A stretch of DNA of 64,000 nucleotides, taken from NCBI GenBank assembly GCA_026419775.2, contig JAOPGA020001330.1:1-64000 (forward strand), in the 5' to 3' direction. Origin of the DNA: Acrasis kona (Eukaryota; Heterolobosea; Eutetramitea; Acrasida; Acrasidae). Made by a program: the position numbers and the translations under genes. The notes under the pieces were generated by a model. The model had not been told where the DNA came from. It did not search any database and saw only the letters and a program-made list of their open reading frames with translations. This document shows positions 1-64,000 of this stretch, piece by piece (position 1 is the first letter of the stretch; every line of letters starts with the position of its first letter).

Positions 1-4
1 ATAG

Positions 5-714
5 AATATTGTCTATGTCGAAAAATACAACCAACACGACTCCAAGTCTGACCCTAGATGGAAAGAGATTAGATCTAATCAAGATTCAGCACTGCGTCTC
101 GAAGAAATTAATATAAAAATAACTTTGATAAGTGCATTTGATAACAAATCATCGGCTTTGGAGGTTGATCCAGATTCGTCCTTTTTAACAATAATCAATG
201 ATGCGAAGAATAATGAATGTAGCGATTTTATTTACGGAAAATTTCAATTGAAGGTGAAATAATATTGAAGTCCGAACCATTTAGCGGTCCAAAAAAACAT
301 ATACCATTACAGCAAAATTCAGCGTCAGAAAGAAAGCAAAAAAAGATGTTGAGGAGTTAGAAGAGAAAAAACGTCAAAAATGGACGCACCCGTTAAATAA
401 GGATGAGACAATTAAAACCGAGTAGGAACAAGTTCTATTACATGTTGAATGCAAAGGCGATGCCAATGTGTTCACAATGTGTCTAATGACCGAGAGTGAG
501 TGGAACAACATTAAAACATTGGTTGCGATTACGTTTTCAATTGCATTTATACTTGTAATTATTTCATTATATTCTTGCTGTAGATTTTCTTCTGATCACA
601 TCAGTATTGCAAATATTTTGATGTTTTGCAGGATCTATAAATTATGTCAAGTATGCAAACTGGGTTTCTTCCAAAAGAATGAAAATAAAATTGCAAACGC
701 TTTCATTTCCATGA
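5..714 (+). pseudogene. partial gene for a single-pass membrane protein, one unresolved stop
   Basis: The window opens with ATAG, which can be an intron acceptor, followed by an exon read in frame from base 5. A 31-nt GT-AG intron (254-284) would join it to a Lys/Glu-rich segment, then an in-frame TAG (423-425). Past the stop the same frame gives an ectodomain-like stretch and one hydrophobic helix near 520-585 (LVAITFSIAFILVIISLYS). A 28-nt intron in the tail would give a basic cytoplasmic end stopping at 712-714. No family is recognised. Either a pseudogene cut by the window edge or a gene with one missed intron or base error. Confidence 0.35.
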
Positions 715-829
715 TGTCAACTTTTATCTTCTCGATGGCAGGGTTCCCCTTGATATTATGGCTTCTAATTCCATGTTTGATATTTTAAAACTCAAAAAAT
801 TGTAAGGGTAATAGCTGTTGGTTGGTGAG

Positions 830-1494
830 GTCAACGCCGAGCTATTCACAAGGAATATAATATTGTTGAATATTGGTGAGAAAAAATAACGACACATTAT
901 AAGCCGCCCAAGAATCCCTATGAAGAGAAACGACAGGATCTTCAATGAAAGTATGCCCGCGCTATAATTTAGGTTCAACAAGGTCAAGTTGCTAGTATTT
1001 GGATAAATGGAACAACTTTTGTAAGAAACCACAAGTTGCATTACTTGATCAGAAAAATCAGAACTTTATACATCTTCCCGATGTTCAAGCCCACTTTCGA
1101 ACAAAAAAATTTACAGTCCTGAAGACCCCACAATTTCATTTTCCCCAGGAATGATACTACTCGACACTTGTTAAAAAAATCACCTAAAACATCCCATTAC
1201 ATACAACCAACCAAACCACACAAAACCCATAATTCAGAATTTATTTTAAACACACGAAACAGAACCCAAACTATAAAGTAGACATACAATACCCGATAGC
1301 TATACGGATGACATAAAAAGAAGGTATCTACATTGAAGAAATTGACCTACTCCGTGGGTGTAGTAGTAAGCACATTGCTCAATGTCTATATCGTCTAGCC
1401 TACTTGTACCAATAAAATGGCTTGGCCTTGTTAGGAAACATTGTTCCACGGAAATACGTAGAATTATATGATATTCTGTAAAATTTAATGGTAA
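830..1494 (+). pseudogene. degenerate coding-like remnants
   Basis: No intact gene. Short in-frame stretches separated by stops read like protein, for example around 885-940, 960-1110 and 1318-1470. The last contains pieces such as IYIEEIDLLRGCSSKH and GNIVPRKYVELYDIL, interrupted by TAA codons. No simple set of short GT-AG introns makes them continuous. The stretch between the fragments (about 1110-1280) shows nothing else. Probably a decayed gene; a low-quality sequence region is the alternative. Confidence 0.25.
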
Positions 1495-2873
1495 CCATGT
1501 GATAACTATTCTACAATAAAGAGGTTCAACAACATAAACGCCACCGGAGTTGAGAATAATGGAGTCTTTATCGCTAATTATACTCCAGCAAGTATTGCAG
1601 GTAAACAATGGTTTTATGTGTTATAACTAATATTATTCAAGTCGACATCACATACTTTGGTGACAGAGGACAAATATATCATATCTTTTCAAACGCAAAC
1701 TGGGCCTGCGCTGGTGGCGAAACTGCTTGTATACCTAACCGCGATAATTGTACTTCTCAACCCTCAAAGGCATGGATCACGAGCCGAACTTGTGGAACTG
1801 GTACAATTGAATTAAGCCCCTCTGCGAAAGGATTAAGTTCGGAGGCGAATTTTATCTGGGTGGACCCATCATTATTAACTCGCACTGCCTGGTGTAAGGT
1901 CCAATTACCTCTAATTGACAACACCTCGCCATCCCTTTGCATAAATATAACACAAACGGAAACCTTGACTTTCACACCAACATTTACACCCACATCAACT
2001 CCAACTCCAACACCAACACTAATACCTACAACCACACCAACTCCTACTCCCACGCCAACTACTCCTACATCAACGCCAACTTTGACACCAACTACACCTA
2101 CCACAACACCTATTCCGACACCTTCGGTTATACTAAAACAAACTCCAACTCCAACACCCACTCCCACACCAACACGCTTGCCGACTCAAACACAAACAAC
2201 GATAGCTCCTACTACCACAAGACCTCCACCAATACCCGTACTGACAACTACTACCTCGCCAATTTCTGTACCATTAATGCCAAGTGTAATCGCGACAGTT
2301 ACTGCAGTCACCACATCTTTTACAAGTGGTAATTCATCACTTATACTTCCCGTGGTTTCTGAATCATCCAGAATGCTATACTCCTCTCCTCTGGTCAACT
2401 CATCAATAGCTTGTACTTTCCAAGATTCACCAACCATTACTCCATCTGTTGTTGTTCAAACCGCAGAAACCTCTTTTGTTGTTTCTCTAGTTCCAAAACC
2501 AGCGTTGGTGAGATTGAATTTCCTAATTGATGATAATGAAATAATTGCTTTTGTTGATGTAAATGTAGAAAGTGCTAAAAAATATAATGTAGATGTGTTA
2601 AGCGCTTACAAAACTCTTTTTGATCTTTATGGTAGTTTTATTATTAGAAGAATAAAGACATCCTAAATACGTGGTATTAAGGTTGCTGTTACTGTTGTTA
2701 GCTCTGAGGCTCCTGTTGAAGTTGTGACTAATTCTTTGGTACTTCAAACTGTTTCTGCAAATATTGTAAAACAAACGAATGCAGCAGGAGGCCCTATCAA
2801 TTATACATTGGGCACCACATTCTTAGTATGTATTGTGATGGTGCACCTTGTTGTGCGTCAAGAATGCTTTTGA
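1495..2873 (+). pseudogene. Thr/Pro-rich mucin-like surface protein gene with an internal stop
   Basis: A 41-nt intron (1601-1641, GTAAAC to TTCAAG, with an ACTAAT-like branch site) joins an upstream exon to a long frame starting at 1642. The protein has a Cys-containing N-terminal domain, then about 90 residues of Thr/Pro repeats (about 1970-2230), then a Ser/Val-rich region. A TAA at 2664-2666 ends the frame. The same frame continues past it for 68 codons to TGA at 2871-2873 and includes a hydrophobic segment (TTFLVCIVMVHLVV) suited to a membrane anchor. The architecture resembles the GPI-type protein at 30.6-32.6 kb. The 5' end is not resolved. Probably a recently inactivated surface glycoprotein gene. 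Confidence 0.45.
1970..2235 (+). repeat. Thr/Pro codon repeat (CCAACTCC/ACACCA-like)
   Basis: Irregular tandem array of ACA/ACT and CCA/CCT codons encoding TPTPT-type sequence, likely an O-glycosylated stalk. It also creates spurious open frames in other readings and on the opposite strand. Confidence 0.8.
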
Positions 2874-2915
2874 AAAAACTACCAATAAATATTACCCATC
2901 TACCATTCATCAATA

Positions 2916-4041
2916 ATGAAGTCTGAAGGTTTACTCATATTTTAGAAACCAGCAATAATCAGGCCGAAAGAGTTGCCGCTGAGAGGATGTTTGTTGAACG
3001 ATTAGATTAGATTCTCATTTTTCCAGATACATGCAGGATGAAAAAAAGCAGTTTGAGGACAAAAAAGAGGCGGATCTCAAAGATATCGAGAGCAAAAGAA
3101 ACCATGTAGAACAACTCATCAAGCAAGTAAATGCCACCCTTGTGGACAAGAACAAAATTACTCTTAATGTAGGTGGAGATTGTTTACCACCACAACAGCA
3201 ACCATCACCTCACAAGAAAATAGCTTCTTTTCTGCAATGTTTAGCGGAATGTTTAGCGTTGAGCCTGAGCAGGATGGTACTTATTTTATAGATAGAGAAC
3301 CAGGGGATTTTGGAATTATACTAGAGCGCCTGCGCGGGCAGGACGTTAAAAAGGTGGTACAATCATTAGATGGCGAGCGCCGAGTTAGACTTTTAAACGA
3401 TGTGAGGTTCTACTGCTTAGAAGGAGCATTCCAAACGTATCTCCCAGAGTTGGGCATCCTTAGAGAAGTGGATGTGCATAATGCGAGAGCCCTGCATGGA
3501 GATGATGATTTGGTTGCAAATTATCCCAACGGCTCAAAATATGAACTCTTATGCACGACTAGTCAAATTTGTATTTTGGACTCTTTCAACGCATGCGAGG
3601 CAGACCAGGTGTGGAGTGAGGAGGAACTATCAAGCACGACTGGCATTCCTATCCGTGATATTCAAAGACAAATGACACCACTTTGTTCGTGTCATCATTA
3701 AAGACGAAAATGGTTTTTGTTGGAATGAAGAATTTAAGCATGCCAGCACTCGCCTCAGGATAGCCGCCATCTCCACTAAGGAAACCACGCAACAGGTACA
3801 TCAAACTGANAGTAAAATAGAGATGGACAGAAAGCCCATTATAGAAGCGGCCATTGTGAAGATCATGAAGAGTAGGAAGACCATGTACGATGATCAGCTC
3901 ATTGAAAGTGTTGTGGCTATTCTGCGACCAACTTTTGTTCCATCTCCTATTGAAATTAAAAAGAGAGTTGAAAGTTTGGTTGAGAGGGAGTTTTTAGAAA
4001 GAGACGAAAAGGAACAAAGTTTGTTTAGATACTTGGCTTAA
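2916..4041 (+). pseudogene. KCTD-type BTB domain fused to a cullin C-terminal region (two frame breaks)
   Basis: Exons are inferred from a 38-nt intron (2989-3026) and, less surely, a 17-nt one (2929-2945). The product starts with a Lys/Glu coiled coil and enters a T1/BTB fold (ITLNVGGD, SFFSAMFSG, GTYFIDREPGDF). At 3180 the frame shifts inside the conserved VGG..FTTT motif, as if one base were lost. After the BTB, from about 3535, cullin sequence begins: KYELLCTTSQICILDSFNA, TTGIPIRDIQRQ. It shifts frame again near 3685 and ends at 4041 with a full neddylation domain (EAAIVKIMKSRKTM, IKKRVESLVEREFLERD, RYLA). BTB proteins are normally separate adaptors of cullin-3, so one chain carrying both is unusual. 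An N at 3810 shows imperfect sequence here, so the breaks could be assembly errors. Confidence 0.6.
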
Positions 4042-4124
4042 ATGTAAATAAATCATTTGTACGATAAGTCTTTATTATTACAAACATCCATCTTGAAATA
4101 ATTTATCCCAAGAATCTAAAAGAA

Positions 4125-4480
4125 TTAGCGCGGATATTGGTTGTTATGAGCATACCTGCTGTAGAAGTGCATGACGATAACTACAGAGATGAATACTAGT
4201 GCTCCGACCAAAACAAATGTAGGTCCATTATCATTATCTATTAAATGATCAGGTAACGGTCGTTTGCAACGCTTACACTTTGATTCCGGGTGCTTCGTCG
4301 TCTCCAAAGTAGGTCTTCAGGACGCCTTTATCAGATCCACCGACTGTAACGCGTTGTGCTGATCCAGAGTTACCTGTCTTTCTACGTAAAGTAAGAACCT
4401 GTTGATTTTCGTATGCTAAACCCACCTCTTCACGGTTTTTATCATCCTGGTGTTGTGAACTCGTTTACAAAGACAATATT
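4125..4480 (-). CDS. Sec61 beta subunit-like protein
   Basis: Small subunit of the ER protein-conducting channel. Two adjacent pieces on the minus strand match the family from end to end. The first is a polar N-terminal part ending GGSDKGVLKTYFGDDEAPG plus IKV. The second is a tail-anchor helix beginning GPTFVLVGALVFISVVIVMH and ending before RYAHNNQYPR. They lie in different frames separated by about 40 bases that start GTGTAAG and contain an AG, so a short intron is likely. The only usable acceptor does not restore the frame, leaving a one-base discrepancy. The start codon is also unresolved: an in-frame stop lies upstream of the first piece. If the frame break is real this is a damaged copy of an essential gene; a base error is more likely. 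Confidence 0.65.
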
Positions 4481-4652
4481 TTTGTTATCATTTTCCAACA
4501 ATCAGATATGCCGTGCTGTGATGGCGTGTCAAGTGAAAATTATACACATCGCGTGTTAAAAAAGATATGGAACAAACTAAAACTAATGAGATAGGAATAA
4601 TTAAACGTTTATTCAATGTTATACTTTAGCACACGACAGATTTAAGGGTTAA

Positions 4653-5669
4653 TCAAAGGGTTGTTCGGGTCGACCATACACCTCTGTTATCTTTGTCCTT
4701 GACAACAAGGTTTCGATCGTCTTGCATGACCAAACGAAATGGTACTGGAATATTAGGAGCACCCTTGTATGGGTTTTTTACATAGGACTCTGGTCCCCAT
4801 GAACTCCAAACGTTCAATTCATCTTTATCCTTGATGCATATTTCTCCAATCAAACTCACTTCAAGTAGATACGGGGCGGTTCCTATTCCTTGTGAATTAG
4901 AACACCAGATTGCATTTTCCTTCACAAACAACTTTGACCGATAGACTACAAAGTTTCCGTCGTTCTGTAAAATAGCATAATAATCCTTGCCTCTTGCCTT
5001 TAATGCTGTTCCTTGACATAGTTGTTCACCTTGACGAAGAGTATCTAAACTTCTTTTAGAATCCCTTTTACTAACCACACTAATAGCAACACCCAAAAAA
5101 GCAGTCAGCACAGGTATCGTCCATGAGGTTCGCTGGCGCATAGTTGCAATCGTGTTCAAATAAAAAGCTGGCCTCATTCGTTCTGGTGTGTGTTCAAAAT
5201 GATACTGATTAGCAACGCCATCGCCAAACAATTCAGCCATACTAGACACTGCCTCGTCTGTTTGGTTTGTGATATTATTCAAATGATGTTGAAGTAATTC
5301 GATTGTAATCCCATCAGGGTGCTGAGACAGAAAAGGGTTTGATCTCTGAGTGAACCCTACAATTCTCGAACCAATATGATGGTTGGCCCATGACTGGTAT
5401 AACACGATACGATTTCCTTGACGATGGATAATAGCATGATGATCTCCCCAACCCCCAAATGTTATATAGACGTAATTCTCTTTTTGGAGCACCTCCATGA
5501 GTGTTTTGATACGTTCATTATTATTCTGTTGAGCAATTGCGACAGGATCTGGTTCCGTTAGGTCAAGTCGAGCTTGTACTTGACCTAATGAAACCGAGCA
5601 AGCCAATTCCGCGTCTATTTCGTTCATAATAATGCTCCTCGCTTCGTTGAAAGATAATGAGTCACCCAT
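4653..5669 (-). CDS. membrane protein with C-terminal bulb-type lectin domain
   Basis: 338 residues, intronless. Residues about 205-338 form a B-lectin fold with the repeating mannose-binding signature Q-x-D-x-N-x-V (LQNDGNFVVY, MQDDRNLVVKD) and WSS/WST turns. A hydrophobic stretch near 185-203 (WTIPVLTAFLGVAISVV) could span a membrane. The N-terminal 180 residues contain GGWGDHHAIIHRQ and VLYQSWANHH. This resembles the His/YQSW region of papain-like-fold domains found in many secreted effectors, but a catalytic Cys is not obvious, so that link is only a suggestion. The start is the ATG at 5669, followed upstream by an AT-rich promoter-like stretch. Confidence 0.7.
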   Translation of the reverse strand: MGDSLSFNEARSIIMNEIDAELACSVSLGQVQARLDLTEPDPVAIAQQNNNERIKTLMEVLQKENYVYITFGGWGDHHAIIHRQGNRIVLYQSWANHHIGSRIVGFTQRSNPFLSQHPDGITIELLQHHLNNITNQTDEAVSSMAELFGDGVANQYHFEHTPERMRPAFYLNTIATMRQRTSWTIPVLTAFLGVAISVVSKRDSKRSLDTLRQGEQLCQGTALKARGKDYYAILQNDGNFVVYRSKLFVKENAIWCSNSQGIGTAPYLLEVSLIGEICIKDKDELNVWSSWGPESYVKNPYKGAPNIPVPFRLVMQDDRNLVVKDKDNRGVWSTRTTL

Positions 5670-6209
5670 TGATGTTTTTAAATTCTGTTTTTACTTTTAA
5701 TTATGATTGATATTCCCCTTCCAAAACCTAGAAATAGACACAATAAATAACCAAAGAAATAGCATTCAAAAGAAAAGTTTATTTACGGAACACATTTATT
5801 TGCATAGCGGCCAAGTGAGTGGAATGGAGAACTAAGGATTGGAAAACTGCAGGACTGATGGAATGATGGAATGGAAGTTTTGTGCTGTCTCTGTTTTCAG
5901 ATAACAAATAACACTTGAACAAACGATTAAGGAGGCTCTAGCTCCCAATATTTATGGTAATTGTAATTTTAGAATGCCCCAAAAATACACATATTACAAT
6001 TAATTTACAACGTTTATTCTACAAACTTTTTGACCTTTGCCCTTATTGAAAATCCTTGGTGCATTTTTGCAAATTGGTGTCTTCCGCTTCTTTGTTCTGC
6101 TTCTGTAACCTCTTGTTGAACAACAGCAACTGTTACCGCGCGCTTCTCTGATGTTTTCCTCTTCTTCTTCGGTCTTTCCCCTCAAATAGCCGATAACACG
6201 CCCAACTCT
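5670..6209. other. intergenic, no convincing gene
   Basis: AT-rich. A 61-codon minus-strand frame (6000-6185) is Glu/Lys/Arg-rich and low in complexity. It could be a 3' exon of the small Cys-rich reading frame upstream of it, but no splice pair with matching phase was found. Confidence 0.4.
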
Positions 6210-6353
6210 TTATTGGTTTTCAACCGATTTGTCGTCCCGTACCATTCTAGATATCCGGTATCGGATGCACGGCTTACGGTTTGGCCCACCATTCTTATGC
6301 TTTCTTGCCGAGTCTAAAGACATAGTTACACCACATCCCGGGCACATCCACAT
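6210..6353 (-). CDS. possible 47-residue Cys-containing small protein
   Basis: An ATG at 6353 opens a short frame starting MWMCPGCGVTM, with a C-x-x-C pair and a later His and Cys that could form a small zinc knuckle. It ends at TAA 6210-6212. No family is recognised. It may be the first exon of a longer gene running to about 6004, where a Lys/Arg-rich frame follows. Confidence 0.3.
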   Translation of the reverse strand: MWMCPGCGVTMSLDSARKHKNGGPNRKPCIRYRISRMVRDDKSVENQ

Positions 6354-6661
6354 GATTGCGTTTGTGTTTGAAGTAACTTCGTTTTTTATTTTATTTTTAG
6401 TTTTATAATAAAACTATAAAACTATAATCCGGTCCCAATTTATAGTCCGTCCAAATATATCCAAACTCATTACAATAAATTTGAATTGAATCCCCAGTTA
6501 ACTCAATTACACAAGACACAGCAGGGTAAAAAAATTTTCCGTCCGTAGAAATTATTTAATTGGTTGAAAAATAATAGCAGAACGACAGGACATACGAATA
6601 TTAATCAACAATGTAGACCACCTTAACATTAACAACATAATAAAAACAAACTAATACAACA
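6354..6661. other. intergenic with short AT palindrome
   Basis: Likely a divergent promoter region. Near 6398 there is a short palindrome (TAGTTTTATAATAAAACTA). The 5' flank of the next gene is A-rich (ACTAATACAACA before the ATG), as seen at many starts in this window. Confidence 0.4.
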
Positions 6662-7369
6662 ATGAAGTACTGCTTAAATGAACTCGTTAAAGTTGACGAC
6701 TATGTTTTTGAATCGGAAAGAGCTATCACAAACGTACCTGTCGACAATGATGTGTTGGCAAATGCCGCTGCTGTTTTGAAGAAGACGGTGAAGAAAAACA
6801 GACCTGCAAACACAACCAAAACGTTACCTATTTCTGAACAGCAGTTTCACGCCATGTTCAACACATCGACAGCAACAAGGACAATACCGGTTGGAAATAA
6901 AACAAGACTGCACCTTCCTGTTGAGAAAACATTCTTCGAGGTNGATGAACAACAGTACAAAAACATCTTCGGTGAATTCGCTACATCCGCCGCTGTCAAC
7001 ACCGACAAAGCCATGGAATACGAGACTCGACTGGCTTTTCCTCTTACAGTATACCTGCAACAGAGCAAAAAAGTACAAGGTAAACCAACAACTACCAAAC
7101 TTTGCTTCCATGAAGTGCCTGTTACTGCCCTAGACACTGCAACCGGAAGGCCTGTTCCTACGTCTGATGGTGATACTATGGCAAGATGTGTGCGAGCAAC
7201 GAAAAGACAATTGACGTTAGGCACAAACAAGGTCAAACAAGTGCCCAATCCAAACAACATAGTTTTACCGAAAATACATTTTCCTGTCATGGAATCAAAT
7301 CCGGAGAGGGAAAGAATATACATGGAGAGACTACGCGAAAGTCTTAAACGTCTTGAAAAGAAGAAATAA
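6662..7369 (+). CDS. hypothetical protein, basic
   Basis: 235 residues from an ATG in an A-rich leader. One codon contains an N (position 6943). The protein has repeated pieces around LPISEQQFHAMF and a similar EVDEQQYKNIF, suggesting two related segments of about 35 residues each. It ends in a charged helix (RERIYMERLRESLKRLEKKK). No family, signal peptide or membrane segment is recognised. The reading frame of the next ORF overlaps its last codons. A splice from GTCTTAAA near 7343 to the AG before 7418 would fuse this gene to the downstream one in phase, so one longer gene is possible. Confidence 0.6.
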   Translation: MKYCLNELVKVDDYVFESERAITNVPVDNDVLANAAAVLKKTVKKNRPANTTKTLPISEQQFHAMFNTSTATRTIPVGNKTRLHLPVEKTFFEXDEQQYKNIFGEFATSAAVNTDKAMEYETRLAFPLTVYLQQSKKVQGKPTTTKLCFHEVPVTALDTATGRPVPTSDGDTMARCVRATKRQLTLGTNKVKQVPNPNNIVLPKIHFPVMESNPERERIYMERLRESLKRLEKKK

Positions 7370-7385
7370 ACTTATTACATTCACT

Positions 7386-8569
7386 GTCTTATCGTTCTTC
7401 TTGTCATCAAAAGCTATTGTTATTGTAACCGAACCTTTCAAATGTCTAACATCTGACATGCCCAATGAAAACGGCCCCATAGATACTGTGTTGCAGCAGT
7501 ATAGCATTGTGCGTGATTGTGTAGAAGTTCAATACAGATATGATGTGTCATTTTACTTTAGTAACCTAGATAATAGAAGAAAGAACAGTAAAAGGTCAAG
7601 GAAATACGAAATCAAAGCAGAGTTTCTAGGAATTATGAGATGAAAAGGATGTCACAACGACATTGTTATTATTGAAACCGCAGTAGGCTTAAGAAAAGAG
7701 AAAGACATTATCATTTCACATCAAGCAATAATGGCTTGGATTTATGACGGATCCGACGATGAATTACGGCGTGCTTGTTCTACTCTTGATATGAACAGAG
7801 GTATGCCTGTTGGCAGACCTGCCAGAAATGTACGTAATGAGAACGTCGATTTAGGACGGATTTTAGATGAGGATTTACTATTGCATCTGCACAATGCAAT
7901 CGCCACTCGATTCAACATCGTCACCGACGAACCTCCGATGTGTCAACTTACTTTGACCAAAAGGTACAACAAGGCAGGAGGCCCGAGTATCCAAAATAGA
8001 GTTGTCGGGTATCATACAGATAAAGAGAAGTAACTCAACAGTTGAACTCGCATCTTACTAAAGCAGGCGAAAACATTATCAGCAGTGGTCAAGTATCTAA
8101 GAGATGTTACGAGACTGTCATCTACCCAAACCTTGTTCCTTGTAAAAGTAGCTCTCTACCAAAAGAAATAATGCCAAACGTACCGTTTCCAAAGTTGTTA
8201 AGAGGTTACAAATCTGTGAAGAAGTCGATTTCGAAAAAAGTTGCCGCCAATTTCAATTATGCGAAGGTACATATTGACAGTAACAAGGCACCAAACGGAA
8301 TCAAATCCACATTAATGAACTACGTGGAAAAACAAAAAGAACATTTAACTACAGTATTTCAAAACAGACATCGACGACAGGTGGTAACGTTGGAAGAGAT
8401 GACTAATCTTAGAAACGTTGTCGTAGCGAATGCTGGAATCAACGCTGATGTCAATTCCCCAACAACAACGACGCCAAGCATTTCTGGACGCCATAAGGAA
8501 CGAAAACTTCGTGTACCCTCCCCCGATCATCCTCAAGAATGGTACAGCTCCAATATGTATGACTATTAA
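7386..8569 (+). CDS. hypothetical protein, probably multi-exon
   Basis: Two long frames read as parts of one gene. The first runs from about 7386 to 8033 and is broken by a TGA at 7641-7643. A 60-nt GTAAAAG...AAAAG intron spanning that stop would remove it in phase. The second (8042-8569) can be joined by a 41-nt intron ending CTCAACAG at 8040. The product is polar and rich in Asn, Lys and Arg, with segments such as MAWIYDGSDDELRRA and MNYVEKQKEHLTTVF. No domain is recognised. The start is unknown; the 5' part may continue from the gene at 6662. Exon structure is inference. Confidence 0.4.
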
Positions 8570-8672
8570 ATGTATACATTTATGCAATTACGTTTATTAT
8601 ACAAATGCTTTCTATCACTTCTTATGATGAAATTATACGCACACTACTCAAGCAATCCTCGTTGGGGATGCC

Positions 8673-8757
8673 ATCTTGCCTTCTAATTTCTGTTCTATTT
8701 TGAGTTTGCCATATCCATATATATTATGCCATGGCAAACTCAAATCGAAGGCAAGAT
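8673..8757. repeat. imperfect inverted repeat / long hairpin
   Basis: Inner arms TTTGAGTTTGCCAT (8699-8712) and ATGGCAAACTCAAA (8731-8744) are perfect over 14 bp around an 18-nt AT-rich loop. Outer arms ATCTTGCCTTC (8673-8683) and GAAGGCAAGAT (8747-8757) are perfect over 11 bp. An asymmetric bulge (15 nt left, 2 nt right) separates the two stems. It lies about 100 bp past the stop of the orphan gene and 226 bp before the next start. Confidence 0.8.
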
Positions 8758-8982
8758 TTTACCCTGCTGTGTTTTCACTACATCACTGAATAAGCATGAA
8801 TGCAATACATTTCAACGAATTCACTTTATTCAGTATGAATGATTCCGAGCAAATAACTGTTACAATGATTGTTGATTCGTAATAGAATATTCAATTAAAA
8901 ATAGTTTCTCTTAAAATAAACGGCAAGCGCACGTAAATTAATTCAAACAATAGAGTGATCTCATCTGTTGGAAAGTATTAAC

Positions 8983-9814
8983 ATGCCGATAACAATGGCC
9001 AAAAGGATTGCTAAGGTACGCTCACGAAAATTTTAATTTGCTCAAACTTTGATAGCTGAAAGGAATAGAGAGTGAGAAACATAGACACCTCAGTACCTCG
9101 TCTACTTTAGGAGCTGTATTGGTCCAGGACTACTTCAAAGATAGCCCTCTGCCAGTTCTAGCCGATACACTTGAGGAAGTTTTTTTACGCAAAGATGGAG
9201 ACGTGGACAAGTCAATTGAAGCATTTAACCAAATTAAAGATATGAATTGTACAATAATTTTTGATAACGAAACATCTGAGGAGGGGTATAACATTGTAAA
9301 TGTCAGACACAGAAGAAGAGGGTCACAACCTCAACAGCCAGAAGAGATTGCCACGCCCTCCAATATAGGCGAGCCTCAAGAGGAAGAGAAAGTTGACGCA
9401 GAGAAGGCCCTACTCGTTAGAGAAATGGAAATCGAACAACTAGAATCAAGAATACGAGACAATGACCCTTTGCTCGATATACTAAAATTGAGCTCCAAAA
9501 ATCTACAAGATGAGGAGTTTGAACACTTGTGTGATGCACTAAGGCACAATTATGTCATACTGGAATTAAACATATCCGACAACCAATCCATAACAGACCA
9601 CTGCTCTAGGTCTTTAAGCAGACTGCTTCTAGAGAACAAGATCCTCAAGAAGATTTATCTCGGGGGAACGTCCATTAAAAAGTTTGACGAAATTCTAGAT
9701 TCATTGAACCGAAACATGTCAGTCATAGATATGGAGCTTTCAGAGTATGCTTCTGATGAAGATTTTGCAGTTATGGATCAGTATTTAGATCGTAACGAGA
9801 ATTTAGCATCTTGA
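8983..9814 (+). CDS. leucine-rich-repeat protein
   Basis: Two exons: 8983-9015 and 9056-9814, with a 40-nt GTACGC...GATAG intron; 263 residues. The ATG at 8983 gives MPITMAKRIAK before the splice. Residues about 160-235 carry ribonuclease-inhibitor-type LRRs (LKLSSKNLQDEEFEHLCDAL, LELNISDNQSITD). They are preceded by an acidic, Gln/Glu-rich linker and an N-terminal helical region. No signal peptide, so cytosolic. Such short LRR sets resemble tropomodulin/NLR-type fragments, but no specific partner can be named. Confidence 0.7.
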
Positions 9815-9914
9815 TTGTTATTAAACAAATTGTAAAAATGTATGTAGTTAACGAAGTGTATTGTTTTTGTCATCAATTAATTATTACAAAATAGTTTTAC
9901 ATGTGGTAAGAAGG

Positions 9915-10700
9915 TTACTCATTGATCTTTCCACGGTATTTGATGGAGAAGACTCCTAAAGGACCATTATCTCCGATTCTATTACAAGGACCACTAAGAT
10001 TGGGGACCTCATCTCTTACACTAAACTTTGCTTCATGGACTGTTTGGTTATCCTGGAAACTAACTTCGACCATATTCCAATCTAGTCTTAGGTTAAATTC
10101 TCCCGTTATGTTCTCTGACTCAGTCCCCAGAATTCTATAACCCACGAATGTGTTTTTGCTTATTGTTGTTATATAGACCTCATATTTTTGTTTTTGCATC
10201 TCCTTGTGAGGCATGTGGAAGCCCAGCCACTTGGTATTCTCCAGGAAATCGCCGACGCTGTCTATTCCTTTTTCTCTTCTTAGTCTATCTGTATGAGTTT
10301 TCAGTTTAGAATCTAGAATCTGTTCTGCTTTGGCATGATCTACTCTGGACTGCTTCCTTTTATCATGGTCTAATTCCTTCTGTTCCTTCACAAAGTTACT
10401 AAATAGTGCATTGATTCCCCTCATGAATTCTCCTTTAGAAACCAATTTATCATTGTCTCCATCAAGGTGACGAGTAAAATTGTTGGCTGCATGGTATATT
10501 GTGCTTGGAGAGCTGGAGCACTTCAATTTGGTCGCCTTTGCAATATCAGTAACAAGAATAAAAATGTCATTGTAAGTCAGGAAACCGTCAGCATCTTTAT
10601 CATACGACCGAAACAGCTTCTCCCATAAAACTCCATGCTTATCTGGCTTATGTGTGGTTGATTGCAGCTTCCTCAGGGTTCTTTGTTGTGTATTCCCCAT
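9915..10700 (-). CDS. EF-hand protein with N-terminal MGN and C-terminal beta domain
   Basis: 261 residues, no intron. MGNTQQ at the start permits but does not prove N-myristoylation. One canonical calcium loop is present (DKDADGFLTYND, about residues 35-46) and a second, more divergent one (DGDNDKLVSKGE, about 80-91), so it is a paired EF-hand module. A Lys/Asp-rich helix links it to a C-terminal domain (about 165-261) of predicted beta strands with no recognised family. Likely a membrane-recruited calcium sensor; that role is inferred. Confidence 0.65.
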   Translation of the reverse strand: MGNTQQRTLRKLQSTTHKPDKHGVLWEKLFRSYDKDADGFLTYNDIFILVTDIAKATKLKCSSSPSTIYHAANNFTRHLDGDNDKLVSKGEFMRGINALFSNFVKEQKELDHDKRKQSRVDHAKAEQILDSKLKTHTDRLRREKGIDSVGDFLENTKWLGFHMPHKEMQKQKYEVYITTISKNTFVGYRILGTESENITGEFNLRLDWNMVEVSFQDNQTVHEAKFSVRDEVPNLSGPCNRIGDNGPLGVFSIKYRGKINE

Positions 10701-11158
10701 GACTCTAAAGTTTTGACAGTGACATTAACAATATAATAATAGATTAAAATAATCATCAGTGTCTGTGAGAGGTGACATAACCGGTCAAAAAAATATCAAA
10801 GTTGTTAAAACTGACTAAAGGTAACAAGTCTAATCCTGTGTAATATCGGCTCCAGCGCACGCTATTCGATCACGGTTATTATTTTTTAATTACTACTTAA
10901 AAGTACATGGAGGTTTTTGCCTCAATTTGCCGATAGTAGTTAAAAATATCCATCGCGGTCTGAAATAAAAAATTGGAATGTGAAACTCTCGAATATATGA
11001 TGACCAAAGTAAAAGCATTTTCATCGAGTTCAGATAAAGGCTTAGTACAGAGCATTTGTAGCACCTATTTTAGATCTATGCGTATATCGGGCACTGCAAG
11101 CAAAATTTTGTACCAAGAAATTAACATGTAAAAAAGATTTATTTGAAGATCCAACAAT
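10701..11158. other. intergenic, nothing recognised
   Basis: 458 bases between an upstream promoter (EF-hand gene) and the 3' end of the HYR gene. AT-rich, with no frame above 30 codons that looks coding. The minus-strand poly(A) context of the HYR gene lies near 11130-11158. Confidence 0.5.
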
Positions 11159-12190
11159 TTATGGAAGAACAATCTTACATACAGCCTCTGATGGGTTATC
11201 TTTGTGATAAATCCAATTTGCATCGCCGGATATTTGTGCTATCGGTTTGTTGGAGTTAACTGATTGCCAAGGGGTAAGTTGTGGAATGTCAAAGCAGCTG
11301 TTAAACCAAAATACATTCACGCACGTCCTTGTAAATTGAATTGCATTCTTTCCTTGCTCTCTGGCATCAGTGAAGCCTCCGAATTGATCACCTTCCCAAC
11401 CGTTAGGCTGATAAGCAACGCACTTCCATTTATTATTGGTCAAAAGTGTCTTCACATCACCGGCATCATTTCTGTAGGTTATCTGTGCCAATATACCAGC
11501 GGGATTACCATCGCTGACTATTCCATCATTACCAATTGATATCGCCAACACATCGCCTGGACGTGCTTTGAAATTAAAACTCTTTGGTACGGTCCAGTCA
11601 GGTCGTGGATCTCTTCCAGTGATCTGTGCTCCATTGATGGTAATCGCCTTTACGAAGTTGTCAGCAGAGACAACGATTGTTGACTGCCAACGTGGTAGTT
11701 GTGGATTAGCTGGTAGAACAATCTTACAAGTGGCAACATCATCATTCCTAAAGGAATTCTTTGATTCAAGAGACCAGATCCACTGTGACTTATCAGAAAT
11801 CTTACTCAAGTCGCCACCTTTCCAATTCCAGTTGACGGATTTAGCGCCGTTGTTATCATAAATGTAAGCGGGCGAGAAGTCTTTCATATTATATCCCAAG
11901 TCAGCATATCCAGAGGCACACCACCAAGGCTCACCAGTTAATAGATTTAGGTTAGCATTTCCGTCGTCGTTAGAGTATGAGAACTCTCCCAATATAGCTG
12001 CTGGGTTACCTGCACCATTGGTACCGCTGTTCCTAGCTCTGATGGCAATTACATCACCGACCCTTGCAGATGATTTGAATGTTCTAGTTCTTAGGTACTC
12101 GTTGTAGTTTGCACTGTTTGGTACGAGACCTTGGTTGAGATAGATACCAAGAGCAACATCATCATAAGATGCAGTTAGTGTCATCGCACG
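11159..12190 (-). repeat. duplicated C-terminal module of the HYR protein
   Basis: Two tandem copies of about 170 residues share the order: polar strand, F-x-A-R-x-GDV-x-AI, NPA(A/G)IL, Y-x-ND, W-x-C, W-I-W/NWIYH, and end in A(T/V)CKIVLP. They belong to the gene above. The fold may be galactose-binding-like; this is inferred from the strand pattern and Trp content. Confidence 0.7.
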
Positions 12191-15100
12191 ACGTGGCACT
12201 TCTGGTGGGTTCACAGTAATCACGAGTGTCTTGACGTCGCCCTTGTTTCCCCATTTATCTTGTGCATAACAGGTGACGATAGCTGTACCAGCGGCTAGTG
12301 TTAGCTCATAATTTAGAGGTGGAGTGAGCTTCACGTTGTTACAGTAGATCAATGGAGATCTATCTGCAACGTCGCTCAATTGGTAGTTTCTGTCAGTGAT
12401 TGCAACTTTCATTGTTTTTTGGCCCCAAACAGGAATGGTTGAAACAATACTTCCGTCCAATCTGAAGAAAGGAGCAGTTGTCTTTACGACCGTAACAGCA
12501 AAGTTCTTAGAGAAGCCAGCACCATCTAAACTCTTAGCAGTGCATGAAACTGTGGTACGTTGGCCGACTGCAAAGAAAGAATTGGAGGGTGGTTTGCAAT
12601 CTACTTCAACATTATCAATATTGTTATCAGTCTTGATTGTATAGATAACGTTTGCCCCATCGAAAGTGTTTGCTTGAGTAACGATGTCACCGACTACAAT
12701 GTTGATAGGAGGTCTATTAACAATAAAATCGAATCGAGTAGTGGCAACATTGCCTGCAGCATCTCTAGCTGTGCATTGAATCTTATTAGTAGCAATAGGT
12801 GCTTTGAATTTGAAGGTGTTTGGACTGACTTGAGGAATAATATTTACATAATTTGTACCATAGGCGCATGATAGTGCGGTGGTTCCGCTTACGGCATCTA
12901 CTGCCACTCCTGTGAATTGTACATCTACTCCATTAGATGCAGTAGCCACGGCTGAACTTGGTGGTTGTTGCAAGTTAATCAATGGCGCAATCTTGTCTTC
13001 AACAGTGATAGTGAAAGATTTTGAATCTTCGTTATTTGCAGAATCTTTTGCTGTGCAAACAATCACGTGAACACCGACTGGAAGTGTGATGTTCTTCAAG
13101 GATGAAAGTACCAAATTCGATCTGTTACATGTTAACGGAACGTTACCATCAACATCATCGTTGGCGGACATATCTGGAAGGTCAATTACGCTGTTTGCAG
13201 CTGTAGCTTGTCTGGTGAATGATGCAGGTAAGAATATATCTGGTTTCTTCTTGTGTACAACCAAAACATCAAATACCTTTGTTGAAGTCAAGGCTGCGTT
13301 ATTGTTCTTAGTCACGGTGCATTTGACATTGGTTGGTCCAATAGGGAACACTGTTCCACTGTTTGGAGTACATTTAACTGTGCTAGATGCAGCGCCAGCT
13401 ACATTATCAGTAACTGTAGTGCTAAATTCAACCTTGGCACCTGTTTTCCCGGTGGCTTCTACTTCTACTGGTTTATTAATATCAAGTGATGGAACAGTAT
13501 TGTCGTAAATGACAACATCGTAGGTCATAGTGGCAACGTTCTTGTACTTGTCTTCTACCTTGCATGAAACAGTTGTTGTTCCAATGGGGAAGATTGAATT
13601 GACTGGAATGGTGCATGATGCATCGGATGAGATATCACCGTCAATGTTATCGACTACGTTTACTTTTGGTAACACTACCTTTGCACCGGCTGATGATGTG
13701 GCAGGAAGTGAGATGGTGTTGACTTGAGTGAATTGAGGTTTGATATTATCAACTACTTCGACGTGGAACATACCAGTCTTTTGGAATTGAGTGATTGGAT
13801 CTCTCGCAGTACACACAACATTCTTTGTCTCAATCTCATAAGTAGAGGTCAATGGTTTGGTGCATTGAATCAAAAGATTTACATCTCTATTTGTCTTTGC
13901 ACTTACAGAGAACGTGATGACAGTGTCCTTCTTGGAAGTAGCTTGGAAGCCTCTAATATCGGCAGGTAAGAATAGATCGATATATTGAGGGGGCAATTTA
14001 ACCTCGACTTTGAAAGACTTGGTCTTGAAGTTTCCTGATGAGTCTTTTGATGTGCATGTAACATCGGTGATTCCAACTGGGAATTTTGATTTGAGATCCT
14101 TGCTGCAAGTGAGAACCGGGGCGGGGTCTACTGTATCTGAGTGAGTCACGGCAATCTTGCTGGAGGGAATAACTGCACCTTGTTCATCGGGGATTGAAGT
14201 CTTTGGATCAACTGGTACCTCATAATCAAAGTCGCTGGGTACAATAAGATTGGGTGCAGTGGTGTCAACAACTTGAATATTAAATGAGTTTGTTGTATAT
14301 ATTCCATCTAGATTAACTGCCTTGCATTCGACTTTTGTAGTCTTGATGGCAAATACAGTTCCGCTTGCTGGAACACAAGTTGCTGCTCCAGCGCTCTCGA
14401 TTGCACTGGTAGAGAATGTTACCAAGGCTCCGGCAGCGTTGGTTGCCTCGACTACTTGGTCCTTTGGTAGGACTAGTGTGGGTAATGGTCTGTTGACAAC
14501 TACATTAAATGATCCTGTTGCAACATTGTTTGAAGAATCTTTGGCAGTGCATGTTACTTCAGTTACTCCTAAAGAGAATAAATCTCCATCATTAGCAATC
14601 TTGGTGCCGTTCTTGCTCTTGCATTCAACATCAACTGATCCGTCGACGTTATCGTTTGCGGTAATTGTCTTCTCGAATGTTATTTTTGTTTTTGATGATG
14701 ATGTGAGGGCAAATGCAGATGGATTAGTGCCTGGTAGTTTAAGAACTGGTTTTACATTATCTACTACAGTAACTGGGAATGATCCTTTGGCCATATTTCC
14801 AGCAGCATCTGTTGCAGTGCATGAAACTGTGGTTGTACCTAAGGGGAATCCAGTGTTTGATGCTGGTGTACAAACGACAGGTCTGTATCCGTCTACTGCA
14901 TCTAGAGCGAGTGGAACAAAGTTTACCTCTGTTAATTTGGAAGTGGCATCAACGTTCAATTTGGACGGAAGGTTCAACACTGGTGGTATTTTGTTGGTTA
15001 CTTCTACACTAAAGGTCTTTGTAGATCTAAGGTTCTTGTTCTCGTTTTTGTAGACGGTGCATGATACATCGGTCTTACCAATTCTGAAAACAGATCCACT

Positions 15101-18079
15101 CTTTGGAATACATTCGACAGTTGTGTTGGCAGCGTTCGACGTAAGATCGGTTACAGATGTAGAGAATTCTACTTTGGTACCATTGACACTGGTTGCTTCG
15201 ACGGATGATGGTTGACCAACCTCTAGACTAGGTGGAGTGTTGTCGTAGACTTCAATGTAGAAAGTCATGTCAGCGTGGTTCTTGGCTACGTCGTCAACGA
15301 AGCATACAACTTTCTTTGTTCCAATAGAGACTACGCTTCCTGGCTTGATAGAGCAAATTACTCTGCTTGAGATATCTCCGTCAATGTTGTCGTTGGCAAC
15401 GATTGGGAAAGTAACATAGGCACCTGCTTGAGAGGTTGCACTAGCTTTGAAGTCTTTAACTTGTTGAATGACTGGTTTGGTGTCATCCACCACCAATACA
15501 TTGAATGAATTGCCGTCGTGTACTTTGGTGACTGGATCTTCAGCTCTGCAGAAGACATTGGTGACCTTTCCTACTGAGAAGGCAGAGTTTGATGCTGGTG
15601 AGCAGCTCACAACAATGGAATTGTCTCTGTTTGTCTTTGTGCTTACTTTATAACTGACGATGACTCCTGATGCAGAAGTGTATTGAGTGATGTTGCTTGG
15701 TACATCAATTGTTACCACTTGTGGTGGGAGGCTGACTGTAACAGTAAATTTCTTGTTCTTGCTGACGTTATCGCGCTTGTCTTTGGCAGTGCATGATACA
15801 ACGGTTGGTCCAAGAGGGAATAGTGAATCCAATTTAGGAGTGCAATCAATGATGGGAATAGGGTCGACCAAATCTGTAGAGGTGACGCCATTAACAAGTG
15901 ATGGGATGTACATGCCTACCTTGTTTGTTCCTTCTGGTGTAATTTGCTGAATATCTCCTGATACAGTTAATTGAGGGGCAGTTGTGTCCACGACTGTAAT
16001 TGTGAATGAGTTACTTGTTGTTTTCCCGTCCTTGTTGGATGATTTACATGTCACCTTTGTTGGTCCAATAGCGAATGTTGATCCACTCGGGGGATCGCAA
16101 ATTACCTCGGTGCTATCCTCAGCAGCGCTGCTTGCACTTGCCTTGAAGTTTACGCTGGCTCCCTTGCTATTGATTGCTTCGACAGTGCTGTCGCCTGGTA
16201 AAACTAATGTAGGTAGTGGCCTATTGACTGTGACCTTGAAAAATCCAACTGCTTGATTTCCAGAACTATCTGAAGCGGCACATCTTACTTCTGATTCACC
16301 AATTGGGAATATATCTCCTGATTTCTTGGGTGTATCTAATGCGTAACATGTAACTCTAACGCTGCCATCAACGTTATCAGTGGCGGTGGCATCAGTGTAA
16401 ACAACAGCCGTTCCGTTTCTGCTAGTTGCAAAATTGGATGGTGCGTTGGGTAGTTGAAGTAAGGGTGCAATATTATCAGTAATTGTTAACTTGAAAGATC
16501 CGGTGGCTTTGTTTCCTGCTTTATCTGTTGCGCTACATGCAACATCATGTACACCTACTGGATATTTTCCGTCAACAACATTAGCTGTGGTACAGGTGAC
16601 GGGAATATCTCCATCAACGACATCTTTCGCAGAGACAGAAAACGATACTTGTGTTAATTTCCCAGTAGCATCGAATTTTACACTTGTTGGTAGGGTTAAG
16701 ACTGGTGGTGCCTTATTAATTACAACTACATTAAATGTCTTTGATGTTTGTAATCTGTTAGCCTTTTTGGTAACTTCACAAGTGACTGGGGTTGTTCCAA
16801 TCTTGAATACACTTCCGCTCGCTGGTGTGCAATTGATGTTGCTCTTGTTAGTGCTTCCAATACTGTCGACAACGTCTGCATCGAATGTGACTATGGCTCC
16901 GTCAGCAGAGGTAGCTTCAACTGGTACAGGAGAACTAATATCGAGGGCGGGTGGGGTGTTATCGAACACAGTCACCAAGAATGTCATGTTGGCTTGATTA
17001 TTGAAATTATCTGCGACAGAGCAAGAAACTGGATGCGTTCCAAGTGGGAATTCAACTTTAGAAGGAGGTATGCAGGTGACTTTTTGTGACAGATCACCGT
17101 CAATAACATCAGTGGCGATTATGTTGGGGAAAATTACAGCACTTCCTGATTTGGAGGTAGCTGCAACTCTAAGGTCACTAACCTGTTGAATGGTAGGTGG
17201 AACAGTGTCTACTACAGTCACATCGAAGGAAGCAGAAGCGCTTACTAGAGTAACCTCATCCAAAGCCTTACAGAAGACGCTCTTGGTACCAATTTGGAAA
17301 GGAGATCCAGATTGTGGTGTACAAGTGACTTTGACGTAGTTCTCCTTGTTGGTAGATGTAGCAATTTGATCCATAAAGTTGACCGCAGTTCCTTGGATAG
17401 ATAGCGCAGAGACTGGTCCTATTTTTGGTGGGACTTTGATGGTAATCTTTTGTGGGACTTCAACTGGTTTAAATGCTGCTGCTGGTACATTATTATCAAC
17501 GGCCAATGGCACGTTGTTTACTGGCGGCAACTGTTGTGTTGGTACAGCTATGGTAGTAGGGGGGCTGGATGTTGATGCAGGCTTGGTGGGTTCAGCAGTG
17601 ATAACAACCTTATCGGTGGGCTTAGATACGATGGGAGCGGAGGTAGTTTGTTTTGTTAATGGTACAGGGGATTGTGTAGTTGATACAGGTCTAGTAGGCT
17701 CCGCAGTTATGACAACCTTTTCGGTTGGTTTGGTAGTGGTCAGACTTTTAGTAGTAGAAGGTTTAGGTGAGTGTAGGCACGATCCCTTCTCACAATTATC
17801 AACGTTCTTTTGATACTCATCTTCGGTCCATTTTCCACATTGCTTTACTAGGCTGTAGAAGCAGGATACGTCCACTTCGTATTCATCTCCAAACGCTCTA
17901 ACTGTTGCAGAATCTTCTGAATCAGATTTACAGCTCAAGGCGCTCACGACAACGCACTTGGAGAGAACCTTCTCTTTCTTCCCCCCATCAATGAGATTGG
18001 TATACTTGCCACACTTAGCTTCTACGTGCAACACAAATAATAGTGCTGCAACCAAAGTCGCTAACACTGCACACCTCAT
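11159..18079 (-). CDS. giant secreted HYR-repeat protein
   Basis: 2306 residues in one uninterrupted frame, notable in a region where many genes have introns. Layout: signal peptide (about 1-21, LATLVAALLFVLHVEA); a Cys-rich N-terminal domain (22-101) with eight Cys; a Thr/Pro linker with a 40-residue direct repeat (KVVITAEPT twice); then about 21 HYR domains (about 215-1958), each near 83 residues with the typical C..P..G..F..G...V.C.A.D..GN pattern; then a C-terminal region (about 1960-2306) with two related copies of a Trp-rich, galactose-binding-like module ending CKIVLP. There is no membrane anchor, so it is probably secreted matrix or wall material. HYR domains are Ig-like adhesion modules. 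The domains form a threefold seven-domain block (see the repeat entry). Confidence 0.9.
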   Translation of the reverse strand: MRCAVLATLVAALLFVLHVEAKCGKYTNLIDGGKKEKVLSKCVVVSALSCKSDSEDSATVRAFGDEYEVDVSCFYSLVKQCGKWTEDEYQKNVDNCEKGSCLHSPKPSTTKSLTTTKPTEKVVITAEPTRPVSTTQSPVPLTKQTTSAPIVSKPTDKVVITAEPTKPASTSSPPTTIAVPTQQLPPVNNVPLAVDNNVPAAAFKPVEVPQKITIKVPPKIGPVSALSIQGTAVNFMDQIATSTNKENYVKVTCTPQSGSPFQIGTKSVFCKALDEVTLVSASASFDVTVVDTVPPTIQQVSDLRVAATSKSGSAVIFPNIIATDVIDGDLSQKVTCIPPSKVEFPLGTHPVSCSVADNFNNQANMTFLVTVFDNTPPALDISSPVPVEATSADGAIVTFDADVVDSIGSTNKSNINCTPASGSVFKIGTTPVTCEVTKKANRLQTSKTFNVVVINKAPPVLTLPTSVKFDATGKLTQVSFSVSAKDVVDGDIPVTCTTANVVDGKYPVGVHDVACSATDKAGNKATGSFKLTITDNIAPLLQLPNAPSNFATSRNGTAVVYTDATATDNVDGSVRVTCYALDTPKKSGDIFPIGESEVRCAASDSSGNQAVGFFKVTVNRPLPTLVLPGDSTVEAINSKGASVNFKASASSAAEDSTEVICDPPSGSTFAIGPTKVTCKSSNKDGKTTSNSFTITVVDTTAPQLTVSGDIQQITPEGTNKVGMYIPSLVNGVTSTDLVDPIPIIDCTPKLDSLFPLGPTVVSCTAKDKRDNVSKNKKFTVTVSLPPQVVTIDVPSNITQYTSASGVIVSYKVSTKTNRDNSIVVSCSPASNSAFSVGKVTNVFCRAEDPVTKVHDGNSFNVLVVDDTKPVIQQVKDFKASATSQAGAYVTFPIVANDNIDGDISSRVICSIKPGSVVSIGTKKVVCFVDDVAKNHADMTFYIEVYDNTPPSLEVGQPSSVEATSVNGTKVEFSTSVTDLTSNAANTTVECIPKSGSVFRIGKTDVSCTVYKNENKNLRSTKTFSVEVTNKIPPVLNLPSKLNVDATSKLTEVNFVPLALDAVDGYRPVVCTPASNTGFPLGTTTVSCTATDAAGNMAKGSFPVTVVDNVKPVLKLPGTNPSAFALTSSSKTKITFEKTITANDNVDGSVDVECKSKNGTKIANDGDLFSLGVTEVTCTAKDSSNNVATGSFNVVVNRPLPTLVLPKDQVVEATNAAGALVTFSTSAIESAGAATCVPASGTVFAIKTTKVECKAVNLDGIYTTNSFNIQVVDTTAPNLIVPSDFDYEVPVDPKTSIPDEQGAVIPSSKIAVTHSDTVDPAPVLTCSKDLKSKFPVGITDVTCTSKDSSGNFKTKSFKVEVKLPPQYIDLFLPADIRGFQATSKKDTVITFSVSAKTNRDVNLLIQCTKPLTSTYEIETKNVVCTARDPITQFQKTGMFHVEVVDNIKPQFTQVNTISLPATSSAGAKVVLPKVNVVDNIDGDISSDASCTIPVNSIFPIGTTTVSCKVEDKYKNVATMTYDVVIYDNTVPSLDINKPVEVEATGKTGAKVEFSTTVTDNVAGAASSTVKCTPNSGTVFPIGPTNVKCTVTKNNNAALTSTKVFDVLVVHKKKPDIFLPASFTRQATAANSVIDLPDMSANDDVDGNVPLTCNRSNLVLSSLKNITLPVGVHVIVCTAKDSANNEDSKSFTITVEDKIAPLINLQQPPSSAVATASNGVDVQFTGVAVDAVSGTTALSCAYGTNYVNIIPQVSPNTFKFKAPIATNKIQCTARDAAGNVATTRFDFIVNRPPINIVVGDIVTQANTFDGANVIYTIKTDNNIDNVEVDCKPPSNSFFAVGQRTTVSCTAKSLDGAGFSKNFAVTVVKTTAPFFRLDGSIVSTIPVWGQKTMKVAITDRNYQLSDVADRSPLIYCNNVKLTPPLNYELTLAAGTAIVTCYAQDKWGNKGDVKTLVITVNPPEVPRRAMTLTASYDDVALGIYLNQGLVPNSANYNEYLRTRTFKSSARVGDVIAIRARNSGTNGAGNPAAILGEFSYSNDDGNANLNLLTGEPWWCASGYADLGYNMKDFSPAYIYDNNGAKSVNWNWKGGDLSKISDKSQWIWSLESKNSFRNDDVATCKIVLPANPQLPRWQSTIVVSADNFVKAITINGAQITGRDPRPDWTVPKSFNFKARPGDVLAISIGNDGIVSDGNPAGILAQITYRNDAGDVKTLLTNNKWKCVAYQPNGWEGDQFGGFTDAREQGKNAIQFTRTCVNVFWFNSCFDIPQLTPWQSVNSNKPIAQISGDANWIYHKDNPSEAVCKIVLP
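12205..17440 (-). repeat. three tandem blocks of seven HYR domains
   Basis: Linker phrases between domains recur in the same order every seven domains: QQV start, DNTPP, N-K-x-PP, LNLP/LTLP start, NRPLP, VVDTTAP and L-PPQ. Block limits are roughly 17440-15725, 15725-13985 and 13985-12205 (about 572, 580 and 593 residues). This fits two duplications of a seven-domain unit rather than single-domain expansion. Confidence 0.8.
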
Positions 18080-18383
18080 TTTTGTTTGTTGAAATAATAA
18101 AAACCCGCAGGTTACGATTAGTTTTATACTTGATGATTGATTTCATTACAGTGAAGTTAGATTTGGAGAATGGAAATAGTAGATATTCTCAATAAGGACA
18201 CAGCAATTCGGAATGTTTTAGTTTGGAAATTCCCTGTTATCAAAAATTGTACTGTCCAATAACGGGGTATTGTGTTGATGACATACTGTTACAAGGTTTT
18301 ACAGTAATTCGTTATGCTTGGCATAGCTTTTTATTGTATGGCACTATTTTGATTTAACAAGGGAATTTATTGATCGGGATATG
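18080..18383. other. intergenic promoter region
   Basis: 304 bases upstream of the HYR gene and downstream of the four-helix membrane gene. AT-rich; no coding frame or clear motif. Confidence 0.5.
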
Positions 18384-19040
18384 CTACATTCTGTATTTTC
18401 TTCTTGCTCCTAAACATTTAAGGACGATGCACGCTACAAAGAATATACCACTCGCAACGGCTCCCACAATGAAAATTATAAAGAGACATGTGACATTAAA
18501 ATAAAAATCTCCATTTACATTCAAGCATCCAGGTTGCCAGACAAATGTAGTAAATCTATTCACGAGCACAGCAACCGGTATGTCCAACAGTAGTTTTGCA
18601 ACAAATAAAACTACAATTAATTAGAAATTTTTAATTAAATTCTACCTACCTTTGTCTGCTATTGAGTAATATCGTAGTATTATTTCAGACTCTATTTGAA
18701 CTTTTTCCATAACAACATGTCCTATAAGAGATATGCAAGCCAACAAGGCACTAGTAAAGTTTATGACAACAGCACCCAGGAGTAATTTTAAAATCAACGC
18801 TCCACTACATTGGCTGTCATCGAATATCTTCGGTATGAATAATGTGTATATAATGACTCCATAAATAAGCACGGCCGTCGCTCCCACGGTTAGGATAATT
18901 ACACCGATCGCCTGCATCAAAGTAGACCACCACTTTATTCTATTCGATTCGATCCTTATTGCATCATCCGAGTCAAATCTAAAATAGTTCGAACCATCTG
19001 TACCCCCAAGGTGTGCGATGGAGGAAACATTCGAGTCCAT
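18384..19040 (-). CDS. four-helix membrane protein
   Basis: Exons 18650-19040 and 18384-18610, with a 39-nt intron (18611-18649, GTAGGT to TTGTAG); 205 residues. Four hydrophobic helices: near 40-65 (IGVIILTVGATAVLIYGVII), 85-110 (LLLGAVVINFTSALLACISL), 132-150 and 172-195 (LFIIFIVGAVASGIFFVACI). The loop between helices 3 and 4 holds two Cys, and the tail is basic (ARRKYRM). The topology is tetraspanin-like, but the CCG signature is absent, so family membership is not claimed. Confidence 0.7.
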
Positions 19041-19190
19041 TTGTCACGGGAAATCTACTGTTCAATTTTTTAGATTAAAAACAAGACAACCCCATCATCA
19101 AGTGATTACAACAAGATAAGGAAGTTGAAGACCATTTATTTTTGTTTTGGCAATTAACGAAGAGTACATCCGAGCGGCCTTCCGGGTGGT

Positions 19191-19946
19191 TTACTTCATT
19201 GAAATGGACACCTCAAGCACATCTGGGTCACTTGACGGACGCGAGTCATTTTTAGAATCCATTTCCTCGATGGTGGGTTTGAGGTGAATCAAATACACCC
19301 TCCTGAAGTCGGCCAGCTTTTTAGACCACTCCTTTCGGTCTCTAACGTTTTTGAGGATGTCATCATGGTAACACATGATTCTGTCGAACTGCGACATGAC
19401 TTGCTGCAGGACAGAATCATTTTTTTCTCTGGTGGCCGCCATCAAAGTGTTTCTCACGTCCACAAGGTCCACATGAGAATTTTGAATGCCTTCGCATTCA
19501 GATATCGAGTACACGTCCAACAATTCACCAAAATCAGCCCAGAAGTGTAAAAATTGCTCGCCATCAAAGTACCTTCTCAGACTTTCTTGTAAAGATGTGT
19601 ACTGATCTGACATTTCCTGCGTCACGTAGTTTCTTCTTGTTGTTGGTTGGACTTCTGATTTAGAAGTCTTTTTTGCTTTTGCTTTTTTTTTAACAGGAGG
19701 GTGTTCCTCTTCATCCGATAACAATTCATTAGTCAAAATATCAATTATTTTCCTAATTTTCTTGTTATGGTCTGCTTTTCTTTTTTTTGCTTGCTCATCC
19801 TTCATTTCTTCAAGCTGGGCTGTTAATCTTGCATTTTCTTCTTTTAATGCTTTGTTCTTCTCCTCCAACTTTGCGAAACTCTTTTCAATTTTGGTCCTGA
19901 ACGAATTAAAAGTTTCCGTGACAACGCTATTTGTATTTCGAGACAT
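19191..19946 (-). CDS. coiled-coil protein with Lys-rich linker
   Basis: 251 residues. Residues 10-75 form a Leu-heptad coiled coil (FAKLEEKNKALKEENARLTA) preceded by a short polar start, reminiscent of a zipper. A cluster of basic residues follows (PPVKKKAKAKKTSK), a possible nuclear signal. The C-terminal 140 residues are helical with several Trp and no known domain. No bZIP basic region precedes the zipper, so DNA binding is unproven. Confidence 0.6.
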   Translation of the reverse strand: MSRNTNSVVTETFNSFRTKIEKSFAKLEEKNKALKEENARLTAQLEEMKDEQAKKRKADHNKKIRKIIDILTNELLSDEEEHPPVKKKAKAKKTSKSEVQPTTRRNYVTQEMSDQYTSLQESLRRYFDGEQFLHFWADFGELLDVYSISECEGIQNSHVDLVDVRNTLMAATREKNDSVLQQVMSQFDRIMCYHDDILKNVRDRKEWSKKLADFRRVYLIHLKPTIEEMDSKNDSRPSSDPDVLEVSISMK

Positions 19947-20148
19947 TGTTGTGGCCTAGTAATGATGTATTGTGATTTTCCGAAAAAATTTTAACATTAT
20001 TTTAGAATAAGGTTTTTATTGACACGGTGAAATGTAGGGTAATCGTGTTTGCGACTGTCACAACCAAGAAAAGGAAAGTAGGACAGGACTCCCTAGAATT
20101 AAAGAAAGTCACATTAAACAATTCTTCATAGACGAAGAGTCACAGGAG

Positions 20149-20403
20149 ATGCCGCATCAGAAGCCGCTCAATTCACTACCACTCTCCAGTTGTGCGGTCC
20201 AAATACTCTGTTATTTGTTGATACTTGACTCTGACCCTTCCACAATCCTCAGCAATTTAAAAAGAAAGTGCGGTGTGGGAGCATGGTTCTGTGCATTGAC
20301 CGTAACCATTCTGAACATTGGTTATATTCCATGCTGGATGTTTGTCTTGGTGGTTTGGAATCATATCTGGCCACGAATAATAGAAAATGCGAGAGGGTGC
20401 TAA
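20149..20403 (+). CDS. Pmp3/UPF0057-like small membrane protein
   Basis: 84 residues from ATG 20149. The core NLKRKCGVGAWFCALTV then TILNIGYIPCWMFVLVVW parallels the two-helix Pmp3 family (L-K-x-G-C-G..W...L.T..GYIPG..HA.YV). A Pro-containing first helix and a conserved Cys-Gly turn are visible. The N-terminal extension of about 20 residues is longer than usual. Family members are plasma-membrane proteolipids affecting membrane potential and salt tolerance. The match is by pattern only and the GYIPG glycine is replaced by Cys. Confidence 0.5.
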   Translation: MPHQKPLNSLPLSSCAVQILCYLLILDSDPSTILSNLKRKCGVGAWFCALTVTILNIGYIPCWMFVLVVWNHIWPRIIENARGC

Positions 20404-20484
20404 AGACCACCAATGTTTTTTTGAATACACGATGTGTTTTCTCAACGTCGTCGCAGAATCCAAAGTAGTAGTCGAAGAAGGTAA

Positions 20485-20931
20485 AGTCGCACTGTCCAAC
20501 CATACTGCATTATTTTTTTTGCGCCTGGTTATAGCCTTTCATTCAATATTACCGCAAGTTTGGTATTGAGCTCTCTTAAAAAAGTTTTAAAATTGTTTCT
20601 ATTGATACTATTGAGTCATTCACTTCCGTCGTCTTCGGATGAGAAGTCAAAAAAAGAATTATCTCCGAAGAAAGTAGGATCAATACGAAAGCAAAGCAAA
20701 CAAAGCTATGTGTTTTGGAGCCCTCTTGAAATATTTTACACAGACACCGTAAAGTTTGTTTCTAACTTGAGGCAAGCAAATGTAGTTGTCTATGAGGAGG
20801 GTGACAAACCATCGACTTGGCATTGTTATACAATGTACCATCGAGTAATCCCAGAGGCTAAAGCAACGTGTGTATTCAAACATATTAAAATTTGTAAAGA
20901 ACACTACACAACATCAATTATAGCAAAGTGA
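20485..20931 (+). CDS. hypothetical, signal-anchor-like ORF without ATG
   Basis: Open from 20485 to the TGA at 20929-20931. It has no ATG, so a 5' exon is probably missing; no matching splice was found. A hydrophobic helix (VLKLFLLILLSHSLPSS) precedes a Ser/Lys-rich stretch and a Tyr/Trp-containing C-terminal region with three Cys. Unknown function. Confidence 0.3.
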   Translation, partial: SRTVQPYCIIFFAPGYSLSFNITASLVLSSLKKVLKLFLLILLSHSLPSSSDEKSKKELSPKKVGSIRKQSKQSYVFWSPLEIFYTDTVKFVSNLRQANVVVYEEGDKPSTWHCYTMYHRVIPEAKATCVFKHIKICKEHYTTSIIAK

Positions 20932-20964
20932 CCCATAGTAATTTTTTTTGTTTCTTGTTAACTA

Positions 20965-21049
20965 GGGGTAATGGTCTAGAAAATGAAGACATTGGCATGA
21001 TTTCCGCTTAGGGTGCGGAAGGTTCCGAGTTCAATTCTCGGTTACCCCC
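20965..21049 (+). tRNA. tRNA-Pro(AGG) with enlarged D-loop
   Basis: Acceptor stem GGGGTAA (20965-20971) pairs with TTACCCC (21042-21048), discriminator C. Anticodon stem TCCGC/GCGGA encloses loop TTAGGGT with anticodon AGG at 21010-21012. T arm CCGAG-TTCAATT-CTCGG. The D-stem bases GTC and GAT are present, but the D-loop (20978-20997) is 20 nt instead of about 7-8, as if 12-13 nt (AAAATGAAGACAT) were inserted between AG and TGG. The insertion also splits the A-box promoter. A TTTT terminator follows. Confidence 0.9.
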
Positions 21050-21052
21050 TAC

Positions 21053-21056
21053 TTTT
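21053..21056 (+). terminator. RNA polymerase III T-run after tRNA-Pro
   Basis: Four T residues start 4 nt after the tRNA 3' end, the usual minimal Pol III stop, which supports an expressed gene. Confidence 0.6.
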
Positions 21057-21065
21057 AAAAAAATT

Positions 21066-21362
21066 TTAAATGAAAATATAAAAGGACATTGTTTGGTTTT
21101 CTTGCAACTGCAAGATTGATACATATGCATAGAAACGTCTGTTGTAGTTGTAGACCGTTTCGTTGACGTTTACTTTCAACAAGCGTAGCTCTTGGGTAAA
21201 TTGTTCTTCATCCTTCGAAGTATCTAATGACAAAAGTATTGATTTCTTCGATTCGTTCCACGATAACTTCTTCATAGCAGGGTCCGATAATCTATTGGCT
21301 ATGATGTTGCTCTTGTCTCCTGGTAAGCACATCTGTAACAAAACTAGAACGTCCGTTGTCAA
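21066..21362 (-). pseudogene. retrotransposon Gag-like fragment beside tRNA-Pro
   Basis: About 95 codons. Features LSWNESKKSILLSL followed by FTQELRLLKVNVNETVYNYN and RRF match the helical core of Ty3/LTR-type Gag (W-E..K..L...F...L..LKQ....V..Y..RF). No ATG, no zinc knuckle, protease or polymerase follow, so it is a truncated relic. It ends 17 bp from the 3' end of the tRNA gene and is read toward it on the opposite strand. LTR elements that insert beside tRNA genes are known in yeast and Dictyostelium; the same targeting is inferred here. Confidence 0.5.
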
Positions 21363-21421
21363 AAGTAAGATTTATTTAAACCCACCCTGTACAAGGTGTA
21401 TGGTCTACTTTACAATTACTC

Positions 21422-21844
21422 CTAAGAGAACTGTTTGATGTGACCCTCTTTGATATCTAATGAGTCGTCAGGTCCGACCTTTCGCTTCTTGCTCATAACG
21501 GTGGCCCAAGCATCTTCTGGTTCGTTGTCTTCATTGAGGCAAGTGGATGCCCATTTTGCGTTGGTCTTTGAATTCTTTTTTCTTAAGTATGATGCGAAAT
21601 CTGATTCCTCTGAATCACTGTGAGTATCTTCATTCGATTTGATGGAATGTATTGCAATGTAGGATGCGAGTAAAAAATGTAACAGGGGTAGACAGCTAGC
21701 GGCCTCGGCGACGAATAATGGATCATCTATTCCATCAACTTTCCTACATTGTTGAATAAATTTAAGACTTTTAAATACCTTTTCAAGAGGCACTGTTTTT
21801 TTAACAATGTCCTCCATCTTGACATGCCATACAAATTCGTGCAT
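21422..21844 (-). CDS. hypothetical protein
   Basis: 140 residues from ATG 21844. The N-terminal part is hydrophobic/helical (LPLLHFLLASYIAIHS). The C-terminal half is acidic, then basic (DSEESDFASYLRKKNSK, MSKKRKVGPDD). No domain is recognised. It lies head-to-tail upstream of the gag-like fragment, but no splice joins them and both may belong to the same decayed element. Confidence 0.4.
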   Translation of the reverse strand: MHEFVWHVKMEDIVKKTVPLEKVFKSLKFIQQCRKVDGIDDPLFVAEAASCLPLLHFLLASYIAIHSIKSNEDTHSDSEESDFASYLRKKNSKTNAKWASTCLNEDNEPEDAWATVMSKKRKVGPDDSLDIKEGHIKQFS

Positions 21845-21990
21845 ACTCTAGCGCTTTATTGCGGTAACTCTCTTGTTTGTTAGAAAATCTAAACAAACGT
21901 CACAATCTTTTCTTTTTTGATTTTTTATTTGATTGAGTCCTCTTTCTCTTCACTGTGTTTGAATAGACAGAGTTACAAATACTTTTGAAC

Positions 21991-22553
21991 ATGCGATTCC
22001 AAAAAGAACTTGGGTCAACAGCTAAAGAGTTCAACGAAGTGATGAATACTCACAAATTTCCATTGCATGAGTGGATCCCAGACATTGCCATTAGCAAGAA
22101 TTATTCACAGAAAAAAACAGCTATTTGGGAGTATCGTAAGACATTGTTGAATGGTACCATCTCTGTAAATAACAATAATGACATGCAGGAAGTCAGCACT
22201 TCAGAAATTGCAAATGATGCTAAGTCCAAAGAACTATCAATAAAAACTTAATTTCAGATGTCGAAAAACTCAGCCTTGAGCCACAGACATATATTGATTC
22301 TATTTTAAAGGAATATGTTGAGGAACATTTCAGCAAAGGTCCACCCAAACTGAATCGCAGAGGTGTATTGGGAAGTTTCAATAAGATTGATTTGCCTATT
22401 CATAATGACGTACCGTCAATGGAGTTGTTTGGTCTATTGGATGATGATGCACATGATAACGAGTTATGGGAAAAAATCTATAATAAAAAGAATAAGATGC
22501 CAATTATGCTTATTGGCAAATATTATTGCATCTACATTGTCGCAAAATGCTAA
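21991..22553 (+). CDS. hypothetical protein, two reading-frame segments
   Basis: Segment one starts at ATG 21991 (MRFQKELGSTAKEFNEV) and runs to TAA at 22249-22251. Segment two follows an acceptor-like TTTCAG at 22257 and reads VEKLSLEPQTYIDSILKEYV to TAA 22551-22553. A 5' splice site at GTACCATC (about 22155) would join them in phase through an intron of about 103 nt, longer than its neighbours, so a frame error is the alternative. Features include IWEYRKTLLNG and GPPKLNRRGVLGSFNKI. Family unknown. The 3' end is 27 bp from the convergent DsbA-family gene. Confidence 0.4.
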
Positions 22554-22580
22554 ATTCTTTTTATTAACACATTATCTTGA

Positions 22581-23384
22581 TCAGGAGGATTCCAAAACCT
22601 CATCGAATATTTTATGGAATGTTGATGTATCTCTTGCTCCTGACACCCCAAACTGGTCGTCGATCACAAAGAATGGGACGCCAGTTGCACCAAATTTTCT
22701 ACGAACATCCGTTATCTCTTTTTGTACGGTTGCCTTAAGACTCTCACTCTCCAACACTTTTCTCGTTTCGTCCTCATTCAATCCGGCACGATTCCCCGCA
22801 TCAACGAGAACCTGTTTTTATTTAAGTGATGATTTGGTATTTAAAACTTACATCAATTGATCCAATGTTCCTCTCCTTCTCATGATAGTCAGCGAACATT
22901 TCTGTCATCACCTGATTGTTTAACATTGAACAAGTTTTTTGAACGACTCACCTCGTTTTGTTTACCTTGTGCTCTTGCGTACTCTGATAATTGGTGGGAT
23001 CTAGATGTATTGGCTACGTCACCTCCATACTTGAATGTAATACCAACAGCATTCCCTTTGAATGTAAGAATTTGAATAATTTGTGTTACCTGCTCTATCT
23101 GTAGGACCAAAAGATGAGTCCACGGCCTCCTTAGACCCGCGAGAATACCAATACTTGAATTTGTTGATGCCATCAACAGGCAGATTTGGATCTAACGTAT
23201 AGGGCAACCATGTAATCTCAAAATTGGCTTTGTTGTAGCTCTTCATTGCCATCTCCAATTTCTTCTGGCCCACATAACACCAAGGACTACAGTTATAGTT
23301 CGTGAGTGCAGTAATGCTTGCTTACCATATGACGTCAGAAACGATAGCTATTTTAACTGTGCGAAGTGAGTTAGCGGAGCTCAT
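22581..23384 (-). CDS. DsbA-family (FrnE-type) thiol oxidoreductase
   Basis: Five exons on the minus strand: 23326-23384, 23090-23286, 22952-23055, 22852-22911 and 22581-22811. The introns are 39, 34, 40 and 40 nt and the spliced frame is exact (216 residues). The thioredoxin-fold active site CPWC lies right after the first splice (VSDVICPWCYVGQKKLE). It is followed by YTLDPNLPVDG, the helical insert, and the cis-Pro region GATGVPFFVIDDQFGVSGA. This is the 2-hydroxychromene-2-carboxylate isomerase/FrnE class, predicted to act in disulphide or glutathione chemistry; the substrate is unknown. No signal peptide, so cytosolic. Confidence 0.9.
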
Positions 23385-23490
23385 GCTGTTGCTATTTAAA
23401 TGATCTTGTGAACTTGAATATCAAGGTAGACGGAAGATACAACATTTATTCTATTTTTATATATTACAACACCAATACCCGTGAATGTCA

Positions 23491-26139
23491 TCATGTGTAC
23501 TTCGATACTTGTTTAGTAGAACCAGATCCTCCCAGGAGCTTTGCAATGTCTCCAAAAGCAGATGCTCTCATGCCAACTGGCCTTAGCTCTGCAGCGCCGC
23601 ATTTTGCTCTTCTTTCAGCAATTTCCATTGGTGTCTCTCCGTTTCCATCTCTCTTCTTTTTGTCACACCCCAAATCCATCAACTTGAGGACAGCGTTACG
23701 ATGACCGTTAACAGAGGCCCAATGCAAAGGAGTCCGATTCCACTTATCAACAACATCAAGAACATCAGTTTTGGTTTTGACCTTGTGTGACTTGTCTTGA
23801 GACCACTTCGAATATATCCAATCAAATACTTTGCCAGGTGCATCCGCACGTGCTGCATGATGTGCAATGGTCTGTTGATTATCGTCTTTAATAAAGAGGG
23901 ATGTTTTATAATTCAAAAAAAGATTCAACACCTCAACAGGTCCCTTCTGAGATGCAAGATGAATGGGTGTTACTCCGCCAGGATCGCGCGAGGAAGTAGA
24001 TGCACCCTTGCTTAGTAGATATTCTACGATTTCTACCATACTATTAGCGCAGGCAACATGAAGTAAGGACATGCTTTGTTTTGAATTTTTATTGTAAGGA
24101 TCATTCAGATCTATGTAATTATTCTCAGTCATGAAGCGTAGCACTGGCAAGTTGTTTTTGTTAACAGCAGCGTGAGCTAATGCCCCGAATGGATTCATTA
24201 CTTCTGGTTCGTATGAAGCACTTTCCACGGTACTACCACCGAAACATGCATCAGGAAATGAATCACTAATGTGACGAGAGAATTCAAAAAGCATAGGTCT
24301 TTTCATCAACTCAGCTGGCGATAATACACCCAAAAGCTCACCAAACTCGCCATCCTCTTTCTGCTTGTCAAGGACGTTTGACAGGATGCGACAAGCTCTA
24401 AGTGCTGCAAGCGAGTCACCACCGAGTTCGAAGAAGTTACTTTTAGAAGAGAGATTATTACTGTTAAGACCTAACGCTTTTATCCAGGAATCTTTGACGA
24501 GAGCTTGTATTTCTGTCTGCTCCTCTAATTCATCTTCAAGGGGGACTTCGGGTAGAGATTGCTTTGACAACAGTGTCCTTGAAATCTTTCCAGAAGAGGT
24601 TGTCGGAAATTCATCAATAATCAAGAACCGAGTAGGAATCATGTAGGTTGGCAGATATTTATCACATAGCAACTTTAACAAATCAACCAGAATTGTAGAA
24701 TTTGATTCCAACAAATCTGCTGGTTTACACCATGCCACAAGCATATTGGAATGAATACTAGTAATAACACTGGAAAGAAGTGGACTGGAAATTTTCAAAA
24801 TTACATTCTCAATTTCACCAAGTTCAACTCTTTTGCCTCTAATTTTTACTTGATCATCTCTGCGTCCCAATAAAACCCATTCGCCCTTTTCGTATTTGAC
24901 AATATCGCCTGTTCTAAATACACGACCCAGAGTTTCGTGTTTTATAAACTTTTCCGCAGTCAACTCGAATAGACCAAGGTATCCGTCACCTACTTGGTTG
25001 CCAGAAATCCAGAGTTCGCCCTTGTCACCCTCTGTGCTATTGTTTGTAATGGTAGAAATGGTGTTTAGTTGGTCTTTGGGGATTTGTAACTGAACCACGT
25101 GTAGTTCACAGCCCCCAAGTGCTCGACCTAAATTTTTGTAAGAATCTTTCGTAACAACGGAGTATGCTTGGTAGACACAGCATTCGGTAACACCATACGT
25201 ATTGATGAGTTTCACTTTATCGCACCACTTCTGTGCAATGCTTTGTGTCATTGGTTCACCTCCGAGAGCGACAACTTTTAAACAGGGAACAGAATTTACG
25301 TCGGATATGGTAGAGAACAAGGAAGGAGTAGTTAGTAGGTGAGTGGCACCACTTTTCACAAGACAAGTTTTTAACGCGCCGAAAATTAGATTTTTAGGAG
25401 AAAGGGCAATTGTACCTCCAGCACAAAGGGTTGAAAAGAAATCACCTAAAGACGGATCAAAAGTATGAGGTGACGCCACAAAGCATGTGGATGTCGAATT
25501 TATTTCGTGGGCTTTATTTTTTGCAAGGCAGTACTGCATCAAACAATCATGTGGGACTATACATCCTTTGGGTTTGCCGGTGCTGCCAGAAGTATAGAAT
25601 ATGTGTGAAATGTAGTTGATGTCATACTGTAAAGTCTTCTTTTTTTTGTACTGCCTCAAGAGATCTTGCGAGAACACTATAATCACTTTGGGGCATTGTG
25701 AGTTTTTAATAATGAGTTGCTTTTGTTTTTCATCCTTTACTATAATTATAGATGGTTTGGCATCACCTAGAATGTGTACAAATCTTGGGTCTGTCAAGTC
25801 CACCGGTACAATAGTATATCCTGCTGCAATTACGGATAACTCAATAATTGGTAGGTCTTGACCTTCATCAACTGCTATCGCGATGTTTGTTGAAGTTGGG
25901 TGTGATGTTAGATCGATTAGGTTGTGTGAACAATTCTCAACATTTTCCCATAATTCAGAGTACGAAAGCGTATCAGTAGTGTTGTTTTCGTTTTCATTCA
26001 AACATATCAAGGCCTCAGCGTTTGGTTGTTTTTCACAAATACTCCTAATGATCCGAACAATGTTTGTTGTTGTTGTAATCATTTTTATCAACTTGTTCAA
26101 CCATACACACACCGAACCGCAAACATCAAACATAACCAA
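23491..26139 (-). CDS. adenylation-carrier protein with C-terminal ankyrin repeats
   Basis: Up to 882 residues; translation may start at M20 (26082). An ANL-superfamily adenylation domain covers about 25-525: core A3 SGSTGKPKG (about 183), GELWISGNQVGDGY, A8 RGKRVELGEIEN, and A10 with the catalytic Lys in SSGKISR (about 515). A phosphopantetheine carrier domain follows, with LGGDSLAALR (Ser near 574). Residues about 645-870 form roughly five ankyrin repeats (SLLHVACANSMVEIVEYLL, TPIHLASQKG, TPLHWASVNGH). There is no condensation, reductase or thioesterase domain. It would activate an amino or carboxylic acid and load it on its own carrier arm; the ankyrin tail presumably docks a partner or acceptor. 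AASDH-like enzymes share A-T but have a different tail. Confidence 0.85.
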   Translation of the reverse strand: MVMFDVCGSVCVWLNKLIKMITTTTNIVRIIRSICEKQPNAEALICLNENENNTTDTLSYSELWENVENCSHNLIDLTSHPTSTNIAIAVDEGQDLPIIELSVIAAGYTIVPVDLTDPRFVHILGDAKPSIIIVKDEKQKQLIIKNSQCPKVIIVFSQDLLRQYKKKKTLQYDINYISHIFYTSGSTGKPKGCIVPHDCLMQYCLAKNKAHEINSTSTCFVASPHTFDPSLGDFFSTLCAGGTIALSPKNLIFGALKTCLVKSGATHLLTTPSLFSTISDVNSVPCLKVVALGGEPMTQSIAQKWCDKVKLINTYGVTECCVYQAYSVVTKDSYKNLGRALGGCELHVVQLQIPKDQLNTISTITNNSTEGDKGELWISGNQVGDGYLGLFELTAEKFIKHETLGRVFRTGDIVKYEKGEWVLLGRRDDQVKIRGKRVELGEIENVILKISSPLLSSVITSIHSNMLVAWCKPADLLESNSTILVDLLKLLCDKYLPTYMIPTRFLIIDEFPTTSSGKISRTLLSKQSLPEVPLEDELEEQTEIQALVKDSWIKALGLNSNNLSSKSNFFELGGDSLAALRACRILSNVLDKQKEDGEFGELLGVLSPAELMKRPMLFEFSRHISDSFPDACFGGSTVESASYEPEVMNPFGALAHAAVNKNNLPVLRFMTENNYIDLNDPYNKNSKQSMSLLHVACANSMVEIVEYLLSKGASTSSRDPGGVTPIHLASQKGPVEVLNLFLNYKTSLFIKDDNQQTIAHHAARADAPGKVFDWIYSKWSQDKSHKVKTKTDVLDVVDKWNRTPLHWASVNGHRNAVLKLMDLGCDKKKRDGNGETPMEIAERRAKCGAAELRPVGMRASAFGDIAKLLGGSGSTKQVSKYT

Positions 26140-26505
26140 ATCTCAGCCAGTTCGTGTGTTTTTATAAACAGCTTTGAAAATTCTTACTCTACAAACTCCT
26201 GTTTGAAAAAAGAAATCGAATCTATTTGCAATATAGATCATGTCTTTGAAAATGTCGAAGGTGAAAACGTTTTAATGGAGAAGCAGTGATCACTCGGAAA
26301 ATCAAGTCTTATCTTGCCTTACTTGATTTAAAATAAAGCTTGCATTGAGGCACATTGGTATTTAATTCATATGACATGACATCTGTCTTTATAATTTAAA
26401 TAGAATTTGTCAGGAGTGAGGCTTAGTGTCTAGACGTGCCCATTTAGTAGTGAATGATCACAATTATAAATAAAAAAGGTTTAAACTAATCTTATTGCTT
26501 ATTGT
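26140..26505. other. divergent promoter region
   Basis: Lies between the adenylation gene (minus) and the 2H phosphoesterase gene (plus). A plus-strand frame ends at 26289 (LKKEIESICNIDHVFENV) and looks mildly coding, but it overlaps the 5' end of the adenylation gene and has no credible start. Confidence 0.35.
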
Positions 26506-26652
26506 GTGTTCAACATTTTATTCAATACATCAACAAAGGGTTTGTGGCCATCTTATTTTAGAGTTCTGCCAGGAACAAGCATTCTGGATTGCATCCATTA
26601 CAATAAAAAAGCATCTAAATGCAATTATCCAATGTTAAAAAGAACAGTCATC

Positions 26653-27330
26653 ATGACTAAATTTGTCCCATACACACATTTCCTGTCACTCCCCATGAAC
26701 AATTCCCTTGTGATAGAGGATCTCAAAGAGTTATACGGTGACATTCGGAAGTTGAACAAAGAATTCAAGGAAGATTCACTTTACATGAAGCCGGAGAAGT
26801 TCCATCTCACTCTCCAAATGCTTAGAATAAAAGAAGATCAAAAGGAGGCAATTATTAAGGTCATGGATCAAACCATAAAGCCATATATAACGCAAGAATT
26901 TACTGAGAATGACTTTTTATCTCTAAGTAAAGTGGCGGTATTTAATGCCGCCAAGGCTAAATCATCCCGAGTTTTATATTTGGATGCTGATGTCAACGAT
27001 GCTAGCAATAAATTGCATAAGCTTGTTTCAATGATTAAGCAGGTTCTATTCAAGGAGGGATTAATCGACGAGAAAGACTTTAACGAAGAGTGGACACTAC
27101 ATGCTACAATAATGAACGCAAAATATAGAGAACAACACCAACGGAGGTTGAAACTTGAAAAAACAAAACCTACATTCGATGCAACTCCTATCCTAACACG
27201 GTTCAACTCGGGTCACGACAAGCCATCCCTCCTTAGAATACCTCTACGAACAATAGAACTTTCATCATTGACCTCTGGTTATAATGCCACTGGTTTTTAC
27301 CCTTGTGAGCACGCCATATCATTTAATTAG
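26653..27330 (+). CDS. 2H phosphoesterase, AKAP7/ASCC1-like
   Basis: 225 residues from ATG 26653; ATG 26632 is an alternative, and an open frame continues upstream without ATG. Two catalytic H-x-T motifs are present, FHLTLQML and LHATIMNAKY, spaced as in the AKAP7 nuclear-ligand domain, with the typical LGDIRK..KLN..F region (YGDIRKLNKEFK) before the first. These enzymes cleave 2',5' or cyclic phosphodiester bonds in RNA. Cytosolic or nuclear. The substrate is not predictable. Confidence 0.75.
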   Translation: MTKFVPYTHFLSLPMNNSLVIEDLKELYGDIRKLNKEFKEDSLYMKPEKFHLTLQMLRIKEDQKEAIIKVMDQTIKPYITQEFTENDFLSLSKVAVFNAAKAKSSRVLYLDADVNDASNKLHKLVSMIKQVLFKEGLIDEKDFNEEWTLHATIMNAKYREQHQRRLKLEKTKPTFDATPILTRFNSGHDKPSLLRIPLRTIELSSLTSGYNATGFYPCEHAISFN

Positions 27331-27539
27331 AACAAAAACACTTTGAAATAAAATGTTGATGTTTATTTTACGAATGTTCCTACACTTTTTGAACTTCCGA
27401 TGACCTTAATAGAAAGTGATTCAATCATAATTCGCAAGAATGTTCACTTCCTAATTTATAGGTGACAGCTGAAAACCGAACATCTAAATATGTTTTCTGT
27501 CAAAGTCATTTCACCATTTACATCAACAACCAATAAAAC

Positions 27540-27698
27540 ATGAACGAGTCAGTGGAACCCTCAACACCTGCTCCCATCAAATTATCTAAGACATCACCAC
27601 CACGCCTAGAGAAGCGCTCAAATCAGTCAAGAGCAGGTGGCCAAACACTAGCAATATCACCGACCACCGTCAGAAAACTCAACTTTGATGAGGAGTAA
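27540..27698 (+). CDS. possible small protein, 52 residues
   Basis: ATG in an A-rich leader (AATAAAACATGA) and TAA at 27696, followed by AATAAAC. Ser/Pro/Thr-rich with several S-P or T-P pairs (STPAPIKL, LAISPTTVRKL) and no hydrophobic segment. No family. The composition and flanks support a small gene, but nothing else does. Confidence 0.4.
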   Translation: MNESVEPSTPAPIKLSKTSPPRLEKRSNQSRAGGQTLAISPTTVRKLNFDEE

Positions 27699-27884
27699 TA
27701 GAACATGAGTACCTTGTAAATAAGAAAATAAACTCATTTGATAGAAACTCGCGGTTGATAGCAAATAGTCTTCGCTATCAATCAATGATTCGAAGCAACA
27801 TCGATGGAAACTTTACACTTATCATACATGGAGTCAACGTCAAGATCAAAGCCATCCTAAGGAGGATCCCATGATTTGAAGCCC

Positions 27885-28073
27885 ATGGCAAATGATCCTG
27901 GAAGCACGGCTATGGACTTTGATATGGATGTGGCCAAACACTTCACAGTAAGATTTCTTTAGAGAAACCTCTTGTAGCGTTAAAGTTGATCCTTCATTTT
28001 AATGGATATCTTCCATCCCATCCAGTTTCACTACTTTGAACCTGTCAAAGTCGAAGAATTTTCGGCTGAATAG
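27885..28073 (+). CDS. possible two-exon micro-ORF
   Basis: Exon 27885-27947 and exon 28026-28073, joined by a 78-nt GTAAGA...TCCAG intron, give a 36-residue acidic peptide (MANDPGSTAMDFDMDVAKH...EEFSAE). The same frame extends upstream through a TAA to another ATG near 27801, so it may be the tail of a longer, damaged gene. Confidence 0.25.
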
Positions 28074-28119
28074 AGTTATTCTAAATGAAAAAGTGGTATC
28101 AACAAGCCAAATGATAAGG

Positions 28120-28474
28120 CTATAGAACAGTCAGTTTTCTCAGGCAAGAATAAACTTTTCGCGTTTCTAACAATTGCAAGGTAAAAAAGCACACTTTCAC
28201 AACACTTCATGCATGTACATCTATTATGTGCATTTTGTTTTTCACCATTTGTCTCGCATTGTCTCTTCCTATCACTCTCCGGCAGCTTTTGATAACTACT
28301 CATGCATTTTCGTTAACAGATCAAGTTGAAGTCTGCAAACTTGAAGGTAATTATCCCGTAATGTACTACCCTTTCTTCTGATTTTTTCTTCTCTCCCTCG
28401 TCTTTTGGCTCACTTCCTATTTTTTCTTCAAAAATAGTTCCTTCCTGATCGCTTTTACTTTGTTGATGTCCCAT
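28120..28474 (-). CDS. small spliced protein, possibly N-myristoylated
   Basis: Starts MGHQQSKSDQEG at 28474. Exon 1 (28341-28474) joins exon 2 (28195-28295) through a 45-nt GTTTGC...GAGTAG intron that preserves the frame. Exon 2 is Lys/Arg/Asn-rich with clustered Cys (RCTCMKCCE). A last intron of 26-28 nt leads to alternative short C-termini. G2 and S6 fit a myristoylation signal. No family. The 5' flank holds a short hairpin at 28491-28530. Confidence 0.35.
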
Positions 28475-28721
28475 AATTTTAGTGACCACCGATATCGCGA
28501 TATGGGCAATCACCCATATATCAGTGATATTAACACACAAGCGGGTGCCGCCGCAGGCTTTAGTGGAGGACACTAAGTGGCAGGGAAGTAATTTGGGTGT
28601 GGAGTCTTTTCATTTTTGTTGTTCTGCAGCCTCCTGGATTCTTTGTGCTCTAATCTTGTTGTTTTAACAGGTTTTACAATGAGGAAAGGTTAATCCACGA
28701 GTGACTTTTAAATGTCTGCGT

Positions 28722-29537
28722 ATGAATTTAACAATGAACTTGCCTGTTGACGTTATAAATCTGATTTTATGTCACGCCTCAGAAGAGCCACAAGACATTC
28801 TACTAGCATCTTTAGTGTCGAAAAACTGGTACGAAGCAGGTCAAAAAGAAAATCTATGGAGATTCATGTTCCAACGACATTTTCCCTCTTGTAAAACCAT
28901 AACCAAGAAATACAAAGATTCATACCGTGAGGTTTTTACCCATGTTGTGGAAAAGAATCGTGGGGAAGTATTAGACGCTCGGATAGTTTGTCACATCTAC
29001 CATTACGTAAATAAACATTAATAGATACACGTTGGAGACAATCACATTGGGAAGAAAGTCTTTTCAATGAGACATTCAGCTGGCATGTACATTGAAGAAC
29101 CTGATTTAGCAGTTGAGGGTGGATTTAGAAGTGTAAGAAGGATAAGAGGAGTTTTGATTGACTTGGTGATTCTACCTGATCACTTCTTTATGAAAGTGCC
29201 AGCTTCATTGTTAATGCTCTCTTATGCCGTTGATAAAAAGAGTTCTCTTGATTTTCTAACTAATTTTGTTTCTACACAAGTCGTGGACAACACATCTAAA
29301 GTCGTAGTCGGCTTGCGTCTGGATTTGAACAGAGAGGTTAGTTACGATGATGCCACACTTCTTGCAGAACAAATTTGCAGTCCACTTGTTGAAGTATCTT
29401 CAAAAACTGGAAGGAACTTTGATAGGGCCATTGATATGCTACACGCAACATCAATCTCCAATTCTGTTGACCAGGAATGGTTGAAGGATGTCGCAAAAGG
29501 TCGGTTCAGTTTCAAGAGGAGGTGTGTTTTGATGTAA
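28722..29537 (+). CDS. F-box protein fused to a degenerate Ras-like GTPase with CaaX
   Basis: Exons 28722-28985 and 29025-29537 with a 39-nt intron (28986-29024); 258 residues. Residues 4-55 are an F-box (MNLPVDVINLILCHASEEP, LVSKNWYEAGQKENLWR). After the splice a Ras/Rab-like domain begins (ARI-IHVGDNHIGKKVF). The P-loop has Lys where Ser/Thr should bind Mg. The switch-II D-T-A-G motif is lost (LILPDH). N-K-x-D is replaced by L-R-L-D in VVVGLRLDLNREV, while the SAK-like EVSSKTGRNF remains. The tail KRRCVLM is a farnesyl-type CaaX. An SCF adaptor tethered to membranes by a pseudo-GTPase module is the inferred role. Confidence 0.8.
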
Positions 29538-29773
29538 ATATTAACATAATGAAATATACCCATCTATCATGCCGACAATGTTGATTTTAATAAAATGTAA
29601 TTTTAACTTTTCTTGATGCAAAAATTACTGTGTTTATACTCCTTGGTTGCAATCGAACACCTAACAACTCACAAAGTCTGTTAAAGGATCTCGGGAAATA
29701 GAAATCTATTTTTGTACGGGATTATTAATAAAAAGCGATCAATTTGTACAAATTTTTAAATAAAATAACAACA

Positions 29774-30325
29774 ATGTCAGACAACGAAGGAACCAACCAA
29801 ACACAACACAAGCCAACAAAAGAGGATATTGAAAAACTAAATGCCTTGATTGGAGACATTAAGAATGCCATGCTAACAACAAAGGATCAAGAAAGTGAGC
29901 AAATAAGAAGCAGACCAATGTGGACTGTCAAAGAAGACGTAGCAGGTGCTGGATCTGGACACTTGTGGTTCTTTACTGGAAAATCTAGCGTTAAGGTTGA
30001 TGAATTGGAGAAGGATCGCAGAGTAAATGTTTCCTACTCCAAACAGGAGAACAATACTTGGGTGAGCATTGTTGGAAAGGCTTACCACGTTGAGGACAAG
30101 AACAAGATCAAAGAATTGTGGGACGACAATTTGAAAGCGTGGTTCCCCAAAGGCCTTGATGACCCTGAAATATCTCTAATCAGAGTTGATATTGAAGGAG
30201 CTGAGGTTTGGGACTCTCACAGTGGTGTATTTGTCAGATTGTTCGGATTTTTGAAGGCCGCCATAACAGGCGAGGTTTATCAACCAAGCGAAGAAGAGAA
30301 CAAGAAGATTGATTTGTCAAAATAA
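29774..30325 (+). CDS. pyridoxamine 5'-phosphate oxidase-like FMN-binding protein (general stress protein 26 type)
   Basis: 183 residues from ATG 29774 (ACAACAATGTCAG). It carries the split-barrel flavin fold of the stress-protein-26 group: IRSRPMWTVKEDVAG, HLWFFTGKSSVKVDEL, VNVSYSKQENNTWVSIVGKA and LKAWFPKGLDDPEISLIRVD. A 35-residue polar N-terminal helix precedes it. Soluble, probably FMN- or F420-type cofactor binding. Bacterial homologues are stress-related; the enzymatic reaction is unknown. Confidence 0.85.
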   Translation: MSDNEGTNQTQHKPTKEDIEKLNALIGDIKNAMLTTKDQESEQIRSRPMWTVKEDVAGAGSGHLWFFTGKSSVKVDELEKDRRVNVSYSKQENNTWVSIVGKAYHVEDKNKIKELWDDNLKAWFPKGLDDPEISLIRVDIEGAEVWDSHSGVFVRLFGFLKAAITGEVYQPSEEENKKIDLSK

Positions 30326-30416
30326 AACATTAAGTACATAATAATGGCCGTTTGTTGGGATAATGCTACAATTCATGTTTTGTGATTTGATCGTTTAACG
30401 CACTTTTGAATTAGAA

Positions 30417-30539
30417 ATGGTATCAACCAACCAAACACATTATTCTAGTTTCACAGGAAAAAGAGTGTTGGTGATGCAAAACTTTAATAATGGAGGAGAT
30501 GATGAGCTATGGAAAGGTGATTCCAACACATCATGCTGA
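30417..30539 (+). CDS. possible short ORF or remnant
   Basis: 41 codons from ATG 30417 to TGA 30537 (FTGKRVLVMQNFNNGGDDEL). The same frame continues past the TGA for another 25 codons with protein-like sequence, so it may be a fragment of a decayed gene. The rest of 30326-30632 shows nothing. Confidence 0.2.
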   Translation: MVSTNQTHYSSFTGKRVLVMQNFNNGGDDELWKGDSNTSC

Positions 30540-30632
30540 TGGAGAATCTTGGAAGCTGATCCCAGCTGGTTTATAAATCAGCTTTACAGAGGCGACAACT
30601 TCAATTTACAAAATGTATGTTTTATTCAAAAT

Positions 30633-32558
30633 TTAAAGTACTACTGCTGCAACCGCAGCGGCAGCACCGAGTATACCGGCAGTAACTTCTACAGCGCTCG
30701 AACTCTCTCGCACTGAAGCGTTATCCTCACCTGATTGATTGTTTCCTAATGGAGGTCTGGTATTCGATGTGGAAGTGGTGGTTGGGCAGGATTTACAAGT
30801 TGGGCATTGATTGCTGTTGCGCCTGAGTCTTCTTTCTGGTGATGCATTATTGTTTCCAGATAGATCTACCTCACCACATGAACATATTGGACATGGTGCT
30901 TCTGAGATCGGTCTAGTGACTTGAACTATTGGTAGTGTTGTTGCCGGTGCGACAGTAGTCACTGGAGTATTGGTGTTCGTTGGACATACTCTACATGTTG
31001 GACATTCACCATTTCGTCTGAGCTTTCTAGCTGGCGAAGCGTTGTTATCACCAGACAAATTAGTTTCGCCACATGGGCATGGAGGACAAGCAGTGGGAGC
31101 TGAGGTAGTTGCACTAAAAGTTGGCAGTAAAGTGGATGATACTGTATTGGTTGAAAGTGCTGGTGTAGTGACCGGACTTGTAGTGGTGATTGGGGTAGAT
31201 TCGGTTGGTGTGATGGTGGTGAAGGGTGTCATTGTAGATGCCTGCGTTGGAGTACTTGTAGTAATACTATTTATCTTTCTATATAAAGCAACCACACAAG
31301 TATCCTTATTAATGCGAATGAATTGACGCTTTGATTGAATTGCAATCGAGAAATCAACACCAAAGTAACTTGAGTCATTATATTTGGCATACTGATCGCT
31401 AATATCAACAGTAAATGAAGTAGTATTAGTAGACAATGATACAGTTTTAAATACAGCCCCAACAGATGGTCTTTGGTTACAATTTGCTTCCCAGTTGTTT
31501 CCTTGTATTACGGATAATACCAAATCAACATTATCTTCTGATACCTGTGTCAACTGGCAGTTTAGATTAGCATAGTCGGTGGTAGAATTAAAGATTGATG
31601 TATTGTAACTGATATCTAAACTAGAACCACGAGAGTCAATTCCAGCAGGATTGCCATTATAGACTTCACAGACAGTTTGTCTTTTTACATTACGACGTGC
31701 AGCATAGTATATATAATTAGCAGATTTTTCTGGTCTAAAGATTGCAAGATTGTATCCTGGTGGTACTTGGAAGGAAGATTCATCGCTTGGAGGTGCCGTG
31801 CTGGTAGCTGTAGGATAAGTTGGTAAATTAGAAGTGGTTGGTTGGCTAGATGGTGCTTCAGAGGTAATAGGGGCTGCTGAGTCAGGAGTCTCTGTTGTGG
31901 TTGGTGCACTCGTTGTTGGAGCTGCAGTTGTTAGAGGGGAGGTTGGTGCTGTTACAATGTATGTGTAGTACAAACCATTATCAGGAGATTGGTTGCCATT
32001 TACCAAGAAGGTTGCTGAATCAGCACCCGCTGAATAAGTGATGGTCAGGATCAAAAAATTAATCGGTTGATATCTTGCATTTTTAACTCTTGCGGTAATA
32101 TCGAACATCGCTCTTCCATTCACCACACGTGAATTAACAGAACCACCCATGGTAGAACCTGGGCATTGTACATTATCTCCATTTTGCATGGCTACTTCTC
32201 TATAAATATATGGATAACCGGCGTCGATCGAGAAAGTTGAAGTCTCGTTACTGGTTATTCCTTCCATATAAAAGATGACCTTTTGTATCCTATCTACTTC
32301 GAACCTTGATGGAAGATCGGAGATTGGTAAGCTCACATAGAACACACCTCTGGATTGGAATGTATATGTAGTTTTAGTAGTACATTGTTGACCACTTCCT
32401 GGTAGAGGAACCATATCTTTATCTGCGTAGACAACATTGGCTGTGGGTATTGGTGTAGGAGTTTGTGTGTATACTGTGAATACTAAGAAGCATAGTACCA
32501 AAACTGCTTGGAGAGAGATTTGCATATGTTTTAATAGTAATGTATTTGAGCAAAACAA
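30633..32558 (-). CDS. GPI-anchored-type mucin-like surface protein
   Basis: 641 residues; the real start may be M12 (32525), giving a clean signal peptide (ISLQAVLVLCFLVFTVYT). Two globular domains, about 50-210 and 255-430, with many Asn-x-Ser/Thr sites and paired Cys, are followed by Thr/Pro stalks. Then come two copies of a Cys module of about 45 residues (CPPCPCGE/CPICSCGE, LSG.NNASP.R.LRRN, ECPTCRVCPT). The C-terminus is a hydrophobic tail of small residues (VTAGILGAAAAVAAVVL) with no cytoplasmic segment, as expected for a GPI signal. It resembles the broken gene at 1.5-2.9 kb in layout. Confidence 0.75.
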   Translation of the reverse strand: MFCSNTLLLKHMQISLQAVLVLCFLVFTVYTQTPTPIPTANVVYADKDMVPLPGSGQQCTTKTTYTFQSRGVFYVSLPISDLPSRFEVDRIQKVIFYMEGITSNETSTFSIDAGYPYIYREVAMQNGDNVQCPGSTMGGSVNSRVVNGRAMFDITARVKNARYQPINFLILTITYSAGADSATFLVNGNQSPDNGLYYTYIVTAPTSPLTTAAPTTSAPTTTETPDSAAPITSEAPSSQPTTSNLPTYPTATSTAPPSDESSFQVPPGYNLAIFRPEKSANYIYYAARRNVKRQTVCEVYNGNPAGIDSRGSSLDISYNTSIFNSTTDYANLNCQLTQVSEDNVDLVLSVIQGNNWEANCNQRPSVGAVFKTVSLSTNTTSFTVDISDQYAKYNDSSYFGVDFSIAIQSKRQFIRINKDTCVVALYRKINSITTSTPTQASTMTPFTTITPTESTPITTTSPVTTPALSTNTVSSTLLPTFSATTSAPTACPPCPCGETNLSGDNNASPARKLRRNGECPTCRVCPTNTNTPVTTVAPATTLPIVQVTRPISEAPCPICSCGEVDLSGNNNASPERRLRRNSNQCPTCKSCPTTTSTSNTRPPLGNNQSGEDNASVRESSSAVEVTAGILGAAAAVAAVVL

Positions 32559-32812
32559 GAACCTTCCTTTTCAATTTAGTACAATCCTCGTTGCTCATAA
32601 ATGGACATTTATTTTATTATTAAACCTTTCTACATGTACAGCTAAGAGGACTCCTAAAATAACCGATCTCAAGGCCTTAGGGAACTTTTATTGGTGCAAT
32701 CTCAACAATGCCAAACTAATTCAAACTATAGAAAAATAAATAAAGAAGTGTTGCTCCTCTCTCCTTTGGCTTTTAAAGTTTCAGCTTGTTCAAGCGACTG
32801 TACTCTTTCAGA

Positions 32813-33139
32813 ATGGATTTTATTTGTGTCCATTATTGTTTGTTACCTCATGACTACATCAGTATAGAAATAATGGACATCCAACAACCTCTATCTCAAA
32901 ATCCTATAATTTCTCAATATATCTCTGAAATGATCTGCAAGACTTAGTCTAGTTTATTTTAGTACATTGACGCTACCAAGTCCATAGTTATTGTTACAGA
33001 TTACAAAAATGATCACGTTGACCAACCTTACGTTAAGAATGAACAACGCTACCCTAGTGAAAGGCGATGGTCAAACGCAAGATTGAGGAGTTGCTATGCT
33101 GATAACCACACTATTATTCATCATAAAAAATTGGATTAA
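32813..33139 (+). pseudogene. coding-like remnant
   Basis: One frame reads MDFICVHYCLLPHDYISIEI and later IDATKSIVIVTDYKNDHVDQ, with only two TAG codons (18 bases apart, near 32947-32967) between ATG 32813 and TAA 33137. The short stop-bounded piece could be an intron, but it has no GT donor in phase. The rest of 32559-33413 shows no gene. Confidence 0.25.
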
Positions 33140-33413
33140 GAACACATTTACGTAGTAACGGTACTAACGAAGTCACATTAGATATTAACCTGTAATCCGA
33201 TTAGTCTCACAAACGTGTAAGTAGACTAAACATTAAACCACACCACAGGCTAAAGGTTGCTAAACTTTTTGATGCGTACTAACACGGCGTCTTTACATAA
33301 TGGACAGACTGCTATCTCGACATTTTAGGCGCAAATTTCTTTTAAAAAAGTGTTTTTTCCGCAATATCTAATACATTTGTACTTTATGTTCGTGTTTATT
33401 CTGTGGTTGAAAT

Positions 33414-33611
33414 TTAATAGTCGTTAATGCCGTTCAGATGATGGAATTTCAATCTATTTAAAATTCTCCGGACATCTTCACAAGTCCGAGTATCAACTAA
33501 TTCATCGACGTTGATTAGGTTGGTACTATTAAAGTTGATATAAAGTGGTCCAATTTGCGATATCATGTCCATTTCCAGATGAGCAGGACACACGGAGTGA
33601 TAATAATCCAT
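33414..33611 (-). CDS. small hypothetical protein
   Basis: 65 residues from ATG 33611 (MDYYHSVCPAHLEMDMISQI), with an AATAAA in the minus-strand 3' flank near 33400. No family. Divergent from the PAS receptor gene, with 76 bp between starts. Confidence 0.4.
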   Translation of the reverse strand: MDYYHSVCPAHLEMDMISQIGPLYINFNSTNLINVDELVDTRTCEDVRRILNRLKFHHLNGINDY

Positions 33612-33687
33612 ATTTAACAAAGTTTCGTCTTTTCACATCAAATCTTTCTGGTTCGCTGTCACATGGCACTTCAAAATTCTAAACAAC

Positions 33688-35346
33688 ATGACAACGGCGG
33701 ATAGTGTTGCACAGAAACACAAGGGAAATGATGTCAGTGCCAGTGACACACATTCCTCGTCAAAGGAGTCTACTGTGAGCTCTAATGGAAAGTTGGATAG
33801 AGAGCACAGCAGAATGTCAAGGTTTTCTGCAGTAGACTGGGTTCTTATACTTGTTGGTATTCTAGTTTTGTTTCTCTGCCTGGCAGGTGGGCTCATTGGT
33901 TATTTTGTTCTAGAAAAGGGCAACTACGACGCCCAGGTAGCATCGTTCGAACAAGGGGGAAAGACCGTAATTGCCACGATCGACAAGAACATAAAGCTCG
34001 CACTGAACGATCTTCTGGTCATACAACAGTTTTTACAACTGTTTGGAGCGCTGAACTTTTATACAGTGTTCCAGCCCTTCGTGTCCTCTTTATCGACCTC
34101 CTATATTGAGAATGGACAGGTCAAGTTGTTGCCATACATTACCTTCTATACCTATATGGACCTCGTGCATTCCGAGAATGTTACAAGTTACCTTGCCAAC
34201 ATTAGATCCTGGGGAGGAAACTACACAAACGTCAACTACATTAATGGGTTCTTGTCGACTGAACCTGACGTTCCTCGCCCATACTATTACGTGACAACTC
34301 TATACATACCTGAGGGTAAAACCTCTGGTACAAGTATTGGAAGCAGTCTGTCTCGCAATCAAACCATCACTGCAGTTCTAGAGAGCAGGTCGATACAGGT
34401 TTCTAGTAAAATTGATTTGGCTGTTGGTGCATCTGGCGTGGCTGTTATCGCTCCTGTTATAAGATCTGGCGTGGTGACTGGATTTGTTTCGAATTCCATC
34501 AGTATTAGTCGTTTGTTGAGCCAGTCGGTTACTTTATCAAACGACCAAGGTGTGGTCTTGTTGGACTACAACGACCCAGATGTAACTGTTATGAGCGTTC
34601 TAACGGACGGAATAAAATTAAAAAAGGATAGCGACCAACATAAATATAGCGACGTAATAGAATTGTTGAGAAACGCACGTTCCACATCAAATTCTACAGT
34701 GAACATTTATAATAGACAATATGTTATGATTTATTTTACTAATTCTCTTCCTGCATCGGAAACCAAAATTATTCCGCTCATTGTGTGTCTCTTCTTCATG
34801 CTTATCGTTGAAGTCACTTTGATTATTCTCTTCTTTTACAGAAGAATTGTTATTGTAAGGAAAATGCAAGATCTTACTAGAGGCAGATTGGATATTCTAG
34901 AAACACATCGAGTCAAGTTATCTGCATTGCTGAAGAAGTCCATCAGGAGCGAGGCCAAGTCCAGAAGCATCATCAACTCGTTGACCGATATTGTAATTGT
35001 GATTGACAAGGTGGGTCGCATTTTACAGACTAACCAGAGTTTCGATAACTTGTTTGCCTTCAACGAACAAGAATGGAATGGTGGTGTTAAATTATCTAGT
35101 ATTCTAGTTGATCTTGACCCAATGTTCTTTGAGTCGTTGGTTTCAGGAAGTACTCTTACCACAAAAGCATCCGCCAAATCAGGAGATGACTACCAGGTCG
35201 AGGTTAAAGTATCAAACATGATTGGGGATGATGGTGTGGAGTCAAAGACTCCAACTTCTGCTGTTGAGAAGAACAAAGTTGAACTCAAACTTAATAAGGA
35301 AGAGGAAGAGGAAGAGGCCTACGTTGTGTTATTAAGGAGGTTGTAA
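33688..35346 (+). CDS. two-pass membrane receptor with a cytoplasmic PAS domain
   Basis: 552 residues. A Ser-rich cytoplasmic head is followed by TM1 near 47-72 (VLILVGILVLFLCLAGGLIG), an extracellular sensor region of about 280 residues with several Asn-x-Ser/Thr sites, and TM2 near 355-382 (IPLIVCLFFMLIVEVTLIIL). A basic coiled linker (LETHRVKLSALLKKSIRSEA) leads to a PAS domain (about 430-545: DIVIVIDKVGRILQTNQSFD). The chain stops soon after an acidic stretch (NKEEEEEEAYVVLLRRL). As far as I recall, Naegleria proteins with this linker-PAS unit often carry a further output domain; none is present here. It is either a short receptor or a truncation. Confidence 0.7.
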   Translation: MTTADSVAQKHKGNDVSASDTHSSSKESTVSSNGKLDREHSRMSRFSAVDWVLILVGILVLFLCLAGGLIGYFVLEKGNYDAQVASFEQGGKTVIATIDKNIKLALNDLLVIQQFLQLFGALNFYTVFQPFVSSLSTSYIENGQVKLLPYITFYTYMDLVHSENVTSYLANIRSWGGNYTNVNYINGFLSTEPDVPRPYYYVTTLYIPEGKTSGTSIGSSLSRNQTITAVLESRSIQVSSKIDLAVGASGVAVIAPVIRSGVVTGFVSNSISISRLLSQSVTLSNDQGVVLLDYNDPDVTVMSVLTDGIKLKKDSDQHKYSDVIELLRNARSTSNSTVNIYNRQYVMIYFTNSLPASETKIIPLIVCLFFMLIVEVTLIILFFYRRIVIVRKMQDLTRGRLDILETHRVKLSALLKKSIRSEAKSRSIINSLTDIVIVIDKVGRILQTNQSFDNLFAFNEQEWNGGVKLSSILVDLDPMFFESLVSGSTLTTKASAKSGDDYQVEVKVSNMIGDDGVESKTPTSAVEKNKVELKLNKEEEEEEAYVVLLRRL

Positions 35347-35691
35347 ATCATGTTGTAAATTTAAACTTTTTGTTTTCATTCTTTTGTTCAAATCTGTGCA
35401 TGTGGAGAGCTGAAGAAGATATTAGTTCACATATATAATATTTTAAAAGTTGGTGATTAAATGTTCTTTATAAATGATGCATACGACGTCACGTCTACAT
35501 TGTTTGATATCAAGTATTTTATATCAATTTAAAGATTATTTGAATGTTGATCCAAAAAAAGAAATGATAATGTGTTTAATAATTATAATTACTATAATCT
35601 CCATTATTAATGGAGTCTCCTCAGTTTTAGTGCACGTTTCTACTTTTAGATGTATATATAAGCTCAAAGAAGATTCAAGAGTAATGTACAT
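35347..35691. other. convergent intergenic region
   Basis: Lies between two genes ending toward each other. A plus frame at 35474-35749 (with a hydrophobic run MIMCLIIIITIISIINGVSS) overlaps the 3' end of the minus gene and has no supporting features. Confidence 0.4.
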
Positions 35692-37092
35692 TTATGAACA
35701 TGTTAATGTGACACTAAACTTTCCCAAACGCGGAGAGAATTGTTGTTGAACTCTTAACTTCCTTGGCCAGTTCGGTGCTTTCCATCTTAAAGTTAATGCG
35801 CCCAAATTCTTCTTTCTTCTGTTCTTTTCTTGTTGGCTTGTGACATCCTCAACACCAACACCTCTACCAAGTATCTTGCTCAGTACCGGAATCCAAAAGA
35901 AGAGATTTAAAAGCAAGTCAACCAACAATATGATCCACCTATGGTACAAGTAGGAACCTGTTCTACTCAATAAATTTTTCCTTTTGTATCTAATACTTTG
36001 AATAGGCAAACCCATTGGAGAAGACGGATTGTGATCCAAATCTACTCGTGTGCGACCTGGTGGAAAATTACTTTCGAAACTCAAGTCGCAAATCATGCAT
36101 TCTTTCATTTCTCGTTGGACATACTTTTCAATAGAAACGACAAAATCACAACAATTATTGCTGACGGCATTATGAAGCAGGCTTCCACTTTTGTTCCACG
36201 ACTGTATAATTTCAAGAATTTTATTTACATTATTTTTTCCTTGTTCACCCCTTCCCAGGGTATATCTATGAATTACTTTTTCTCCACTTGCTGTGGTGTA
36301 AGGATCCGGAGACATTAACACTGCTTTGCACGTTCCATACACATACCGAAGTGCTCTATTTTCGCGCATTGGATCAGGATATTGACCAACACTATACACA
36401 TTTCCATCACCGTCACCAAGTTCGAGATAAACGTGACCATGAGGACCTCCAAGCATTCCGAATCCTTGCAATCCAGAATGCTCCCAAGAACAAGAGATGA
36501 TGTCGAGATAACATTCATGACCAGTCGCCCATATAAAGGATGGACTTAACTGTTCCCATTTCCATAAATGCCCTCTACACAACCCATTAGGTCCGTAAAT
36601 GTAACCGTCAAAGACTAACCAACCCACAGAGTTTGCTAATCTTATCTGGGGACGAATTGTGCTCCAAGGAGTCATTTTATTTTCAAAAAGAATGATGAGG
36701 CCGTCATTTGGGTCCCACTCCCATTTGTGGTTGTGGAATTTTGCTGAACTAAAAAGTGCATTATCTTGTAAAACTCTAGCGCCGACGGGATCGGATTGAA
36801 GCAATTGGACAGGCCACCCCTCTTGAACCCATCTATTGTGAACTTTTTTCAACTCCTTATCATTTGAATAAATTGAAAATGTTCCAAGTTTCTCAAAATC
36901 TTCAATTGTTGAGGGAAGTGCTGAGATGGTGTCTGATGCCTGCTTTTCCTTATATAATTGTTTGTTGGTGTAGGATGTCGGCGAGTCATCTATTAGTAAT
37001 TCTTCCTCTTCGATATCTTTGATCGATATTCCTGGCGCTGATTTTGATCGTTGATGATGCTTCGACGAACCCTGCAGTCCTTTGGCAACCAT
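35692..37092 (-). CDS. hypothetical protein with His/Asn-Cys thiol-hydrolase-like core
   Basis: 466 residues. After an acidic N-terminal 60 residues there is a large domain rich in Trp and Gly. The region GGPHGHVYLELGDGDGNVYS, then HRYTLGRGEQGKNN and later HNAVSNNCCDFVVSIEKYVQ, resembles NlpC/LRAT/PPPDE-type papain folds in which a His strand precedes an N-C helix. Catalysis is not proven. A hydrophobic helix near 395-415 (IILLVDLLLNLFFWIPVL) and a basic tail suggest membrane association. Function unknown. Confidence 0.55.
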   Translation of the reverse strand: MVAKGLQGSSKHHQRSKSAPGISIKDIEEEELLIDDSPTSYTNKQLYKEKQASDTISALPSTIEDFEKLGTFSIYSNDKELKKVHNRWVQEGWPVQLLQSDPVGARVLQDNALFSSAKFHNHKWEWDPNDGLIILFENKMTPWSTIRPQIRLANSVGWLVFDGYIYGPNGLCRGHLWKWEQLSPSFIWATGHECYLDIISCSWEHSGLQGFGMLGGPHGHVYLELGDGDGNVYSVGQYPDPMRENRALRYVYGTCKAVLMSPDPYTTASGEKVIHRYTLGRGEQGKNNVNKILEIIQSWNKSGSLLHNAVSNNCCDFVVSIEKYVQREMKECMICDLSFESNFPPGRTRVDLDHNPSSPMGLPIQSIRYKRKNLLSRTGSYLYHRWIILLVDLLLNLFFWIPVLSKILGRGVGVEDVTSQQEKNRRKKNLGALTLRWKAPNWPRKLRVQQQFSPRLGKFSVTLTCS

Positions 37093-37371
37093 TTTTATAA
37101 TTGATTGTTAATGATTTTCCTTAATGTTTAAAAATAGAAGAGAGCGCATTACAACAGACTTTTAAAGGATTTTGGAACTTTCAGTAAATTATCGGTCAAT
37201 ATCGTTCCAATTATTCAATAGTAGAATACAAAAAATACTAGGTTGATTTATTTTTTATTAGGATACGGCATCCCAGTTCGTATGTGAAAAATAATACAAT
37301 ATTAGGTACACAACATTTAGAAATGATTTGAGACGTTTATTGTTAACGTAGTCCTGATTCCATCAATGACT
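37093..37371. other. intergenic
   Basis: AT-rich promoter and 3' flank. Nothing recognised. Confidence 0.4.
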
Positions 37372-37981
37372 TCAGATGTGCAATGGGAGAGATTTGAGGA
37401 GTTGGAGGCGAATCCACCTATCTATCACTGGATCTTGAGCTCCACTTTGTTCATCTTCAGCCACCTCAATTTGTATATCGTCTTCCTTCTTTTTTGATTT
37501 ATCGTAGGAATCATTTTCATCCACAAAATCCTGATAGAACCAACGTACATCATGTGGAACACAACCTTTGCATTTTATCAAATCTTTCAGGTACTCCTTG
37601 CAGCCTCTCTGTATGATTTTTGATTTATAGTTTTCCGTTGCGAGGTTTACTCAATCAACCTTGCAAATGAATTTGTGATGTCCTCCCATTCACCTTCATG
37701 TAACGTTTTCTTGACTTTGACAGTCACCTTCCCATCATTATCTTTTTCAAAAAGAAAGTCTCTGTACTTGTTGACGTGCTTAAAATGCCAATGTCCTCTG
37801 TAGAAGTGAGCTGACAGTGGCAGGTTTGTCTAATAATTTCCATCAACTCCAATGTAATGTAGACATCTCTTTTTAAAAAGGTCACTACCATCCTTGCAAA
37901 GTACCTGTCATTAGGCTTAGTTAAATTTTGTCCCCTGTCTTGTCTATTTAATTGGTTTCTTTCGATAATGTGATCGCTCAT
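37372..37981 (-). CDS. hypothetical protein, three exons
   Basis: Exons 37865-37981, 37651-37829 and 37372-37606, with introns of 35 nt (GTCTAC...ATTAG) and 44 nt (GTAAAC...CAGAG). The spliced frame is exact (176 residues). The product is polar: NDRYFARMVVTFLKRD, HFYRGHWHFKHVNKYRDFLF, KTLHEGEWEDITNSFARLIE. A Cys pair (GCKEYL, KCKGCVPHD) and an acidic linker follow. No family is recognised. Unspliced, the locus looks like unrelated short fragments. Confidence 0.6.
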
Positions 37982-38186
37982 GTGTCCAACTTCAATCTTT
38001 CCTAAACATCATCAACTCTCCCTGGAGCTCTTTCTATCTCTGATATTTAGAAACGAAGTTGACTGACTGAAAAAGTGAGAATGGATGAACGGAAGGAAAG
38101 TTGCTACAGCAGATATGAAAAAGAATGTAAAACAAATTTTATATATACAACAACTCTTAAGTGTTTGTACACAACGGTGTTGAAAT

Positions 38187-38555
38187 TTAGAAGGAATCCT
38201 GAGAAGATTCAGGGTCTTGGGATGATTCATCAGAGATTGACTGTTCGTTCGCTTTGGAGATGTTCTGACTCTTCTTCCTTTGCATGTTCTTCTCCATTTT
38301 CTTCTCTTGATAAACGGAATAGTTCTTTTGCCTCAACTCCTTGCTGTTATTTGAACTCACTCCTTTCTTCAATCTAGAGCCTGGAGCTATCGTTAATAGG
38401 TCTTTGTAGTTCACATTTTTCCTTCTCCTGGTTTGTTTTGAGATGATATTCTTCTCACTCACACCACTGTCTTTTACGTTCCTTTTAGCACGGTTAATAG
38501 GGTTAGAAGTTCTGTCCCTCCAGTTGTATGATTTAACAATCTGCTCTTTGACCAT
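38187..38555 (-). CDS. basic, Ser/Gln-rich hypothetical protein
   Basis: 122 residues, strongly Lys/Arg-rich (SKQTRRRKNVNYKDLL, EKKMEKNMQRKKS) with two copies of SSQD near the end (DESSQDPESSQDSF). SQ pairs are typical ATM/ATR-type sites, so a nuclear protein is plausible. No domain is recognised. Confidence 0.5.
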   Translation of the reverse strand: MVKEQIVKSYNWRDRTSNPINRAKRNVKDSGVSEKNIISKQTRRRKNVNYKDLLTIAPGSRLKKGVSSNNSKELRQKNYSVYQEKKMEKNMQRKKSQNISKANEQSISDESSQDPESSQDSF

Positions 38556-39161
38556 GATTTGTGTTGTAGATTTTTATGATATTAAATTTGTTGGTTTAGC
38601 AAGTCAAATTTATACCTGATGGATAACGTAACGGTAGTTGGGTTGACTTGAAATTTTCAAGTGATCACTTGATATTATCTTACAAAAAAAGTAATTCGCA
38701 TCGGTTGACCACCTGCTCATGTGAACACCATACCCTAGGTATCAATACATACTATTCTCCTATCATCAGGGGTATACACCACAAGTAACGATCTCGGGTA
38801 AGAAATCGATCTGAGTAGATTACAAGATATAATTAGACCATAAAATTAAAACAGTGGAAAGAATGTAAAAGATGTGTAGCGTGCAAAGAGTTTTTATTAT
38901 ATAACAGTTCAGAATGCCGATCAAACGAAGGAAACTTCACAAAATTCTTGTATGTTAGTTTGAACTTTTCACACTTTAGCAGTCACAGTGAAATCAAAGC
39001 AGGAGGTTACATTTGATCTTTGTTGCAAGTATTACGTATATCTATCTACAGAATACACAGTGTGTAACCTTACTTTAGTTTCATCTCCCGTGTAGCCTAA
39101 AAAGATATAGTTTTATTAAAAATAGTGATGAAATTCTTCATGAATCTTCATTTATCTCAAC
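38556..39161. other. 606-base intergenic stretch, nothing recognised
   Basis: AT-rich, no coding frame on either strand, no RNA gene pattern. It contains the promoter of the basic protein gene and the 3' flank of the F-box gene. Confidence 0.5.
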
Positions 39162-40001
39162 TCAAATTTTAATTCTGAAAACTGTCAGGTTTTTTTTGAT
39201 CTTGAGAACATTGTGGATGTGATTTTTGTTACATGTTTCGTTGTCGAATGTTAAGATGGGCGCAAAATCGTAGCCACTTGACCCGTAACTAAATTGAACG
39301 ATATCACCAACTTGAATTTGTTGACGATGGATGTACAAAAGACAACCTGCTATCTCGCTCTCTGGATTATTAATTCTAAGTTTACTTCCTTTGCGGTTGA
39401 TTGATGCCTCTTTATCATTGATAAAAAGTTTGGAATTACGGGGATTTTGCAATGGTCCTAGACTGTTGTCAGCATGTACGTGAAAAGTTATTTTGAAGAC
39501 GACTTCTTCTCCATTAACATTAGATACTTCCACTCGACTGATATTGCAGTAGTAGTTGTCGTTGAAGTATGATACAGCTTCTACTGGAGCTCCAAAGCGG
39601 TAAAAAACTTTTGTAATCAATATAGAAAAGACAATGTACATACTTTCGTTTTTAAAATATTCTTTACATGATTGATGAGTGAGGATTTGGGGTCCGTTGC
39701 CATTCATGTTTGGTCTCCAAAACTTTAATAGTTGCATCCAACTTTCGTCAGAGTTCATCCATACGTACGCATCTTTACACACTAGAGAAAGAACCGCCAA
39801 TTCATTTGGTGAAGTCGGCACTGATGATGTCATCAAGTTTTAAAAGTATTATCAAGTACCGAAGGAGAATATTTGCTGTATAATTTCAACTGGAATTTCT
39901 ACGACATTGGTATCATGTTCATCAACCTGCGACATTGTTTTGAAAATCTTGAGCGCCACGTTTATGAAATCTTTTTGTAATTTCTTATTACAATCTTCCA
40001 T
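39162..40001 (-). CDS. F-box protein
   Basis: Exons 39860-40001 (or from ATG 39935) and 39162-39820, with a 39-nt intron (GTACTT...CATCAG). The splice restores the F-box exactly: VVEIPVEIIQQIFSF-VPTSPNEL, then LVCKDAYVWMNSDESWMQLL. The long start gives 266 residues and the short one 244. The C-terminal domain (about 115-265) is beta-rich with no clear repeat and is probably the substrate-binding part of an SCF ligase. The first ATG is 2 bp from the start of the divergent glycosyltransferase gene, which favours the inner start. Confidence 0.7.
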
Positions 40002-40003
40002 CA

Positions 40004-42573
40004 ATGAAGAGAGCATCAAAAGTTGATCAAAATGCATCCCGCGACACCACAATAGATTTCAGCTCTCCTCCGTCTCCAACAATCAATAAACATAAATTCA
40101 AAGTAAAATCGAAAGCAAAAACTTTTTTAACGCTGTTTGCCGTGGGCGTGGCTGCCATTATATTGATCATAATCTTATCAAGCTATTATTTTGGCATCAG
40201 TGTGGGAGATGAGCAAAGCCAAGTTGCAGAATATGTAAACGAACTTTTATTACATGCTTCAAAAGACAATACAAAAGTAGTCACAACCACCCTGCCTCTG
40301 GCCACTAAACCCAAGGACCAATGGAATGTGACAGTTTTAATGTCAGCGTCATCAACTCACACACCTGCAAACCTCAAGTCGCTACAAAGCACCACGTCAG
40401 ATAATTTCCGCGTGGAAATCATAATGGATGGTATTTATAGGAAAAAGTACAAGATGACAAAGAACTTCAAAATCAACAGTTACAAGAATAACATTCTGCC
40501 TAAAGGACACACCATTTTGATATTACCAAAAAACACAAGGTCTGTTGGCACAAGTCGCACTTGGTTAAGGGAAATGAACGAAGAGTTCAGGCTAAATAAA
40601 GAATTATCTGCGTTAGGAACGCAGGTTTTATACAAGTCTGATCTTAACGATCCAGAACCCATCCATTACATTTATAGTGCCGGAATGGACGTAGCATATA
40701 CAGAATTAGAAACACCAGCATTATTCCATCGATACAATGGACTTGATGAAAAAGATAAAAGGGTACAGCAAAAGGCAAATCAAACATTGAAGGAGAACTT
40801 GGAGCTGTTGTTGCAGTGTCAAGGTATGGCATGATGATTCGTAATGAACACGAATGGAGATGGATTTTCAAGAAGAAACAACTTTTAGAGTTTATGGCCA
40901 ACACCCACGACACCAACCTGGATCACAAAATTTGTCTGACAGCACTCACTCCCAACATTGGAACCAAACACATTAAAATCATGTACCATCCGCTCAAGCA
41001 CCACTCATTCATGATTGATCACGTTAAACCAAAATCCAATCACGAATACATGCAGTCGCCAGGAATCAAACCTCCAAGCATCTCCGATCAATCTCTCGTT
41101 CGCACGATGTCAAAAATCATGAATCTCAAACTCGGAGAGTTCAAGAACACCAGAGTAGTATGGGACTTTGGAGCAGGATCATGCACAGGATGGTTCATGG
41201 AAGCAGTCAACTTTGTGACGGCATTAGAAAATCGTGTTCCGTTACGCATCATCACCGGAAAACACGACATGTGCGAAGGACTACCAGGTTACCTTTTATC
41301 CAGTCTACATCGCCTCATCGACAGGACGTTCGCAAACATTACCATCTTCGTCACACACAAACCTCCGGACAGATATCCATCTTTCCCTTACAAAGGATTA
41401 GTCAACATACCAGGTCTACCAGAATATGTAATCGGAAGAAGCATGTACGAATCAACGTCCATTCCATCCAACTGGAACAATCACATCGACAAGGTGGATC
41501 GCATATGGGTACCAGGACACTTTCTGATGGATGCGTTCGTCAACGCAGGGATGTCGAAATCAAAAGTAACATTCCTTCCAGAACCCATCGACCACTACTT
41601 TTACGATCCAGAAATACACAAGCCGTTACCTTTAAAACATTCCTCTCACTTTAATTTCTTGTCCATTTTTAAATGGGAACCTAGAAAAAATGCAGAGCTC
41701 ATGATTGAAGCCTTTTGTAGAGAATTCGAAAACGAACCCAAAGTGACGTTACATTTATTGACCTATCTATTCAACGACTATGCAGCGCACGATCCCGACA
41801 GAATCATGGAGAAGGTGAAGAGCGTATCGGATAGACTCGACATTAAAAAATTACCAAAAATCAACATTATTGCCGATGTGATTCCCACGCAAGACATGCC
41901 AAGGATATACAAGAGCGCCGATGCGTTCGTGTTGCCCAGCAGAGGAGAAGGATGGGGGATGCCTTACATGGAAGCAATGACGATGGGATTACCGACCATA
42001 GCACCTGCATGGGGAGGTCAAATGGAATTCATGAATGCCAACAATTCCTATTTGATACATTACACATTAAAAAATGTAAATGATTACGATCAAGATGAAA
42101 ATGCAGAAAAGTGGGCCGAAGCCGATTTAAATGATTTGCGAAAGAAAATGAGGTACGTGTTTAATCATAAGAAGGAAGCAAAGAAAGTTGGAGCCGAAGC
42201 GCGCAAAAGCATTGTGAGTCGGTTTAGTCAAAAGGCACTCGTTGACATGGTGTTGAGTGAATTTAGAAAAGTCAAACAAATCATCAAGGACAAGTCATTT
42301 GTGCGCGTACAAGATAAGAAACCAAAAGTAATCGATTCGAAGGTTGCGGATGTAAAAGATGAATTTAGAAAAGTAATGGAGAAGAATGGATTGGTGGAAA
42401 ATGCATCTCAAGACGAATACGAAAATTTCTTGTTGGGTATGGATGAGGAGAAGCTTGGAGATTTGTTTAATAGTGTGCAGATTAATAGTGGTATTGTTGA
42501 GAAGAAGACATCAAAACAAGTCACGACGACGGCACCACCAAAGAAACAAATTGCAATCAAAATAAATTTGTAA
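40004..42573 (+). CDS. type II membrane glycosyltransferase, GT4-like
   Basis: A basic head and signal-anchor helix (about 38-62, LTLFAVGVAAIILIIILSSY) lead to a luminal N-domain. From about 41480 a GT-B family-4 catalytic half follows: RIWVPGHFLMDAF, FNFLSIFKWEPRKNAELMIE, DMPRIYKSADAFVLPSRGEG and an E-x7-E element (EGWGMPYMEAM). A coiled, Lys-rich tail follows. The frame changes between 40811 and 40834. A 17-nt GTTGTT...TCAAG intron or a base error could explain it; no ordinary intron fits. Likely a Golgi or ER sugar transferase of unknown specificity. Confidence 0.8.
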
Positions 42574-42727
42574 TTTTTTTGTTGAAGGGAGGGGTTGTGT
42601 TAAAATGTTACTTTAATTGTAGAATTATATCTAAGCTTCAAATGTCAATATACGCAAAAATAAACAATTGGGGGATAAAAATAACTTGCCTTATCCGGAG
42701 GGTGAGAACATGATTTAGAAGATAACA

Positions 42728-44380
42728 ATGACAGCAGATGTTAGACCTTCATTGACCACGCTTACAGACTTTCAATGCTTGAGCTCTCCAATTGATTGTG
42801 CAACTCCGATTGTCACGATTGATGAGAATGAGGTTATCGATGTGGAGCTCGCAGACGTCACCGTTAAGGGTGAGGTCTTTAATATACCACCCCGCTATAC
42901 CGAATGTGTATGTAACATTTTAAAGTTTACACCTCACCAAATGTATAGAAAATTGTCGGGAAGGGAGGTTATGGAACGGTCATTAAATGCATCGACAGCT
43001 TTAGGAACAGAACTGCAGCTATAAAAAAGTGCTCAAAAGTATTTCCCACTGGGCTGACGGAGCAGATGATGGCGAAACAGTTGGGGCAACAGATGAGCGA
43101 GAGGGCTCAACTATTCCAAACACTTCATCAATGTAGGATATTGAGAGAAATGAAGGTGTTGGCCCATCTTGCTCATCCAAATGTCATAGATCTAAGGGCA
43201 CTCATACCGCCAAAGTCCTACAAATCATTTAAAGAGTAATCATTCCATTCTCCATTACGTTCATAACAATAATATAGTGTTTACTTTGTCACTGAATTGA
43301 TGGACAGTGATTTACACAACTTACTCGCTAGTGGAGAAAAGTTAACTGATAGGCACATTCAATACGTCATTTCACAAATTTTATGTGCACTCTCGTACAT
43401 ACACAGTGCCGATATCATTCATAGTGAGTTTTATTGACATCAAAAAAATCAATTAACACCCACAAAGGAGACCTCAAACCTGAAAACATTCTTGTAAATA
43501 GGGATTGTGAGATTAAGCTATGTGATTTTGGATTGGCTAGAGGACTACTAAGAGAAAATGAGTTTGAAAGAGGTACTTATTATTCATGTGTTTTTATTTA
43601 ACAATTTCAGAATACGTTGAGACTGGAACGCAGGGATATAGAGCACCAGAACAACTTTTAGACGTACGTAACATGACAAAGAGTGTGGACATGTGGGCAG
43701 TTGGATGCATCATGGCTGAGCTCATGATGGGCAAAAAGTTATTTGATGGAAACTCCCCAGTTAGTCAACTCAACCAAATAATTGGGATATTGGGAACACC
43801 AGACCTTTCCAAATGCAAGTGTTCGGACAAGATTATAAAATTAATCGAAAAGATGAAGAAGGTAGAAAGAATACCATTTTCGCAAGTATTCGAAGGACAC
43901 AACCCGCTCGCACTAGATTTACTAGAAAAGTTGCTAATGTTTGATCCAGAACAGCGTATTAACGCCGAAGATGCACTCAGGCATCCTTATTTGAGTGACT
44001 TGTTCGATGAGTCATCACTTCAAGTCGCAGAGAAATTTGACTTTTCTTTCGAAGAACGTTGCCTTGATATCATTTCCATCAAAAGAGAGGCCTTTAGCAC
44101 CATTCTCAATTTCTCTTCTATAAATCTTCAAAAGAGTTGTTCGGACCAATTCTTGTTATCTCCGACCGGACATTTACCGTTTGAAAGACTAAGTAGCCCT
44201 TCCCTTAAAGACCGCATTGTATCTCCTGTTGTGGAGGCGACGCAGAAGGAGCTAAGGGAGATGTTTACAACAACTGAGGAGGATGGAGATGTAAATACTT
44301 CTTCGATCGGATCACCCTCGAACTTCAATAGCGGAGGTTTGGTTGGGTGGATTAGCTCCTGGTTTAAGGGCAGACGATGA
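42728..44380 (+). CDS. MAPK/CDK-group protein kinase with altered activation loop
   Basis: Five exons: 42728-42907, 42949-43235, 43278-43423, 43468-43572 and 43611-44380. Introns are 41, 42, 44 and 38 nt, and the frame is exact (495 residues). Motifs: [11 protein letters not shown], the VAIK-equivalent AAIKKC, HRDLKPEN (split by intron 3), [16 protein letters not shown] and [15 protein letters not shown]. The activation loop reads [16 protein letters not shown], where ERK-type kinases have TEYVATRWYRAPE; the phospho-Thr is Arg and the loop is longer. The C-terminal 110 residues are unique (Ser/Glu-rich, ending [10 protein letters not shown]). Confidence 0.85.
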
Positions 44381-44518
44381 TCGTTGCATATGTAAATTTA
44401 TAAAGTCATGAAATTATTATTTTACCGGTCGGTGTTGTTTAAAAGGTCATTGATTGTAATCTTTGTGAGTTTTCTTTTTTAAAAAAATTGTAATGGAACT
44501 TGGTAAACGAACAAGAAC

Positions 44519-45523
44519 ATGAAAACGAAGTCGAGTGAAGCCCTGTCGCGCAAGCCTGTTTACAGGTTTAATTATGCCACAATGAGTTGGGATGAACACA
44601 AATGGTGGCAAGTCCCACTTACATCTTATAAAATGCCAAGGAACTACAACAAGGGAAAATTGGTGGTTGTCACATACAATGTCCTTTGTGACATATTTTC
44701 TGATATTGAAAAAGTTATACATAGCCCAATACGCTTTAACCACCAATTAACTAAATTACTACCATCCACAAATGCAGACGTAATCGCACTACAAGAGGTC
44801 ACATTTGCTTACCTTGAGAAACTATTAGCACAGGAGTGGGTGCGCACAAATTACTTTTTGTCACATTATGAGGAGGTCAAGGTTCGTTCAAAGGTCAGCC
44901 ATACCATGCTAGTTGTGATTCTTTCCAAAGTACCAATCATTGAGAATTACCTGTATTATTTCAATCCTGACAAATGTCAAAATGCTCCAAGGCCAGCAAC
45001 AATCTGCGTTGTACCTTGTCCAGGTAGTGAAAATACCGAAAAGTTAGTTTTAGTATCGTTTCATCTAAAAGCAGGTGCGGAGTTCTCCAAAACACGCCAA
45101 ACACAATTCGACATGATTGCTAATTTGATCGGCGGAGGCAAAAAGCAACCACCTGACGACAAATTTGCCAGCACTTGTAATCATTGTATATTGTTAGGAG
45201 ATACCAACATGACCGCCGAAGAACAATACATTAATAGTAAATTTGTGGATGTGTGGCCGACTTTGATGAGCGAAGAAGATGGATTTACATATGACTACAA
45301 AACCAATTCGATCGTAACTAAAATCAAACAAGATGACACCAAGCAAATCAGATTTGACAGGATACTTTCTTTCACATCAAGTCAGGTCAGTAGATGGATA
45401 CCCGTCAACACAATTATCTTTGGAAAAGAGAACATTTCAACTTTGCATCCATACCTTACATGCAGTGACCATTATGCTTTGGCAGCACAATTTGAATATG
45501 AATGTACAAATAAAATAAAATAA
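44519..45523 (+). CDS. endonuclease/exonuclease/phosphatase-family protein, TDP2-like
   Basis: 334 residues, intronless. The EEP fold is clear: VVTYNVLCD, ALQEVTFAYLEKLL (metal-binding Glu), HLKAGAEFSKTRQTQ, LLGDTNM (GDxN), FDRIL and TCSDHYAL (catalytic SDH). The motif order and spacing match TDP2-type phosphodiesterases that remove tyrosine adducts from DNA ends, though other EEP enzymes cannot be excluded. No signal peptide; nuclear or cytosolic. Confidence 0.75.
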   Translation: MKTKSSEALSRKPVYRFNYATMSWDEHKWWQVPLTSYKMPRNYNKGKLVVVTYNVLCDIFSDIEKVIHSPIRFNHQLTKLLPSTNADVIALQEVTFAYLEKLLAQEWVRTNYFLSHYEEVKVRSKVSHTMLVVILSKVPIIENYLYYFNPDKCQNAPRPATICVVPCPGSENTEKLVLVSFHLKAGAEFSKTRQTQFDMIANLIGGGKKQPPDDKFASTCNHCILLGDTNMTAEEQYINSKFVDVWPTLMSEEDGFTYDYKTNSIVTKIKQDDTKQIRFDRILSFTSSQVSRWIPVNTIIFGKENISTLHPYLTCSDHYALAAQFEYECTNKIK

Positions 45524-45705
45524 AACGTTTATTACTCAATAACTAATGTGTCGAGATTGCAATTGGTTTGTTGTTGTGGGGTTTGGACAGGGTATCAAGA
45601 CTAATAGATTGATACTCGGTCTATTCAAGATCAACCTACAGTACGTATAATGAGGTTACATGGTTATTAAGTAGAAAACGTATGCATTTGTAAATTATAA
45701 AACTA

Positions 45706-46305
45706 TTATTTTAGTTGATGTTGTTTGAAGGCACATTGTAAAATTGTAATTGTCAGGTCGTCCAAATCCTTCGTGTCACAATACGTCTGATTAATGATGT
45801 CCTCCATGCCTCCTTTATTTTCTTTAAATAACAATGAACGTTTCTTTTCAAACTCTTGTTCTGTGATTGGCCAATGCTGACCTACATCGAACTCGGCAAA
45901 ACGTCTCCTGAGAGTGCTTTTTGACACTCCCATTCTTTCTGCAGCAACAGAGGGCGAAAAAATCATGTTGCAAATAATAAGCTCTGGAGGGACAGAAAGT
46001 CTCTTCTTCTTTGTTACGCCATTGTTATTGGGCTTTAATATATTCTTAGATTGATCTTCACTTAGTGCTGCTGACAACATTGTTGAACTAGAAAGTCTAA
46101 AGGTAAAGCAGTTTGGTAGAGCCTTCCTTGTTTTTGTCGCTGTCTTTGACTCTATTACTGCAAAATTCTCGTGTGTACCTAATGTTGTCATAATTCTTTG
46201 AATCACACAACATAAAACTTCATCTATTTCTAGACCTTTGACCTCGACCTGACCTACTTCGAATCGGTATTGTTCGACATATATAAAAGGAGATGTAACA
46301 AACAT
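45706..46305 (-). CDS. RWP-RK-like DNA-binding protein
   Basis: 199 residues. Residues about 105-150 match the RWP-RK helix-turn-helix pattern: LSVPPELIICNMIFSPSVAA, RMGVSKSTLRRRFAEFDVGQ and HWP. In the family this is F..P...AA..LGV..T.LK..CR..GI.RWP.RK. The final RK is replaced. The basic patch VTKKKRLS precedes it. Such factors act in plants, algae and some protists. An overlapping open frame extends upstream to 46477 and could hold a 5' exon, but it lies too close to the preceding gene's stop. Confidence 0.6.
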   Translation of the reverse strand: MFVTSPFIYVEQYRFEVGQVEVKGLEIDEVLCCVIQRIMTTLGTHENFAVIESKTATKTRKALPNCFTFRLSSSTMLSAALSEDQSKNILKPNNNGVTKKKRLSVPPELIICNMIFSPSVAAERMGVSKSTLRRRFAEFDVGQHWPITEQEFEKKRSLLFKENKGGMEDIINQTYCDTKDLDDLTITILQCAFKQHQLK

Positions 46306-46494
46306 TAAGTTCGACTTGCCACAAAGCTTCTCGATCTAATTCCCAAACGAGAACTAGTTTCGAACAAGATGGGAACACAAAAGAATTTAGTGACAAAGAC
46401 CGCCAATTAAGGTGTGGTGTCAATAACAACAAAACTGGATCAAGACATGAATGTTCTGGTCGAAACTTGTTTGCCATTTATTTATCCAAAGGCT

Positions 46495-47868
46495 TTATTG
46501 GATTAGTAACCAAGAAAGTACAACAAACAAAATCGGGGCGACAACCACAATTGAAACGAAATATCTTTTGAAAGAATTGGATGCTAATTTGGACACCCGC
46601 TGAAACTCGCTGTTCAGTCCATCAGCAAATACTTCCAAGGTATATCTTGACTGCACTCTCTTCCTCGCGTTCTTACCAAAAGTCTCTCTCTGCTTCTCCG
46701 TCATGTTCAAGAATTCAATAATTGCATCTGCAAAAGCATTTGGTTCATTTTCTACCAAAAAACCAGTTTCTTTATCTTTTATTGACTCTAGCGGACCTCC
46801 GCTGTTTGCAGCCACAACACATCTCTCACAATACATGGCCTCTACGGGCACAATACCAAAGTGTTCATTCTGTGGAGTATAGACAATAACAGCGCTATCG
46901 TGTAGCAGTGCATATCTCTCAACATTAGAGAAGGATGGAACCATCAGGACATGTTCGGAAAGATTTAATTTTTTTACCAAGTCTTGCAACTCTGCAAAAT
47001 GTAAAACATTTTCTTCAAGATTTGGATCATAACCACCTGCCAACACAAGCACAAGATCATTTCTGTTTGTTTTCTTCTTTACGATATCAAAGCTCTTTAC
47101 GGCAAGGTCTATACCCTTTTTACGCTCGAAGCGGTTGATGGAAACAATACCAATTTTTTTAGAGAGTACACTGGACACACGGTCCTGTTTGGAATCTTGT
47201 GGCGGCTTTTCGTCATAAAGAGCCGTGTTAATTGGTGGATACAACACTTTTGGTTTTATTAATAATGATTTGAACTGTTGTGCAAATTGTGTCCCCGTGA
47301 ATTCAGAATTAACAAGTATGCTATGGGCCATGCCAGTCGTAAATTCTTCAATTGCATCAAAAACTGCACGGTATATTTTCTTTAGTGGTGCCAACGCGCC
47401 AACTGCGGGCTTGGATAGTAGTTTGTCTGGAAAGTGGCAGTAAAAAACAATCTTGGCGGATGGATTTAAAAAGCGTAGCAATGGTATATGAGCACTGACT
47501 TGATCCACAAGGAAAATGTCATATTTTTTCATACTAAACCAAATCATTAATGTCAAAAAATGCATACGGATTATTGAGCAAAGAACGTGGAAACCTCCGA
47601 GCACCTTTGTTGGGAGAAAGTCACCGTGAACCTGGACTTTTAAAGTTCCACCTTTTGTTTCAATAAAACAATGATCTGTGCTGTGGTGTGCTGTGTACAT
47701 TGTCACATTATGTTTGTGTATATTCTGCAATCCAACAGCAGCATCTACGACGAGTCTCTCCGCGCCTCCAATTCCAAGGTCTGGGTGAATAACAGCTATA
47801 TTCATTTTTTGTTTTGATACTTTAGAACGTGTTCTTGGCCAACTCAGATGTTGTTGTAAGGAATTCAA
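46495..47868 (-). CDS. ALG2: ALG2 alpha-1,3/1,6-mannosyltransferase
   Basis: The ATG at 47805 (MNIAVIHPDLGIGGAERLVV) is the likely start; an upstream ATG at 47868 adds 21 residues. GT4 fold with YCHFPDKLLS, VLYPPINTALYD, SINRFERKKGIDLAV and EHFGIVPVEAM, all typical of ALG2. It adds the second and third mannoses to the lipid-linked oligosaccharide on the cytosolic ER face. The C-terminal helix (FVSIVVVAPILFVVLSWLLI) anchors it. Usual length for the family (about 435-457 residues). Confidence 0.9.
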   Translation of the reverse strand: MNSLQQHLSWPRTRSKVSKQKMNIAVIHPDLGIGGAERLVVDAAVGLQNIHKHNVTMYTAHHSTDHCFIETKGGTLKVQVHGDFLPTKVLGGFHVLCSIIRMHFLTLMIWFSMKKYDIFLVDQVSAHIPLLRFLNPSAKIVFYCHFPDKLLSKPAVGALAPLKKIYRAVFDAIEEFTTGMAHSILVNSEFTGTQFAQQFKSLLIKPKVLYPPINTALYDEKPPQDSKQDRVSSVLSKKIGIVSINRFERKKGIDLAVKSFDIVKKKTNRNDLVLVLAGGYDPNLEENVLHFAELQDLVKKLNLSEHVLMVPSFSNVERYALLHDSAVIVYTPQNEHFGIVPVEAMYCERCVVAANSGGPLESIKDKETGFLVENEPNAFADAIIEFLNMTEKQRETFGKNARKRVQSRYTLEVFADGLNSEFQRVSKLASNSFKRYFVSIVVVAPILFVVLSWLLIQ

Positions 47869-47930
47869 ATTCCGAAATCCGTTTGTATAAATAGAAAATC
47901 ATACAAGAAATTCAACTCCCAAACAATAAT

Positions 47931-48317
47931 ATGAACATACGAGACTTCGAAGATCATTTTAACGCAGGCTTGATGCGCATGTTTCAAGATCCTTTTAATG
48001 GAAGAACAAGAATGAGCCATGACCAAGACGGATTGAAGATTAGGGCTGAAGTTCCTGGTTTCTCGTCCGACGACATCAAAATTACTTTGGAGGACAATAG
48101 ACTTTTATGCTTTGCAGGAGAGTTAAAGAACGAGAACGAAGGAAAGGAGAGAAACGACAAGTCATACAACAGCTTTAGGCAATGTGTGAATCTACCACGA
48201 GACTCAAACCTTGACCAAATTAATGCTAAGGTTGAGCATGGGGTTCTGAATATTGAAGTCCCAAAAACTCAGAGGGAATCTAAATCGTTCGTCGACATTC
48301 CAATTAGAAAAGATTAA
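47931..48317 (+). CDS. small heat-shock protein, Hsp20/alpha-crystallin
   Basis: 128 residues. Alpha-crystallin domain about 30-120: LKIRAEVPGFSSDDIKITLE, SFRQCVNLPRDSNLDQI and the conserved A-x-x-x-x-G-V-L element (AKVEHGVLNIEVPK). Short N-terminal arm. An ATP-independent holdase that binds unfolding proteins. Only 62 bp separate it from the divergent ALG2 5' end (47868). Confidence 0.9.
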   Translation: MNIRDFEDHFNAGLMRMFQDPFNGRTRMSHDQDGLKIRAEVPGFSSDDIKITLEDNRLLCFAGELKNENEGKERNDKSYNSFRQCVNLPRDSNLDQINAKVEHGVLNIEVPKTQRESKSFVDIPIRKD

Positions 48318-48642
48318 TGTATAAATTGACTATTTTTGATTTGCTTAGTGTCGTCTTGAATTCACAATCTATAATTTTAAAAACTGTTCATTATTAATAA
48401 ACATACCAACGATAGCGACTTGCTCCTATTAGTGTGTCAATCCATAACATGGAGTTTAAAGTATTGTCTAAAGTGTCCACCATGTATGAGACTGATTGAA
48501 TAAATTATTTATACAATATCCTCGCATCAGCAGGGTTTTGGTTTAGATAATCACATGGGTATACATGAGAATCCAACGTTCTTGTAATGTCTGACCATTT
48601 TTACTACCCGTCAACTTGGATTTCACAAGCACGAACTGGAAC
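48318..48642. other. intergenic promoter of GlnRS
   Basis: Nothing coding. The frame of GlnRS is open back to 48616 but has no ATG before 48643. Confidence 0.4.
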
Positions 48643-50625
48643 ATGTCTGAGGACGCAACAAATACTCTATTAGCGTCTGCTGAACAAATCAGCGCATCAA
48701 TCGCCAATTATCTTGATTCTATTAAAAGCACCATAACAAAGTCTACCAAGTCAGGACCATTCTTTGGAAAGGTCAGACTTATCGAACAACTAAAGTCTGT
48801 GGACCCCAAAGTGCTCAAGGATGCTTTTGAAACTCAATGGAAATCCTTAATCAGCAATGCACCAGAAGCTGATAAGGAACCAAAAAAAGAAAAGAAGGAA
48901 AAGAAGGAAACAAAGAAGGAAGCCGAAAAGAAGGAAACCGAAACCGAAGAATCAGCAGAAGGTGAAAAGAAGGATCGCTTCGAAGCACGTTTTTTGGAGA
49001 GTGCAGTCAATTCAGAAGCATTATTAGAGCAACACAAGGAAGCAACTGGTGGAAAGGTCAGAACTCGTTTCCCACCCGAACCCAACGGTTTCCTACACAT
49101 TGGTCATGCAAAGGCAATGAACTTGAGTTTCGGATACGCACAAGAAGAAGGCGGCGACACCTATTTGAGATACGACGACACCAACCCAGAAAAGGAAGAA
49201 CAAATCTATTTCGATTCCATCAAGGAGATGGTATTATGGTTAGGATTCACGCCCAAGTGGGTCACCTACACTAGCGACTATTTCGACCAAATGTACGAAT
49301 GTGCAATCAAGTTGATCAAGAAGGGATTGGCTTACATGGACTTCTCCACCAAAGAGGCCATCAAGGCACAACGTGACAACAGAACCGACAGTCCATACCG
49401 CAACACATCCGTCGAAGAAAACTTGAAATTGTTCGAACACATGAGAAGAGGCTACTTCGAGGAGGGCAAGGCCGTACTGAGGGTCAAGATTGACATGCAA
49501 CACGACAATCCCAACATGCGCGATTTCATCGCCTATCGCATCAAGTACGCACCCCATCCACACGTAGGAGACAAGTGGTGCATTTACCCATCCTATGATT
49601 TCAGTCATTGTCTAGTCGACAGCATGGAAAACATTACTCACTCATTGTGCACTCTGGAATTCGAAATCAGAAGAGATTCATACTACTGGCTATTACAAGC
49701 GTTGGACATGTACAGGCCAAAAGTGTACGAATTCAGTCGATTGAACGTGACCGGCGCCTTGTTGAGCAAAAGAAAGATTTTGGCGCTCAAGAACAAGAAT
49801 GTGATTCGTGGATTCGACGATCCAAGAGTCATGACGCTCGCTGGTCTTCGCAGAAGAGGATACACGCCAGAAGCCATTCGTAGTTTCTGCAAGGACGTTG
49901 GCGTGACCAGAAATGCAAATCAAATTCCAAACGAGCGCTTGGAACAATCGCTCAGAACTGATTTGGACGGCAAGGTGGATCGTGCGTTCTGCGTCACCGA
50001 TCCACTACGCATCGAACTGATAAACTACCCTGCCGATAAGGTAGAATCACTACCTGCGCCCAACCACCCCGTCCACGCCGATCGAGGAACGCGCATGTTG
50101 CCATTCAGCAAAATCTTGTACATTGAAAAGAGCGATTTTAGATTACAAGACGACAAAACATATTATGGATTGGCGCCCAACAAAGAAGTGGGATTGAGAT
50201 TTGGTTATAACATTACTTGCAAGGAGGTGGTGAACAAACCCGACGGATCCATCAGCCACTTGCTGTGCGAAGTCGATTTGACGAAGAGCAGAAAACCAAA
50301 GGGACATATTCATTGGTTGGCTCAGCCTCGACCAGGCGTAGATCCCATCAAGTGCAAAGTGTTCTTCTACGATGATTTGTTCGTGAAGGGAGCTAATCCC
50401 GAAGGTGATTCCGGTGCTTTGGAATCGAGTTTGAATCCTGATAGCTTGGTGGAGTATCCGAATGCATTTGTGGATCCCATATTCCACGATGCCGAAAAAT
50501 CAAAAGTGTTTGAAAAGTATCAATTCGAGAGGTTGGGTTATTTTGTGGTGGATAGCGATAGCAAGCAGGGAGATTTGATTTTCAATCGATCTGTTTCGCT
50601 CAAGGTGGACAAGTTGTTGAAATAA
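48643..50625 (+). CDS. cytosolic glutaminyl-tRNA synthetase
   Basis: 660 residues from ATG 48643. A helical N-terminal part and a Lys/Glu linker (about 80-115) precede the class I catalytic core: FPPEPNGFLHIGHAKAMN with HIGH near 151, YDDTNPEKEE, YPSYDFSHCLVDSMENITHS and a KMSKS equivalent LLSKRKI near 375. The C-terminal anticodon-binding barrels follow (LPAPNHPVHADRGTR, FRLQDDKTYYGLAP). This is the eukaryotic GlnRS type, not GluRS (the Gln-type YDFSHC/SITHSLCTLEF set). Coding bias is strong, with preferred C-ending codons, suggesting high expression. Confidence 0.93.
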   Translation: MSEDATNTLLASAEQISASIANYLDSIKSTITKSTKSGPFFGKVRLIEQLKSVDPKVLKDAFETQWKSLISNAPEADKEPKKEKKEKKETKKEAEKKETETEESAEGEKKDRFEARFLESAVNSEALLEQHKEATGGKVRTRFPPEPNGFLHIGHAKAMNLSFGYAQEEGGDTYLRYDDTNPEKEEQIYFDSIKEMVLWLGFTPKWVTYTSDYFDQMYECAIKLIKKGLAYMDFSTKEAIKAQRDNRTDSPYRNTSVEENLKLFEHMRRGYFEEGKAVLRVKIDMQHDNPNMRDFIAYRIKYAPHPHVGDKWCIYPSYDFSHCLVDSMENITHSLCTLEFEIRRDSYYWLLQALDMYRPKVYEFSRLNVTGALLSKRKILALKNKNVIRGFDDPRVMTLAGLRRRGYTPEAIRSFCKDVGVTRNANQIPNERLEQSLRTDLDGKVDRAFCVTDPLRIELINYPADKVESLPAPNHPVHADRGTRMLPFSKILYIEKSDFRLQDDKTYYGLAPNKEVGLRFGYNITCKEVVNKPDGSISHLLCEVDLTKSRKPKGHIHWLAQPRPGVDPIKCKVFFYDDLFVKGANPEGDSGALESSLNPDSLVEYPNAFVDPIFHDAEKSKVFEKYQFERLGYFVVDSDSKQGDLIFNRSVSLKVDKLLK

Positions 50626-50879
50626 AATATTATTTAAAAAGTGTTGTTTTTGATGTTGGGACCGTTATGAATGATGTGCGCCATGTCATGGATAAATGAG
50701 CATTTAAAAGACATTCAGTTACAATATATCCCCCATCAAATATTTGTGCCGTTAGGCCATTGCTTTTGGTAACATCATGTGTGACGTTTTAGGTCATGTC
50801 AATGTCATTCCAAGTTACGGTTGGGTAGAATAAATAAAGTGATTTAGGAACAACGAAGAGGCCTCGTCTGTGCTGAGTA

Positions 50880-51906
50880 ATGGCTGTTTTATTACGTAGA
50901 CTCGTTTCCAAGAAGAAAAAGCGATACCAGGATACAGAGAATAACTTCGACCTAGATTTAACTTGTACGCGTATTCATACTACTCTTCTAACACAAAAAA
51001 GATGTCACAAATAGAATTATAGCTATGGGTATTCCAAGTGAAAATTACGAGAGATTTTACAGAAACCCTATGACTGAGGTTCAACGGTTTTTAGAATCAA
51101 AGCACAAAGGAAAATATAAATTGTGGAATCTTTGTGCTGAGCGCCACTATGAAAAGGCACACTTCCATGGTAGAGTAGAGGATAGTTTTCAGTTTTACGA
51201 TCATGAAGCCCCAAAGATGGAAATCATCATTCCGTTCTGTAAGAATGTTCACGAATGGCTCAACTCTGACCCAGAGAATGTTGCAATCATACATTGTAAA
51301 GCCGGAAAGGGTAGAACGGGAGTCATGATTTGTTGCTACTTACTATACTCACGGTTCAAAGACAATGCCCAGGAGAGCATGGAATTTTATGCTGTAGCGC
51401 GGACGCTCAACCAAAAAGGAGTGACTATACCGAGCCAACAGCGATACATCCGTTATTGTGATAGGGTTCTACAGCTACCTCAGAACAAATACGAACAATT
51501 AAACTCCAACAATGTATACGTACTTCCACACCCCGAGAATCGCTCTTTGAACATTACCCGTATAAAATTGAACCCAGCCCCCAACGGCGTAGGAACATGC
51601 GAACTGAGACTTTATGATGGAGACTTTAAAATAATATGCACCCATCCAAACGTCATTCGCTTTGATGAGCAAAGTAAAGAAGTGGAGTGGGTGTTCGATA
51701 AGCCATTAACAGTCAATCAGGACGTCAAAGCAAGTATCATCAGCAAGAAGGGGAAACCTTGCCTTAACTTTTGGTTCAACACTGAGTTTATTGATGACTA
51801 TAACGTTGTGATTCCTAAAATACAAATGGACAAGGCATACAAGGATTGCGGAAAGAACATTAAGTATAAGAGCAACTTTCAAGCCGAAGTCTACTTTGAA
51901 AAATAA
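50880..51906 (+). CDS. PTEN: PTEN phosphoinositide 3-phosphatase
   Basis: Exons 50880-50964 and 51002-51906 with a 37-nt intron; 329 residues. The splice recreates DLDLTYVTNRIIAMGIPSEN, matching the PTEN N-terminus with its basic PIP2-binding patch (KKKKRYQ). The P-loop is HCKAGKGRTGVM with Cys127 (human Cys124); the WPD-loop region is FYDHEAPKMEIIIPFC. A C2 domain follows (about 190-325, ending FQAEVYFEK). The disordered tail and PDZ motif of animal PTEN are absent. It removes the 3' phosphate from PIP3 at the plasma membrane. Confidence 0.95.
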
Positions 51907-52003
51907 ATTTGTACGTCTAAACTTGACTTTAATGCTGTTGTAATGCAATGTTCCTGTTCCGGTCTCTTTTCGGAATTTGTAAGGAATTCAAACGGAATAA
52001 AAC

Positions 52004-53131
52004 ATGTTAAATAGCAATTCCAAAGGACTCGTTCAAGTAGAACAAGAGCAAAACCAAAACACACGACCACAACAAATGAATCCACCTAGATTTAATACTA
52101 TCGACGATCTTTTGCACTGGGGAATTGAAAACAGTGACCCAGAGGTACTACGCCAACTGGCCCAAACTCAAAGATCCGATATTGACGTGGAGGAATCCAA
52201 GGCAAAAATAAAGTGGCTTAACGAACAGATGGCACAATTTAACATGGATCATGATTTAACAAGAAGAGCAGGAATAATCATAGAAAAGTTGAACAACGAC
52301 CTATCTTTTGACGAAACCTTAGACTTGTGGATTGAGCTCAGCGACTTGGTTGAAGACATTGACGTCGCAGTTGATTTCACCAAGTTGGGAGGGTTAGATC
52401 TAGTCGGAAGAAAATTACAAGCAAATGGGGACATGAGTTCATGGTCTCTTGAAGATTTAGAGGTGACTGAGGCAGTCGCAAACGTTTTAGGAGTGTGTTC
52501 ACAGAACAATCCCGAAGTACAAGGCAAGGTCGCGCAGCACCAAAGCGACTTCATAGTAAAGATTTTAGAAAACATCAACCAATTAAGTGAGCTCCAAAAG
52601 AATGCTGATGCTTCAGCAAAGGAATTGTTCAACATGAGACAGAGGTTACTTAAGAAGTACTTGTTCGCTCTATCGTGCCTACTTTCTGCCAACATTAACG
52701 CCATCCAATCATTTGTACAAAAACCAAATGCAGTCAAACAAATAGTTTCTCTATTATCCTTAGGAACCAAGGACGTACGTGTCAAGATTTTGTTCCTTCT
52801 TAATGGATGCTTGAGCGTTGAGATTGAGAACAACAAGAACGATCTGATCCGTCAATTGGAAGAAAACAAATTCACAGAAACATTATTCAACGTGTTAAAG
52901 GAGAGTATAGAGTTAAATCAATACGAACTTGTTGAGAAGAGTCTAAACATGATACAAGAGTTGACTTGTCATGATGTTGAGCCCTACAAGACTATTAAGA
53001 AGCACATTGTGGACGACGGGTTGATGAAGAAGGCGGGTATAGAAGATCTCAAACAAAAGATACTGACTGGAACTGAGGATAGAGGGTACTTGGACTGTCT
53101 TAAAGATGTACTTGCTGAAATAAAATTATGA
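52004..53131 (+). CDS. Fes1/HspBP1-like Hsp70 nucleotide-exchange factor
   Basis: 375 residues. After a Gln-rich head comes the family signature TIDDLLHWGIENSDPEVLRQ, then armadillo-like helical repeats (LDLWIELSDLVEDIDVAVDF, VTEAVANVLGVCSQNNPEVQ, AVKQIVSLLSLGTKDVRVKI). Fes1/HspBP1 proteins embrace the Hsp70 nucleotide-binding domain and release ADP. Cytosolic: no signal peptide, unlike SIL1. Confidence 0.8.
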   Translation: MLNSNSKGLVQVEQEQNQNTRPQQMNPPRFNTIDDLLHWGIENSDPEVLRQLAQTQRSDIDVEESKAKIKWLNEQMAQFNMDHDLTRRAGIIIEKLNNDLSFDETLDLWIELSDLVEDIDVAVDFTKLGGLDLVGRKLQANGDMSSWSLEDLEVTEAVANVLGVCSQNNPEVQGKVAQHQSDFIVKILENINQLSELQKNADASAKELFNMRQRLLKKYLFALSCLLSANINAIQSFVQKPNAVKQIVSLLSLGTKDVRVKILFLLNGCLSVEIENNKNDLIRQLEENKFTETLFNVLKESIELNQYELVEKSLNMIQELTCHDVEPYKTIKKHIVDDGLMKKAGIEDLKQKILTGTEDRGYLDCLKDVLAEIKL

Positions 53132-53370
53132 TAAATGTACATGGTTGCATGTTATTTTTTGCTAAATTAATTTCAAAGAACTTATCTAGAGGGAGATTGA
53201 CGACACTTCTAATTAGTCTGATGGTGCTTGTCAATAGATCACACTGGTCACAGTGATTCTCGGCTAAATCAAAAAATGATATCCGTCCTATTCTTAGACG
53301 CTATTTTTGCATTGGTCAATAAAAAAAATCGGTCTGACTCAAAATAACAAAACAAAACAAAACAACAATA

Positions 53371-53721
53371 ATGTCATCTATTACCAAGGTATCATCAAAC
53401 GAGCGTGAAGTAGGAGAATGGGGCCAAAAGTTCTTGGCTGAGGGTAAGTCCCTCTCCATGCGTCTATGGGAATACAGCAAGCCACAACAAGACACAAAGC
53501 CACTCGTGTCAAGACCATACGAAACAGTAGGATACGTTGTTGATGGAAAGGCCGAACTCCATCTAGAGAGTGGAGAGCCAGTTACCCTAGTAAAGGGCGA
53601 TTCATGGGTCGTACCAAAGGGCGTCAAACACACATACAAGATTATTGATGAATTCACAGCTGTTGAAGCCACATCTCCTCCCGCTGAAGAAACCAACACC
53701 AAAGGAAACCAACAAAAGTAA
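53371..53721 (+). CDS. cupin-domain protein
   Basis: 116 residues, starting after a run of AACAAAAC repeats. A single cupin_2 barrel: RPYETVGYVVDGKAELHLES, then GEPVTLVKGDSWVVPKGVKH. In canonical metal-binding cupins motif 1 has two His; here they are not present, so metal binding may be weak or absent. Polar Gln/Lys tail. Function unknown. Confidence 0.8.
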   Translation: MSSITKVSSNEREVGEWGQKFLAEGKSLSMRLWEYSKPQQDTKPLVSRPYETVGYVVDGKAELHLESGEPVTLVKGDSWVVPKGVKHTYKIIDEFTAVEATSPPAEETNTKGNQQK

Positions 53722-54116
53722 ATGTGCCATAGGCTTTGTTACAAAAATAAATAAAAAGATTTAACCATATGTTGAGCCCTATTCTCATATGCCCCAGTTT
53801 GGTGTTTTTGATCTCACCTTGCTTTTAATTAAAACATTTGATCAACTTAATTGTTCAGTTTTGGAGGACATCTGAGTCCATCATATCAATAAACAAAGGT
53901 TCTCTAAGCCAAGCAACTGAAATTTAAGTATAAGATGTTAATATATTCCTACACGTAATTTACTGAGTGTCTAAATTTATTATTTCAAATAGTGATTAGA
54001 ATACCTCGTCATGACCCTGAGCAGCTCTTAGGAAGAAAGATCGTGAGGTCTGTAGTAGCATTGTGTTGTATGAAGATGAATGCATCTTTACAAAAACAGC
54101 TGTCAACTAAAACATC
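53722..54116. other. intergenic, nothing recognised
   Basis: 395 AT-rich bases between the cupin 3' end and the CCDC22 start. No frame looks coding. Confidence 0.5.
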
Positions 54117-56060
54117 ATGAGTCGCTCAAACCTATCTGAGGTAGACAGCATCATCTTGGTACAGCTGAAACAAATTGGAATAGATTTACGTGATAACAAT
54201 GGAAAAGAAGTCACATCCTTGGCACAGTTTGATAAAGTTCTACTATATAGAGCAGCAGTTGCGTGCGTTAAAAGTGCAGGAGCATCACTACAACGCTCAT
54301 TTGATGAAATACCAGATGAAATACCCGGTGAAATGTCCCAATGCTTTCGTGTATGTACCAGCCTTGCCAATTCCATCCAGGTACTCTCTACATGCGAGTC
54401 TCAACTTAAATTTTAATAGGAATTAGGATTCCGTCAACAAATCTCCTTCGATCAATTCCTCTACCCAACCGAGAAGGATGTAAGAGCCATGTTGTCGTGG
54501 CTTGCTCAACAAGCAAAACCTGCAGAAGACTCCGAAGCCCAACCTGAAGTACTAGACACTGTGCACTCAACAGACCGTCGAGTACGTGATGCTCTAACCC
54601 ACCTCAACAGAACGACCTGGACCATGAATCCATTTTTGAAATTTCTCAAAGGCAACCCCCATCTCCCCAAGCCTGGCAGATTAGTCGCACGTGATTTAGA
54701 GTTTGCTCGTAAAGGTACGTTTGCCACCGATGTAGTTCAACAATCCGCTCGTGAGTTTGCAAGCAGTGTTTTAGAAGATAACGCAGCTCGACTGGCCCAC
54801 AGTGCCATCTTGGATGACATTTACATACAAGAGGACGCCATGGACGCAGCCAGTAGAAAAGAAGCTGACCAAAAGAGAAGTGCTCAATTAATGAAGAAGG
54901 TTGCAGATGTATTGAGATCCACTCACGGCGCGCACTCGTCCGATAACACCCAACAACACGTTCGCATGAGCAACCTCTCCGATCTCTTGCTGCCACCTGG
55001 TGCTTCCATCCACAGTAACTTTGTGAACAGGATCAAATTCGAAACCGATCAGAGCGTAAGCACTCCTCTACAACCTCCCGCCTCGACACTGAATAATTCC
55101 GAATCATCATCAGTCGAAGACAATGCTTCCAAACAAGAACAGAAGGAACAAGAGAGATTGGAAGAAATCGAAAAGTATGATTCTGCCATCTCAAAACTAA
55201 CCGATGCCATGCATCACTTTGAAACAGAGTCAAACCGTTTGGAACAAGCGCTCAAATCACACGAATCGGACCTACAGTTGGAGAAGACCAAAAAAACATC
55301 ATTGGAATCACAATACAAGGTGGACGGTCAGGTAGAGAGCCTTCTACAGGACCAGAACAAGATCCGAGAAATCCAAAACATTTGTGAAAAATCAAGACAA
55401 AACCTAATCAAGTTGGGTCAAGAGTGGGAACGTCACCGAACAACATTTGTGAATCGCATACGTCAACTAAAATTAGATCAAGCCGACAAGTTGGCAAGCA
55501 CAAAGGACTTGCTGGCAAGAGCCAAGCGGAATCGCGAGGATATGAAGAAACTAATCGTAGAAGTCAAGGAGAAGGAAGCATTGGTTCAAGCATTGGAACA
55601 AGAACGCAACAATATTCCACAAGGAGCCGAACAAGCACGCAGTCAATACATTGTTAGAATTATGGAGATTGGCAAGAGCGTAGATAAACAAAAGTTCGAA
55701 ATGAACAAGATTCTATTGGAGAATGGACAGGAGCACTCACAGGTGGTCACCTTGACACAATCATTACAAAGAACATTTAGAGAGACCGAAGATTTAATTT
55801 ACAAGGAAGCTCAAAAGGGAGATGAAAGCAGCAAGCAAGCATACAGACACTTGTCAGAAATGAGAAATTTATTCGAAGGATTGATTCAGGGAGTAAACGA
55901 CACTGGAAACACATTAAACTTGATTCGCGATCTGGACAACAACATTGAAGATTTGAGTCACGACAAGGCCGTGTTGAGCATCGACCAATTGGTTCAGGAC
56001 CTGAACATTATCAGAAACGAGAATCAACAATTAATCGAACAATTGAAACAATTCACATAA
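54117..56060 (+). CDS. CCDC22, Commander/CCC complex subunit
   Basis: Exons 54117-54380 and 54420-56060 with a 39-nt intron; 634 residues. The N-terminal calponin-homology-like (NN-CH) domain runs across the splice: VDSIILVQLKQIGIDLRDNN, then ELGFRQQISFDQFLYPTEKD, as in CCDC22 (LGY...FLYP.E..IR). Long coiled coils fill about 215-630 (KYDSAISKLTDAMHHFETES, VNRIRQLKLDQADKLASTKD). CCDC22 pairs with CCDC93 in the CCC part of Commander, which recycles membrane cargo from endosomes. Its 3' end is 41 bp from the convergent BCAS3 gene. Confidence 0.8.
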
Positions 56061-56101
56061 ATCATTTTACAATTAACTTTACATTCTTTATTACAACAAT
56101 A

Positions 56102-58927
56102 CTAATCCTTCAACAGATAATCGAAATTCGCGCTCAGTATAGAACTAGTCATATTCTGCACTCCATCATCCACCTCCTCCTCATCAGAATCACAATCAAA
56201 TTCAAGCGAAAGAACATTCTTTTGAGGAACGACCGGCGTGTCGACATTCAACACTGCCACAGGTAACGAAGCAGATAAACAAGTGGTGGTGCCCATCGCA
56301 TTCAACTTTCTGATCAAATCATCATGATCGCTTTCTCTCACATGATCAAAGTAATTATCAACATGATGATCCTTCTTTGGAGTTGGTTGCTTATAATAAT
56401 CTTGTTCGACATTAAATGAAGACAAGAAGCGCTGACGAGCAGCCAATTCCAATTCTTCATCATCATCGACTGCGCTCTTATCCTCTCGATCATCATCATC
56501 ATCGTCGAGGTCACTATCGACATGATTAGTAATGGTTCGATTCGGCAATAAACGCCTCGACTGTACATTAGGCGTTGCGTCATCTACCAAATCCCATTCG
56601 TTCTTATGATGATCATCGTCGTCGTCATCTCTAGTGGTAGTAACAACAGTAGGTGATACGGATTGTTGTTGAATCACTGGTGATGATTGTTTTGAATTCA
56701 ACGGAGTGCTCATTGCTTTGAGTATACTTCCATCCTTGACCGTACAATCACCATGATAAACCAAATCATACAAATCATCGTTACGTACGGGTATGGGATC
56801 CGTTATTCTAATCATTACGCTCTTGCTCATATCGTCATCGTCGTCGTCATCTCCGTGACGATTCGTTTCTTCGTGATTGATTTGTATGGTGGGCGATGGA
56901 TACATTTCGTGAGCAAACGATTCTATGGACGTGAATGTTTTGAATTTGAATTGACCAGTCATCCACAGGAATAAATTGGGTTGTTGATAAGTTTCAATTT
57001 CAGCATGACTGATCCATTTGGAATGATTTTCGACGATCGAATCGCATGACGGTCGCGATTCCCAATTTAAAAATAAATCACGAGATGTTTGATTTTGAGC
57101 ACGACATGCATCTAATTTGTTGATCAATGTGACTTGAAGATTTAATTTGAATTGTTTCTTTTCTTGTGGAGATGACGATTGCTTGTTGTTGTTGATCATG
57201 TTCACGAATGTATTGGGTTCTACTTGTTCCACGCATGGTTCGCATTTATAATTACAAACCAATCCTGATTTGGTACAAATCAACACATTCTCCGAATACT
57301 TTCTAGATGCTCTCTTTGGATCCAATTGTACCGATTGATCATGATCGTGATGAAATGCACAACTGCTGCTAAAGTGTCCGTCAATCTTTTTTATCGGCAT
57401 TAAAAGTGATTGGATTGGTTTCGACGATGGGGTCGTGATGCGATGCGTCCGATTCTTGAGAATGTGATAATTTGATTTGTGCGTCGTAGAGCGAGGATAC
57501 GAATTCGATGGGATCGACCGGACCTCCGTTGGGATTGATTGCGAATAAATGTGTGGTGCCGTGATCCGAACATACGCTGATCCATCTCGAATTGATGCTG
57601 AATTGAATGTTGTGAATGTTGGCGCTGGTGACGCCTCTCAATAATCTATAAATGTGACGAACGTTTCTTGGTCCTACTCTTCCGTTGGCACTGGGCATGA
57701 TTTGGTACACGTTGAGATTGGTACCCTTGATGCTGACCGTGACCAGGAGGGTTCCGCTTGGATCGAATGTCATTGCTGCGATGGGTTCGGAATGAGCTTT
57801 AAAGTGACAGATCAAATCCTTGGTCTTTACATCTCTTACTTCAATGGTACCTGCCTTCATGTATGAATTGGATGGGTTGATCGAATGTTGTTGTTGTTGT
57901 TGTTGATGATGATGTTGATGGGAATGATCTGAATAATGTGTGGGACCGTTGATTACGTTGGATAATTGCTTGTAGCCAATGTCGCCTAGGTAGAGAGTGG
58001 TGGATGCTACTTTCTTGGCAACGTCCATGCTAATCTCTGCAATGGTTTGATTCCTGTGTTGCGTGTAATCCATCTTCTTGTTGGTGACAATGTTGGGACT
58101 TGGATAAGCTATCCATCTCTGTCCGAGTGCAACGGGTCCCAATTGAACGAAACGTTCTCTATGTTCGGTTGATTCTTGTTCCAAGTTATGTAGTGGATAA
58201 CATTCTAAGCTGTTCACGTCCTTTTCTAATGTTTGATTGTTGAACCAATAGATGGATGATTGATCGCAAATGATGAGAACATGTGGGTTGGAGCATATTT
58301 GGTTGACTTCGGTGCTGAATGATAATTCATGAACACTTTCGTGGGTCTTTAGGGAGAAGAAATTAACCTTAGTGGGTTCGTCTTTGTAAACGATTGCTAT
58401 GAGTGGGTATTTGTCATATAGAGAAGAAACTATTTCTTGCTTCTCATCAGGTTTGCAAAGAATCTATGGGATTGGGTTAGTAGGAGAGTTGGTTCATGAA
58501 ACCATACCTTTGCAAATTTAACTGCTTTTTCTCTTCTCGATATGATTTCTTGTACATTTTTGGGTTCCGTTACATCATGGACTTGAAATCCATTTGCATA
58601 GGCCAAAATTAAATAAAGTTTCTTTTGCTTGTTGGCACCAGTGGATATTTGGACTTCAGAAAACTCACTCCATAATAACTCATCTTTACTACGTAAATGA
58701 TGTTGTAACTGTTGAGTTTCCATGTCGACGTCATCTTCATTGTGAAGATTAATGGTGTCATTTCCAGACATTAGAGCTTTTCCGATCTTGTTGGCATGCT
58801 TGGACCACTCAATTTCCCTAACAAAAGATACACCCTGGTGCAGATAACTCTTGCTTTGGCTGTTGTACTGGGGGCTTCCTTGTTCTGCTCCTGCCTCATT
58901 GATGACAGGATAATGAAATTGGGACAT
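56102..58927 (-). CDS. BCAS3: BCAS3-like WD40 protein (one frame shift)
   Basis: Exon 1 58508-58927, a 44-nt intron, then exon 2 56102-58463; 926 residues if one base is removed. The WD40 half matches BCAS3 closely: GTIEVRDVKTKDLICHFKAH, TLLVTVSIKGTNLNVYQIMP, NIQFSINSRWISVCSDHGTT and HLFAINPNGGPV. The BCAS3-specific C-terminal domain follows, then an Asp-rich, disordered tail. A Gln/His repeat interrupts the propeller near 57885-57925. At A6 (about 57390-57395) the frame changes by one; five A would give a continuous protein. BCAS3 works with C16orf70/PHAF1 at autophagic membranes and binds phosphoinositides. Confidence 0.85.
57878..57930 (-). repeat. CAA/CAC codon repeat (Gln/His run)
   Basis: Minus-strand CAA/CAT triplets encode His then Gln runs inside the BCAS3 propeller, likely a surface loop. 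Such triplets are prone to length change. Confidence 0.7.
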
Positions 58928-59462
58928 TAAATGATTATAAGCTGATTTGATACCTTCTTCGGTTTTAATTGATGGTCTTAAAAAAGATATGAGTTCGAAT
59001 GGCAGTTACAAAAAACCAATGACCGGTTCAGGATTGAAGGGGATGAGGGAAGTTGAACATTTTGTTTCGGTATTGGATATGAAAGCAGGTCAGCCTTGTT
59101 GTAGAGGAGTTGAAATATCCTGATTCATAAGCAACAATGGTGTTACAGTTTGTAGAAGAAATGAGATTATTCATTATTTTGAACGAATGTTAGAAGGATC
59201 CGAAACAATGACTATCGTAATTAATTATAATGAGTTTATGATAGATGTCCCTTTATCACAAATATCATTTGTTAGGCACAGCAGATTAAATTATAGTCGG
59301 AAAAGAGTCTCTTTGATTACCTTCGATCTTCTCGCAAAATTTTCAAATTCATTCGGATAGTTACGATTTCGACTGTTGATCCTCTCGCTGAAATGTGTGA
59401 GGTTGCTACAGCAAGCAACAAAAGGTTTCTCGCAGCCGAACCAAGCAGAGGATTGTGAAGAG
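58928..59462. other. intergenic with a weak 44-codon ORF
   Basis: A plus-strand ORF at 58990-59124 (MSSNGSYKKPMTGSGLKGMR) has an ATG and TGA but no other support. The rest is the divergent promoter region of BCAS3 and the next gene. Confidence 0.3.
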
Positions 59463-60542
59463 ATGATACAAAGAACTTATTCTCGCTTAACCGGTGCTCT
59501 TAGGATGCTTGAAATAGAGCATCAATCGCCATTTGAATGCATCTGCTACATAAATGAGGAATTTTCCGGGTCAAGTTCCCTTTATACTGCATATAAAGTG
59601 GCAGAAGATATTTTTCTTGTTGTCAACTCTAATGAAGGATTTAATAGCAGAAATAGTGCTTCAGAGTATTCAACAACGGTGAACTTGGTATCCTTCTGTA
59701 AAGTTGTTGAATCCGAAATGATATTTCAGAATGATCATTTTTACCAAGGCGATCATATTGATGGAAATTCTGAATTTTTCGATAAAGAACGTGTTAAAGA
59801 TCTCATTAAATACCTAAAAGTTGATTATGATGAATATGGTTTTATCAATAAAATTTTTCAACTTTCAGGATATGGAGATTCTTATGTTACTGAATGCGAA
59901 GACCATGATCAAGACTACGTTGATCGAGTTTGGATCACACATGATCCATTTGTTACACGTTCACAACCAAAATGTATCCTAAGAGGCGAAGCTAGGCTTG
60001 GTTATCAAGAATTTATGAAACCTATGGCTCAGGTGGAAGAATTACTACAGAGGTTTAAAAGCTTGGTGTTTGGTTGCAGAAGGACTGCAATTATCACCAT
60101 GATGAAGTTAATTAATTTTATTTTGTGTGATATGGTGATAACTGGAAAGCTGAAATCTGCATTTCATGCACATGACATTGAAGAGTTTGATGTATTCAAA
60201 AAGCATGTAACAAAAGCTTCTGGGTTTAACATTCTATTTCACACTGGAAAATACTCTAATGCCACTTTGACTAAAGGAACATGTACATTCAAATTAAATG
60301 ATGGGAAGAATGTATTGGTTACAGTCACATACTCGTCGACATATCGATATAATTCAAAAAACGATAAAGATTTATCCATCGAATATAATGGATATACTGA
60401 ACAAATGATGGCAAAAGGATTGGGTCTGTCTGATTGGAGTTCAAAGAAGATACGTAAATTCATCGTGGCTTGTTTAACACAATGCCTTCCGTTGGCGCAA
60501 CCAAGTCAATTGGATGCGTATGTAAGATCGCAAAACGATTAA
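59463..60542 (+). CDS. hypothetical protein
   Basis: 359 residues from the first in-frame ATG (MIQRTYSRLTGALRMLEIEH); the frame is open a further 29 codons upstream without ATG. The protein is soluble, Tyr/Asp-rich and of mixed alpha/beta composition, with stretches CICYINEEFSGSSSLYTAYK, GDSYVTECEDHDQDYVD, KHVTKASGFNILFHTGKYSN and LGLSDWSSKKIRKFIVACLT. No motif is recognised. The intergenic gaps on both sides are large, so it is probably transcribed alone. Confidence 0.65.
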   Translation: MIQRTYSRLTGALRMLEIEHQSPFECICYINEEFSGSSSLYTAYKVAEDIFLVVNSNEGFNSRNSASEYSTTVNLVSFCKVVESEMIFQNDHFYQGDHIDGNSEFFDKERVKDLIKYLKVDYDEYGFINKIFQLSGYGDSYVTECEDHDQDYVDRVWITHDPFVTRSQPKCILRGEARLGYQEFMKPMAQVEELLQRFKSLVFGCRRTAIITMMKLINFILCDMVITGKLKSAFHAHDIEEFDVFKKHVTKASGFNILFHTGKYSNATLTKGTCTFKLNDGKNVLVTVTYSSTYRYNSKNDKDLSIEYNGYTEQMMAKGLGLSDWSSKKIRKFIVACLTQCLPLAQPSQLDAYVRSQND

Positions 60543-60878
60543 TAAAGGCTTTTGATTTCTAACTTGTGTTCTTGAGTTCGGACAGGATTGAACGTACCAT
60601 GGTACCAAAATCCTGTTACATTAATCATGTTTTGGAATATTGAACACAATTTGTATTATTAGCCCTCGTTTTATACTTTCTCTAGTAATGTTCATTTGTT
60701 GTTACGAATGATAAATTATTGTTACCTTATTGTGTTTTATTTGCGGTGTATCTATGTCCAATATATTATATCTATATAGTTAGAATAAAGGACAGCAAGC
60801 ATAGTGTGACATACGTGCTGGGGTGCTGCTTGAAGCAACAGTTCTATTTATAAGTGTCGACTTTATTTTTATAATTTT
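60543..60878. other. intergenic
   Basis: 336 AT-rich bases with a poly(A)-type end for the gene before and the promoter of the Rab gene. Nothing recognised. Confidence 0.4.
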
Positions 60879-61789
60879 ATGACAGGGTTGTTAGAAAAAA
60901 TTAATGTTTGTAAAGTAGTGACGTTAGTGGGTATTGCAACCTTTGCAAGCCTCCAAACCTCGCACATGGCATCTATTGTATCCAAGACAGCTATAACGCT
61001 GTCATCCATTAACCTATCCATGAAGAGGTCTTTGAGGAATTTGAAAATTCTTGTACTAGGTGAGTCTGTAATTTGACGTGGTCCTAACTTTCAGGTAATC
61101 CTGGTGTTGGTAAAACAAGCATCATCAAAGAGTTTATATGCGGATCATTTCAAAATGATTATGAACCAACCCTGGGCGTAGATTTTGCGAGCCGAAGTAT
61201 TGCTTTGTCGGAGGAGGCAGAGGACAGACTAAATATGAACATTGTAGACACAGCGGGCGATGAGCGGTACCAAGGGCTGTCTGTGAGCTACTTTCGGAAT
61301 GTTGATGTTTGCGTTTTGGTCTTTGATTGCACCGATAGATCATCTTTCGAGAGTTTAGACAAATGGAAGGACGAATTTATTATTCAAGCTGGGTTGTCGC
61401 TTGACAATGATGAGTATCCATTCGTTGTGCTGTGCAATAAAATAGATCTATCTCACGAGAGAGTCACGACTGATATCGAAGCACAAGCATGGTGCCAAAA
61501 GCAACACCAATCATTCACGTACATGGAAGTTAGTGCAAAATGGAGTCATGAAAATGAGGACGACAACATAAAGGTTGACAACGTGTTCGTACAAATCGCG
61601 GAGAAGGCATTAACAAGTAATATTGAATGGTCGAATAGTTCCGGGAAACAAAACAAGCACACTCTACTTGTTGGAAAGAAGAAGAAGCCGAGGAAAATCG
61701 ATGAAGACAATCAACAAACACCAACAACAAACTATATAGAGCAACCGTTCGACAGCGGTTTTTGTAGTAAATGTTGTATTATTTTATAG
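60879..61789 (+). CDS. Rab-like small GTPase with N-terminal extension
   Basis: Exons 60879-61059 and 61095-61789 with a 35-nt intron that splits the P-loop codon; 291 residues. G1 GNPGVGKTS, G3 VDTAGDERYQG, G4 NKID, G5 SAK. Unlike canonical Rabs, W-DTAG is V-DTAG and the G5 SAK is followed by an insert (WSHENEDDNIK). The first 55 residues precede the G domain and hold a hydrophobic patch; an internal ATG near 61020 (MKRSLRNLKILVLG) gives the usual length. The C-terminus SKCCIIL allows dual geranylgeranylation. Membrane-traffic switch. Confidence 0.85.
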
Positions 61790-62455
61790 ATACAGTAATT
61801 AGCCTCTTTTCTTCCTCTTGTTGTTCCAATCGGCACAATTCCATAATTCTCATTTTGTTTGATAACTCATGATGTTAATTCTGCATTTCGATCTTGGTCA
61901 TATTTTAATGATAGATTGCAGCGCAACGGTTTCTTCTTCTTAGATTTTGCTTGTTAGATTTAAGATAACGCTTTTTTGTTCTTCCTATTATAACTTATTT
62001 CTTCAAATTCACTGCTGCTATCATCAGTAGTGTGATATCCTTGTAATTGTCATCCAACGGCACATGGTTCCTCGTCTAATACTCTTGGTTTAATTAATAA
62101 CGAAGTTGCTAAGCTAGATCTCAATGTCTCCATGTTATTGCGTTATTTGTTTCAAGATACTTGTGTTCTTGGTGTTTGAATATACACAGTGAGGCATGAT
62201 AGTGCAAGATTATTTTATTTAATCAACCAATGGATTTATGCAAGAAGTTAAGACGGCCATCCCGTCGTGTTAAAATTCTGCAATCTTCTAGAATAATGTG
62301 ATTCCTGAGGTTTGGAATTGGGGGATTTCAACAAACACATTCTGTCATATCCCTCGTTCCTATGTTTACCATCAATTGTTGTGGTTGTTGTAAACAGCGC
62401 ATTTTAGAATTTAACAATAAAAAAGGGATAACTTCATTCAATAACAAACTCAAAA
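61790..62455 (-). pseudogene. possible damaged minus-strand gene within an intergenic region
   Basis: From ATG 62133 (minus) the frame reads METLRSSLATSLLIKPRVLD, EEPCAVG, TGA, then QLQGYHTTDDSSSEFEEISY before further stops. The in-frame TGA is not removed by a plausible intron. The rest of 61790-62455 shows no gene. The true gene end, if any, is unknown. Confidence 0.2.
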
Positions 62456-63821
62456 ATGCACACCAATCAAAGTAAAGAGAACTTCTTAAAATTATCTTCG
62501 TCTCAAGTAGCACTCGAAGCCCCATCTCAAGAACAAATTAAATTGTCTGTTATGGATAATACAGTGTCTGAGGGAATCACAGTGCACTTTTACTTTTGCT
62601 ACGATAACCCCAACCAAGACGTTAATTTTATGGAACCCGAGGCGATGAGAGAATCGCTATCTAAACTATTAGGGGATTACCCTTGGATTGGTGGTGCTCT
62701 AACAGTGGACGATGGTGGAAAATACACTATAAATCTCAACGGGTATGGAGTTCAATTTGACATCGTTCGTGTAGACGCACCACTTAATCAATTTAAATTC
62801 GGTTCCTCTGACGAGTTCCAAAAAGAAAATCTATGTTCACATTGGACAGGCCTTTCACCGTGCCAGATTCAACTAACATACTTTGTTTGTGGCGGTGTTG
62901 TACTCTCTGCTGAATTCGACCACCGCCTTTTAGACGGAGAATCTGCAGTGGTGTTTCTACAAAATTGGAGCAAGGTCCACCATGGCAAACCCTTTACAAA
63001 ACCCACATTTGATAGATCCCATCTCCAACCATCACCATCAGTCGACCCTAATATTCAATTCCCTGGACATACTGCTAAATTAGAACATTCTTATCAAGAA
63101 TCACTTAAAACAAGACCTCCTACCGTCAGTGACACCATAGTGTTCACTAGTCATGAACTAGAGAATATGAAGAAGAGCGCTCAGGATCCATCTGAATATC
63201 AAGTACCGTGGGTCAGTACCAATGACGCACTGTGCGCCCATATGTGGAGGGTGGTTAGTAGAGCAAGAGGACTTGGCCGTGAAGAAAGCACGATTGTAAT
63301 TCAGGCAAATAATTTACGAAAAAAAATGATTCCAACAAAAGGTGAGTTTTAAGGCTTCATTTTTATTTTACAATGTGAAAGTTTTTGTTGGCAATATGGT
63401 GTACACTCCGTTTACCGATCCCATAACTGTTGGAGAACTCCTCTCTAGTCCACTATCCCGCTCTGCTGCCATTGTCCGTCGCTCCATCAATTCTGTTACA
63501 GAAGAACGTATTCAAAACTGGATTGATTATGTTAGTGTGGTTCCGAGACCTCAATCATTGGCATATGACAAGTCCTTTTATGGATCTAATATTATTGTGT
63601 CTTCTTTGGTTAGTTTTGATTTGTATGCTGTTAGTTTCGGAAGAAGTCCGTTCAATGCTGGTGAGGTTCCGGCTCTATGGGAGGGTTTATTTAGAATGTA
63701 TGCGTGCAAGAAGAAAGGAGATGTTGAAATTAGAATTTGTTTAGTACGTGAACATATGAACAAGTTATTGTCAGATCCAGAGTTGCACAAGTACAGAAAT
63801 GTTGAAATACAAAATGTATAA
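62456..63821 (+). CDS. BAHD-type acyltransferase
   Basis: Exons 62456-63341 and 63382-63821 with a 40-nt intron; 441 residues, the usual family size. The catalytic H-x-x-x-D-G is FDHRLLDGESA. The second family motif DFGWG is changed to YAVSFGRSPF in the corresponding place. The strand/loop WIGGALTVDDGGKYTINLNG and the crossover WVSTNDALCAHMWRVVSRAR fit the transferase fold. BAHD enzymes move acyl groups from CoA to alcohols or amines in specialised metabolism; a member in a protist suggests secondary metabolism, with substrate unknown. Confidence 0.8.
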
Positions 63822-64000
63822 CATTAATCTATGTCTAATTAGAATTTGTAGTGAGTGGTGTCAATAAAGTCAAGGTTTAATTGAAAAATTAAGAACTTTA
63901 TGTGTTTTTGCTACTAACGAGGGGTTCATTGTTTATGACTACTTTATTGCTGAGAGGTTTTATGATCGTTCCTTCATTTTTAGTTTGATTACTGTTCTTT
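63822..64000. other. 3' flank to window end
   Basis: Poly(A)-type signal AATAAAG near 63864, then AT-rich sequence with nothing recognised. Confidence 0.4.

What the first reader, a model, noticed from the sequence alone, without database searches (positions are those of the whole stretch)
28722..29537. F-box fused to a pseudo-GTPase with a farnesylation box
After removing a 39-nt intron one protein carries an F-box, a Ras-like domain that has lost the Mg-binding Ser/Thr, the DTAG motif and N-K-x-D, and a C-terminal CVLM CaaX. I know of no characterised SCF adaptor built this way. It predicts a membrane-anchored ubiquitin ligase adaptor using a catalytically dead small GTPase as scaffold.
Basis: partly seen in the sequence, partly recalled or inferred. 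Interest (0 to 1): 0.75.

Follow-up and report, generated by a model that had tools for sequence, protein, structure and literature searches.

The report
F-box fused to decayed Ras domain
A social amoeba carries a family of at least 22 genes that join a protein-destruction adaptor (F-box) to a Ras-type molecular switch, usually with a membrane anchor, and the gene in this window is the member whose switch has decayed the most.

Summary
Window 28722-28985 + 29025-29537, joined across a 39-nt intron, encodes 258 aa: F-box, Ras-fold domain, C-terminal CVLM. The P-loop Ser/Thr, switch-I Thr, DxxG and the N-K of NKxD are gone; its Asp and an SSK remain. AlphaFold2 gives a Ras fold.

It is not a one-off. 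The genome (almost certainly Acrasis kona) has at least 22 F-box-GTPase genes. In 15 the F-box and P-loop share one open frame; three full-length and one truncated public A. kona proteins show the fusion. Nineteen of 22 have Cys at -4. The window's intron position is shared by 5 paralogues. Motif loss is graded: 21 of 22 keep the P-loop (all but this one), 2 keep Gln61, 7 keep [NT]KxD.

Most likely: a prenylated, membrane-held SCF adaptor whose Ras-like domain binds partners without a GTP cycle. Function is inferred. No RNA evidence covers this splice, and its donor GTTTGT is atypical.

The idea is not new in kind: TbFRP of Euglenozoa joins FYVE, F-box and a Ras-like GTPase; F-box-ARF fusions, RhoBTB, Rab40 and FBXL2 are related designs. 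New are the expansion, the CaaX anchor and the dead GTPase.

The parts
28722..28985 (+). Exon 1: F-box and helical linker, 88 codons (start at 28722 or in-frame ATG 28734)
   Evidence: Open frame; Pfam F-box-like 2.8e-8; matches family pre-GTPase profile built without it, 35.3 bits
28737..28877 (+). F-box proper (residues 6-52)
   Evidence: PF12937 over cut-off
28986..29024 (+). Predicted 39-nt intron GTTTGT...TAATAG, phase 0, inside strand 1 of the Ras fold
   Evidence: Same position as introns modelled in C87, C189, C569, C808, C632, that of C87 confirmed by public protein P0002; family introns 35-44 nt; donor atypical; no RNA evidence
29025..29537 (+). Exon 2: Ras-fold pseudo-GTPase domain, basic tail and CaaX, stop at 29535
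   Evidence: PF00071 2.7e-9; AlphaFold2 pLDDT 80.1, pTM 0.75; Foldseek best E 2.0e-10, K-Ras
29034..29057 (+). Degenerate P-loop GDNHIGKK (Ser/Thr replaced by Lys)
   Evidence: Only 1 of 22 members without GK[ST]
29100..29120 (+). Degenerate switch I PDLAVEG (Ala at the Thr35 position)
29175..29186 (+). Position of DTAG, here PDHF
   Evidence: Alignment A3 columns; one search's alignment places the gap slightly differently (P----DHF)
29310..29324 (+). G4 remnant GLRLD (Asp kept)
29397..29405 (+). G5-like SSK, kept
29523..29534 (+). C-terminal CVLM box
   Evidence: Sequence; Cys at -4 in 19 of 22 family models

Best explanation
The gene encodes a lipid-anchored F-box protein of an expanded F-box-GTPase family in Acrasis kona. 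Shown by computation: F-box, linker, Ras-fold domain and CVLM in one predicted spliced frame; homology of both halves to paralogues of the same architecture; loss of nearly all nucleotide-binding motifs in this copy. Inferred: the F-box binds Skp1 and hence a Cul1-type SCF ligase; CVLM is farnesylated and holds the protein at a membrane; the Ras-like domain, no longer able to bind Mg-GTP, serves as a fixed protein-binding face that brings partners (perhaps regulators or effectors of Ras/Rho) to the ligase. The ancestral form was probably a nucleotide-binding F-box-Ras protein; this copy is the end of a graded decay of the switch.
For: A frame kept open at 16-23% identity to the 8 paralogues of alignment A1 argues for selection.
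Against: No RNA data. Donor GTTTGT against GTA in 15 of 16 other family introns placed by score (see observation check). In other GTPase loci 2 of 13 clear placements start GTT: GTTGGT in L098 (36 nt, 20-bit margin) and a doubtful 95-nt one in L093. The only database entry for this gene is the 156-aa second ORF. The single-sequence model of exon 1 is poor (pLDDT 54), so the F-box rests on sequence. C87, C230 and C896 end without Cys at -4 as modelled, C463 ends CLYT. [quoted passage not shown] No binding, ligase or lipid data for this family.
Confidence: 0.55

Rival explanations
1. A decaying gene: a former F-box-Ras member whose splice donor and GTP site have been lost, now making only a 99-aa F-box peptide or nothing.
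For: Longest end branch of 51 rows in the tree (2.29); atypical donor; only family member with a broken P-loop; the unspliced F-box ORF ends at 29021 and the GTPase ORF's first ATG (29067) lies after the P-loop. Copies that lack the second GTPase half in the stretch read exist (C233 at 67295, C72).
Against: Both exons open, CaaX in frame at the end, intron position and length as in paralogues, both halves still match the family profiles; at such divergence neutral drift should have broken the frame.
Confidence: 0.2
2. The F-box marks the protein itself for rapid turnover, so the product is a short-lived membrane Ras look-alike rather than an adaptor for other substrates.
For: The authors of the TbFRP study suggest that its F-box may be coupled to rapid proteolysis of TbFRP itself (PMC3593210, section 21).
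Against: Self-turnover does not explain an expanded family with conserved linker and diverged GTPase faces; no data for Acrasis.
Confidence: 0.1
3. The Ras-like domain still binds a nucleotide or another ligand in an altered way (as RhoBTB3 does with ATP) and the adaptor is switched by it.
For: Asp of G4 and SSK kept, GK of the P-loop kept; RhoBTB3 binds ATP through changes in G4 and G5 (PMC4931677 passages).
Against: Mg-binding Ser/Thr, Thr35, DxxG and N-K all lost here.
Confidence: 0.08
4. Two neighbouring genes, an F-box peptide gene and a Ras-like gene, not one protein.
For: In-frame stops at 29019-29024 in genomic DNA.
Against: The GTPase frame has no ATG before its P-loop; strand 1 runs on across the junction as in paralogues; in 15 of 22 models F-box and P-loop lie in one open frame, and public proteins are fused.
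Confidence: 0.05

Closest known systems
TbFRP (FYVE - F-box - Ras-like GTPase) of Trypanosoma brucei and other Euglenozoa
   Same: F-box before a Ras-superfamily GTPase in one chain, with its own membrane-targeting part, in Discoba, the wider group that holds Acrasis (PMC3593210: passages, sections 16 and 21; Discoba for Acrasis)
   Different: Membrane targeting by FYVE and PI3P, C-terminus without CaaX; GTPase nearest to Rab18/Ypt6, not Ras or Rho; described as one protein and its orthologues; no orthologue found in Naegleria gruberi by its authors; the sections read do not call the GTPase inactive
F-box or BTB fused to ARF-family GTPases
   Same: F-box plus Ras-superfamily GTPase in one chain, reported as lineage-specific (PMC8358228, section 13)
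   Different: ARF family; no Ras/Rho member or expanded family described in that section
RhoBTB family, above all RhoBTB3 (Cul3 adaptors)
   Same: Atypical small GTPase domain in one chain with a cullin-ring adaptor domain; RhoBTB3 has changed G4/G5 and ends in a CAAX (PMC4931677, passages)
   Different: BTB domains after a Rho domain and Cul3, not an F-box before a Ras-type domain; RhoBTB3 still binds ATP
Rab40 (SOCS-box Rab, Cul5)
   Same: Small GTPase carrying its own ligase-recruiting box; ubiquitinates its effectors (PMC10509765, passages)
   Different: SOCS box at the C-terminal side, elongin B/C-Cul5, Rab18-derived
FBXL2 (prenylated F-box protein)
   Same: F-box protein whose C-terminal CaaX anchors an SCF ligase at membranes (PMC5627969, passages)
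   Different: Geranylgeranylated; leucine-rich repeats (recalled) and no GTPase domain

Membership tests
F-box protein | F-box domain over curated cut-off | tested here: met
   PF12937 33.8 bits against 24.3
F-box protein | Binds Skp1 in an SCF complex | not testable with these tools
   Skp1 and cullin genes are present in the genome
Ras superfamily (by descent) | Ras fold and profile match | tested here: met
   PF00071 37.3 bits over 21.6; predicted fold
Active small GTPase | P-loop GxxxxGK[ST], switch Thr, DxxG, [NT]KxD | tested here: not met
   All four absent; Asp of G4 and SSK remain
CaaX-prenylated protein | C-terminal CaaX | tested here: met
   CVLM is the last four residues; farnesyl preference of Met is recalled; the modification itself is not testable here
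Acrasis F-box-GTPase family | F-box-linker-GTPase order, short introns, shared intron position, homologous linker | tested here: met
   the shared intron is predicted, not shown by RNA
FRP of Euglenozoa (TbFRP) | FYVE domain before the F-box | tested here: not met
   No FYVE among the Pfam matches of either half; the F-box starts at residue 6
FRP of Euglenozoa (TbFRP) | Rab18-like GTPase domain | tested here: inconclusive
   FRP sequences were not compared; the window domain's place in the tree is unsure
RhoBTB | BTB domains after a Rho domain | tested here: not met
   No BTB among the Pfam matches of either half
Rab40 | C-terminal SOCS box | tested here: not met
   No SOCS box among the Pfam matches

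The most novel reading that the evidence does not exclude
Acrasis runs a whole class of membrane-held Ras look-alikes wired to SCF. Twenty of 22 lack Gln61 and four keep a YDPTIED.YRK effector loop, so they may sit in one state, capture Ras effectors or regulators, and mark them for destruction. Members such as the window protein then shed nucleotide binding and became fixed-shape baits. Ras signalling would be tuned by ligase-coupled decoys.
Probability: 0.22. Interest if true: 0.82.

Novelty: new variant of a known kind. Interest (0 to 1): 0.57.

Why it matters
Small GTPases built into ubiquitin-ligase adaptors are known for Cul3 (RhoBTB) and Cul5 (Rab40), and one F-box-GTPase protein (TbFRP) is known from Euglenozoa. 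This would be a large, expanded F-box counterpart with a CaaX anchor in another branch of Discoba. One genome holds members from near-complete Ras motifs to a dead fold, a natural series for asking when a GTPase stops being a switch and becomes a scaffold. It also bears on how an aggregating amoeba might tune Ras signalling. The four public A. kona members that were found are named only H-RAS, rasC or hypothetical protein.

Tried and rejected
Other splice choices: 27 frame-keeping GT..AG pairs join the two ORFs. Those ending at 29024 with GTA donors (28968, 57 nt; 29007, 18 nt) do not give the strand-1 pattern that paralogues show before the P-loop, so 28986-29024 was preferred on homology, not on its donor. 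Of the five paralogue introns at this position, those of C189 and C87 came from scoring, C632's donor was my choice over one that scored 2.6 and 1.0 bits higher (same intron place to within four bases), and those of C569 and C808 were placed by eye.

A relative outside Acrasis was sought. The single-sequence search found only the gene's own second ORF. Two profile searches returned 68 proteins and the best 120 of 4312. A family F-box profile matched 4 of the 188 proteins held (E 1e-19 or better), all Acrasis kona, two of them (P0002, P0069) sequences that are also in that profile; every other E was above 0.7. A metagenome Ras protein with a suggestive N-terminus (P0167) was tested and rejected: no F-box. 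This does not show absence elsewhere: candidates must share short exact words, only the best 120 were listed, and itself missed P0069 although its sequence was in the query. Of the 15 members in the two profile queries, public proteins came back for 4.

Family F-boxes are weak for Pfam in part. Of 10 members scanned as proteins, 6 pass a cut-off (window gene, C156, C569, C808, C85, C230); C561, C422 (P0069) and C229 (P0070) fall below, C586 (P0071) gave no F-box match. In the genome scan PF12937 also passes at C849, C504 and C561. The rest are linked by the family profile or by searches with family exons.

C896 is not well modelled (a 120-nt gap) and is kept in the counts as modelled. The F-box first paired with C422 belongs to another gene; its own was found. 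Pairs with the F-box downstream (C591, C880, C675 at 61094, C685) or on the other strand (C918, C561 at 13690) were not counted. Of 122 further Ras loci, 60 were read upstream and 3 more; 59 were not.

The exon-1 model without relatives was poor and is not used. The Naegleria fowleri genome paper (PMC8296547; passages and section 6) cites an F-box review, a BTB review and a RhoBTB review among its small-GTPase references, so its supplement may describe such fusions in Naegleria; it could not be read. TbFRP was overlooked at first and found when checking the listing; it lowered my interest score and the odds of the best explanation and of the novel case, and added a rival.

Full report
What is there. 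The window lies in contig C675 (67,860 bp) of a 37.35-Mb, 1021-contig genome. A family member on contig C87 (20,649 bp) is the public protein 'H-RAS [Acrasis kona]' from a contig of the same length, and P0069, P0070 and P0071 are public A. kona proteins from contigs whose lengths match C422, C229 and C586, so the organism is almost certainly Acrasis kona, a heterolobosean in Discoba. The published assembly is given as 44.02 Mb, so the one held may be a part. Window 28722-28985 joined to 29025-29537 gives 258 aa without a stop: an F-box (PF12937 E 2.8e-8), a linker, a Ras-fold domain (PF00071 E 2.7e-9) and C-terminal CVLM.

The Ras half. AlphaFold2 on exon 2 with 50 Ras relatives gave pLDDT 80.1 and pTM 0.75; Foldseek's best PDB hits are K-Ras structures (best E 2.0e-10; TM by query length 0.66-0.74 among the 50 rows shown). 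The P-loop is GDNHIGKK, switch I has Ala for Thr35, DTAG is PDHF and NKxD is GLRLD; SSK remains.

A family, not a one-off. Ras (150 rows listed of 158 matches) and F-box (150 rows) hits in the own genome were compared: 10 Ras loci had an F-box on the same strand within 1.5 kb upstream, against 0.45 expected by even scattering. Reading loci, scanning the upstream stretch of 60 of 122 further Ras loci (4 new members at E 2.2e-11 or better, all sense; best antisense E 0.23) and two searches with family F-box exons (then 50, 51) gave 22 gene models: window, C85, C230, C849, C156, C561, C504, C422, C189, C87, C569, C808, C586, C229, C463, C233, C713, C894, C279, C649, C896, C632. Partial or near copies are not counted: C952, C673, C233 at 67295 and C72 were read, C797 and C303 were seen only as search rows. 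In a tree of 51 rows (22 family, 22 other loci, 7 public proteins) C85, C230 and C849 fall in a group of 8 (96/92) with genes that I read as Rho-type from their motifs; nine others form a supported clade (99/92); the rest are unresolved, and the window gene's place (with C156, 80/44) is unsure because it has the longest branch. Two origins of the F-box-GTPase joining are likely; one is not excluded by the tree.

Gene structure. In 15 of 22 models the F-box and the P-loop lie in one open frame, so the fusion itself does not rest on splicing. Introns placed in the family are 35-44 nt (C896 set aside); among other GTPase loci 11 of 13 clear placements (of 26 made; two of the 13 are family loci) are 36-44 nt. 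The genome paper gives 9-95 bp (PMC11589745, passages and outline only). The window's intron falls between the same two residues before the P-loop as those modelled in C87, C189, C569, C808 and C632. The C87 junction is present in public protein P0002, which starts inside the F-box; P0069 and P0070 equal my C422 and C229 models from their first Met, and P0071 equals C586 with its 39-nt intron left in frame. The window donor GTTTGT is the weak point.

Decay of the switch. Of 22 models: GxxxxGK[ST] 21, Thr35 16, DxxG 12, Gln61 2, [NT]KxD 7, G4 Asp 21. Only the window gene lacks the P-loop Ser/Thr. Nine read ECKRD or ECKSD at G4. Four keep YDPTIED.YRK (C561, C422, C586, C229), which I recall as the Ras effector loop. 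Cys is fourth from the end in 19 of 22; the last residue is Met 7, Ser 4, Cys 3, Asn 2, Gln, Ala and Thr 1 each, never Leu or Phe, which by the recalled rule points to farnesyl. A linker pattern (W...W..KYP....NYK) and a KLxxGE stretch before the tail recur in many members.

How it may work. Skp1 (2 hits), cullin (16 hits, some being exons or copies) and prenyltransferase (5 hits in 3 contigs) domains are encoded. The simplest reading is a membrane-anchored SCF adaptor whose Ras-like face recruits partners. For relatives with effector loop and P-loop but no Gln61, a long-lived GTP state that captures Ras effectors is possible; for the window protein the face would be fixed. None of this has been tested.

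Compared with what is known. The nearest published protein is TbFRP of Trypanosoma brucei, with orthologues in Euglenozoa: FYVE, F-box and a Ras-like GTPase nearest to Rab18/Ypt6, recruited to PI3P membranes by FYVE, without a CaaX, rapidly cleaved; the role of its F-box is unclear, and its authors found no orthologue in Naegleria gruberi (PMC3593210: passages, sections 16 and 21). F-box-ARF fusions are mentioned in PMC8358228 (section 13). RhoBTB (PMC4931677 passages), Rab40 (PMC10509765 passages) and FBXL2 (PMC5627969 passages) cover the adaptor and anchor ideas. Literature searches: 24 papers, 20 listed; 0; 2; 0; 5. In the titles and abstract beginnings shown I saw no expanded F-box-Ras family and no F-box protein with a dead GTPase; most of those papers were not opened and subscription papers are not held. 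The A. kona paper's main text has no 'F-box'.

Noticed in passing
window 3168-4041 (+): A BTB_2 domain (PF02214 1e-7) and a C-terminal cullin piece (PF00888 2.9e-8) in one frame, followed by an overlapping frame with Cullin_Nedd8 (PF10557 7.4e-24): it looks like a BTB domain fused to the neddylated tail of a cullin; the rest of a cullin was not seen in these two frames.
   Followed up: partly
L029:20-1582 (C230) and L032 (C849): Triple fusion 2OG-Fe(II) oxygenase + F-box + Rho-type GTPase (oxygenase scanned on C230 only: PF03171 1.5e-9; C849 has a similar N-terminal sequence by eye).
   Followed up: partly
window 23491-26133 (-): One ORF with AMP-binding, PP-binding and ankyrin repeats, an unusual adenylation-carrier-ankyrin protein.
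   Followed up: no
G000:C675:64374-64478, just past the window end: Another F-box on the same contig.
   Followed up: no
public protein P0071 (rasC, C586): The public model keeps an in-frame 39-nt intron (13 extra residues) just before DTAG.
   Followed up: yes
window 28712-28750: A 12-codon ATG frame (MSAYEFNNELAC) overlaps the F-box start in another frame; possible upstream ORF.
   Followed up: no
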